Assembly (NCBI RefSeq): GCF_002412335.2
Contig: NZ_NXIB02000079.1
Span: 1-35,290 of the forward strand
Reading direction: 5' to 3'
Source: Tychonema bourrellyi FEM_GT703
GTDB taxonomy: Bacteria > Cyanobacteriota > Cyanobacteriia > Cyanobacteriales > Microcoleaceae
DNA length: 35,290 bases
Positions 1 through 35,290 of this stretch are shown one piece after another; within the stretch, counting starts at the first letter, position 1, and the number at the start of each line of letters is the position of its first letter. Below the pieces are notes generated by a model. The model was not told the DNA's origin and ran no database searches. It saw only the letters and a list, made by a program, of their open reading frames with translations. The position numbers were made by a program, and so were the translations under genes.

Positions 1-37
1 GGGGGAGAGAGGGAGAAAGGGAGAGGGGGAGAGAGAG
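1..37. repeat. Purine-rich low-complexity tract
   Basis: The window opens with about 37 bases made only of G and A, followed by a run of six T. It codes for nothing recognisable. From here to 256 no gene is seen, only this tract, a hairpin, a smaller GGTTTCAACC-type palindrome near 127-148 and heptamer repeats. Confidence 0.7.
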
Positions 38-73
38 TTTTTTCATCCATAACGGGTGATCCGCCGTGGAAAG

Positions 74-113
74 CTCTCAAGAGGACTAATTAGTTCTTCA
101 GTCCTCTTGAGAG
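74..113. repeat. Perfect 13-bp inverted repeat downstream of pilQ
   Basis: CTCTCAAGAGGAC at 74-86 is the exact reverse complement of 101-113, with a 14-base loop. It lies about 140 bases beyond the pilQ stop codon on the pilQ transcript. No T-run follows on that strand, so it is not a classical intrinsic terminator. It could be a transcript-end stabilising hairpin or a dispersed repeat. Confidence 0.6.
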
Positions 114-226
114 GACTTTCGCTTTGAGGCAGGGGTTTCAACCCTTGCCGGACTAAGGGTTGTACCTTAAATTGACACTCCTTGGGCAACCGTCAACAGT
201 GAACGGTCAACAGTCAACCGTCTACT

Positions 227-259
227 GACTAATGACTAATGACTAATGACTAATGACTA
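227..259. repeat. Heptamer tandem repeat (GACTAAT)4 at the pilQ stop codon
   Basis: Four exact GACTAAT heptamers occupy 227-254, followed by the variant GACTACT, whose bases include the reverse complement of the pilQ stop codon (257-259). Just upstream (190-220) are CAACAGT-like heptamers. These resemble the short tandemly repeated repetitive (STRR) sequences described in cyanobacteria. Confidence 0.85.
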
Positions 260-2683
260 CTGCCTCGGCTGGACGGGCTGACTCCGCTGCAACAGTTGAC
301 GCGCATCGGGACCGATATTGTTTTGGTAGCCAAAGTTCGATCGATCGCTATCATCCAAAATCTGCGGTGTCAGCAATACAATCACTTCCGCCCGCTGGTT
401 GCTCTTAGTAGTGTTCCTGAACAGCGAACCGATAATCGGCAAATCTCCTAAAATCGGAATCTTTTTCGCTGTCACCTTTTCTTGGTCGCTGATAATCCCC
501 GAAATAATCAAAGTCTGACCGTCCCGCAGGCGAATTAGTCCCGATTGCAAAGATCTCTCAGAAAGCAGACTGATAGTATTGCTATTCTGACCAGTGTTGA
601 CCAGCGCTTGAGCCGGACCCACTACCCTGATCACTGGGTTTACCCGCAGGGAAACAAAACCATTATCATCCACCCGATCGATCGCCACCCCCAACTGCAA
701 ACCGGACTTGTCTTTGATGACCGTTACCGTTGTGGTACTTGTATTCCCGGTAGTCTGTGTTTGCGACGTGACGTTACTAATCACCTCGTCGGTGATATTC
801 ACATTCGCCGTTTCCCCTTCTTGGACAACTAGAGTTGGATCTGTCAGAATTTTAGCGTTCTGGGTGGTAATACTTGCCTGCAACGCCGACAGGAACCGCT
901 TCGGATACTGTAACAGCGGGAACAAGCCGAAAGTTGCAGTTCCCGAAGTGGTCGCCGATCCAGGCTCGTAATCGGTAATTGCAACTCGCCTGGGGTCATT
1001 AGTAATTGGGGCTGTCGGGCGGAGGAACACACCTTTGCCGGGACCGTTGACACCTTGACCTGTAAGTGGTACCGTAATCCTGCCGTTCGCATCGTAGACA
1101 GGATCGATACCTGAGAAGGGGTTGGGGACGATCGGCGGAGTCGTTCGACTACCGTTAGCGACATCACCTCCGGTAGCTGGCTGCAAACCACCAAAATTGA
1201 GACTTGCCGATCCACCGTCATTCACGAAGAAATTATTATTAATTCCGAAAGAGAAACTGCTATTACTCCTGTTGTCTCCCAACAAGTTGATATCGATCAC
1301 CTTGACGTTGACAGCCACTTGACGGCGACGCAAATCTAGCTGCGTCAAGAAACCTACGGCGAGATCAACCTTGCGCGGATCTCCCACCAAAGTGATCGAA
1401 TTAAGCCGAGAATCTGCCAGCACCGACAGTCCTCTCAACAATAGTGGCCCATTACCATCCTTAGCGCCGATCGCCTTAATATCCGGTTCCCGAATTTCCA
1501 CATCCCGCGCCGCATTTCCTTGGCCAACGGTTTGAATAGTCACGCGAGTAATTGGCAGTTGAGTTTCGGCACCTTGAGCGCTCAAAAAGTTAGCTGCGTC
1601 CGTAGACCGAACTTGATTCAGTCGCAGAGTCCGAACGATAATATTCCGGGAGTCGATCGGCAAATTAGCCCCAACAAAAATCGTCCGTCCCACCCGGTTA
1701 GCTTGCAGCCCACTGAGGCGAAGCACGTAATTAAAGACATCTTGCACCGACTCATTTTCGATATCCAAAGAAATCTTCGGCCCTTCATCCGAACCTCCTG
1801 CTGCACCCGCTGCCGCTGCTGGCTGACCAGGTTGAGCTGATGCCCCACCGCCTGTAAAAGCAATATTCAAGCTCGCAGCACGAGCCAGCAAAGCCAACAC
1901 GTCACGAACTGGGGCATCACGTAGGACTAACCGAGGGATACGTTCTCCCGAACTCAGCTCGATATTTCCCGCCCCTGGAGCGATATTAGAAACGGAGATA
2001 TCTCCTAGAGGTGGAGCCACGGCGCGCGGTTGGAAAGGCGGGGCCTGATTTGCCTGAGATTGAATCTCGCTGGGGAGTGGTGGGCGATCGTTCCTAGTGA
2101 TCGTAATTTCAGGATTTGGCAACATCACGTTCGGGTTTTGCGCCGTGCGGATTTGGGGAGCTGGCACTGGAGCAGTTTGGCTCAGGGGCAGGCCTGGTGG
2201 CGGCGGTGCTGTTTGGTTCAGTCTTGGTGAGCCCGGCAGTGCAGCTTGAGTAGACTGCGGTGTGCCGCCCTGTCTTGACACGCTGAGGACAATGCCACTG
2301 CCTTGTCCTTGAAGGATTTGTCCGCTGGGAACGCCGTTAGTGCCTGTCACCATCACCCGGATGCTGTTAGCGTCTACCGGGGTGACTTCTACTGAAGAAA
2401 TGCCTGGAGCGGGGTTTTCTTGCCGGAATGCCTTGCCTTGGGGCAAACGGAGCTGGGTATTGATGATTGTGGCTTGGTAAGTATTGCCATTATTGATTGC
2501 GAAGACTTGCGGGCGATCGCCCTTTTCAGTCGCCAGGACAATATTTACCCCATTATTGACTTGACTTACTTGCACTCCTGTGACTTGAGTCGGCACCGCC
2601 CAAACGGGGGCTTGCGCTACCAGAACTCCGGCAACAGTGCTCAGAAGTCCTCCAGTTAATCGTAGATGCTGTTTCACGTTCAC
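257..2683 (-). CDS. pilQ: Type IV pilus secretin PilQ
   Basis: Outer-membrane secretin that forms the gated pore through which the type IV pilus leaves the cell. The 808-aa product has a signal peptide (about residues 1-29, ending AVWA). It is followed by a beta-rich AMIN domain (about 33-135) expected to contact peptidoglycan, a Pro/Gln-rich linker (about 136-245), an STN/N0 domain (about 250-340), an N1 domain (about 345-455), and the C-terminal secretin domain (about 590-775). The secretin domain contains the VPILGDLPIIGSLF-like signature, read here as IPILGDLPIIGSLF. It is the last gene of pilM-N-O-Q, 221 bases after pilO. The stop codon lies in a heptamer repeat. PilP, the lipoprotein that links PilQ to PilNO in proteobacteria, is absent, as is usual in cyanobacteria. 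Domain borders are estimates. Confidence 0.96.
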   Translation of the reverse strand: MNVKQHLRLTGGLLSTVAGVLVAQAPVWAVPTQVTGVQVSQVNNGVNIVLATEKGDRPQVFAINNGNTYQATIINTQLRLPQGKAFRQENPAPGISSVEVTPVDANSIRVMVTGTNGVPSGQILQGQGSGIVLSVSRQGGTPQSTQAALPGSPRLNQTAPPPPGLPLSQTAPVPAPQIRTAQNPNVMLPNPEITITRNDRPPLPSEIQSQANQAPPFQPRAVAPPLGDISVSNIAPGAGNIELSSGERIPRLVLRDAPVRDVLALLARAASLNIAFTGGGASAQPGQPAAAAGAAGGSDEGPKISLDIENESVQDVFNYVLRLSGLQANRVGRTIFVGANLPIDSRNIIVRTLRLNQVRSTDAANFLSAQGAETQLPITRVTIQTVGQGNAARDVEIREPDIKAIGAKDGNGPLLLRGLSVLADSRLNSITLVGDPRKVDLAVGFLTQLDLRRRQVAVNVKVIDINLLGDNRSNSSFSFGINNNFFVNDGGSASLNFGGLQPATGGDVANGSRTTPPIVPNPFSGIDPVYDANGRITVPLTGQGVNGPGKGVFLRPTAPITNDPRRVAITDYEPGSATTSGTATFGLFPLLQYPKRFLSALQASITTQNAKILTDPTLVVQEGETANVNITDEVISNVTSQTQTTGNTSTTTVTVIKDKSGLQLGVAIDRVDDNGFVSLRVNPVIRVVGPAQALVNTGQNSNTISLLSERSLQSGLIRLRDGQTLIISGIISDQEKVTAKKIPILGDLPIIGSLFRNTTKSNQRAEVIVLLTPQILDDSDRSNFGYQNNIGPDARQLLQRSQPVQPRQ

Positions 2684-2750
2684 TCCTCAAATAAACTAGA
2701 TTAATTATTGTCTGTTATCTCCGAAACTTCTTTAGAAAGTCAGAGATATT

Positions 2751-2912
2751 TGTATTCTGTTTTTTTAGATCGACTTATTTAGGCCTGTAGGGTGCGTCAG
2801 CTTGATCGCTTTCATCGGCAAGGGAAAGGCTGTGGGCTGACGCACCCTACAATACTATTTTAAATGCGTAACAGCTTACTTGTATTCTGTTTTTGTAGAT
2901 CGACTTATTTAG
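2751..2912. repeat. 32-bp direct repeats duplicating the pilO 3' end
   Basis: A 32-base sequence beginning TGTATTCTGT and ending ACTTATTTAG occurs at 2751-2782 and again at 2881-2912, with one mismatch (T versus G). The second copy contains the pilO stop codon, so the 3' end of pilO has been copied downstream. A 98-base segment holding the GTAGGGTGCGTC hairpin repeat separates the two copies. Confidence 0.9.
2786..2851. repeat. GTAGGGTGCGTC inverted repeat, copy 1
   Basis: TGTAGGGTGCGTCAGC at 2786-2801 is perfectly complementary to 2836-2851, giving a 66-base hairpin element between pilO and pilQ. Three more copies of the family lie at 7741-7801, 13243-13305 and 13334-13396. The arms are conserved while the loops differ, as expected for a small mobile or folding repeat. 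Confidence 0.9.
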
Positions 2913-3708
2913 CAACAGGAGTTGCCCCGGCACTCGGACTAGGACTAGGCAATTTTTCCTCTTGTTTTAACGGAAGCAATGCGTGCAAATCAAAAGCCGT
3001 TTTAAGTTTTGTTTGCTGTTGCTGAACGGGGACTATTTTCCCTTTCAAAAAATCAACTTCTATCGTTTGACTTGCCTCCGCCAATTCAGACTTCAAATTC
3101 CTCACTACCAACAACGACTGCATCAACTCCAAGTTACGCATAAAGCTGCGAGTTTGAGCAAAATTGCCTTCAAACTCTACCTTATATTTTTTGCGTCGGA
3201 GTTTGCCAGCCAGAGACGCTCCGAAAGACGTATCTTTCAGAATATCAGGGTCTACAGGTGCTGCGGTGGCGGCTGTCGGTGCTGGCAAAATATCTGGCTC
3301 AAATTTTGTGAGTTTAGCTTTGCCCTGATCCCCTTCCACACCCATGTTGATTCTGTTAACCAGTTGAGTCATATCCAGCAACAGTGTGGTGGCCCCGGCG
3401 TCGCTGGCAAACATTGCCGTCACATCGGCACGACGCTGTTTTGCTTGTTCTTGCTTGGCTTCTGCTTCTGCCTTTTTTTTAATTTGAGTTTGCAAACTCA
3501 GTTGCGTTGTTTTAGCCTCGCTAATTTTTTGCTGAATTTCGGCGGTTTTCTGTATTTCTGGCAGCACAAACTGGTAGCCGATGCCACCGGCAATTCCCAG
3601 CCCGACAACAGCGATGGCGATTGCTTGGACTTGGGGAGTCAGCTTAATCCCGAATAATTCCTGACCTGACGACTCTTCTACTTGTTCTTCGACTTGACTA
3701 TATGTCAT
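2905..3708 (-). CDS. pilO: Type IV pilus assembly protein PilO
   Basis: Bitopic inner-membrane protein that pairs with PilN to form the alignment complex between the cytoplasmic PilM ring and the PilQ secretin. The 267-aa product has a short cytoplasmic N-terminus, one transmembrane helix (about residues 28-48), a Lys/Ala/Gln-rich coiled coil (about 55-95), and a periplasmic ferredoxin-like domain (about 150-225). A low-complexity Ser/Pro tail ends it. The start ATG overlaps the pilN stop by four bases (3705-3708), indicating translational coupling. The identification rests on gene order (M-N-O-Q) plus topology; sequence conservation in this family is low. Confidence 0.9.
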   Translation of the reverse strand: MTYSQVEEQVEESSGQELFGIKLTPQVQAIAIAVVGLGIAGGIGYQFVLPEIQKTAEIQQKISEAKTTQLSLQTQIKKKAEAEAKQEQAKQRRADVTAMFASDAGATTLLLDMTQLVNRINMGVEGDQGKAKLTKFEPDILPAPTAATAAPVDPDILKDTSFGASLAGKLRRKKYKVEFEGNFAQTRSFMRNLELMQSLLVVRNLKSELAEASQTIEVDFLKGKIVPVQQQQTKLKTAFDLHALLPLKQEEKLPSPSPSAGATPVAK

Positions 3709-4634
3709 AGTTTCTTCACTTCTCCTTTTTGTTCACCTTTTGGTGTTTCTAGCACTCCTTTTTCTTGAAGTGTTTCTATCCGTATTGCCAGTCCATCTGC
3801 CTGCTTACTTCGCAACTCTGGAAGCAACTCGGAAGCAACAGTGGGGCTAAGGCTAGTTTCAATTTTATATTCCACGACCTGCCGCAGTTTGGGAATTTCT
3901 ACAGTCCCTAGGGCGCTTTGGTTACGCACTTGTACCTGTGCAGGGTTATCTTTTAAGGTGGCTGCGACCAGTCTGGTATCAGTGTTGAGGAAAAAAGGAG
4001 AACGCTGAACCAGCAGCATAAAGTCGTTAACTTGATCGAAGGTACTGGCTACTCCAGAAATTACTATCTTTGCAGCCTGGGGTGGGGCGACTGGGGTAGG
4101 AACTGCCGCCGGGGTAGGGCTAGCTGGTGGAGACGGACTCGCCCCTGGGGACGGACTCGCTGTGGCTGCGGGGGTGGGCGGAGGTGGAGGTGGAGGTGCT
4201 GCTATGGGAGACGGGCTGGGGTCGATTTGCTCGATTTTGGCAATTTTCACTCCCGCCGGAGTACGGCTACTCAAATCTTGCAGCATTGCCGACCAAGGTT
4301 TAATTTGGTCGAATACTCCTGCTAAAGCTTGATACTCAGCGGTAACTTTGTCGGTTTCGGTGTTGATGGCTTTGACGGCACTTGCTTCAGTGTTTAATTT
4401 GGTAACTTCTTGGTCAAGGGTTGTTTGTACTGTAGTCAACTTGTTATTTTCGTTAGTTGACCACCACCAAGCCCCCATTACCACGACGTTGATGCCGAGG
4501 GCAAATATCAGCGCGCCAATTAAGGGAAGTTGGTCTTTGACGGAGCCCGAACCCTTTTTAGTGGAAACTTTGGCTGGTTCGTCCTGTTTGTATTCGGGAC
4601 GGTCTCTGAGAAAGTTAATATCTAGGCTGTACAT
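3705..4634 (-). CDS. pilN: Type IV pilus assembly protein PilN
   Basis: Inner-membrane partner of PilO whose short cytoplasmic N-terminus binds PilM. The N-terminal residues MYSLDINFLRDRPEY match the conserved PilN motif (INLL.R). One transmembrane helix spans about residues 37-58, followed by a coiled coil (about 62-105) and a periplasmic domain. At 309 aa it is longer than the usual roughly 200-aa PilN. The excess is largely a Pro/Ser/Ala-rich segment at about residues 139-187, including seven consecutive prolines, inserted inside the periplasmic domain. It overlaps pilO by four bases and lies 47 bases after pilM, with a heptamer repeat in the gap. Confidence 0.93.
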   Translation of the reverse strand: MYSLDINFLRDRPEYKQDEPAKVSTKKGSGSVKDQLPLIGALIFALGINVVVMGAWWWSTNENNKLTTVQTTLDQEVTKLNTEASAVKAINTETDKVTAEYQALAGVFDQIKPWSAMLQDLSSRTPAGVKIAKIEQIDPSPSPIAAPPPPPPPTPAATASPSPGASPSPPASPTPAAVPTPVAPPQAAKIVISGVASTFDQVNDFMLLVQRSPFFLNTDTRLVAATLKDNPAQVQVRNQSALGTVEIPKLRQVVEYKIETSLSPTVASELLPELRSKQADGLAIRIETLQEKGVLETPKGEQKGEVKKL

Positions 4635-4644
4635 GGCTTTACTC

Positions 4645-4672
4645 GATTTGAGATTTTAAATTTGAGATTTTA
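4645..4672. repeat. Heptamer repeat between pilM and pilN
   Basis: Four consecutive heptamers (GATTTGA, GATTTTA, AATTTGA, GATTTTA) fill most of the 47-base gap between pilM and pilN. The consensus matches the tract at 30057-30091. On the transcript this is the leader of pilN. Confidence 0.75.
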
Positions 4673-4681
4673 ATGGTTTGT

Positions 4682-5776
4682 TCACATAACCTCCCTTAGT
4701 CCTAAACCTAAAGCTACTCCTAAACCTGCTCGCTGTTCTAGGGTAATGTCTTCGCCAACTTCGAGTCCGAGAGTTTGGATGGGATCGACTTGAGAAGCTG
4801 GCAAGCTTAATCTTTGCATGAAAAATTCGTCTAGTTTGCCGATCGCAGCTCCCGGCCCTGCTAACAGGAGTTGTGCTACTTCTAGTTCTTCGCTCTGGTT
4901 GAGATAAAAGTCTACTGAGCGACGCAGTTCGTCTGCGAGTTCTCCCAATACTTTCATGATCGCATTTGTGCCGGGATTTGGATTCCCTGATAGACCAATT
5001 GTATCTGTGACGGGTAAGGTCATGCTTTGTAGTTCGCTGGTGTCTCTGGTTGGTGGCAGATTCATGGCTTCGTTGAGGGCGGTCTGGATTTGGTAAGTGC
5101 CGATCGGGATGGTACGGTTGAACTGAGGTATGCCGTCCACCACTATAGCTAACTCGGTACTGTCAAATTCGATGTCTGTCAAGACGGCGGCTTCTTGGGA
5201 GGAGAATTGTTGCAGTTGGTCTTTGAGGGTGCGGATCAGGGCAAAGCTGGTCACTTCCAGCACGTCTATAATCAGTCCGGCTTCTTTGAAGGTTTCGAGG
5301 TAGGTGTCGGTGACTTCTTTGCGGGTAGCTACTAGCACAACTTGCACTTTTTCTACGCCGTCGTCATCGACAAATAGCCCCATTTTTTGATAGTCTACAT
5401 CGGCGTCTTCTCTGGGGAAGGGTAAGTACAACCCTGCTTCTGAGTTCATGTATTGCCGCAGTTCTTCGTTGTTGAGTTCTGAGGGGACTGGAATGAGACG
5501 GATGACGGCTTCGCGTCCGGGAATGGCTGTGGCTACGTGCTTGGCTTTGATTTTGTTGTCGGCGAGGACTGAACGGATCAGTTCTGCCATTCCTGGCGGA
5601 TCGACTATTTGTCCCTCTTGCACCATGTCTTCTGGTACTTCTATTGAGGCTAGGGTGGCTATTTTTAATGCCTGAGCTTTCTTTTCGAGTTGGATGACGT
5701 TGATCCGGTCTGAGGCTATTTCGATGCCGATTCCTGGCTTGCGTGGGGAAATTAAATTTTTGAAAAAATTAACCAT
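4682..5776 (-). CDS. pilM: Type IV pilus assembly protein PilM
   Basis: Cytoplasmic actin-like ATPase-fold protein that forms a ring under the inner membrane and binds the N-terminus of PilN. I start it at the ATG at 5776 (364 aa, MVNFFKNLISPRKPGIGIEI), which matches the family N-terminus. The open frame runs 42 codons further upstream to 5902, but that extension is unlike PilM and reads through the dispersed AACAGGCA palindrome at 5844. Visible family features are the phosphate-1 strand GIGIEIASDRINVIQL, the GREAVIRLIPVP segment, and the C-terminal QLLLAGPGAAIGKLDEFF nucleotide-site region. It is the first gene of the pilM-N-O-Q operon. Confidence 0.94.
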   Translation of the reverse strand: MVNFFKNLISPRKPGIGIEIASDRINVIQLEKKAQALKIATLASIEVPEDMVQEGQIVDPPGMAELIRSVLADNKIKAKHVATAIPGREAVIRLIPVPSELNNEELRQYMNSEAGLYLPFPREDADVDYQKMGLFVDDDGVEKVQVVLVATRKEVTDTYLETFKEAGLIIDVLEVTSFALIRTLKDQLQQFSSQEAAVLTDIEFDSTELAIVVDGIPQFNRTIPIGTYQIQTALNEAMNLPPTRDTSELQSMTLPVTDTIGLSGNPNPGTNAIMKVLGELADELRRSVDFYLNQSEELEVAQLLLAGPGAAIGKLDEFFMQRLSLPASQVDPIQTLGLEVGEDITLEQRAGLGVALGLGLREVM

Positions 5777-5843
5777 ATGATTGGGTTGCTGGTAATTGAT
5801 ATTTTCTTTAACTGGTTTGACCTCTCCCAAAAAGCTGGTCAAG

Positions 5844-5862
5844 AACAGGCAAGATGCCTGTT
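5844..5862. repeat. AACAGGCA/TGCCTGTT palindrome in the pilM leader
   Basis: An 8-bp perfect inverted repeat with a three-base loop, followed by ccaca. It is a single copy of the family that forms tandem arrays at 17769-18177 and 27022-27209. It sits in the pilM 5' leader. The region 5777-6334 holds no gene, only this palindrome, the element at 6063-6254 and heptamers. Confidence 0.85.
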
Positions 5863-6062
5863 CCACAAGAATTATGGGAGATGTCTGTTTGATGCTATCC
5901 AATCTACCTGAGAATAGCTATTCTGGTGCGAATGTCAACAAATTTAAACTCGCTCGATCGACAATCGGTCAATTCTTCAGCAAAATGGGACTCTCATATC
6001 GTTTCCGGTAGCATCGGAACGATCGAGTCGAGTGGACGGGGAGGGTAGGCACGGGGGCACAC

Positions 6063-6254
6063 AGGTGTCAACTTAAGCCTGAAAGCCTTGATAAATCTCG
6101 TTTTTACCTAAGTCCAGATCCCCCTAAATCCCCCTTAAGAAGGGGGACTTTGAGAAGACTCTTGTCCCCCCCTTCTTAAGGGGGGCTAGGGGGGGATCTA
6201 GGTTTAATATTCAAACAGCAGTCTCTGACTGGGTTTAAGCTTAAGTTGACACCT
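6063..6254. mobile_element. MITE-like element with perfect 16-bp terminal inverted repeats
   Basis: AGGTGTCAACTTAAGC at 6063-6078 is the exact reverse complement of 6239-6254, giving a 192-bp non-coding element. Inside is a second large hairpin (about 6116-6202) built from CCCCCTTAAG-type arms. The 12-mer GCACGGGGGCAC occurs just outside both ends (6049-6060 and 6257-6268), offset by two bases each side. This could be a target duplication or a split host repeat. A diverged piece of the right end occurs at 19139-19199. No transposase is present, so any movement would depend on one elsewhere. Confidence 0.75.
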
Positions 6255-6304
6255 ATGCACGGGGGCACTACCCCTACAAAATCATCGTTTTCTTGAGAAT
6301 GAAA

Positions 6305-6332
6305 CAGTCAACAGTTAACAGTTAACAGTCAA
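6305..6332. repeat. Heptamer repeat directly upstream of the binding-protein start
   Basis: Four heptamers (CAGTCAA, CAGTTAA, CAGTTAA, CAGTCAA) end two bases before the ATG at 6335. They match the CAACAGT class of cyanobacterial STRR. They occupy the place where a ribosome-binding site would be, and no Shine-Dalgarno-like sequence is visible there. Confidence 0.88.
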
Positions 6333-6334
6333 CA

Positions 6335-7618
6335 ATGAAACGCAAATCTTGGCAACTATTTACTATTTTTGGGCTAGTGGGGCTGCTGTTGTCTGCGGTG
6401 GTGAGTTGCGGCAAACCTGCTGTTAATTCCCCGACACAGAATTCGGCGGTCATCGAATTCTGGACTATGCAGCTACAACCTCAGTTTACTGAATATTTCA
6501 ATCAGACGATCGCCAATTTTGAAAAGGAAAATCCGGCGGTGAACGTGCGTTGGGTAGACGTGCCTTGGTCGGCGATGGAAAGCAAGATTTTGGGGGCTGT
6601 TTCGGCGAAAACTGCGCCGGATGTGGTCAACCTAAATCCTGATTTTGCTTCGCTGTTGGCTGGGCGCAATGCTTGGCTGGATTTGGACTCGCGGATTTCG
6701 GAAAAAGTGCGATCGACTTATTTGCCGAATATCTGGAAAGCTGGTGTCCTCGATGGTAAAACTTTTGGCATTCCTTGGTATCTCACAACTGGGGTGACAA
6801 TTTACAATACCGATTTGTTTAAAAAAGCGGGAATTACTAAACCTCCTGCTACCTATGCAGAGTTAGCTCAAGTTGCGAAACAGGTGAAGGAAAAGACTGG
6901 CAAGTTTGCTTTTTTTGTAACTTTTGTACCGGAAGATTCGGGAGAAGTTTTGCAATCTTTGGTGCAGATGGGTGTTACTTTGGTTGATGCTCAAGGTAAG
7001 GCGGCTTTTAATACTGATAAAGGCAAAGCTGCTTTTGGGTATTGGGTTGATTTGTACAAGGGCGGGTTTTTACCAAAGGATGTTTTGGTTCAGGGCCATC
7101 GTCGGGCGATCGAGCTTTATCAATCTGGGGATACAGCTTTGTTAGCTTCTGGGCCTCAGTTTTTGAAGGCGATCGCCGAGAATGCTCCTAGTATAGGCGC
7201 GGTTTCGGCTGTTGCACCTCAAATCACCGGTGAAAGTGGCAAGAAGACTGTTGCGGTGATGAATTTGGTCGTCCCTCGCGACAGTAAGCGTCCTGATGAT
7301 GCGGTCAAATTTGCCTTGTTTGTGACTAATTCTCAGAATCAGTTGGCTTTTGCTAAGGCTGCTAATGTTTTGCCTTCTACGGTTGAGGCTTTGGGGGATG
7401 GTTATTTTAAGAGTGTAGCTGCTGATGCAACGGCGGGCGATCGGGCTCGGATTGTCAGTGCTTCTGGCTTGACTTCGGCTGAGTTGTTGATTCCGCCTCT
7501 GAAGGATGTTAAGAAGTTGCAAAAGGCGATTTATGACAATTTGCAGGCGGCAATGTTGGGGGAGAAATCGGTAGAGCAGGCTGTGGCTGATGCGGCTGTC
7601 GCTTGGGATCAAAAGTAG
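6335..7618 (+). CDS. ABC transporter substrate-binding lipoprotein, family 1 (sugar type)
   Basis: Periplasmic solute-binding protein of an ABC importer, most like the carbohydrate-binding family 1 proteins. The 427-aa product has a lipoprotein signal peptide with lipobox VVSC (Cys25), so the mature protein should be lipid-anchored. Family features include FWTMQLQPQFTEYFNQTIANF near the N-terminus, KTAPDVVNLNPDF, and GIPWYLTTGVTIYNTDLFKKAG. No permease or ATPase gene is nearby, so it must work with components encoded elsewhere. The substrate cannot be read from the sequence. A hairpin terminator follows at 7634. The start is preceded directly by heptamer repeats; the next in-frame Met comes only after the lipoprotein signal. 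Confidence 0.9.
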   Translation: MKRKSWQLFTIFGLVGLLLSAVVSCGKPAVNSPTQNSAVIEFWTMQLQPQFTEYFNQTIANFEKENPAVNVRWVDVPWSAMESKILGAVSAKTAPDVVNLNPDFASLLAGRNAWLDLDSRISEKVRSTYLPNIWKAGVLDGKTFGIPWYLTTGVTIYNTDLFKKAGITKPPATYAELAQVAKQVKEKTGKFAFFVTFVPEDSGEVLQSLVQMGVTLVDAQGKAAFNTDKGKAAFGYWVDLYKGGFLPKDVLVQGHRRAIELYQSGDTALLASGPQFLKAIAENAPSIGAVSAVAPQITGESGKKTVAVMNLVVPRDSKRPDDAVKFALFVTNSQNQLAFAKAANVLPSTVEALGDGYFKSVAADATAGDRARIVSASGLTSAELLIPPLKDVKKLQKAIYDNLQAAMLGEKSVEQAVADAAVAWDQK

Positions 7619-7633
7619 TTTTTAATTGAAGCT

Positions 7634-7672
7634 GGGGCGGGATATTTTTGGCGATCGCCCCTTGCTTTTTTT
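7634..7672 (+). terminator. Candidate intrinsic terminator of the binding-protein gene
   Basis: GGGGCG at 7634-7639 pairs with CGCCCC at 7656-7661 across a 16-base loop, followed by TTGC and a run of T. It lies 16 bases after the stop codon. The right arm is part of a HIP1 octamer, so the pairing may be partly coincidental. Confidence 0.55.
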
Positions 7673-7740
7673 GGCATCTTGACGTATTATTAAATAATGG
7701 GAATCCGTGCCGTCATATAAGCATAAATCTGCTTTTAAAT

Positions 7741-7801
7741 GTAGGGTGCGTCGCATCGAATAGCTTCAAATCATCACCAAATTTTCAGCGACGCACCCTA
7801 C
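7741..7801. repeat. GTAGGGTGCGTC inverted repeat, copy 2
   Basis: GTAGGGTGCGTCGC at 7741-7754 pairs perfectly with 7788-7801. This copy ends immediately before the point where the truncated JAB-like reading frame begins (about 7803). The repeat may mark the break that removed the 5' part of that gene. Confidence 0.88.
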
Positions 7802-7802
7802 G

Positions 7803-7997
7803 ATTACGATCGTCACTGAAATTATTTGCCGCGTGGGAGTTTATCGGCAATTCTGGCACGTTCCTGCTGACTGGATATTTGAATTGCCTAGTTTCATTGT
7901 AGATGTCACACTTGGCGGAGAAAAAGACGATTTGATTGATAAATTCTACTCCAGTTCTGTTGCGCCATCTTTGTTAGATGACTCTATCGAATTGTAA
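7803..7997 (+). pseudogene. 3' remnant of a JAB/MPN (Mov34-like) isopeptidase gene
   Basis: An open frame of about 65 codons ends in TAA at 7995-7997. It reads RVGVYRQFWHVPADWIFELP in its first half and ends LLDDSIEL. This resembles, from memory, the C-terminal tail of JAB-domain proteins encoded next to E1-like ThiF genes. No JAMM metal-binding motif is present; it would lie in the missing 5' part. The frame is cut at its 5' side by the GTAGGGTGCGTC hairpin, and only a GTG at 7833 could start it (54 aa). The thiF-like frame begins 22 bases downstream, as expected for an operon. Family assignment is moderate; truncation is clear if the assignment holds. Confidence 0.45.
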
Positions 7998-8019
7998 ACA
8001 ACAATTGGAGATTTACCCC

Positions 8020-8681
8020 ATGTTTAATTATGATTATCTGGAAGCTTCGCCTCTGATTGTCAGACAGGCTGATTCGATTGATTTTTGGCTAATTGGGGCG
8101 GGAGGAACGGGTTCTTGGCTGTCTTACCATATTGCACGACTGGCACGGAGTTTGGGCAAGTCGGGGAAGAAGGTGCAGTTTGCGATCGCAGATCCCGATA
8201 TAGTTGAAGAAGCTAACATCAGCAGGCAGGCTTTCTGCGACAAGGAAATTGGACTGTCCAAGGCGCAGGCTCTAGCATTGCGATACTCTATAGCTTGGGG
8301 TGTGGACGCGACGGCTTTCGTGCAGGAATTTGACCCGAAGTTGATTCGCTACGCCTACGACAAGCTGACTATTCTGGTGGGGTGCGTGGATACGGCAGCC
8401 GGGAGAGCGGCTATTAACCAGGTTCTTGAGTTAAACCAATTCTACAGCCGTTCTGAAATCCCCCGCGTGTGGTATTTGGATTGCGGAAATCATGCCGCAG
8501 CCGGACAAATACAGATCGCGTGAATGTCCGGGTGGCGGTTGAGGTGGCGGATTACCTGTATCGGATGGCAACGGGCAATCTCAAAGGGTTTGCTACATAT
8601 TTTGATTTGGAAAGTGGGAGGGTGCGATCGCTCTACATTACTCAGCAGTGTATATGGAAAGCGTTTAAGCCCAACTCTTGA
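8020..8681 (+). pseudogene. E1-like ThiF family adenylyltransferase, internally deleted and frameshifted
   Basis: ThiF/E1 proteins adenylate the C-terminus of a ubiquitin-like protein. The frame from ATG 8020 (MFNYDYLEASPLIVRQADSI) has the nucleotide loop LIGAGGTGSWLS, then ADPDIVEEANISRQAF and ILVGCVDTAAGR, all typical of the PRTRC-type ThiF family. It stops at 8521-8523 after YLDCGNHAAAGQIQIA. The family's C-terminal part resumes in another frame: VAVEVADYLYRMATGNLKGF and ATYFDLESGRVRSLYIT, stopping at 8679-8681. Relatives are roughly 260 aa; a stretch of about 40-60 codons appears to be missing at the junction near 8515-8530. Loss of that stretch plus a frame change suggests a dead gene. 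The paired JAB remnant lies directly upstream. A sequencing error could explain the frameshift but not the missing residues. Confidence 0.72.
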
Positions 8682-8886
8682 TATTACCTGAACTAAGTAG
8701 TTGGACAAAAGTAAACGATACTGTGTGAACTTTTGTAAAAGTCCCGTAATCCCCGGCAACACGCTGATTGAGCATAAAACAACGCAAGTTATCCTTGATT
8801 TTCCATTCTTGATTAAAAGCATCATTTCTAGGAAAATAGGAATTGATAAATTTAGGTGTACCTCAGCTTTTGTGACAAGAAAACCT

Positions 8887-9264
8887 ATGGATATTGAATC
8901 AACTAAAGTAACTCCCGAAGAAATTGCTAAGTTTCGCACTGAATTGGCTAGTTATCCCAGTGCGATCGCGGCTTTGGATGTCATCGAAGAAGAATGTGAG
9001 GGGTATCTGGAAGATGCTATCCCATTGTTACTAATGCGAGAAACCAGCACTGAAGCTGATAGATCGCTCGGTGATTTATTGGAAAAATGCCGTAAGTTTA
9101 TCTGTCAGGAGGAAGTTAGAGAAGCTCTGGAATCAGGAATGATTGCACCCGCAATAGAGCCTATTTCTATGGGGGCTGGTATTCCTCCCGGTGTAGCAAC
9201 GGCGGTCGGTATTTGTGCTTTTAAATTGGGAATGAAGAAGGTTTGTGCTGATTGTACTGACTAA
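8887..9264 (+). CDS. Conserved-looking 125-aa protein of unknown function convergent with a CHAT gene
   Basis: I do not recognise a named domain. The start at 8887 (MDIESTKVTPEEIAKFRTEL) is preferred over the open frame from 8701, whose extra 62 residues look like translated intergenic sequence. The protein is acidic and helical for about 85 residues (LDVIEEECEGYLEDAIPLLL, then LEKCRKFICQEEVREALESG). A Gly/Ala-rich weakly hydrophobic stretch (IPPGVATAVGICAFKLGM) and a Cys-containing tail (KKVCADCTD) follow. Six Cys in 125 residues is notable. Its TAA stop (9262-9264) overlaps the TAG of the convergent TPR-CHAT gene (9261-9263). Being a substrate or partner of that protein is only a hypothesis. 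Confidence 0.75.
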   Translation: MDIESTKVTPEEIAKFRTELASYPSAIAALDVIEEECEGYLEDAIPLLLMRETSTEADRSLGDLLEKCRKFICQEEVREALESGMIAPAIEPISMGAGIPPGVATAVGICAFKLGMKKVCADCTD

Positions 9265-12200
9265 ATCCCTGTAGCTATAAAACCTGCCCAGTAGTAGGGA
9301 TTAGCAAATGGATGGGGTTGGCGTTGTCTGATTTTTTCCAATGATTCTTGATATATTTTGCGCTGTCCTGGTCGCAGTGGAGCAAGATATTTGTCTATTT
9401 GCGGTTGATATTGCTCCAGAAATTTGTCTAATTTTTCAATGGTTAAATTCTGCAACCAATCTTGAGCTTCTTTTAAGGCAACTGCTACGGAAATGTTGAG
9501 ATTAACACTGAATAAAATCTCATAAAATTTAATCATCAAGAATGAAGTTGATAAATCATTGACTGTCCACAAACTACTGACAACGCTTGGACTTCCGGCA
9601 AACAGAAAACCACTGGGTAAACCGATATATTCATCGCTGATTGAGTTGATATCTATTAATCCGGTTTCACAAGCGGAAAGGGTGACAAGGCGACATTGAT
9701 TGAGACGAAGTTCAAATATTTCGCCTAATGTTAAGGGTTCTTTATTAGCTAATAATAAGGCAGATTCAAGGGGATTATTGGGTTTAAATTCTCCATGACA
9801 GGAGAAGTGATGGCAGTGGTTATTTGAGGTTTTTAAGTGAGAGATAATGGCGTTTTTAGTGGCATTATCTTTGGCAATAATTTGGCTTTCAGTATCAGTA
9901 AAGAAGTTTGAGACGATATTAACTTCTAGGTCGGTGTAAAGTAAGTCTTTGGTTGGGTTTTGGATGGCAAACAGTTTATGAAAGTCGGAATGGTGGAAAC
10001 TTTGGGCGATCCGTAATAGTTGGCAACTGGGAGCGTATTGTACGCCATTGGGGAATAAATCGTGTAAATCTTGAGCATTTGCTCCTGCCCCAAATTTCAA
10101 AACGTGGGAGTTAGAGATGGGCAAGGCATGAAGGGGTAAAATATGTAAAAACCAATGGGGAATAATAATTAAGCGTTTACAAGTATCGGGAATGAGGGCA
10201 AGAATATCATTAATATGTAGGATATCGGCAAAGGTTTGGATGAGGCTAGAAAGTTGATTAATCCATTCTTTTTTGCCTGTTTCGGAGTAGTAAAGCTGTA
10301 GATAATTCCTGATTGCTGCATCAAATAATTGTTTTCTCTTGTCTTCTGAAGATTGCCAAACTTTAATATCTCCATTAGCAGATACCACAAAGGCTAATAT
10401 TTTCTCGCCTGTGATATACCACTGTAAAAGACAAGTTTCAGCATCGGTTAAAGCCTGAATGTCTGTAAATGGGATCGGATCAACTTTTTGAGTGAGGCTA
10501 AAAAGAGGATCAATAGGTTTAATTTCTCTCTCAATAAAGATATCTAATTCTTGTTGATATTCTTTCAGATAACTGTGATCTTGAACGTAGGGGGTTAGGT
10601 TGTCACTACGCATCAAATTTTGATTAATGCTTTGATGTTGTAAGCGAATTTGTTCATTAACGGCTCTTTGTTTTAATTCATTTAATTTATCAATAATTTC
10701 TTGACTAACGCCTTGAGGTTGTAGATTTTTCTGGGTCATTAATTCTACAAGGTTACGCCCTTTACTGCGTTCAATATATTCTAAAGCTTTCTCAGTTTGA
10801 TTAAGGTTAAGATATGCTTTCACAATGCGATTAAAAACACCAATAGCATTGGATAAAACTTCTTGACGACTGTGGGGGTTTAATGCTTCTAAGCGAGCAT
10901 TTTCGACGGCTTCAATAGCAAGATTATAAGCTTTTGTTGCAGGTTGCCATTGTTTTTCACTGTAGTGTAAATTCGCTAAATTACGGGCAGTTTGTAAGCA
11001 ATTGAGGGGATCATTTTCTTTAGTGTAGATTGCCAAAGCATTGCTATAAGAAGCGATCGCTTTTTCCAGATTATCAGCTTTATCGCCTCTGATTCTTTGT
11101 TGGTAAGCAGCAGCGAGATTGTTTTGTGTCATTGCCCAATCTTGGGGAAATGCTTTAAATTTTCTTACTTTCAACGCTTCTATATATAATGCGATCGCCA
11201 TTTCTAAATTATCAGCTTTATCGCCTCTGATTCTGTATAAGTAAGCGTTAGCGAGATCATTCTGTGTCATTGCCCAATCTTGGGGAAATGCTTTAAATTT
11301 TCTTACTTTCAACGCTTCTATATATAATGCGATCGCCATTTCTAAATTATCAGCTTTATCGCCTCTGATTCTGTATAAGTAAGCGTTAGCGAGATCATTC
11401 TGTGTCATTGCCCAATCTTGGGGAAATGCTTTAAATTTTCTTACTTTCAACGCTTCTGTATATAATGTGATCGCCATTTCTAAATTATCAGCTTTATCGC
11501 CTCTGATTCTGTTGCAGTAAGCAGTAGCTAGATTATTCTGCATTTCAGCCCAATCTTGAGGAAATGCGTCAAAAGTATAAACTTTCAGCGCTTCTTCGTA
11601 GCAAGTAATTGCCTGATCGCTATTCTCCGCTTTATCGCCTCTGATTCTGTTACGGTAAGCTATAGCAATATTATTCTGTGTTTCTGCCCAATGAACAGGA
11701 AAAGCATCAAAAGTTCTCACTTTCAAGGCATTATGATAACAAGTGATCGCCATTTCTAAATTATCAGCTTTATCGCCTCTGATTCTTTCACTGTAAACAG
11801 TCCCTAGATTATTTTGTGTTTCTGCCCAATGAACAGGAAAATTGTCAAAAGTTCTGATTTTCAATGCTTCTTGGTAGTAAGTGATCGCATTTTCTAAATT
11901 ATCAGCTTTATTGCCTCTTATTCTGTATAAGTAAGCAGAAGCGAGATTATTCTGTGTCATTGCCCAATCTTCTGGAAAACACTCAAAAGTATAAACCTTC
12001 AATGCTTTACAGTAAGATGAGATTGCTTGTTCAAGATTCTTTGTTTTATTGCCTCTAATTCTGTCAGAGTAAGCAACAGCGAGATTATTCTGTATCATTG
12101 CCCAATCTTCTGGAAAAGCATCAAAAGTATAAACCTTCAATGCTTCTTGGTAGTAAGTGATCGCAATTTCTAAATTATCAGCTTTATTGCCTCTGATTCT

Positions 12201-12821
12201 GTCAGAGTAAACAGAAGCGAGATTATTCTGTGTCATTGCCCAATATTCTGGAAAACACTCAAAAGTAAAAATAATTAGCGCAATTTTATAGCCAGTAATG
12301 GCAAGTTCTTTATTTATACCAATATCACCAAGTGGAAATTGTTGAATAAGATTACTGATGTTGACAATAACGCCCGCTATAGATGTAGCTTCTTCTGTAT
12401 TAACTGATGATATTCTATTTCTTGCCCACTCATCTAAAACTTGGATCAAATTTTCATCTAATTTATCAAGATTTTGCGCCCAGAAAGGATAAATCACTTC
12501 AGGGTTATCATTTTCTGAGACCTTTTGTAATGTCTCCATCAAGAAATTTACATAGTCTTGAGGGGTGCTTTTGCTTTCGGTTGGGTTGTTATCCAATAAC
12601 CCTAATGCTTGCGCTAACTGTCGCGCTATACTCATCAGCGATCTCACCTCATTTTCCTTTCCTGCTTCCTCTAATTGTTGCGCTACTACTATCATTTCCT
12701 CTCTCAATCCCTGATCTAATAATTCCTCATTTTCCTGTAAAATTCGGGGTTCATCGCCTTTATTACAGGATAATAATTGATTAATCAGGTTTAGGTAAGC
12801 TTGGGTGCGTTGGTCATTCAT
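9261..12821 (-). CDS. TPR-repeat CHAT domain protein (caspase-like protease fold)
   Basis: CHAT proteins are clan CD (caspase/separase-like) cysteine protease relatives, usually controlled by attached sensor repeats. The 1186-aa product has a helical N-terminal region (about residues 1-80) and a linker. From Trp194 to about 607 there are nine tandem 46-residue TPR-type units, each starting like WAMTQNNLASAY and containing RIRGDKADNLEMAI. Further TPR helices run to about 710, then a coiled-coil segment (about 710-790), and the C-terminal CHAT domain (about 850-1186). The catalytic dyad is present: His1009 in FSCHGEF and Cys1051 in LSACETGL, followed by LPSGFLFAGSPSVVSSLWTV. The protein is therefore likely active. 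Its stop overlaps that of the convergent 125-aa gene. The sensed signal and substrate are unknown. Confidence 0.93.
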   Translation of the reverse strand: MNDQRTQAYLNLINQLLSCNKGDEPRILQENEELLDQGLREEMIVVAQQLEEAGKENEVRSLMSIARQLAQALGLLDNNPTESKSTPQDYVNFLMETLQKVSENDNPEVIYPFWAQNLDKLDENLIQVLDEWARNRISSVNTEEATSIAGVIVNISNLIQQFPLGDIGINKELAITGYKIALIIFTFECFPEYWAMTQNNLASVYSDRIRGNKADNLEIAITYYQEALKVYTFDAFPEDWAMIQNNLAVAYSDRIRGNKTKNLEQAISSYCKALKVYTFECFPEDWAMTQNNLASAYLYRIRGNKADNLENAITYYQEALKIRTFDNFPVHWAETQNNLGTVYSERIRGDKADNLEMAITCYHNALKVRTFDAFPVHWAETQNNIAIAYRNRIRGDKAENSDQAITCYEEALKVYTFDAFPQDWAEMQNNLATAYCNRIRGDKADNLEMAITLYTEALKVRKFKAFPQDWAMTQNDLANAYLYRIRGDKADNLEMAIALYIEALKVRKFKAFPQDWAMTQNDLANAYLYRIRGDKADNLEMAIALYIEALKVRKFKAFPQDWAMTQNNLAAAYQQRIRGDKADNLEKAIASYSNALAIYTKENDPLNCLQTARNLANLHYSEKQWQPATKAYNLAIEAVENARLEALNPHSRQEVLSNAIGVFNRIVKAYLNLNQTEKALEYIERSKGRNLVELMTQKNLQPQGVSQEIIDKLNELKQRAVNEQIRLQHQSINQNLMRSDNLTPYVQDHSYLKEYQQELDIFIEREIKPIDPLFSLTQKVDPIPFTDIQALTDAETCLLQWYITGEKILAFVVSANGDIKVWQSSEDKRKQLFDAAIRNYLQLYYSETGKKEWINQLSSLIQTFADILHINDILALIPDTCKRLIIIPHWFLHILPLHALPISNSHVLKFGAGANAQDLHDLFPNGVQYAPSCQLLRIAQSFHHSDFHKLFAIQNPTKDLLYTDLEVNIVSNFFTDTESQIIAKDNATKNAIISHLKTSNNHCHHFSCHGEFKPNNPLESALLLANKEPLTLGEIFELRLNQCRLVTLSACETGLIDINSISDEYIGLPSGFLFAGSPSVVSSLWTVNDLSTSFLMIKFYEILFSVNLNISVAVALKEAQDWLQNLTIEKLDKFLEQYQPQIDKYLAPLRPGQRKIYQESLEKIRQRQPHPFANPYYWAGFIATGI
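11001..12242 (-). repeat. Nine 138-bp in-frame tandem repeats in the TPR-CHAT gene
   Basis: The TPR region is built of nine 138-bp units (46 codons), starting with the Trp codon at 12242 and spaced exactly 138 bases. The segments 11130-11267 and 11268-11405 are identical base for base, so the seventh and eighth protein units are also identical. The next copy (from 11406) differs at only a few sites. This indicates recent unit duplication or gene conversion. Confidence 0.93.
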
Positions 12822-12995
12822 GGGTTGGATAACCTCAAAATAGATTTTTAATTCCAGACAGTTTTTACTTCCGAAGAATCCCGTAACATTTCATCTCTTG
12901 CAATCAGGATAGCTTGGTAGTAACTCGTTATGGCTGCATATGTAGGGCTTGCTGAATAAGTGTGCGATCGTACCTCATCTTTATGAGAAAGGCTA

Positions 12996-13096
12996 TATAG
13001 CAATCCTAAATGATTTGCAAAATCATACGCGAGCAAGATGCTCAGTGCAATGATTCTGGCCTCGATCGATTTTGCGACTGATTTAGGATTGCTATA
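12996..13096. repeat. 101-bp inverted-repeat element (TATAGCAATCCTAAAT ends)
   Basis: TATAGCAATCCTAAAT at 12996-13011 is the exact reverse complement of 13081-13096. The element is non-coding with an AT-rich interior and resembles the small palindromic MITE-like repeats seen in filamentous cyanobacteria. The gene-free interval 12822-13395 holds this element and two GTAGGGTGCGTC hairpins; I see no gene in it. Confidence 0.82.
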
Positions 13097-13242
13097 GTGT
13101 TATTTATTATTGTGAAATGAAGTCGATTATTGATTGGCAAAACCGACTTACATTTAAGTAATTGTAGATGTAGCAGTTTGGTGTTTAAACAGCCAAGAAT
13201 CTGGCAAAATTAACTTTAATGGGATGTTTGTTGCAGAGGTGT

Positions 13243-13305
13243 GTAGGGTGCGTCAGACTGATTTCTAGGGCGATGATTGAAAGTTTTGGTTCTGACGCAC
13301 CCTAC
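13243..13305. repeat. GTAGGGTGCGTC inverted repeat, copy 3
   Basis: GTAGGGTGCGTCAGA at 13243-13257 pairs perfectly with 13291-13305. With the next copy it forms an imperfect direct duplication of about 91 bp, including the leader gatgcagaggtgt-like sequence and the spacer gatttctagggcgatgatt. Confidence 0.9.
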
Positions 13306-13333
13306 TAACTACTAACCGCAGATGCAGAGGTGT

Positions 13334-13396
13334 GTAGGGTGCGTCAGACCGATTTCTAGGGCGATGATTAAGAGTTTTGGTTCTGACGCACCCTAC
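13334..13396. repeat. GTAGGGTGCGTC inverted repeat, copy 4, touching the folC stop
   Basis: GTAGGGTGCGTCAGA at 13334-13348 pairs with 13382-13396. The final base is also part of the reverse complement of the folC TAG stop (13396-13398). The following CTAACCGCAAATG, which encodes the last folC residues, is also found (as ctaaccgcagatg) after copy 3. The folC C-terminus therefore appears to be repeat-derived. Confidence 0.88.
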
Positions 13397-14679
13397 TAAC
13401 CGCAAATGGATGCTGAATGAAGAGGGGAGGCTTGTTGTTGCAGGAAATAACCGATGAGATACAGAGAACCGCAAATGACTGTTAAATTGGCATCTGCAAC
13501 AGCATCGTCTAAGGCTGTTGTTAAGTCGGGGAATGTTTGACAGAGTGTTAATTCAGGACAGATGTTTTGGGCGAGAATGGCTAATTCTGCGGGTGGTGTT
13601 GAATTTTGGTCGGGTACGGGTACTAGATAAAGCCGATCGCCCTTTTTGAGTAATGCTGTTAATATATCATCGGAGTCTTTTGTAGCAATAATGCCGACAA
13701 CCCAGTTAATTGGTTGGTAGTTGTGAAAATTATCGACATATTCACGCAATGCAATGGCGGCGGCTGGGTTGTGAGCTCCATCTATTAATATTGTCTGGTT
13801 TTTCCAAGTTGTTTGTTGGAGTCTTCCTGGCCATTGGGTTTTGGCTATACCGTTTTTGATGGCTGTTTGGGATATTTTCCATCCTTGGTTTTGTAGAGTT
13901 TGGATAGTTGCGATCGCAATTGCCGAATTCATCAGTTGAATTTTTCCCAACAATGGCAATTCATACCTTACTTTAACACCATTTTGATTTAACTGATATT
14001 CTGCTAATCCTTGTCCTAAATCTCTGGCGGGTTTTACCCAAATTGCGGGACAGTCTAATTTTTGGATGCGTTTCTCTATGACTATTCTAGCAAATTCTGG
14101 CAATTCTCCGATAATTGCCGGACATTTTGATTTGAGAATCCCCGCTTTTTCCCCAGCAATATCAGCGACAGTCGGGCCGAGTATTTGCCAATGTTCGAGG
14201 CTGATGGATGTGATGACGCTAACCAGGGGATTTTCGCAAACATTAGTCGCGTCAAGTCTTCCTCCCAATCCAGTTTCGATGACGGCGATGTCTGCTTTTT
14301 GTTCGGCGAAATACAGCCAAGCTGCGGCGGTGATGATTTCAAATTGGGTAGGAGTTTCGGTGTCGTTTTCAGCAGCGCTGACAACTCTTTCTAGACACTG
14401 TTGCAATTCTGTTGGGGAAATTGGTTTTTGGTTGATGCAAATTCTTTCTGTCCAATCGATTAAGTGCGGGGATGTGTAGCGCCCGACTCGATAGCCTGCT
14501 TCGGTTAATATTGAGGATAGGTAGGCGCAAACGGAACCTTTGCCGTTTGTACCGGCGATGTGGATGATGGGGACTTTTTGGTGGGGGTTGTCTAGTTTTT
14601 CGAGAAGTTGTTTGATTCTTTCGAGGCCGAGGTGGACGCCGAAGTGTTGGTAAGATTGGAGGAGGGAACTTGCATTCAT
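13396..14679 (-). CDS. folC: Bifunctional folylpolyglutamate synthase / dihydrofolate synthase
   Basis: Adds L-glutamate to dihydropteroate and then to folates in the cytoplasm, with ATP. The 427-aa product has the family P-loop in HIAGTNGKGSVCAYLSSIL (about residues 40-58), the adjacent YTSPHL omega-loop motif, the ETGLGGRLDATN motif (about 135-148), and the DGAHNPAA motif opening the C-terminal domain. Length is normal for FolC. The last few residues and the TAG stop appear to come from a dispersed repeat, so the natural C-terminus may have been altered slightly. It is divergent from the methyltransferase gene, with 89 bases between starts that include a GGCGCGAAGG-type repeat. Confidence 0.95.
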   Translation of the reverse strand: MNASSLLQSYQHFGVHLGLERIKQLLEKLDNPHQKVPIIHIAGTNGKGSVCAYLSSILTEAGYRVGRYTSPHLIDWTERICINQKPISPTELQQCLERVVSAAENDTETPTQFEIITAAAWLYFAEQKADIAVIETGLGGRLDATNVCENPLVSVITSISLEHWQILGPTVADIAGEKAGILKSKCPAIIGELPEFARIVIEKRIQKLDCPAIWVKPARDLGQGLAEYQLNQNGVKVRYELPLLGKIQLMNSAIAIATIQTLQNQGWKISQTAIKNGIAKTQWPGRLQQTTWKNQTILIDGAHNPAAAIALREYVDNFHNYQPINWVVGIIATKDSDDILTALLKKGDRLYLVPVPDQNSTPPAELAILAQNICPELTLCQTFPDLTTALDDAVADANLTVICGSLYLIGYFLQQQASPLHSASICG

Positions 14680-14768
14680 TGAGGATTTTTGGATTTTTTT
14701 ACGAACCGCGAAGGCGCGAAGGGCGCGAAGGAAGGAAGAAAGAAGAAGGAAGATGGATGTTGATAAGT

Positions 14769-15758
14769 ATGAATATTATTTCTCTGTTTGCTGGTTGTGG
14801 TGGGTTGGATTTGGGTTTTCGTCTGGCTGGCTTTAATCCGGTTTGGGCTAATGAGTACGATCGCACTATTTGGGATACATATCAATTTAACCATACTGAC
14901 ACTCTTTTAGATCGCAGAGATATCCGCAAAATTAATTCTGATGAAGTTCCTGATTGTGTCGGGATAATCGGTGGTCCTCCTTGTCAAAGTTGGAGTGAGG
15001 CTGGTGCGAAACGCGGGATTGATGACAGTCGGGGTCAACTTTTTTGGGATTATATCAGAATTGTGCGGGACAAGCAGCCTTTGTTTTTCTTGGCTGAGAA
15101 TGTCAGCGGCATTTTGTCTCCGAGAAATCGGGATGCTTTCACTTATATATTATCGCAATTCGAGCAAATTGGCTATCGGGTTTCGTTCAAGTTGTTGAAT
15201 GCTAAAAATTTTGGGGTTCCCCAGGATAGGCAAAGGGTGATTGTGGTTGGTTATCGGGAAAGTCTGGGTTTTGGCTTTGAGTTTCCTGAACCTGGGAATG
15301 AGGTTTTGACTTTGAAAGATGCGATTTTTGACTTAAGGGCGATCGCACCTATTGCAGTTAAAGGTAAAGTAGATCATTATCATAATTCTGTCCCGAATCA
15401 CGAATGTGCAGATTTGGGATTTTCCAGCATTTATATGTCGCGGAATCGAGTGAGAAGTTGGTCGGAACCTTCTTTTACTATTCAGGCTAGTGGCCGACAC
15501 GCACCTATCCATCCTCAAGCTAATAAAATGATTTTGGTTAGCCAGGACAAACGCATTTTTGATCCGAATTCGCCTCAGCCTTACCGCAGATTGTCAATCA
15601 GGGAATGTGCAAGAATTCAGACTTTCCCGGATGAGTTTATCTTCAAGTATAAGTATATCATTGACGGATACAAAATGGTTGGTAATGCTGTTCCTGTGAA
15701 GTTGGCGAGTCGGTTGGCAAATAAGATTTTTGAAGACATGAAAATTTGCCACAAATGA
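14769..15758 (+). CDS. DNA (cytosine-5) methyltransferase, HaeIII type (predicted GGCC)
   Basis: Transfers a methyl group from S-adenosylmethionine to carbon 5 of cytosine. With the ATG at 14769 the product is 329 aa, close to M.HaeIII (330 aa). It shows the C5 motifs in order: I LFAGCGGLDLGF, IV GGPPCQSWSEAG (catalytic Cys72), VI FLAENVSGIL, VIII FGVPQDRQRVIVVGYR, IX RRLSIRECARIQTFP, X GYKMVGNAVPVKLA. The target-recognition region MSRNRVRSWSEPSFTIQASG closely follows M.HaeIII as I remember it, so GGCC is the predicted site. No restriction endonuclease gene is adjacent, suggesting a solitary enzyme. An upstream ATG at 14757 would add four residues; the frame open from 14670 runs through a repeat. 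Confidence 0.93.
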   Translation: MNIISLFAGCGGLDLGFRLAGFNPVWANEYDRTIWDTYQFNHTDTLLDRRDIRKINSDEVPDCVGIIGGPPCQSWSEAGAKRGIDDSRGQLFWDYIRIVRDKQPLFFLAENVSGILSPRNRDAFTYILSQFEQIGYRVSFKLLNAKNFGVPQDRQRVIVVGYRESLGFGFEFPEPGNEVLTLKDAIFDLRAIAPIAVKGKVDHYHNSVPNHECADLGFSSIYMSRNRVRSWSEPSFTIQASGRHAPIHPQANKMILVSQDKRIFDPNSPQPYRRLSIRECARIQTFPDEFIFKYKYIIDGYKMVGNAVPVKLASRLANKIFEDMKICHK

Positions 15759-15803
15759 GCCAACTAAATTTGTCTGATACAGTCCTGGACGCACGCTGTG
15801 TTG

Positions 15804-15869
15804 AGAAACCGGGTTTTTCACCTAATCTGCTGGTTGTTACGAAGTATTTTTGTAAAAAACCCGGTTTCT
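15804..15869. repeat. AGAAACC...GGTTTCT inverted repeat, 18-bp arms
   Basis: Arm 15804-15821 pairs with 15852-15869 at 17 of 18 positions. It sits 45 bases after the methyltransferase stop and may act as a transcript-end hairpin. The hairpin at 21318-21350 shares its AGAAACC outer ends. Confidence 0.88.
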
Positions 15870-15885
15870 AGGCCTCGATATACCC

Positions 15886-15913
15886 AATCTAAAATCTAAA
15901 ATCTAAAATCTAA
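15886..15913. repeat. Heptamer repeat (AATCTAA)4 overlapping the hydrolase stop codon
   Basis: Four exact AATCTAA heptamers. The reverse complement of the stop codon of the minus-strand amidohydrolase gene (15910-15912) lies within the last heptamer, so the repeat supplies the TAG. Confidence 0.9.
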
Positions 15914-17151
15914 AATCCATAGAGCCGATCGAACTTTAAGAAGGTTTGCAATAGCACATTTGCTCCCTGAGTACACTGTTCTGGGGAAGTATATTCATCT
16001 TCTGCATGGCTGATTCCGCCGCGAGAAGCCACGAAAATCATCCCCATATCCGCAAACCGTCCGATTTCTTGTGCATCGTGTCCGGCGCGACTGATTAAAT
16101 GCGTCGAAGTCAAGCTTAATTCTCGGCACACTTCGGCAATCGCATTTTGAATCTTTGGCGCTGCTAATGTCGGCAATACGTGCAGCATTTCGGTCATTTC
16201 AACTTCGGTTTTGGTAGCAGCAGCAATAGCTGCAAACTCCTGTTTCATTTTAACTAACAATTCTTCCAAATGAATTTGAGATATATCGCGCAAGTCGATC
16301 TTAAAATCCACCTTTCCTGGTACAATATTTGTAGCATTCGGCGACACGTTTAAGTAACCCACCGTTGCTACTTGTTCGCCCGGTGTTTCTACTCCCAGTT
16401 TGTTGACTGCGAGTACCATTTGTGCAGCGGCTACCAGGGCATCTTTGCGATCGCACATGGGCGTCGAACCGGCATGATTCGGGCGGCCCATTACCGTGAC
16501 TGCATAGCGGTACTGTCCGACAATGCCTTGAACTATTCCTATTTCATCGCCCGTATTTTCCAAAACACCCCCTTGTTCGACATGGAGTTCTACAAAAGCT
16601 GCTATTTCTTGGGGATGGCGTTTTGCTTCGGCAATTTTTGACCAATCTCCGCCAATTTGTGCTAAACAAGTTTCAATGGAAGTGCCGTCGCTGCGCTGGT
16701 AATATTCTGGATTGCTGACTGTATTTCCAGCCATCGCTTTGCAGCCGATAACGGTGTTTTCCTCGTCGGTAAATACGATCGTCTCGATCGGATGTTCCAA
16801 GCATAGGTTATTTTCGTGCAGTACCCGCACCACTTCAATTCCTGCCAAAATTCCCAAAACTCCGTCGTAATGGCCGCCCACAGGCACGGTATCGATGTGA
16901 GAACCTGTGGCTAGGGCGGCACCCTCGCGCTTTCCGGGATACCGGCCGATAATATTTCCCGCCGCATCAATGCGAACTGTCATCCCGGCTTCTACCATCC
17001 AAGATTCCACGAGTTGGCGGGCCAGCAAATCTGAGGAGGTAAATGCTACCCGACTGACGCCTCCTCCCGGCAGTTTGCCGATTTGGGCGAGTTGGGAAAT
17101 GCTGCGGTTGAGGCGCGCTCCGTTGACTGCAAGTGTTAATGTAAGTGTCAT
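15910..17151 (-). CDS. Allantoate amidohydrolase / N-carbamoyl-L-amino-acid hydrolase (M20 family)
   Basis: Zinc-dependent amidohydrolase of the peptidase M20 family; in context the likely substrate is allantoate, releasing ammonia and CO2. The 413-aa product shows the metal-site motifs: GSHIDTVPVGGHYDG (His85, Asp96), FTDEEN (Glu130-Glu131), ELHVEQG (His190), AGHDAQEIG and ISHAEDEY near the C-terminus. The lid segment between them (GQYRYAVTVMGRPNHAGSTP) is typical. Length is normal for the family. An allantoinase-type gene lies 1 kb away. The last residues and stop overlap a heptamer repeat. Specificity between allantoate and other N-carbamoyl or ureido compounds cannot be settled from sequence. 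Confidence 0.88.
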   Translation of the reverse strand: MTLTLTLAVNGARLNRSISQLAQIGKLPGGGVSRVAFTSSDLLARQLVESWMVEAGMTVRIDAAGNIIGRYPGKREGAALATGSHIDTVPVGGHYDGVLGILAGIEVVRVLHENNLCLEHPIETIVFTDEENTVIGCKAMAGNTVSNPEYYQRSDGTSIETCLAQIGGDWSKIAEAKRHPQEIAAFVELHVEQGGVLENTGDEIGIVQGIVGQYRYAVTVMGRPNHAGSTPMCDRKDALVAAAQMVLAVNKLGVETPGEQVATVGYLNVSPNATNIVPGKVDFKIDLRDISQIHLEELLVKMKQEFAAIAAATKTEVEMTEMLHVLPTLAAPKIQNAIAEVCRELSLTSTHLISRAGHDAQEIGRFADMGMIFVASRGGISHAEDEYTSPEQCTQGANVLLQTFLKFDRLYGF

Positions 17152-17226
17152 TTCAATTTCTGCTATTGATTGATTTAACTAATCGTTGTATACTGTATTT
17201 AATACCATTTAAATGGGCAACATAAT

Positions 17227-17267
17227 GTAGCCTTGTTTACTGAATTCAATGGCTTTGATAGTACCCT
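17227..17267 (+). promoter_or_regulatory. Candidate NtcA-activated promoter
   Basis: GTAGCCTTGTTTAC at 17227-17240 fits the NtcA consensus GTA-N8-TAC. It is followed after 21 bases by TACCCT at 17262-17267, which fits the TA-N3-T minus-10 box at the spacing known for NtcA-activated class II promoters. This would drive the plus-strand gene starting at 17353/17356. The site lies in the 200-bp divergent interval with the M20 hydrolase gene and is palindromic, so it could also affect that gene; no equally good minus-10 was seen on that side. Nitrogen control suits ureide catabolism. Confidence 0.5.
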
Positions 17268-17355
17268 TAGTAAGGTGCCTATTGTGTACCCTACTATCAG
17301 AGTTTGTGCGTCAGTCTTAAGTCAGAAAAACACAATTTGCGATCGGGTGTATATG

Positions 17356-17763
17356 ATGAGTCAAACAGCAATTGCAGTCAAACGAGTTTTCATTTGCGGT
17401 TCTGCCCTGCGAGGTCAACCGGACAACAGCAATCTCGGAGATGCCAAGTTTATCAGAGAAGCGAAAACCCGTCCGATTTACCGTTTGCATTCGGCAGAAA
17501 ATGGCTGGCATCCGGCAATTTATGAAGTGGTCACTTCCGGCGTATCAATTCCGGGGGAAGTGTACGAATTAACCTCGGATCAATTTGAACAGCTTGCAGG
17601 GGGAGAACCGCCGCATATGTATCCATCGGATGTGGTTTTGGATGATGGGGAAGTGTTGACCGCTTTCTTTTACCCGCAGGAATTGGTGGAGAAATACCAA
17701 TGGGAGGATATTTCCGATCGAGGTGGGTGGGCGGCTTATAAAGCCAGTGCAGGGCCAAATTAA
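17356..17763 (+). CDS. Gamma-glutamylcyclotransferase-fold protein like the allophanate hydrolase C-terminal domain
   Basis: A 135-aa protein (MSQTAIAVKRVFICGSALRG start; an ATG one codon earlier at 17353 is equally possible). It resembles the C-terminal domain of allophanate hydrolase, which has a gamma-glutamylcyclotransferase-like fold. Features are VFICGSALRGQPDNSNLGDA, RPIYRLHSAENGWHPAIYEV, SIPGEVYELTSDQFEQLAGG, EPPHMYPSDVVLDDGEVLTA and GGWAAYKAS. Stand-alone versions occur beside urea, allantoin or allophanate genes, matching the neighbours here. The amidase part of allophanate hydrolase is absent. Its exact reaction is unknown. A candidate NtcA promoter lies upstream; a 76-bp tandem array begins six bases after the stop. 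Confidence 0.8.
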   Translation: MSQTAIAVKRVFICGSALRGQPDNSNLGDAKFIREAKTRPIYRLHSAENGWHPAIYEVVTSGVSIPGEVYELTSDQFEQLAGGEPPHMYPSDVVLDDGEVLTAFFYPQELVEKYQWEDISDRGGWAAYKASAGPN

Positions 17764-17768
17764 TCGTT

Positions 17769-18177
17769 GTGGAACAGGCATCTTGCCTGTTCTTTTCTGG
17801 AAAATGCGGGCGAGACGCCCACCCCACAATCAAATTCAGTAGCTGTGGAACAGGCATCTTGCCTGTTCTTTTCTGGAAAATGCGGGCGAGACGCCCACCC
17901 CACAATCAAATTCAGTGGTTGTGGAACAGGCATCTTGCCTGTTCTTTTCTGGAGAATGCGGGCGAGACGCCCACACCACAATCAAATTCAGTAGCTGTGG
18001 AACAGGCATCTTGCCTGTTCTTTTCTGGAGAATGCGGGCGGGACGCCCACACCACAATCAAGTTGAGTGGTTGTGGAACAGGCATCTTGCCTGTTCTTTT
18101 CTGGAGAATGCGGGCGAGACGCCCACACCACAATCAAATTCAGTAGCTGTGGAACAGGCATCTTGCCTGTTCTTGAA
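17769..18177. repeat. Tandem array of five 76-bp units plus a partial sixth
   Basis: Units start at 17769, 17845, 17921, 17997, 18073 and 18149 with an exact 76-base period; the last is cut after about 29 bases. Each unit holds two hairpins: AACAGGCA/TGCCTGTT with a three-base loop, and GGGCG/CGCCC with a three-base loop. Units differ at a few positions (for example aaaatg or agaatg, cacccca or cacacca). Unit length is not a multiple of three, yet all frames are open over much of it, producing spurious ORFs on both strands. The array fills the gap between two convergent genes. Confidence 0.96.
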
Positions 18178-18181
18178 AATA

Positions 18182-19087
18182 CTACGCCCTGTGATATTCA
18201 TGCCAGTGTCGGGCAATATCAATGCGGCGGCATACCCACACCCGTTCGTGCTGCTGCACATAGTCCAAAAAACGCCCCAAAGCCGCAGCCCGCCCCGGCC
18301 TCCCCGCCAAACGGCAGTGTAGCCCCACACTCATCATCTTGGGCGCTGTCTCGCCCTCGGCGTAGAGCACATCGAAAGTATCCCGCAGGTAAGCAAAAAA
18401 CTGATCCCCGGAATTAAACCCCTGACTGGTGGCAAACCTCATGTCGTTGTTGTCGAGGGTGTAGGGAATCACCAGGTGGGGTCTGGCGCACTCGTACACC
18501 CAGTAAGGCAGGTCATCCGCGTAGCTGTCGGCATCGTAAAGAAAACCGCCTTCCTCGACTACTAGCTTGCGAGTGTGGGGGCTCGTGCGCCCGGTATACC
18601 AGCCGAGGGGACGGCTGCCGGTCACTTGCGTATGGAGGGCGATCGCCCTTTGCAAATGCTCCCGTTCTGCTTCTTCTCCAAAATACTTATAATCGATCCA
18701 GCGGTAGCCGTGGCTGGCAATTTCCCAATCGGCTGCTAACATCGCTGCTACTGCTTCTGGATGCCTCTCTAATGCCATTGCTACCCCATAAACAGTCACC
18801 TGTATTCCCCTCGAAGTAAACATCCGGTGCAGCCGCCAAAAACCCGCCCGACTGCCGTATTCGTAACAGGATTCCATGTTCATGTGGCGCAGTCCCGACA
18901 GGGGGACGGCCCCGACAATTTCTGACAGAAATGTTTCTGAAGACGCATCTCCGTGCAGGATACAGGTTTCTCCGCCTTCTTCGTAGTTGATCACAAATTG
19001 CACGGCTATGCGCGCTCGATTGGGCCATTTAGGATCGGGCGGATTTTGCCCGTAACCGATTAATTCTCGCGGATAATTTGCTGACAT
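18182..19087 (-). CDS. puuE: Allantoinase PuuE-type polysaccharide deacetylase-fold protein
   Basis: Hydrolyses allantoin to allantoate in purine degradation; PuuE allantoinases use the NodB polysaccharide-deacetylase fold rather than the classical amidohydrolase fold. The 301-aa product carries the subfamily signatures: YPRELIGYGQNPPDPKWP at the N-terminus, AVQFVINYEEGGE, LHGDASSETFLSEIVG, YEYGSRAGFWRLHRMF, EIASHGYRWIDY, and LGWYTGRTSPHTRKL. Length is normal. The product would feed the M20 allantoate hydrolase encoded 1 kb away. The stop codon is a few bases beyond the 76-bp array. No uricase or other earlier pathway gene is in the window. Confidence 0.92.
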   Translation of the reverse strand: MSANYPRELIGYGQNPPDPKWPNRARIAVQFVINYEEGGETCILHGDASSETFLSEIVGAVPLSGLRHMNMESCYEYGSRAGFWRLHRMFTSRGIQVTVYGVAMALERHPEAVAAMLAADWEIASHGYRWIDYKYFGEEAEREHLQRAIALHTQVTGSRPLGWYTGRTSPHTRKLVVEEGGFLYDADSYADDLPYWVYECARPHLVIPYTLDNNDMRFATSQGFNSGDQFFAYLRDTFDVLYAEGETAPKMMSVGLHCRLAGRPGRAAALGRFLDYVQQHERVWVCRRIDIARHWHEYHRA

Positions 19088-19138
19088 ATATAGCCTTTCT
19101 CAAGTAAATGAGTGATCATAGGCATTGGGCGTTGGTGG

Positions 19139-19199
19139 TTCTAGACTTAATCATCAAACAGCACTCTTTGAATGGATTTTACGTTAAGTTGACACTAAT
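19139..19199. mobile_element. Diverged right-end fragment of the 6063-6254 element
   Basis: The segment reads tcaaacagcactctttgaat and then gttaagttgacac, aligning with 6207-6257 at most positions. No matching left end is seen nearby, so it looks like a decayed fragment. It lies in the gene-free interval 19088-19412 together with a terminator. Confidence 0.6.
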
Positions 19200-19250
19200 G
19201 GGCAGTGCCGTGTCCTCAGTTCCTTCGACTAGAAGCTAATTTCTAAACAC

Positions 19251-19285
19251 AAAAAACACCGCTCCTCTAAATAGGAGAACGGTGC
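19251..19285 (-). terminator. Intrinsic terminator for the DUF4912 gene
   Basis: Read on the minus strand, CACCGTTCTCCT and AGGAGCGGTG form a stem with a small bulge. The stem is followed directly by six T, then GTG and more T. It lies 128 bases downstream of the DUF4912 stop codon, in the right orientation. Confidence 0.8.
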
Positions 19286-19412
19286 ATAGGGGGGTGTTAT
19301 GGGTTGTTGTCTAGGTTTAACCCTAACAAATCAGTTTTGTCCTCTGGCAAGGCCTTGTGATGGTTCAGAAATTGGCACAAACCTGTGCGATCGCACCCAT
19401 CGATCGTGGTTA

Positions 19413-20750
19413 CTAACCCAACCACTCAACAACAGCATCTTCCTTAGTATTTGTACGTCGTTCAGGAGTTTCGCGCTCGAATTTCATGTGGATGGCGCGG
19501 TTTTGTTCGCCATCTGCGGCTACTGCAAAAATCGGATAGTCAATCAAGCCGTTTTGGAAAGACATCTGGAAGCGGAAAGTGCCATCAGCATTGAGTTTGA
19601 TTGGCTGTCCACCAATGTACACAGTCGCGTCAGGTTCGGTAGCACCGTAGACGATCAATTCGGCATCAGCAACCAACCAGAACTGGCGGGGGCGCATCGG
19701 TGTGGCGAAACCAACTCCCGACATACCAACACCGGACATCCCGACACCGGACATCGTGAGGCCAGACATCCCGACACCGGACGTCGTGAGGCCGGACATC
19801 CCGACACCGGACATCGTGAGACCGGACATGGCGGGTGCGGCCCACATTCCGACACCGGAGGGGAAGACGTAGGAACTTACAGCTTGTTCGTGGATGCCGA
19901 CTTGCTGGATGGAACCTGGGACGTGCTGCATCGATCCGAAGACAGAACCCGCTACGCGCAAAGCTTCGGCTGATTCTGCCATACCGAAGATTTGTTCGTA
20001 AATGGCGTTACCGTTGCTGTAAGTGGCGGCTGCTGTTGCTGATTCTGCAATTTTCTTGGCTGGAGGAACCAGTTCGGCGAAGGTTTGGCCGCGCAAGTCT
20101 TCTTCCCAGTCGAGGGTGATGAATTGGTCTTCGATCCAGTCGCTGGGATAGACGGGGGGAACGCGAACTTCGGCCGATCGCGCTAATATTAACCAACGAC
20201 CATCTGCACAACGGTAGCCGATGTCGATCGCATAATCGCGATCGCTGACGGGGATTGGGACGTACCATTCGCGGGCTAGTTCGTCACAGGGATATTCTTG
20301 AATGCTGTGGGGACTTTGGATTTCCAGGTTAACGTCTGTGACGTCGTAGATCCGCAGGGCGAGTTGCTGTCCACCTTGGCGACGCAATTCTTGTTTGTGA
20401 TCGTTTGAAATATCCCAGTAAGTGTAAGCCCATTCGGGGTCACGGGGCATTAAAACCACGCGGCTTTCGCCATAACCGTTGGGTAAATCTGCTAAACCTT
20501 CATCGACAGAGGAGAGAGAACCACCTGTCTGATCTTCTTGACCTAGTTCAAATTTTGCTGCTTCCACTGTTTCTTGCGCCTCTAATTTACGAGATGGGGT
20601 GTATGAAAATTTGGTACGCTGAATTTCTTGAATTGATGCCAGAAGTTGCGATTTCCGCATCCGGCTGTAGCGGGAGACTCCACATTCGCTAGCTACTCTG
20701 CGTAGTTGCCGCAAAGTCATCTCTTCTAATGGTGGGCGTTCTTTGACCAT
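19413..20750 (-). CDS. DUF4912 domain-containing protein with SAP/Rho-N-like N-terminus
   Basis: A 445-aa protein of a cyanobacterial family without a settled function. Residues about 8-45 (LEEMTLRQLRRVASECGVSR then MRKSQLLASIQ) resemble a Rho N-terminal or SAP-like helical motif. DUF4912 follows at about 90-230 (RDPEWAYTYWDISNDHKQEL, AREWYVPIPVSDRDYAIDIG). A Met-Ser-Gly-rich repeat (units MSGLT/MSGVG, about residues 308-346) leads to a C-terminal beta domain (VYIGGQPIKLNADGTFRFQM). The start has a good Shine-Dalgarno sequence (AGAGGAGAA on the minus strand). It stands alone with its own terminator. The long low-complexity repeat may vary in copy number. Confidence 0.9.
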   Translation of the reverse strand: MVKERPPLEEMTLRQLRRVASECGVSRYSRMRKSQLLASIQEIQRTKFSYTPSRKLEAQETVEAAKFELGQEDQTGGSLSSVDEGLADLPNGYGESRVVLMPRDPEWAYTYWDISNDHKQELRRQGGQQLALRIYDVTDVNLEIQSPHSIQEYPCDELAREWYVPIPVSDRDYAIDIGYRCADGRWLILARSAEVRVPPVYPSDWIEDQFITLDWEEDLRGQTFAELVPPAKKIAESATAAATYSNGNAIYEQIFGMAESAEALRVAGSVFGSMQHVPGSIQQVGIHEQAVSSYVFPSGVGMWAAPAMSGLTMSGVGMSGLTTSGVGMSGLTMSGVGMSGVGMSGVGFATPMRPRQFWLVADAELIVYGATEPDATVYIGGQPIKLNADGTFRFQMSFQNGLIDYPIFAVAADGEQNRAIHMKFERETPERRTNTKEDAVVEWLG

Positions 20751-20797
20751 GAGTTTGTTCTCCTCTAATTGGGGATGGCGGGTTAGGTTTTTTTAGT

Positions 20798-20812
20798 AAC
20801 ACTTGTAGTGTT
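20798..20812. promoter_or_regulatory. Short palindrome upstream of the DUF4912 gene
   Basis: AACACTTGTAGTGTT is a 6-bp inverted repeat with a three-base centre, 48 bases upstream of the start codon, and could be an operator or leader hairpin. The rest of 20751-21398 (about 650 bases) shows no gene: a small CCCC/GGGG hairpin near 20911 and the repeat at 21318 are all I see. Confidence 0.3.
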
Positions 20813-21317
20813 GACTTTTTGAGAAACGAAACTCTTTATAATTGCAAATATAATCGAGTTTCTGAATTTCTCCAACCTTTGAAGCCTTGCTTGTTTTCAC
20901 TTAGTTAAGTCCCCAATGTGGGGGCTATAACTTGTTGACTTCTGCGCGCTACATCCGGTCTTACTCAAGATTTTCCCTGAACTCTTGAGTGACAATATCG
21001 ATTTAGTGAGTGCGATCGATGCTACTACCAATGCTATTGATCGCAGCTCGCACGCTACTTGACTCCCAGAAATACCTAATTACAGCATTTCTTTGGGATC
21101 GCTTTGTCATGACTTAATATTGCAGACAATTTACCTTCTGGTCAAGGGGTTTTTGCCTCGATCGTGGGTACTTATACGCATTTTCGTGATTTTGGGGATC
21201 AATATGTCAGGGATTGTTGACATATTTGAGATTTGGGGGATCGGTGTTGAGGCAAATATCAGGGTTTGGTGACATTTTTGTGGTTGGGGGCGATCGGGGT
21301 ATTACGGAGGGGTGGCC

Positions 21318-21350
21318 AGAAACCAGACTTCTCCAAGAAGTCTGGTTTCT
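21318..21350. repeat. Perfect 15-bp inverted repeat upstream of xisH
   Basis: AGAAACCAGACTTCT at 21318-21332 and its exact reverse complement at 21336-21350 are separated by CCA. It lies about 50 bases before the xisH start. It shares the AGAAACC ends with the repeat at 15804-15869. Confidence 0.9.
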
Positions 21351-21398
21351 CATAAATCTTGTATAATCGGTAGTGAAGCTCGATCGCCCAAACCGAAT

Positions 21399-21815
21399 AT
21401 GCCTGCCAAGGATCTATACCACGATGCTGTCAAACAAGCGCTCATCAAAGAAGGTTGGACAATTACAGCGGACCCTTACACAGTTGAATACGAAGAGTTT
21501 AAAGTATTTGTCGATCTAGCAGCCGATCGCTCTCTAGCTGCCGAACGAGGAAGTCAAAAAATAGCCGTTGAGATTAAAACTTTTCTCCGTCCCTCATTCG
21601 TTCGAGAATTAGAAAATGCTTTGGGTCAATACATTCTCTATCGCAATCTACTTTCTGTAACCGATCCAGAACGAGAATTATATCTAGCTGTTAGCGATCG
21701 CATTTATAATAACTTTTTCCAGAAGAAGGCTAGTCAATTTATTGTTAATCAAAATCAAATTTCAATTCTAGTTGTTGAAATTCAATCGGAGGTAATTAGC
21801 CAATGGATAAGATAG
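21399..21815 (+). CDS. xisH: XisH family protein
   Basis: Member of the XisH family, named after a factor needed for fdxN element excision in Anabaena but widespread in cyanobacteria lacking that element. The 138-aa product starts MPAKDLYHDAVKQALIKEGW; the longer frame from 21312 reads through a palindrome and is not chosen. It has a PD-(D/E)XK nuclease-like core: VFVDLAADR (Asp), then IAVEIKTF (Glu-x-Lys), plus LGQYILYRNLL. It overlaps xisI by 13 bases, the usual coupled arrangement. No excisable element or XisF recombinase is visible, so its function here is open; an addiction or defence role has no support in this window beyond pairing. Confidence 0.93.
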   Translation: MPAKDLYHDAVKQALIKEGWTITADPYTVEYEEFKVFVDLAADRSLAAERGSQKIAVEIKTFLRPSFVRELENALGQYILYRNLLSVTDPERELYLAVSDRIYNNFFQKKASQFIVNQNQISILVVEIQSEVISQWIR

Positions 21816-22144
21816 AGAACTATCGCACTCTAATCAAAAAGATTTTGAGCGAGTACGATCGCCTAATCGCCAACCAAGCCACAGCCAACACAGAGATGCT
21901 TCTAGCCTTTGACGAGAAGCACGATCAATATCTTTGGTTTCAGGTAGGATGGCAACAAAATAAAAGAGTCAGAGGAATTACAGTTCACATCCAGATTAAA
22001 AATAATAAAATTTGGATAGAAGAAGATTGGACAGAAGAAGGAATCGCTAACGAACTATTAAAAGAAGGAGTTTCTCAAAGTGATATAGTGCTGGCTTTTC
22101 ACCATCCAGACGATCGTCCTTTGACAGATTTTGCTGTAGCGTAG
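21803..22144 (+). CDS. xisI: XisI family protein
   Basis: Partner of XisH. The 113-aa protein starts MDKIENYRTLIKKILSEY and contains LLAFDEKHDQYLWFQVGWQ, VHIQIKNNKIWIEEDWTEEG and the family ending VLAFHHPDDRPLTDFAVA. Length and sequence are typical and there is no sign of damage. Translation probably couples to xisH through the 13-base overlap. The gene-poor stretch after it (22145-22330) shows nothing notable. Confidence 0.94.
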   Translation: MDKIENYRTLIKKILSEYDRLIANQATANTEMLLAFDEKHDQYLWFQVGWQQNKRVRGITVHIQIKNNKIWIEEDWTEEGIANELLKEGVSQSDIVLAFHHPDDRPLTDFAVA

Positions 22145-22330
22145 ACAGTAAGCTTGAAGTATTTCTGATTCATGCCTAACTGTCTAACTTATCAAACAGT
22201 TGATCGAAAAAATCCTCCGTTTTTTTTACTTCCCCTCGCGACCTTTGTTCTCAACCCAGTTTAATTCCCTTTAAAGTCTCCAATAACTCAAAAGACTGTG
22301 ACAGAATAGAATAGGTAATAGCCGATCGCG

Positions 22331-22676
22331 ATGCCGCACAGTATGCTCCAAACCACCATTACCATTCCCCAAACCTTCAAAGTAACTCACGAACAGTTCC
22401 AGCAAATTGCTGCCGTCAACCGTGACTTAAGGCTAGAGAGAACTGCTACAGGAGAATTAATCGTGATGGCACCCACTGGAAGCGAAACTGGCAATCGAAA
22501 TCTAGATATTGAAGGACAACTCTGGCTGTGGAATCGCCAAACCAAGCCGGGAGTAGCATTTAACTCTTCTAGCGGTTTTAAACTGCCCAATGGTGCCGAT
22601 CGCTCCCCAGATGCCTCCTGGGTTAAATTAGGATGTATTACCGGAATTTGTCTTAGATTTAACAGGTGTTTGGTAG
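22331..22676 (+). pseudogene. Uma2 family (DUF820) endonuclease-like gene with internal deletion
   Basis: Uma2 proteins are PD-(D/E)XK-fold putative nucleases, very common in cyanobacteria, usually about 190 aa. The first 100 residues are typical (FKVTHEQFQQIAAVNRDLRL, GELIVMAPTGSETGNRN, GFKLPNGADRSPDASWVKL). After the Leu of WVKL the frame turns into unrelated sequence ending at 22711. In another frame the family's C-terminus appears at once: DVLPEFVLDLTGVW, stop at 22674-22676. About 80-90 codons carrying most of the nuclease core are missing at the junction near 22630. ATG codons at 22331 or 22343 could start it. This is a deletion, not a simple frameshift. Confidence 0.85.
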
Positions 22677-22710
22677 TCAGATTAAATCCCAGTTTGATAA
22701 TTATCTCTTA

Positions 22711-22755
22711 GTCTGCCGAGGCAGACTTCGTTTATGTAGACGCGGTTTCAACCGC
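22711..22755. repeat. Paired small palindromes upstream of cysS
   Basis: GTCTGCC/GGCAGAC (22711-22726) is followed by GCGGTTTCAACCGC (22742-22755). The second resembles the GGGTTTCAACCC palindrome near 127-148, suggesting another small dispersed repeat family. Confidence 0.6.
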
Positions 22756-22821
22756 CGAGGATTTCGTAATAACATCAAAAGATTCACCAACCGCAATATA
22801 ATAAATTACAGCCCTGACATC

Positions 22822-22842
22822 AATCCCAAATCTCAAATCCCA
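22822..22842. repeat. Heptamer repeat running into the cysS start codon
   Basis: AATCCCA, AATCTCA and AATCCCA are three consecutive heptamers; the last A is the first base of the cysS ATG. No Shine-Dalgarno sequence is visible in this leader. Confidence 0.75.
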
Positions 22843-24407
22843 TGCCCCTAACGCTTTACAACAGCTTGACCCGTCGCGAATCACCTTTTGACCCGATCGA
22901 ACCAAAAAAGGTGCGGATGTACTGCTGCGGCGTTACGGTGTACGATTACTGCCACGTCGGCCACGCCCGCGCATACATTGTATGGGACATGGTGCGCCGC
23001 TATCTGATGTGGCGCGGATACGATGTGCGCTACGTCCAGAATTTTACCGATATTGATGACAAAATTCTCGATCGCGCCCGCGAAACAAATTCCACAATGG
23101 AAGCCGTAGCCCAATGCTTCATCGACGAATATTTTGCAGATATGGACAAGCTGAATATTCTCAGGGCCGATGAATATCCCCGTGCAACACATACAATAGA
23201 CGGCATAAAACGGCTGATTCACGAGTTAGAAAATAAAGGCTATGCCTATGCGTCTAGCGGCGACGTTTACTACAATGTTAGACAGTTTACCGATTACGGA
23301 AAACTTTCCGGCCGCAAGTTGGAAGAAATGCAGGCTGGGGCTAGCGGTAGATTGGAAACCGCAGAAATAGAAGCTCAGAAAAAGCAAGATCCGTCTGATT
23401 TTGCCCTGTGGAAAAGTGCTAAACCTGGTGAACCTGCATGGGATTCATCTTGGGGAAAAGGCCGCCCCGGATGGCACATTGAATGTTCGGCGATGGTGCG
23501 CGATTGCTTAGGCGAAACTATTGACATTCACTGTGGTGGTTCCGATTTAACTTTCCCGCACCATGAGAACGAAATTGCTCAATCTGAAGCCGCGACGGGG
23601 AAGTCTCTTGCTAATTATTGGATGCACAATGCTTTTGTGACTGTCAATGGCAAAAAGATGTCTAAGTCGTTGCACAATTTTATTACAATTCGCGATTTGT
23701 TGAAGGGGAATTGGTCAGGTGATTTGGAATCTAACCCCCCCGCAGAGGGCGGGCACGGGGGCACCGCCCCTACGCAGGAGGGGAGTCAGAATCACAGCGA
23801 CAATGCGAAAGCGGTGGAACCGATGGCGGTGAGGCTGTTTGTGTTGATGGCGCAGTACCGCAGTCAAATTGATTTTACCTCTGAGGCGATCGCCAGTGCG
23901 AAAAATGGCTGGCAAACTCTGAAGGAAGGCTTACTTTTTGGCACTCAACACGGTTCTAAACTCGGTTGGGATATTGAGAAAATCGATTATTTGACTGAAC
24001 AAGATAGCACATTAGTGCAGCAATTTCAAGCCGCGATGGATGATGATTTTAATACGCCTGGTGCTTTGACTGTGCTGTTTGAATTGGCCAAGGAATTGGG
24101 CAAGGAAGGTAATGTTTTGGTGCATCAAGGGAAAACTGAAACTTCGCCCCAATTGTTGCAGCAAAAATGGGTGACTTTGGTGAATTTGGCGGGGGTTTTG
24201 GGTTTGGAAGTTCAGCCGGAAGCTGAGACGGAAATCTCGGTTGGTGGTTTGACGGATGGGGAAATTGAGGGTTTGATTCAGCAGCGGAAAGATGCCCGGA
24301 AAGCGAAGAATTTTGCTGAGGGCGATCGCATTCGCAATGAACTTAAGGATAATGGTGTTACTCTGATAGACCAAAAAGATGGTATCACTATCTGGCATCG
24401 AGGTTGA
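22842..24407 (+). CDS. cysS: Cysteinyl-tRNA synthetase
   Basis: Charges tRNA-Cys with cysteine; essential class I synthetase. Motifs are intact: MYCCGVTVYDYCHVGH with the HIGH-like HVGH at residues 38-41, HIECSAM and HCGGSDLTFPHHENE zinc/substrate region, and KMSKS at 272-276. At 521 aa it is longer than the common 460-490. The excess lies at about residues 290-325, after RDLLK and before AVEPMAVRLF. There, a dispersed hairpin repeat is translated in frame as GGHGGTAPTQEG and neighbouring residues. The insertion falls just after the KMSKS loop, at the border of the anticodon-binding helical domain, so it is probably a tolerated surface loop. The start codon overlaps a heptamer repeat. Confidence 0.96.
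   Translation: MPLTLYNSLTRRESPFDPIEPKKVRMYCCGVTVYDYCHVGHARAYIVWDMVRRYLMWRGYDVRYVQNFTDIDDKILDRARETNSTMEAVAQCFIDEYFADMDKLNILRADEYPRATHTIDGIKRLIHELENKGYAYASSGDVYYNVRQFTDYGKLSGRKLEEMQAGASGRLETAEIEAQKKQDPSDFALWKSAKPGEPAWDSSWGKGRPGWHIECSAMVRDCLGETIDIHCGGSDLTFPHHENEIAQSEAATGKSLANYWMHNAFVTVNGKKMSKSLHNFITIRDLLKGNWSGDLESNPPAEGGHGGTAPTQEGSQNHSDNAKAVEPMAVRLFVLMAQYRSQIDFTSEAIASAKNGWQTLKEGLLFGTQHGSKLGWDIEKIDYLTEQDSTLVQQFQAAMDDDFNTPGALTVLFELAKELGKEGNVLVHQGKTETSPQLLQQKWVTLVNLAGVLGLEVQPEAETEISVGGLTDGEIEGLIQQRKDARKAKNFAEGDRIRNELKDNGVTLIDQKDGITIWHRG
23747..23769. repeat. Dispersed hairpin repeat inside the cysS coding sequence
   Basis: GGGCGG and CCGCCC flank gcacgggggca. The sequence GCACGGGGGCAC with a following CCCCTAC also occurs at 6257-6275 in intergenic DNA. 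Here it is translated in frame within cysS. Confidence 0.8.
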
Positions 24408-24552
24408 AACTCAATTCATCGTAATGATGTTGCGATCGCTCATAACAAAACCGAGTTACAATTTTCTTTAAGTTTAGCCTAGTCTTGGAATAAGCGATAT
24501 AATTTACTAAACTTCGCAACTTTTTCAACCTTAGAGGTAATAGCCTAATTCT

Positions 24553-24771
24553 ATGAATACCCTCGACCAAGTGCTAGAAACTGCTTTGCAACTGTCCTAC
24601 GAACAACAGGAAATGCTGATCAAAATCCTGCAAAACCGTCACCGCGAGAGTATTCGCGCGGAAATAGCTGCGGATGCTCAACAAACCTTAGCTGATTTCC
24701 GTACAGGAAAATTTCGACAGCAGTCAGCCGAGGATGTTATTGCTACATTACGCCAGTCTTTGGACGATTAA
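24553..24771 (+). CDS. Small antitoxin-like protein without a toxin partner
   Basis: A 72-aa protein (MNTLDQVLETALQLSYEQQE start) of the type commonly found upstream of RelE/ParE-like toxins in cyanobacteria. The pattern is an N-terminal helix LSYEQQEMLIKILQNR, then IAADAQQTLADFRTGKF, and a C-terminal SAEDVIATLRQSLDD. No toxin frame follows: the next gene is on the opposite strand and ends 40 bases away. It may be an orphan antitoxin left after toxin loss. The family call is from pattern memory and is moderate. Confidence 0.65.
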   Translation: MNTLDQVLETALQLSYEQQEMLIKILQNRHRESIRAEIAADAQQTLADFRTGKFRQQSAEDVIATLRQSLDD

Positions 24772-24811
24772 CTGTGTCAGCGATTATTAAACAACAACTC
24801 CACAAATGGAT

Positions 24812-25768
24812 TTATTTTTTATTGAACTTATTCACAAAATCCGCAACAGCACTCACAAATTCTGCGGTAGATTCATAAGGTAAAACATTGCGCCCCGGCA
24901 TTAATAAACCTTCCGCATTCGGAAAATTAGCTAAATATTGTGCTAATCTTTCCTCCGGTTTCTCTTCCTTACCAGCTTGACTGATACTTGACGCTGTTTC
25001 TCCCATGACAATCAGTGTAGGTCGATCGCACTTTTGAATCGTGCTACTATAATCCTGCCGCCAAAACCCGGCTAAAAACGAGAAAACCGCATGACGGCTG
25101 TCAGGATTAGCCGCCCCAGCCTGCAAAGCATCCAACCATTCGCTGTCAACATTTCCCGCATCGCCAAACAGTTGTTTAGCTGAAAAAGAACGCAAAAATT
25201 CAGCACGTCTGGCGTAGCGATAAAATGCGTTTCCCAAGGGAGAATTTAACAAATTCCAGACAATTCTTTGTTGTCTTTCCGTAGAATGTTTGTTCATTAC
25301 CGCCCAAGCGGGAGGCCCAGCCAGCACTAACCCGTGAATTAAATTCGAGCCGCTTTCCTGCTCAATTTTTGCTAAAGCCAAGGCTACGGATAGTAAAGCA
25401 CCTTGTACCAGGACGATCGCAGGTTTTTTCACTACAGTTTCCAAGAAAAACTGCAACTGTGCAGCCCAATCGTCGGGATGACAGGCTACAGCGGGCATTT
25501 CGCAATCGCCACAACCCAAAAGATCGGGATTGTAAATCGGATTGCTGTTACCTGATTTGCACCAACCTTCGCAAAATCTCTGCCAAAATACTCTTGACAA
25601 ACCAACTCCGATCGGATGTATTAATAACAAAGGAATGCTATCTTCTGTCGCAGTAGTTGGGTTGTAAACATCATAAGCACAGCGATAATTTTGCCATTCG
25701 TAAAACAGAGTTGGTGATTTTATTGACGAAATCGCGGAGGAATCTTGGGTTGAATATTGTGGTTCCAT
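24812..25768 (-). CDS. Alpha/beta-hydrolase-fold protein, catalytic residues apparently missing
   Basis: A 318-aa protein with the alpha/beta-hydrolase layout: oxyanion strand IPLLLIHPIGVGLSRVFW (about residues 52-69), NPDLLGCGDCEMP, and the nucleophile-elbow strand PAIVLVQGALLSVALALAKI. At the elbow the usual G-x-S-x-G is replaced by VQGALLS, with no Ser at the nucleophile position. The C-terminal region where the His is expected reads LMPGRNVLPYESTAEFV with no His. It may be a pseudoenzyme or binding protein. No signal peptide is visible. Its start is 146 bases from the divergent AI-2E family gene. Confidence 0.85.
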   Translation of the reverse strand: MEPQYSTQDSSAISSIKSPTLFYEWQNYRCAYDVYNPTTATEDSIPLLLIHPIGVGLSRVFWQRFCEGWCKSGNSNPIYNPDLLGCGDCEMPAVACHPDDWAAQLQFFLETVVKKPAIVLVQGALLSVALALAKIEQESGSNLIHGLVLAGPPAWAVMNKHSTERQQRIVWNLLNSPLGNAFYRYARRAEFLRSFSAKQLFGDAGNVDSEWLDALQAGAANPDSRHAVFSFLAGFWRQDYSSTIQKCDRPTLIVMGETASSISQAGKEEKPEERLAQYLANFPNAEGLLMPGRNVLPYESTAEFVSAVADFVNKFNKK

Positions 25769-25914
25769 ATTATTTTTTTGTGCTGATGTTACTTTTTATT
25801 ATAATATGAGTATAGGCCGGTTCTACCCGAAACATATTTGGTAACTGAGAAGATTAATAAACCCACCCTGGGGCAGGACATAAGCCCAAATACAAACCTT
25901 TATTATTTAATATC

Positions 25915-27006
25915 ATGTCAGAACAGCGGATTACTATTTCTATACCTAACTTGCTGCTAATTGTAGCATCTTCCTTGCTGCTAGTGCTGCTGTGGCAATT
26001 GCGGAGCCTGCTAGTAATTCTGATGATATCAGTCGTGCTCGCCGCTTCGATCGTCCCGATCGTCAATTGGGCTGAAACCAGGAGACTTCCCCGCTGGCTG
26101 GCCGTGATTATGGTTTATTTAGCTCTGATCGGCGGATTGAGTGGAACAGTAGTATTAATTGGTCCGACAGTCATCCAACAAATAGAATTACTGCTGCGAC
26201 AATTACCAGTTTATGCCGAAAGTCTGGAAACCGTGGCAACCAGCTTAGCAAGTCGCTTGACTGACGATGCACCAACCTTGGTGGGACAATTGTTGGACAC
26301 TCAATCCTTGACGAATTGGCTGATTCGATCGAGCCAACAACTGATTTTGCGATCGTACAGTTTAACTAGAGGCATTCTCGGCGGTTTTTTCAGTTTAGTT
26401 TTAGCCTTATTTATCTCAGGTTACATGGTTGCCGACAGTGACACACTAATTAAAAGTTTAGTACAGTTTTTTCCGAAACCTTGGGACGAAAAATTAGCAG
26501 CCCAAGCTACACCGATTGGTCAAAGAATGGGGAGTTACATTCGTGGACGAGTATTAGTTTCCGGGATTTTAGGGATATTTATTACCACAGGTTTGAGCAT
26601 TTTGGGAATGCCGGAATTTTCTTTAGGCTTAGGTGCGATCGCAGGCGTGACCAACCTGATTCCCTTCATCGGGCCGGTATTAGGAGCAGTACCAGCATTA
26701 ATTGTCGCATTAGCTAAAGGTGGGTGGGTGTTTCTCTGGGTGTTATTATTATTTATAATTATCCAAAACTTGGAAACTTACGTTCTCGATCCTTTGTTAG
26801 TTGGTTCGTCAGTTGGGGTGCATCCTTTATATCAATTGCTATCTGTATTGGGAGGTGTTCAAGTATTGGGAATTATTGGCGCTGTAATTGTGCCACCTTG
26901 GTTTGCGGGAGTGGCTGCTTTGATTGAAAACTTGTATTTAAAACCGAAGCTGAGGAGTGAACATCGGTCAGCAATAACTCAGGCTAAAAATAATTCCGAT
27001 CTCTAG
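25915..27006 (+). CDS. AI-2E family (PerM-type) membrane protein
   Basis: Polytopic inner-membrane protein of 363 aa in the AI-2 exporter/PerM family, members of which export small molecules or ions. It has two or three N-terminal helices (LLLIVASSLLLVLLWQL, then VILMISVVLAASIVPIV) and a soluble amphipathic region (about 100-155). The C-terminal helix bundle carries the conserved GVTNLIPFIGPVLGAVPAL motif and LVGSSVGVHPLYQLLSVLGG. Substrate is unknown; the AI-2 name does not imply autoinducer transport in cyanobacteria. Tandem repeats start 15 bases after the stop. Confidence 0.92.
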   Translation: MSEQRITISIPNLLLIVASSLLLVLLWQLRSLLVILMISVVLAASIVPIVNWAETRRLPRWLAVIMVYLALIGGLSGTVVLIGPTVIQQIELLLRQLPVYAESLETVATSLASRLTDDAPTLVGQLLDTQSLTNWLIRSSQQLILRSYSLTRGILGGFFSLVLALFISGYMVADSDTLIKSLVQFFPKPWDEKLAAQATPIGQRMGSYIRGRVLVSGILGIFITTGLSILGMPEFSLGLGAIAGVTNLIPFIGPVLGAVPALIVALAKGGWVFLWVLLLFIIIQNLETYVLDPLLVGSSVGVHPLYQLLSVLGGVQVLGIIGAVIVPPWFAGVAALIENLYLKPKLRSEHRSAITQAKNNSDL

Positions 27007-27021
27007 AATTGCCTATCTTAA

Positions 27022-27209
27022 AACAGGCAGGATGCCTGTTCCACAATATACATATCCTAAAAAGCCAGTCTTGAACAGGCAGGATGCCTGTTCCACAATA
27101 GACATATCCTAAAAAGCCAGTCTTGAACAGGCAGGATGCCTGTTCCACAATAAATATATCCTAAAAAGCCAGTCTTGAACAGGCAGGATGCCTGTTCCAC
27201 AATAAATAT
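27022..27209. repeat. Four 52-bp tandem units with the AACAGGCA palindrome
   Basis: AACAGGCAGGATGCCTGTT occurs at 27022, 27074, 27126 and 27178, exactly 52 bases apart, each followed by ccacaata and then catatcctaaaaagccagtc-like spacer. The palindrome is the same family as at 5844 and in the 76-bp array at 17769, but the spacer differs. Confidence 0.95.
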
Positions 27210-27213
27210 GGTC

Positions 27214-27317
27214 GAGGTCTAATGTGGCATGGGCGTCCCGATGTCTAATGTGGCACGGGCGTCCCGATGTCTAATGTGGCACGGGCGTCCCGATGTCTTA
27301 TGTGGCACGGGCGTCCC
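27214..27317. repeat. Four 26-bp tandem units
   Basis: Units (consensus start GATGTCTAATGTGGCACGGG, ending cgtccc) begin at 27214, 27240, 27266 and 27292. The 26-base period is exactly half that of the preceding array. The rest of the interval to 27572 shows no gene I can defend. Confidence 0.93.
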
Positions 27318-27572
27318 GCCTGTGTTTCCGAAACGAGAAAAAGCAGGGTTAGAATTTTTAGAATACGCCCGAATTTTGCGAGTATTTTTAGCACAATCGA
27401 ACCAGAAAAAAACAGTCCTCAACAGCGAAACCAAAAGCGAATTCAAACGGTTCTTCTCCTACCAACCACCTATGCTCTACTATCACTTAATAGCAAATTT
27501 TTCCGATGCCCATGCCCGTCCCGTGACACTGACTGATACCCCAACGATCGCCCACATTTTTCCCAAACGACA

Positions 27573-30044
27573 ATGCAGAAAAAGTTCCTTAACACAATCA
27601 AAGGACATTCCTGGCGGTACTTCCTCTCAGTAGGCGCGATCGCCCTCATGTACTTTTTGGCGTCCAAATTCGCCATTTCCACACTCACACTGAGTCCAGA
27701 AGTATCCCCCATATGGCCAGCAGCAGGAATTGCCCAAGTCGCCCTCCTGCTATTCGGACGCCAACTGTGGCCAGGTATTGCGATCGGAGGCTTCATGTTC
27801 AGCATGACTAACCCGTCAGCTAACATCGCCACTGCATTCATCTCAGCCAGTGGCAGAGCTTTGCAAGCCTGGACGGGAACTTACCTGCTACAAAAAATCA
27901 ACTTCAGCGCCGGACTCGATCGACTCAAAGACGTTTTAGGAATAGTCGGACTAGCAGCCTTCGGGTCTACCCTGATCAACTCTACCATCGGCAGCGTCGT
28001 CCAGTGTCTGACAGGTTTATCTTGGAGCAATTTTGGCAAGATTTGGGGGACTTGGTGGGTGGGAGACGCGATGGGAATTTTGCTCATCGCCCCCCTAGTG
28101 CTGACTTGGCGTGAATTTCCCTCCGTCAAAACCAACCGCCAGCAGATTGTCGAACGCGCCATTTGGTTAGTGCTACTACTAGCCGTTGGCTGGCTAGTTT
28201 TCTGTTCCCGCACCCGCGCCGCCTACGCCCGCTACCCCCTCGAATACCTGCCCTTTCCCCTAGTAGTTTGGGCAGCATTTCGATTTGGTCAGCGCTACAC
28301 AGCCCTCTCCAACTTCATCCTGTGTGGCTTCGCCATCTGGGGCATAGCCAGAGGCAGCGGCCCCTTTCTCAAACACGCCAGCAGCATCCCCCAAGCACTG
28401 TTATCCCTGCAAGCCTTCATTGCCGTCATCGCCGTCACAGGCTTAGTCTTAGCCGCCACGGTGGCCGAACGCCGCCAAGCCGAAACCTTCCTGCGGGCCA
28501 GCGAAGCCAGCCTCGCCAATGCCCAGCGCATCGCCCAGTTGGGCAACTGGGACTTAGACCGCACCACCCAACAACTACGCTGGTCTGACGAAATTTATCG
28601 CATTCTCAGACAATCACCTGGAAGCTTTGAACCCAGTCTAGAAACGTTCTTGGAGTATGTACACCCTGAAGACAAAGAATTAGTCAAGACATCTATTGAA
28701 GCTGCTTTATTTCAACAACAGTCCTACAGCATTGACTACCGATTGTTACTTCTCGATGGGTGCGATCGCACAGTCTGCGAACAAGCAGCAGTAAACTCTA
28801 CCTATATCACCAGCACCGTCCAAGACATCACAGACCGAAAACGGGCAGAAGCCGCCCTCCGATCTTCCGAAGAGCGATTTTCCAAAGCTTTTCACGCATC
28901 ACCAGTCGGCATCAGCATCTGTACTCTCACAGACGGATGTTTTCTAGATGCCAATGAAAGCTTTTTGCGCCAGTTAGGTTGGGAACGCCAGGAATTTCTC
29001 GGCCACACAGCCGAGGAATTAACAATGTTTGTCAATCCAGAAGACGAACGAGGAATCACCCAGACTTTGCAATCGCAAAATTCCATCAGCAATCAAGAAA
29101 TTTTAATTCGCACTAAAACAGGCGAAGAACGCGACTGGCTACTGTCGGTGGAACTGATTCACCTCGGCAGCACTCAGTGTGTTTTAATCATGACCAGCGA
29201 CATCACCGAAGCCAAACGAGGCGAAGAATTCCGCCGGGCCGCATTAGCCGCCGAAGCCGCCAACCGCTCGAAAAGCGAATTTCTCGCCAACATGAGCCAC
29301 GAACTCAGAACCCCTCTCAATGCAATTATTGGCTATAGCCAAATTCTGCAAGAAGATGCCAAAGACCTGGGTGCCGAAGAGTTCATCAGCGACCTCAAGA
29401 GAATTAGCACGGCTGGTCAACATTTGCTAGCAATTATTAAAGATATTCTCGACCTCTCTAAGATTGAAGCCGGTCGGATGAAACTAGACATCGAAACTTT
29501 CAGCATCTTAAATTTGGTCGAGGATGTGGCCGCCATGATCGCCCTGATGGCAGACAAAAATTCCAATATTTTAGATGTACGATGCACTGACGATATTGGG
29601 GATATGTCTACAGACTTGACTAAACTCCGCGACTGCTTGTTCAATCTTCTTAGCAATGCCTCTAAATTTACTTTCTCTGGGGTGATCACTTTTGCCGTTA
29701 CCCGCCAAGAAGTTGAAATTACCGAAGAGTCTGCGGTGGAAGAGGGATATCATGGAGAACCAGAAAATAATTCACCTCTGATATCAGCCAAATCTCCATC
29801 TCAAGACTGGATCATTTTCACGATCAAAGATACTGGTATCGGTATGACTCCGGCTCAGTTAGCCAGAGTGTTCGAGCCCTTCACCCAAGCCGATTCCTCA
29901 AGCACTAAGAAGTACGGCGGAACAGGTTTGGGACTGACGATTACCAAAAAATACTGCAAAATGATGGGTGGAGATATTACAGCCGTCAGCAAGTTGAATC
30001 AAGGCTCTATTTTTATAATTCGCCTCCCAGCTAAGCTGACCTAA
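27573..30044 (+). CDS. MASE1-PAS sensor histidine kinase
   Basis: Membrane-bound histidine kinase of 823 aa. An N-terminal MASE1 integral-membrane sensory domain (about residues 1-300) has about eight hydrophobic helices and motifs [18 protein letters not shown] and [18 protein letters not shown]. Two PAS regions follow (about 305-425, the first ending [11 protein letters not shown], and about 435-555). HisKA has the phospho-accepting His576 in [16 protein letters not shown], and the ATPase domain has N695, [14 protein letters not shown] and KYGGTGLGL. It lacks its own receiver, so it must phosphorylate a separate one; the receivers encoded downstream are candidates. The next gene starts 92 bases later. 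Confidence 0.94.
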
Positions 30045-30056
30045 ACTTCCAGATTC

Positions 30057-30091
30057 GATTTGAGATTTGAGATTTTGGATTTTAGATTAAA
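30057..30091. repeat. Heptamer repeat between the two kinase genes
   Basis: GATTTGA, GATTTGA, GATTTTG, GATTTTA and GATTAAA are five consecutive heptamers starting 12 bases after the first kinase's stop codon. The class matches the tract between pilM and pilN. Confidence 0.82.
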
Positions 30092-30136
30092 GAATACGTC
30101 AAACTTAAGACAGTTGCTCCCATTGCGCCAGAAATT

Positions 30137-33100
30137 ATGCATCCTTACCTCCAGCGCCAACTCGAACAGCTTAATCTAACCGATCATTCTCCTCCTCTGA
30201 CTGCCGATCGCTGGCGGCTATTCTTGGAAGAGGTAAGTCGAAGCTATGATAGTAATGGCCAGTCGGCGGTGGTGAAAGAAGCTTCAGAAAACTCCCAGGA
30301 TGAAGTGCTACAGTCTTTTCCAGATGATTCGACAATTTCAGAGTTCGATCGACTGCGGGCGACTGTCAACAGTTTAGGTGCGGGACTTTTTATCCTGGAT
30401 ACTCAGGGACTCGTGCTCTGTGTCAACCCAGAAGCCGAACGCCTGTTGGGGTGGCGAGAGTCGGAACTCGTAGGCGTGGCGCTGCTATCTCGGATCGGCT
30501 CAAAACAGAGCAAAGCCAAGAAATCAAAGGTTTTGAGTTCCAATCAACCGGAAGCTAGCAACACTGAAAATTTGCCGATCGCAACTTCATTATCTTTACA
30601 ACAGGCGATCGCCTCTAATCTACCTTACAGTAACTCAGACGACCAATTTCTTTGTCGGGATGGCAAAATTTTACCAGTCTCCTATTTTTTTAATCCCGCA
30701 CCTCTCGGCCCAAATATTTCAGTCTTGGTGTTTTTTGACATTGGCGAACAAAAGCGATCGGCTAGAGAACAAGAGCGATCGCTCTCTATGTTACAATCAG
30801 TTCTAGAATCCACAGATGCCGGTATTATTGCTGTTGACAACAACGGTAATGTGTGTAATTACAATCAAAAATTTGTAGAAATGTGGGGTTTGTCCGAAGC
30901 TCAGGAGTTTAACCGATCGACTGTCGGTACTCTCCAAAAACCTGCCAAAACAGCCTTTCCCTTTGCCCTGCGGCAATTAAAAGACCCCCAAGAATTTCTC
31001 AAAAACGTCATGAAAGTGTCTGCCCATCCAGATACTCAAATAGACGACTTATTAGAATTCAAAGACGGAAAAATTCTCGAATTAAATTCCCGACCTTCAA
31101 AAGTCGGCTCAAAGATAGTAGGTAGAGTCTGGAGTTTTCGAGATATTACCGATCGCCAAAGAGTAGAACAAGCTTTGCAACATCGAGTAGAATTCGATCA
31201 GTTAATTACCAGTTTGTCAACCCATTTCATCAACCAATCCGTATCAGAAATAGACCAAGGAATCAATCACGCCCTAGAAGCGATCGCCACCAAAAGCCAC
31301 TTTGACCGGAGCTACATTTATTTATTATCCGAAGACAAAACTCAATTTAAAAACATCTACGAGTGGTGCAGCGAAGGCAGACAAACCCTCCGAGACCAAA
31401 TCCCACAAATCTCACTCCAACACATCCCTTGGATTGCCCAGAAAATTGCTCAATTTGAAAGCATCCACATTCCCGAAGTTAGCGAACTAGCGCCCCCACA
31501 ATTAGTAGAAATTGCCTATTTTGGCGATCGAGAACAACCAACAGAATCACTCCCAAATCCCCCTTCTCAAATAACCAATAAAAATCTGATTACTGCCTTC
31601 GCATCCATTGGCGAATCACTCAACAATTTAGAAGCAAAAAAACTTGATAAACACATTCAGTCATTGAGCATTATTCCCCTAGTTTGCAGTCAAAAAGTAA
31701 TCGGATTCATCGGATTTGATACCCAAAAACAGACAGCAAAGCGATCGCCCGAAATATCCACCCAACTAAAAATAGTCGGAGAAATGCTCGCCAATGCCCT
31801 AGAACGCCAGCGAGTAGAATCCGCCTTAAGACAAGCCGAGATCAAATATCGCGGCATCTTTGAAAACGCAGTCGAAGGCATATTCCAAATCACCCCAGAC
31901 GGGAGCTACCTCAGTGCCAACACCGCCCTAGCCCGCATCTACGGCTACGACTCCTGCGCTCAAATGCTAGCCAAACTCACAGATGTCAAGAACCCATCTT
32001 ACAGCAACCCCCATCGGCGCGCCGAGTTGATTGTGGCTATGACTAATGTCGGCGAAATATCCAAATTTGAATCGCAAATATACCGCCTAGATGGTAGCCC
32101 AATCTGGATTGCCGAAAATGCCCGCAGCATCTGCGATGAGAGTGGCAACGTGCTGTACTACGAAGGTACTGTTGAAGACATCACCGATCGCAAAAGGGCC
32201 GAATCCGCCATGCAGTTTGCCCTAGAAGCAGCAGAATCAGCAAACAGGGCAAAAAGTACATTTCTGGCCAACATGAGCCACGAACTCCGCACACCCCTCA
32301 ACGCCATCATCGGCTACAGCGAAATGCTGCAAGAAGAAGCCGAAGACTCCGGGAACGAGAATTCAGTCCCGGATCTCGAAAAAATCCGCAGCGCCGGCAA
32401 ACACCTACTAGCCCTGATCAACGACATCCTAGATATCTCTAAAATTGAAGCCGGGAGAATGGAACTCTACCTAGAAACCTTCGACATCCCATCTCTAATT
32501 GACAGCGCGGTTGCTACTGCACTCCCACTGATTGAAAAAAACGGTAATATCCTAGAAATTTACTGCCCCAACAATCTTGACACCATGCACGCCGACATGA
32601 CCAAAGTCCGGCAAGTGCTGCTGAATTTGCTCAGTAACGCTGCTAAGTTTACAAAAAATGGCAAGATTGCGATCGGAGTTGAAAACATTAACAATGAACA
32701 ATTAAAAATCAAAAATCAAGAAGAATCTTCGCAAATTTCAATATCCAATGCCGAATTTTTAAGTTTCCGCGTCTCCGACACCGGAATTGGCATGAATCCA
32801 GAACAATTGCAACGAGTTTTCCTACCTTTCACCCAAGCAGATGCCTCAACCACCCGCAAATACGGTGGCACCGGTTTAGGACTGGCTATCAGCCAGCGTT
32901 TCTGTCAGATGATGGGTGGCACCATTGAGGCCGATAGCAAATTGGGTGTCGGCAGTGCTTTCACGGTGATTCTACCCAGCCAAATCAAACTTCCCGAAAC
33001 TGAAAACAAAATCCACGATAGCAAACGTCCCCTTTTGGTAAATGCTGTTGGCACTGTTTTGGTAGTGGACGATGACCCGATTTCGCGGGATTTGATCGAA

Positions 33101-33844
33101 CGCGCCCTGACTCGCCAAGGACTGCACATAGAACTCGCCAGCAGTGGCGAACAAGCCTTGGAACTCGCCAAAAAACTGCGCCCAGACGCGATTACTCTTG
33201 ATGTGATGATGCCGGGAATGGATGGTTGGGCGGTGCTATCTGCCCTGAAAGCAGATCCAGACCTTGCCGAAATTCCCGTAATCCTGCTATCCTTTGTTGG
33301 CAACAAAAGCCTCGGTTTTGCATTGGGCGCATCGGACTACCTCACTAAGCCAGTGGACGGCAAACGGCTGGCTGCTTTGTTGAGGAAGTACCGACGTGAC
33401 CAAGATAACCTTGCAAATAACGATTTGACCTGTCAGATCCTAATTGTGGAAGACGATGTTACCACGCGCGGAATACTGCGACGCATACTAGAAAAACAAG
33501 GCTGGGCAGTGACGGAAGCTGATAGTGGGCGGGCTGCTCTCGATCGCCTCGATGTTTCGCGACCAAACCTGATCCTACTGGATTTGATGTTGCCAGAAAT
33601 GGATGGCTTTGAGTTGATTGGCGAAGTTCGCAAATCGTACTCGGTCGATCCCATACCGATTGTGGTGATTACGGGTAAAGATTTGACACCTGCCGAAAGC
33701 CACCAATTAAACGGTTGTGTCGATCGCGTGTTAAAAAAAGGAGTCTACAGTTGCGATAGTTTGCTGCGCGACGTTCGTTCTATAGTGAATGACAGATTCG
33801 ATCGCAGGTACGGCTCAAAAGGGAAGGAGGGAACCAATGGCTAA
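30137..33844 (+). CDS. Hybrid sensor histidine kinase (PAS-PAS-GAF-PAS-HisKA-HATPase-REC-REC)
   Basis: Soluble multi-input hybrid kinase of 1235 aa. In order: PAS (about residues 75-195), PAS (about 225-345, ending [14 protein letters not shown]), GAF (about 355-565), PAS (about 570-695, ending [14 protein letters not shown]), HisKA with His715 in [16 protein letters not shown], and a HATPase with [15 protein letters not shown] and [10 protein letters not shown]. Two receivers follow: REC1 with Asp1022 ([11 protein letters not shown]) and REC2 with Asp1149 ([11 protein letters not shown]). I see no transmembrane helix and no clear bilin-binding Cys in the GAF. Its end overlaps the next receiver gene by eight bases, implying coupled expression and a phosphorelay toward the downstream receivers. 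Confidence 0.95.
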
Positions 33845-34211
33845 AATCCTGTTGGTCGAAGATAACGAAATGAACAGGGATATGCTTTCCAGACGTCTAG
33901 CTCGCAAGGGACACGAGGTGTTTATTGCCGTGGACGGTGCTGAGGGAGTGTCGATGGCAATTGCCAAAATACCTGATTTGATTCTGATGGATATGAGTCT
34001 ACCAGTTCTGGATGGGTGGCAAGCAACTGAGCAAATTAAGGCGGCTCCTGAAACTAGCACGATTCCGGTGATTGCGCTGACAGCTCACGCTATGGCCGGC
34101 GATCGCGAAAAGTGTTTGGCGGCTGGCTGTGACGATTACGACACCAAACCGGTGGAGTTTCCTCGACTTTTGAGTAAGATTGAATTGCTTCTGAAAGGGG
34201 CCATGACATGA
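33837..34211 (+). CDS. Stand-alone response regulator receiver
   Basis: Single-domain CheY-like receiver of 124 aa. The start at 33837 ([20 protein letters not shown]) is fixed by a strong Shine-Dalgarno sequence (GGGAAGGAGGG) just upstream; the longer frame from 33789 lies inside the preceding gene. Key residues: acidic pair in LLVEDNE, phospho-acceptor Asp52 in LILMDMSLP, Thr in IALTAHAM, and Lys in DTKPVEF. It has no output domain, so it is likely a phosphate shuttle or sink between the hybrid kinase and the cyclase. It overlaps the genes on both sides (eight and four bases). Confidence 0.95.
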   Translation: MAKILLVEDNEMNRDMLSRRLARKGHEVFIAVDGAEGVSMAIAKIPDLILMDMSLPVLDGWQATEQIKAAPETSTIPVIALTAHAMAGDREKCLAAGCDDYDTKPVEFPRLLSKIELLLKGAMT

Positions 34212-35269
34212 AAGGTGATGAGAGCAGCGTTCTGGTTGTTGATGACAATGAGGTGAATCGTGATTTGCTAGCCCGCCGACTTCAGCGTCAAGGCCACGTG
34301 GTGACAGCGGCTGAAGATGGTCTTCAAGCTCTGGAACTGATGCGCTCTTTGCCTTTTGATTTGGTTCTTCTCGACATTATGATGCCCCACATGAACGGTT
34401 ATCAGGTGCTGGAAAATCTGAAGGCTGACGAGCGGTTGCGCCACATCCCGGTGATTATGATTTCGGCAGTGGATGATATTGACAGTATCGTCCGCTGTAT
34501 TGAGTTGGGGGCAGAGGATTATCTTTCTAAGCCTTTTAATCCGGTGTTGTTGAAAGCTCGGATTAGTGCTTGTCTGGAGAAGAAGCGGCTGCGGGATCAG
34601 GAGCAAGCTTATTCGCAGGAGTTGGCTGAGGAAAAGGAAAAGTCTGAGCGGTTACTGTTGAATATTTTACCGCAGGCGATCGCCGAACGCCTGAAACAGG
34701 GTGAAACTACGATCGCCGATAGTTTCTCTGATGTGACTGTAATGTTTGCGGATTTGGTTGGTTTTACGAAGCTTTCGACTCATTTGTCACCGGCGGAGTT
34801 GGTGGAGTTACTCAATCAAATTTTCTCGGAGTTTGACGAGTTGGCCGATCGCTACGAACTTGAGAAAATTAAGACGATCGGCGATGCTTATATGGTGGTT
34901 GGTGGTTTACCCACACCGAGTCAGAATCATGCCGAGGCGATCGCATCTATGGCGATCGACATTCAAGCAGCCATTGCCAAAATGCGAACTAAAGGCGACC
35001 AACCACTCAGTATCCGCATCGGCATCAATACCGGGCCGGTGGAAGCTGGGGTAATTGGTACTAAAAAGTTTACCTATGATTTATGGGGAGATACTGTTAA
35101 TGTTGCTTCTCGGATGGAATCTCTCGGTGTTCCCGGTGGCATTCAAGTAACAGTTGCTACCTACGAACGGCTGCGGGACAAGTATATTTTTGAAGATCGT
35201 GGCCTGCTTCAAGTCAAAGGAAAAGGGGATATGATGACTTATCTGCTTTTGGGCAGAAAGGGTTTATAG
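34208..35269 (+). CDS. Response regulator with class III adenylate cyclase output
   Basis: A 353-aa receiver-cyclase fusion expected to make cAMP in response to phosphorylation. The receiver (residues 1-125) has phospho-acceptor Asp56 in LLDIMMPHMNG. A coiled-coil linker (about 130-165, QELAEEKEKSERLLLNILPQ) leads to the class III cyclase domain (about 170-350). All key residues are present: metal ligands Asp182 (FADLVGFT) and Asp226 (TIGDAYM), purine-specifying Lys222 and Asp291 (the Lys/Asp pair of adenylate cyclases), and transition-state Asn298 and Arg302 (NVASR). It starts within the upstream receiver's stop (ATGA, 34208-34211). A heptamer repeat follows one base after the stop. Confidence 0.96.
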   Translation: MKGDESSVLVVDDNEVNRDLLARRLQRQGHVVTAAEDGLQALELMRSLPFDLVLLDIMMPHMNGYQVLENLKADERLRHIPVIMISAVDDIDSIVRCIELGAEDYLSKPFNPVLLKARISACLEKKRLRDQEQAYSQELAEEKEKSERLLLNILPQAIAERLKQGETTIADSFSDVTVMFADLVGFTKLSTHLSPAELVELLNQIFSEFDELADRYELEKIKTIGDAYMVVGGLPTPSQNHAEAIASMAIDIQAAIAKMRTKGDQPLSIRIGINTGPVEAGVIGTKKFTYDLWGDTVNVASRMESLGVPGGIQVTVATYERLRDKYIFEDRGLLQVKGKGDMMTYLLLGRKGL

Positions 35270-35270
35270 G

Positions 35271-35290
35271 GCATGGGGCATGGGGCATGG
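35271..35290. repeat. Heptamer repeat (GCATGGG)n at the right edge
   Basis: Two full GCATGGG heptamers and six bases of a third begin one base after the cyclase stop codon. The tract runs off the window, so its full length is unknown. Confidence 0.85.

Follow-up and report, generated by a model that had tools for sequence, protein, structure and literature searches.

That short palindromes can lie inside bacterial genes is already known, both for REPs and for the palindromic elements of Rickettsia. As described in the parts of the survey by Di Nocera and others (2013, PMC3733652) drawn on here, GTAG-REPs have the following characteristics: (i) a terminal GTAG; (ii) a stem of 6-13 bp next to this tag; and (iii) a loop that is either short or, in the GTAG-15 type of cyanobacteria, 9-15 bases long. 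They occur in cyanobacteria and also within genes, including those for tRNA synthetases of X. oryzae, E. litoralis and S. alaskensis; the recB gene of two Xanthomonas species was hit by them at approximately the same site, and their GTAG termini often supply stop codons to neighbouring genes (PMC3733652). The classic in-gene case is that of the Rickettsia palindromic elements, which, in the portions of the literature used here, are described as lying in frame in unrelated metabolic genes and as measuring around 150 bases, RPE-4 and RPE-6 being shorter CGTC repeats (PMC10969869, PMC3733652). Microcoleus is absent from the main text of the GTAG-REP survey (PMC3733652). Among the titles and abstract beginnings of the open-licence PMC literature, no report was found of the site described below or of in-gene repeats of Microcoleus. 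To judge by its title, a study by Elhai from 2008 reportedly deals with small dispersed repeats of Nostoc and very small mobile repeats of cyanobacteria.

The site lies in cysS, the gene for cysteine--tRNA ligase (CysRS), at 22842-24407 on the forward strand of the window, that is, of the whole stretch of 35,290 nucleotides from Tychonema bourrellyi FEM_GT703 that was analysed. The open reading frame (ORF) has 521 aa. Its product is a CysRS both by score (560 bits against TIGR00435, with a curated cut-off of 340) and by its KMSKS motif, of which K272, M273, S274, K275 and S276 are invariant in 46 aligned sequences. A second cysS, named as a refutation by an earlier, sequence-only reading of the window, was rejected, since the genome (G000; 5.08 Mb in 271 contigs, 92.5% complete) holds a single match.

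Between RDLLK and AVEPMAVRLF there is a variable linker of 34 residues (289-322, from K288 to A323; 23706-23807, forward strand). It comes after the helix downstream of KMSKS (272-276) and before AVEPMAVRLF; the sequence-only reading had placed it near the KMSKS loop; the linker begins 13 residues past the motif. The same reading counted roughly 30 extra residues. There are indeed 34 between the two anchors, but 15 residues are already present in the plain linker of the genus, which is free of repeat DNA; the gain due to the repeat and its flanks is about 19. The GGGCGG/CCGCCC hairpin that had been pointed out is located at 23745-23773 (forward strand), where 29 bases of linker DNA, GAGGGCGGGCACGGGGGCACCGCCCCTAC, belong to a dispersed hairpin repeat, here named B: the stem GGGCGG/CCGCCC encloses an 11-base loop, and the repeat ends in CTAC, the opposite strand beginning with GTAGGGGCGG. 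Around it are the remnants of the two arms of a second palindrome, A (CCCCCAGCCCCCCTTNNTAAGGGGGG). The left one is a run of C (23735-23741, forward strand), with flanks as in the A form of a related genome (L002, G025) and in other A-bearing cysS genes; the right one is a run of G (23780-23783, forward strand), recognised by comparison with L002 and L003.

As judged from its tag, stem, loop, dispersal and the genes for REP-associated tyrosine transposases (RAYTs) in relatives, B is a GTAG-tagged REP, matched to the GTAG-REPs by description and not to any named family consensus in the parts of PMC3733652 drawn on. It has the terminal GTAG, a stem of 6 bp (GGGCGG/CCGCCC) next to the tag and a loop of 11 bases, which falls in the GTAG-15 range. 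The 21-base core of B has 78 copies in the 5.08 Mb of G000 with up to 3 mismatches, 36 of them exact, while the reversed pattern has none, so B is not a product of chance and that candidate explanation was rejected. All 78 listed copies keep the CTAC end (GTAG on the other strand), though mismatches were allowed anywhere in the pattern. Some form close inverted pairs (contigs C65, C192 and C227, and three on C111), and in three relatives (G010, G021 and G014) a RAYT gene is flanked by two to six copies of B. In its tag, short stem, large GTAG-15-like loop, dispersal, close inverted pairs, repeat-flanked transposase gene and copies inside genes, B is like the GTAG-REPs and RAYTs of the survey as far as it is used here (Di Nocera and others 2013, PMC3733652). 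Unlike what those parts of the survey describe, a single gene site is here reused genus-wide, two repeat families are nested, units grow in tandem and one repeat is read in three frames (PMC3733652); it is the genus-wide reuse of the same loops and the nesting of two families that are notable.

Compared by description, B resembles the Rickettsia palindromic elements in being a short palindrome in frame within unrelated genes, but it measures 29 bases, is read in five of the six frames and belongs to a cyanobacterium and not to obligate intracellular hosts, as those elements are characterised in the portions used (PMC10969869, PMC3733652); the host is no Rickettsia, since the genus includes Oscillatoria nigro-viridis PCC 7112. 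The close inverted pairs recall REPINs, described in the cited part of PMC3116915 as REP doublets that go with RAYTs, but the copy in cysS is single, unlike a REPIN (PMC3116915).

Both repeats are general to the genus of the window: each was found in 29 of 29 genomes, with 5-134 copies for B and 3-41 for A, controls being 0 in each genome for either. The sequence-only reading assigned the cysS repeat to the same type as one in intergenic DNA at 6257, and this is borne out by a match of 90% over 21 bases with the copy at 6257-6277 (forward strand), a variant CACTACCCC. That variant has 29 genome copies, none of which sits in frame within an ORF of 200 aa or longer; 17 of the 36 exact copies of B are genic, versus 0 of 29 for the variant (the copies are not independent). 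As an aside, a B copy at 6048-6268 is split by an element of 196 bases (6061-6256) with inverted ends ACAGGTGTCAACTTAAGC / GCTTAAGTTGACACCTAT, bordered on either side by the 12 bases GCACGGGGGCAC, which resembles an insertion with target duplication; a piece related to this element (78%) is found at 19134-19200. The window also contains tandem arrays at 27022-27316 (units of 52 and 26 bases), 17681-18250 (76 bases) and 10896-12299 (138 bases, inside a long ORF at 9261-12821).

Within genes, B is depleted but common: 28 of 78 copies fall in frame within ORFs no shorter than 200 aa (27 ORFs, cysS included, the next longest frame being 102 aa), against some 75-77% of all bases in such ORFs. The count was 28 both for the 65 copies with identical contexts collapsed and for all 78, and it includes four copies within 25 codons of a contig end (L033, L050, L163, L200) and others in ORFs truncated where the retrieved sequence stops. 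The claim that a hairpin repeat has entered the coding sequence of cysS in frame and adds a protein segment is supported, and the search for other in-frame copies proposed by the same reading brought to light 27 more in long ORFs. Of 20 B-bearing ORFs scanned, 18 match a protein family at E 0.001; the families include NAD+ synthase, lipoyl synthase, RsmE, magnesium chelatase subunit D, LL-diaminopimelate aminotransferase and RimI, among others. In the aminotransferase and in NAD+ synthase, several model matches stop at the first residue before the repeat. Other genes of G000 carry B on the opposite strand, read as VGAVPPCP and RGGAPVP; over all genomes five of the six frames are seen, four of them in G000, and the sixth has a stop. 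B between A arms also occurs outside genes (L032, L045, L049, L051, L059), with differing spacers. In two similar histidine kinases on contig 188 of G000 (L172 and L173), a tandem FEGRHGGI segment with B occupies the same position ahead of the receiver domain; either it was carried along by duplication or both kinases were hit.

The cysS linker was compared across the genus, of which 29 genomes were sampled and 24 had anchors on both sides of the linker. Among them, G011 is identified as Oscillatoria nigro-viridis PCC 7112 by its second contig, whose initial 6000 bases are a 100% match to plasmid NC_019730; we take this strain to be counted as Microcoleus in current genome taxonomy. Three conditions of the linker can be distinguished: (i) the plain linker of 45 bases or 15 residues, in 4 of 24 genes (L017, L018, L020, L021); (ii) A alone, in 10 of 24, either once (L005, L010, L015, L019 and that of G020) or more than once and partly shortened (L002, L008, L012, L013, L016); and (iii) B between A arms, in 10 of 24, seven with this arrangement only (L001, L003, L004, L009, L011, L014, L026) and three combining it with A repeats (L006, L007, L022). 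Across the 23 genes that are in frame, the linker ranges from 45 to 246 bases (15 to 82 residues). Of 29 loci from outside the genus, 22 have 0 bases at this place, 5 have 6 and 2 have 21; at least two of the 29 are second copies of a genome (L061 with L029, L065 with L142). Two genes, L063 (Kamptonema sp. UHCC 0994) and L141 (G055), are unusually long, with the studied linker empty and the extra sequence elsewhere in the gene. Loci with one anchor or none were left out of the count (L024, L025, L136, L145, L146, L148, L149, L150, L153), as were the duplicates L023 (of L147) and L151 (of L026). The genome search gave no cysS match in G001 and G009. Assembly gaps are the likely reason: the G001 contig that bears the downstream gene starts some 100 bases ahead of the match to this gene, and the matching pieces of G009 are divided between two contigs.

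Contigs end at the linker itself in three further assemblies (G003, G005, G021), which is what an assembly or sequencing artefact, or a low-complexity loop resembling the repeat by chance, could be suspected from. Such an explanation is scarcely credible, as repeats are present in many genomes, including G011 (6 contigs, A form) and G018 (a single contig, with an in-frame A tandem), and as B has 78 copies against 0 in the control.

The linker of cysS is one state of a hotspot and not the outcome of a single event. Alleles with and without repeats, swaps of the interior and tandem multiplication are all directly seen. G000 and the related G025 have near-identical flanks around different interiors (A[B] in the former, A units in the latter), and none of the A[B] forms examined in cysS retains A's inner stem and loop, an indication of replacement and not of plain insertion of B into A. 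Tandem units differ as well (33 bases in L008, 48 in L022), and so do the spacers between A and B. As for the proposed dating of the insertion by an alignment of relatives, two repeat families have reused the site and there is no single insertion to date.

Nevertheless, one or a few old insertions might have been followed by the spread of cysS alleles between strains through homologous recombination, insertion itself being rare; recombination of alleles could mimic repeated insertion, and near-identical flanks around different interiors, as in G000 and G025, are what it would leave. On a tree built from the conserved parts of four hotspot genes (cysS, lipA, nadE and rsmE), with the state of G003 taken from a contig starting inside the gene, the presence of B needs 4 changes by parsimony and the presence of any repeat also 4, in keeping with few insertions; for the full state, with its 11 states, 18 changes are required where 10 would be the minimum. 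Such a history is rather unlikely, as the differing A-B spacers, the three frames of B and the tandem units of 33 and 48 bases would need separate local events, and as equal turnover is found at three further loci.

The reading frame is kept (a multiple of three) in 23 of 24 genus linkers. In these genes B is read in all three forward frames, giving GGHGGTAPT in most, GHRPY in L009 and AGTGAPPL in L026, and a conserved peptide was accordingly rejected. Frame retention and the use of several frames are direct observations; together they suggest that the frame is selected and the peptide, seemingly, is not, and the sequences indicate that the conserved unit is a DNA hairpin rather than a peptide. 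The exception is G020 (L147), a single-contig genome in which the sole cysS match has a linker of 83 bases; a sequencing error, frameshifting or a fresh lesion are candidates for it. Skipping of the hairpin by the ribosome, or trimming of RNA or protein to yield a normal enzyme, would agree with the out-of-frame linker of the single-contig G020, but skipping would also relax the three-base rule. That 23 of 24 linkers obey it argues against skipping in translation, and the exception of G020 is flanked by C and G runs, which are prone to sequencing errors; this explanation is highly improbable.

As for the protein, an AlphaFold2 model of this CysRS (from 46 aligned sequences) has a mean pLDDT of 91.6. 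Among stretches of at least three residues, pLDDT falls below 50 solely in the repeat-derived part (302-314), at 302-304, 306-308 and 310-314. The best structure matches of the model are CysRS, namely 1u0b (Z 47.1, rmsd 4.3, 452 aligned) and 3tqo (Z 46.9, rmsd 1.6, 383 aligned). The modelling that the sequence-only reading had called for thus predicts a disordered loop that leaves the CysRS fold intact.

That reading regarded the repeat as domesticated. A segment serving the enzyme, for instance in tRNA contact or regulation, would agree with its place after the KMSKS module, with the match of the model to the CysRS-tRNA complex 1u0b (Z 47.1) and with the presence of some repeat in 20 of the 24 measured genes. 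Such use has very little probability: 4 of 24 genes do without a repeat, relatives do not share the same residues but differ in peptide, length and frame of B, and the loop is predicted to be disordered, all of which fits tolerance rather than use. The hairpin could also act in mRNA or DNA, by pausing or stability, its coding being incidental. The fold of the stretch does beat 199 of 200 shuffles (-33.8 versus a mean of -25.45 kcal/mol, z -2.7), but any palindrome would fold so, four genes have no hairpin and 23 of 24 linkers are in frame, and a role of this kind is quite improbable.

The same turnover is directly seen in lipA, nadE and rsmE, whose orthologues were compared throughout the genus. 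Every linker counted has a length divisible by three: 27 of 27 lipA loci, nadE in 29 of 29 genomes and 24 of 24 gap-free rsmE loci. B is present in at least 10 of the 27 lipA loops, once in the opposite orientation, and the solved lipoyl synthase 4u0o is without most of the corresponding stretch. In nadE, 7 of 29 genomes have an exact copy of B and others have decayed copies. The rsmE loops hold A, A tandems, B on the other strand and A[B], the latter with differing spacers in L274, L275 and L280. One rsmE locus (L284, in G010) has an array of A units, roughly 527 bases long, that the assembly interrupts by a run of N; stops follow this run when it is read, and the locus was excluded from the frame count. 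Loci lacking an anchor were dropped (L234 and L236 for lipA; L286, L289 and L293 for rsmE); L235 is a lipA paralogue, and L265 and L266 of nadE are one genome. Some lipA and rsmE matches show one internal stop, which may precede the true start. One orthologue query began with low-complexity sequence and drew weak repeat matches, and the top orthologues alone were used.

A mobiliser was sought among Y1 transposases, with 177 matches in 28 of the 29 genus genomes. B lies within 2.3 kb at 3 of the 67 Y1 loci examined out of these 177: six copies in G010, three in G021 and two in G014. No B was found at the first 33 loci, which are the best-scoring matches and mostly IS200-like; the three come from 34 further loci with weaker, longer matches. 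The Y1 protein is of the same 181-residue type in all three (90-96% identical) and scores 61-63 bits against the RAYT model NF047646, under its cut-off of 80, which suggests a divergent RAYT relative. The B array ends some 30-50 bases upstream of the Y1 start codon in each; in G010 the six copies lie on both sides of the gene, those behind it being inverted, and in G021 the Y1 stop codon falls within TAGGGGCGGTG, the start of an inverted B copy. With 132 and 134 copies of B, G010 and G014 exceed all other genomes among the 29; G021 has 60. This B-flanked RAYT, itself a direct observation, is the likely mobiliser of B. None of the four Y1 matches in G000 carries B, so that no B-flanked RAYT was found in that genome; in G023, at 96% completeness, there are 69 copies of B but Y1 matches are absent. 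The counts of B and Y1 over the 29 genomes correlate weakly (Spearman 0.40, p 0.03, with kinship not corrected). For A, no mobiliser was found. Other RAYT genes stand beside GTAG hairpins of their own, GTAGGTTGGG at L206 (G000, contig 217) and L362 (G006), and GTAGGGTGCG at L350 (G001) and L352 (G003); several REP-RAYT pairs thus seem to coexist in the genus. Hairpins of the GTAGGGTGCG kind also occur in the window, at 2781, 7740, 13237 and 13328.

In our reading, the linker of cysS very probably holds a GTAG-REP hairpin, B, between the arm remnants of A, in a tolerant stretch that has been repeatedly hit, exchanged and tandemly multiplied, with the frame under selection and the peptide not. 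The linker just past the KMSKS module, predicted to be disordered, would be a site tolerant of small hairpins, which would have been inserted, exchanged and multiplied there time and again within the genus. The B-flanked RAYT would move B as single-stranded DNA, and the swaps from A to A[B], as well as the A arrays, may arise by template switching or slippage between hairpins that share runs of C and G. Selection would purge most frame-breaking events and be indifferent to which frame or peptide results, so that most inserts would be neutral passengers. It is conceivable, if doubtful, that certain disordered loops in housekeeping enzymes serve as landing pads, the arms of a resident palindrome directing the repeated replacement of its interior by other palindromes and its tandem growth, with the loops continually rewritten. 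If so, protein segments would be made under the guidance of DNA structure, and not by random insertion followed by selection.

In practical terms, the three assemblies whose contigs break at the cysS linker are a warning for the annotation of such genomes. The same loops have been rewritten again and again in one genus, which is worth more than one odd insertion. To the in-gene palindromes of Rickettsia and further bacteria a cyanobacterial case is added, for which the genus itself provides a candidate transposase. Furthermore, a presumably essential enzyme offers here a natural series in which 15 to 82 linker residues derive largely from mobile repeats, and this series makes it testable whether selfish repeats supply new protein sequence.
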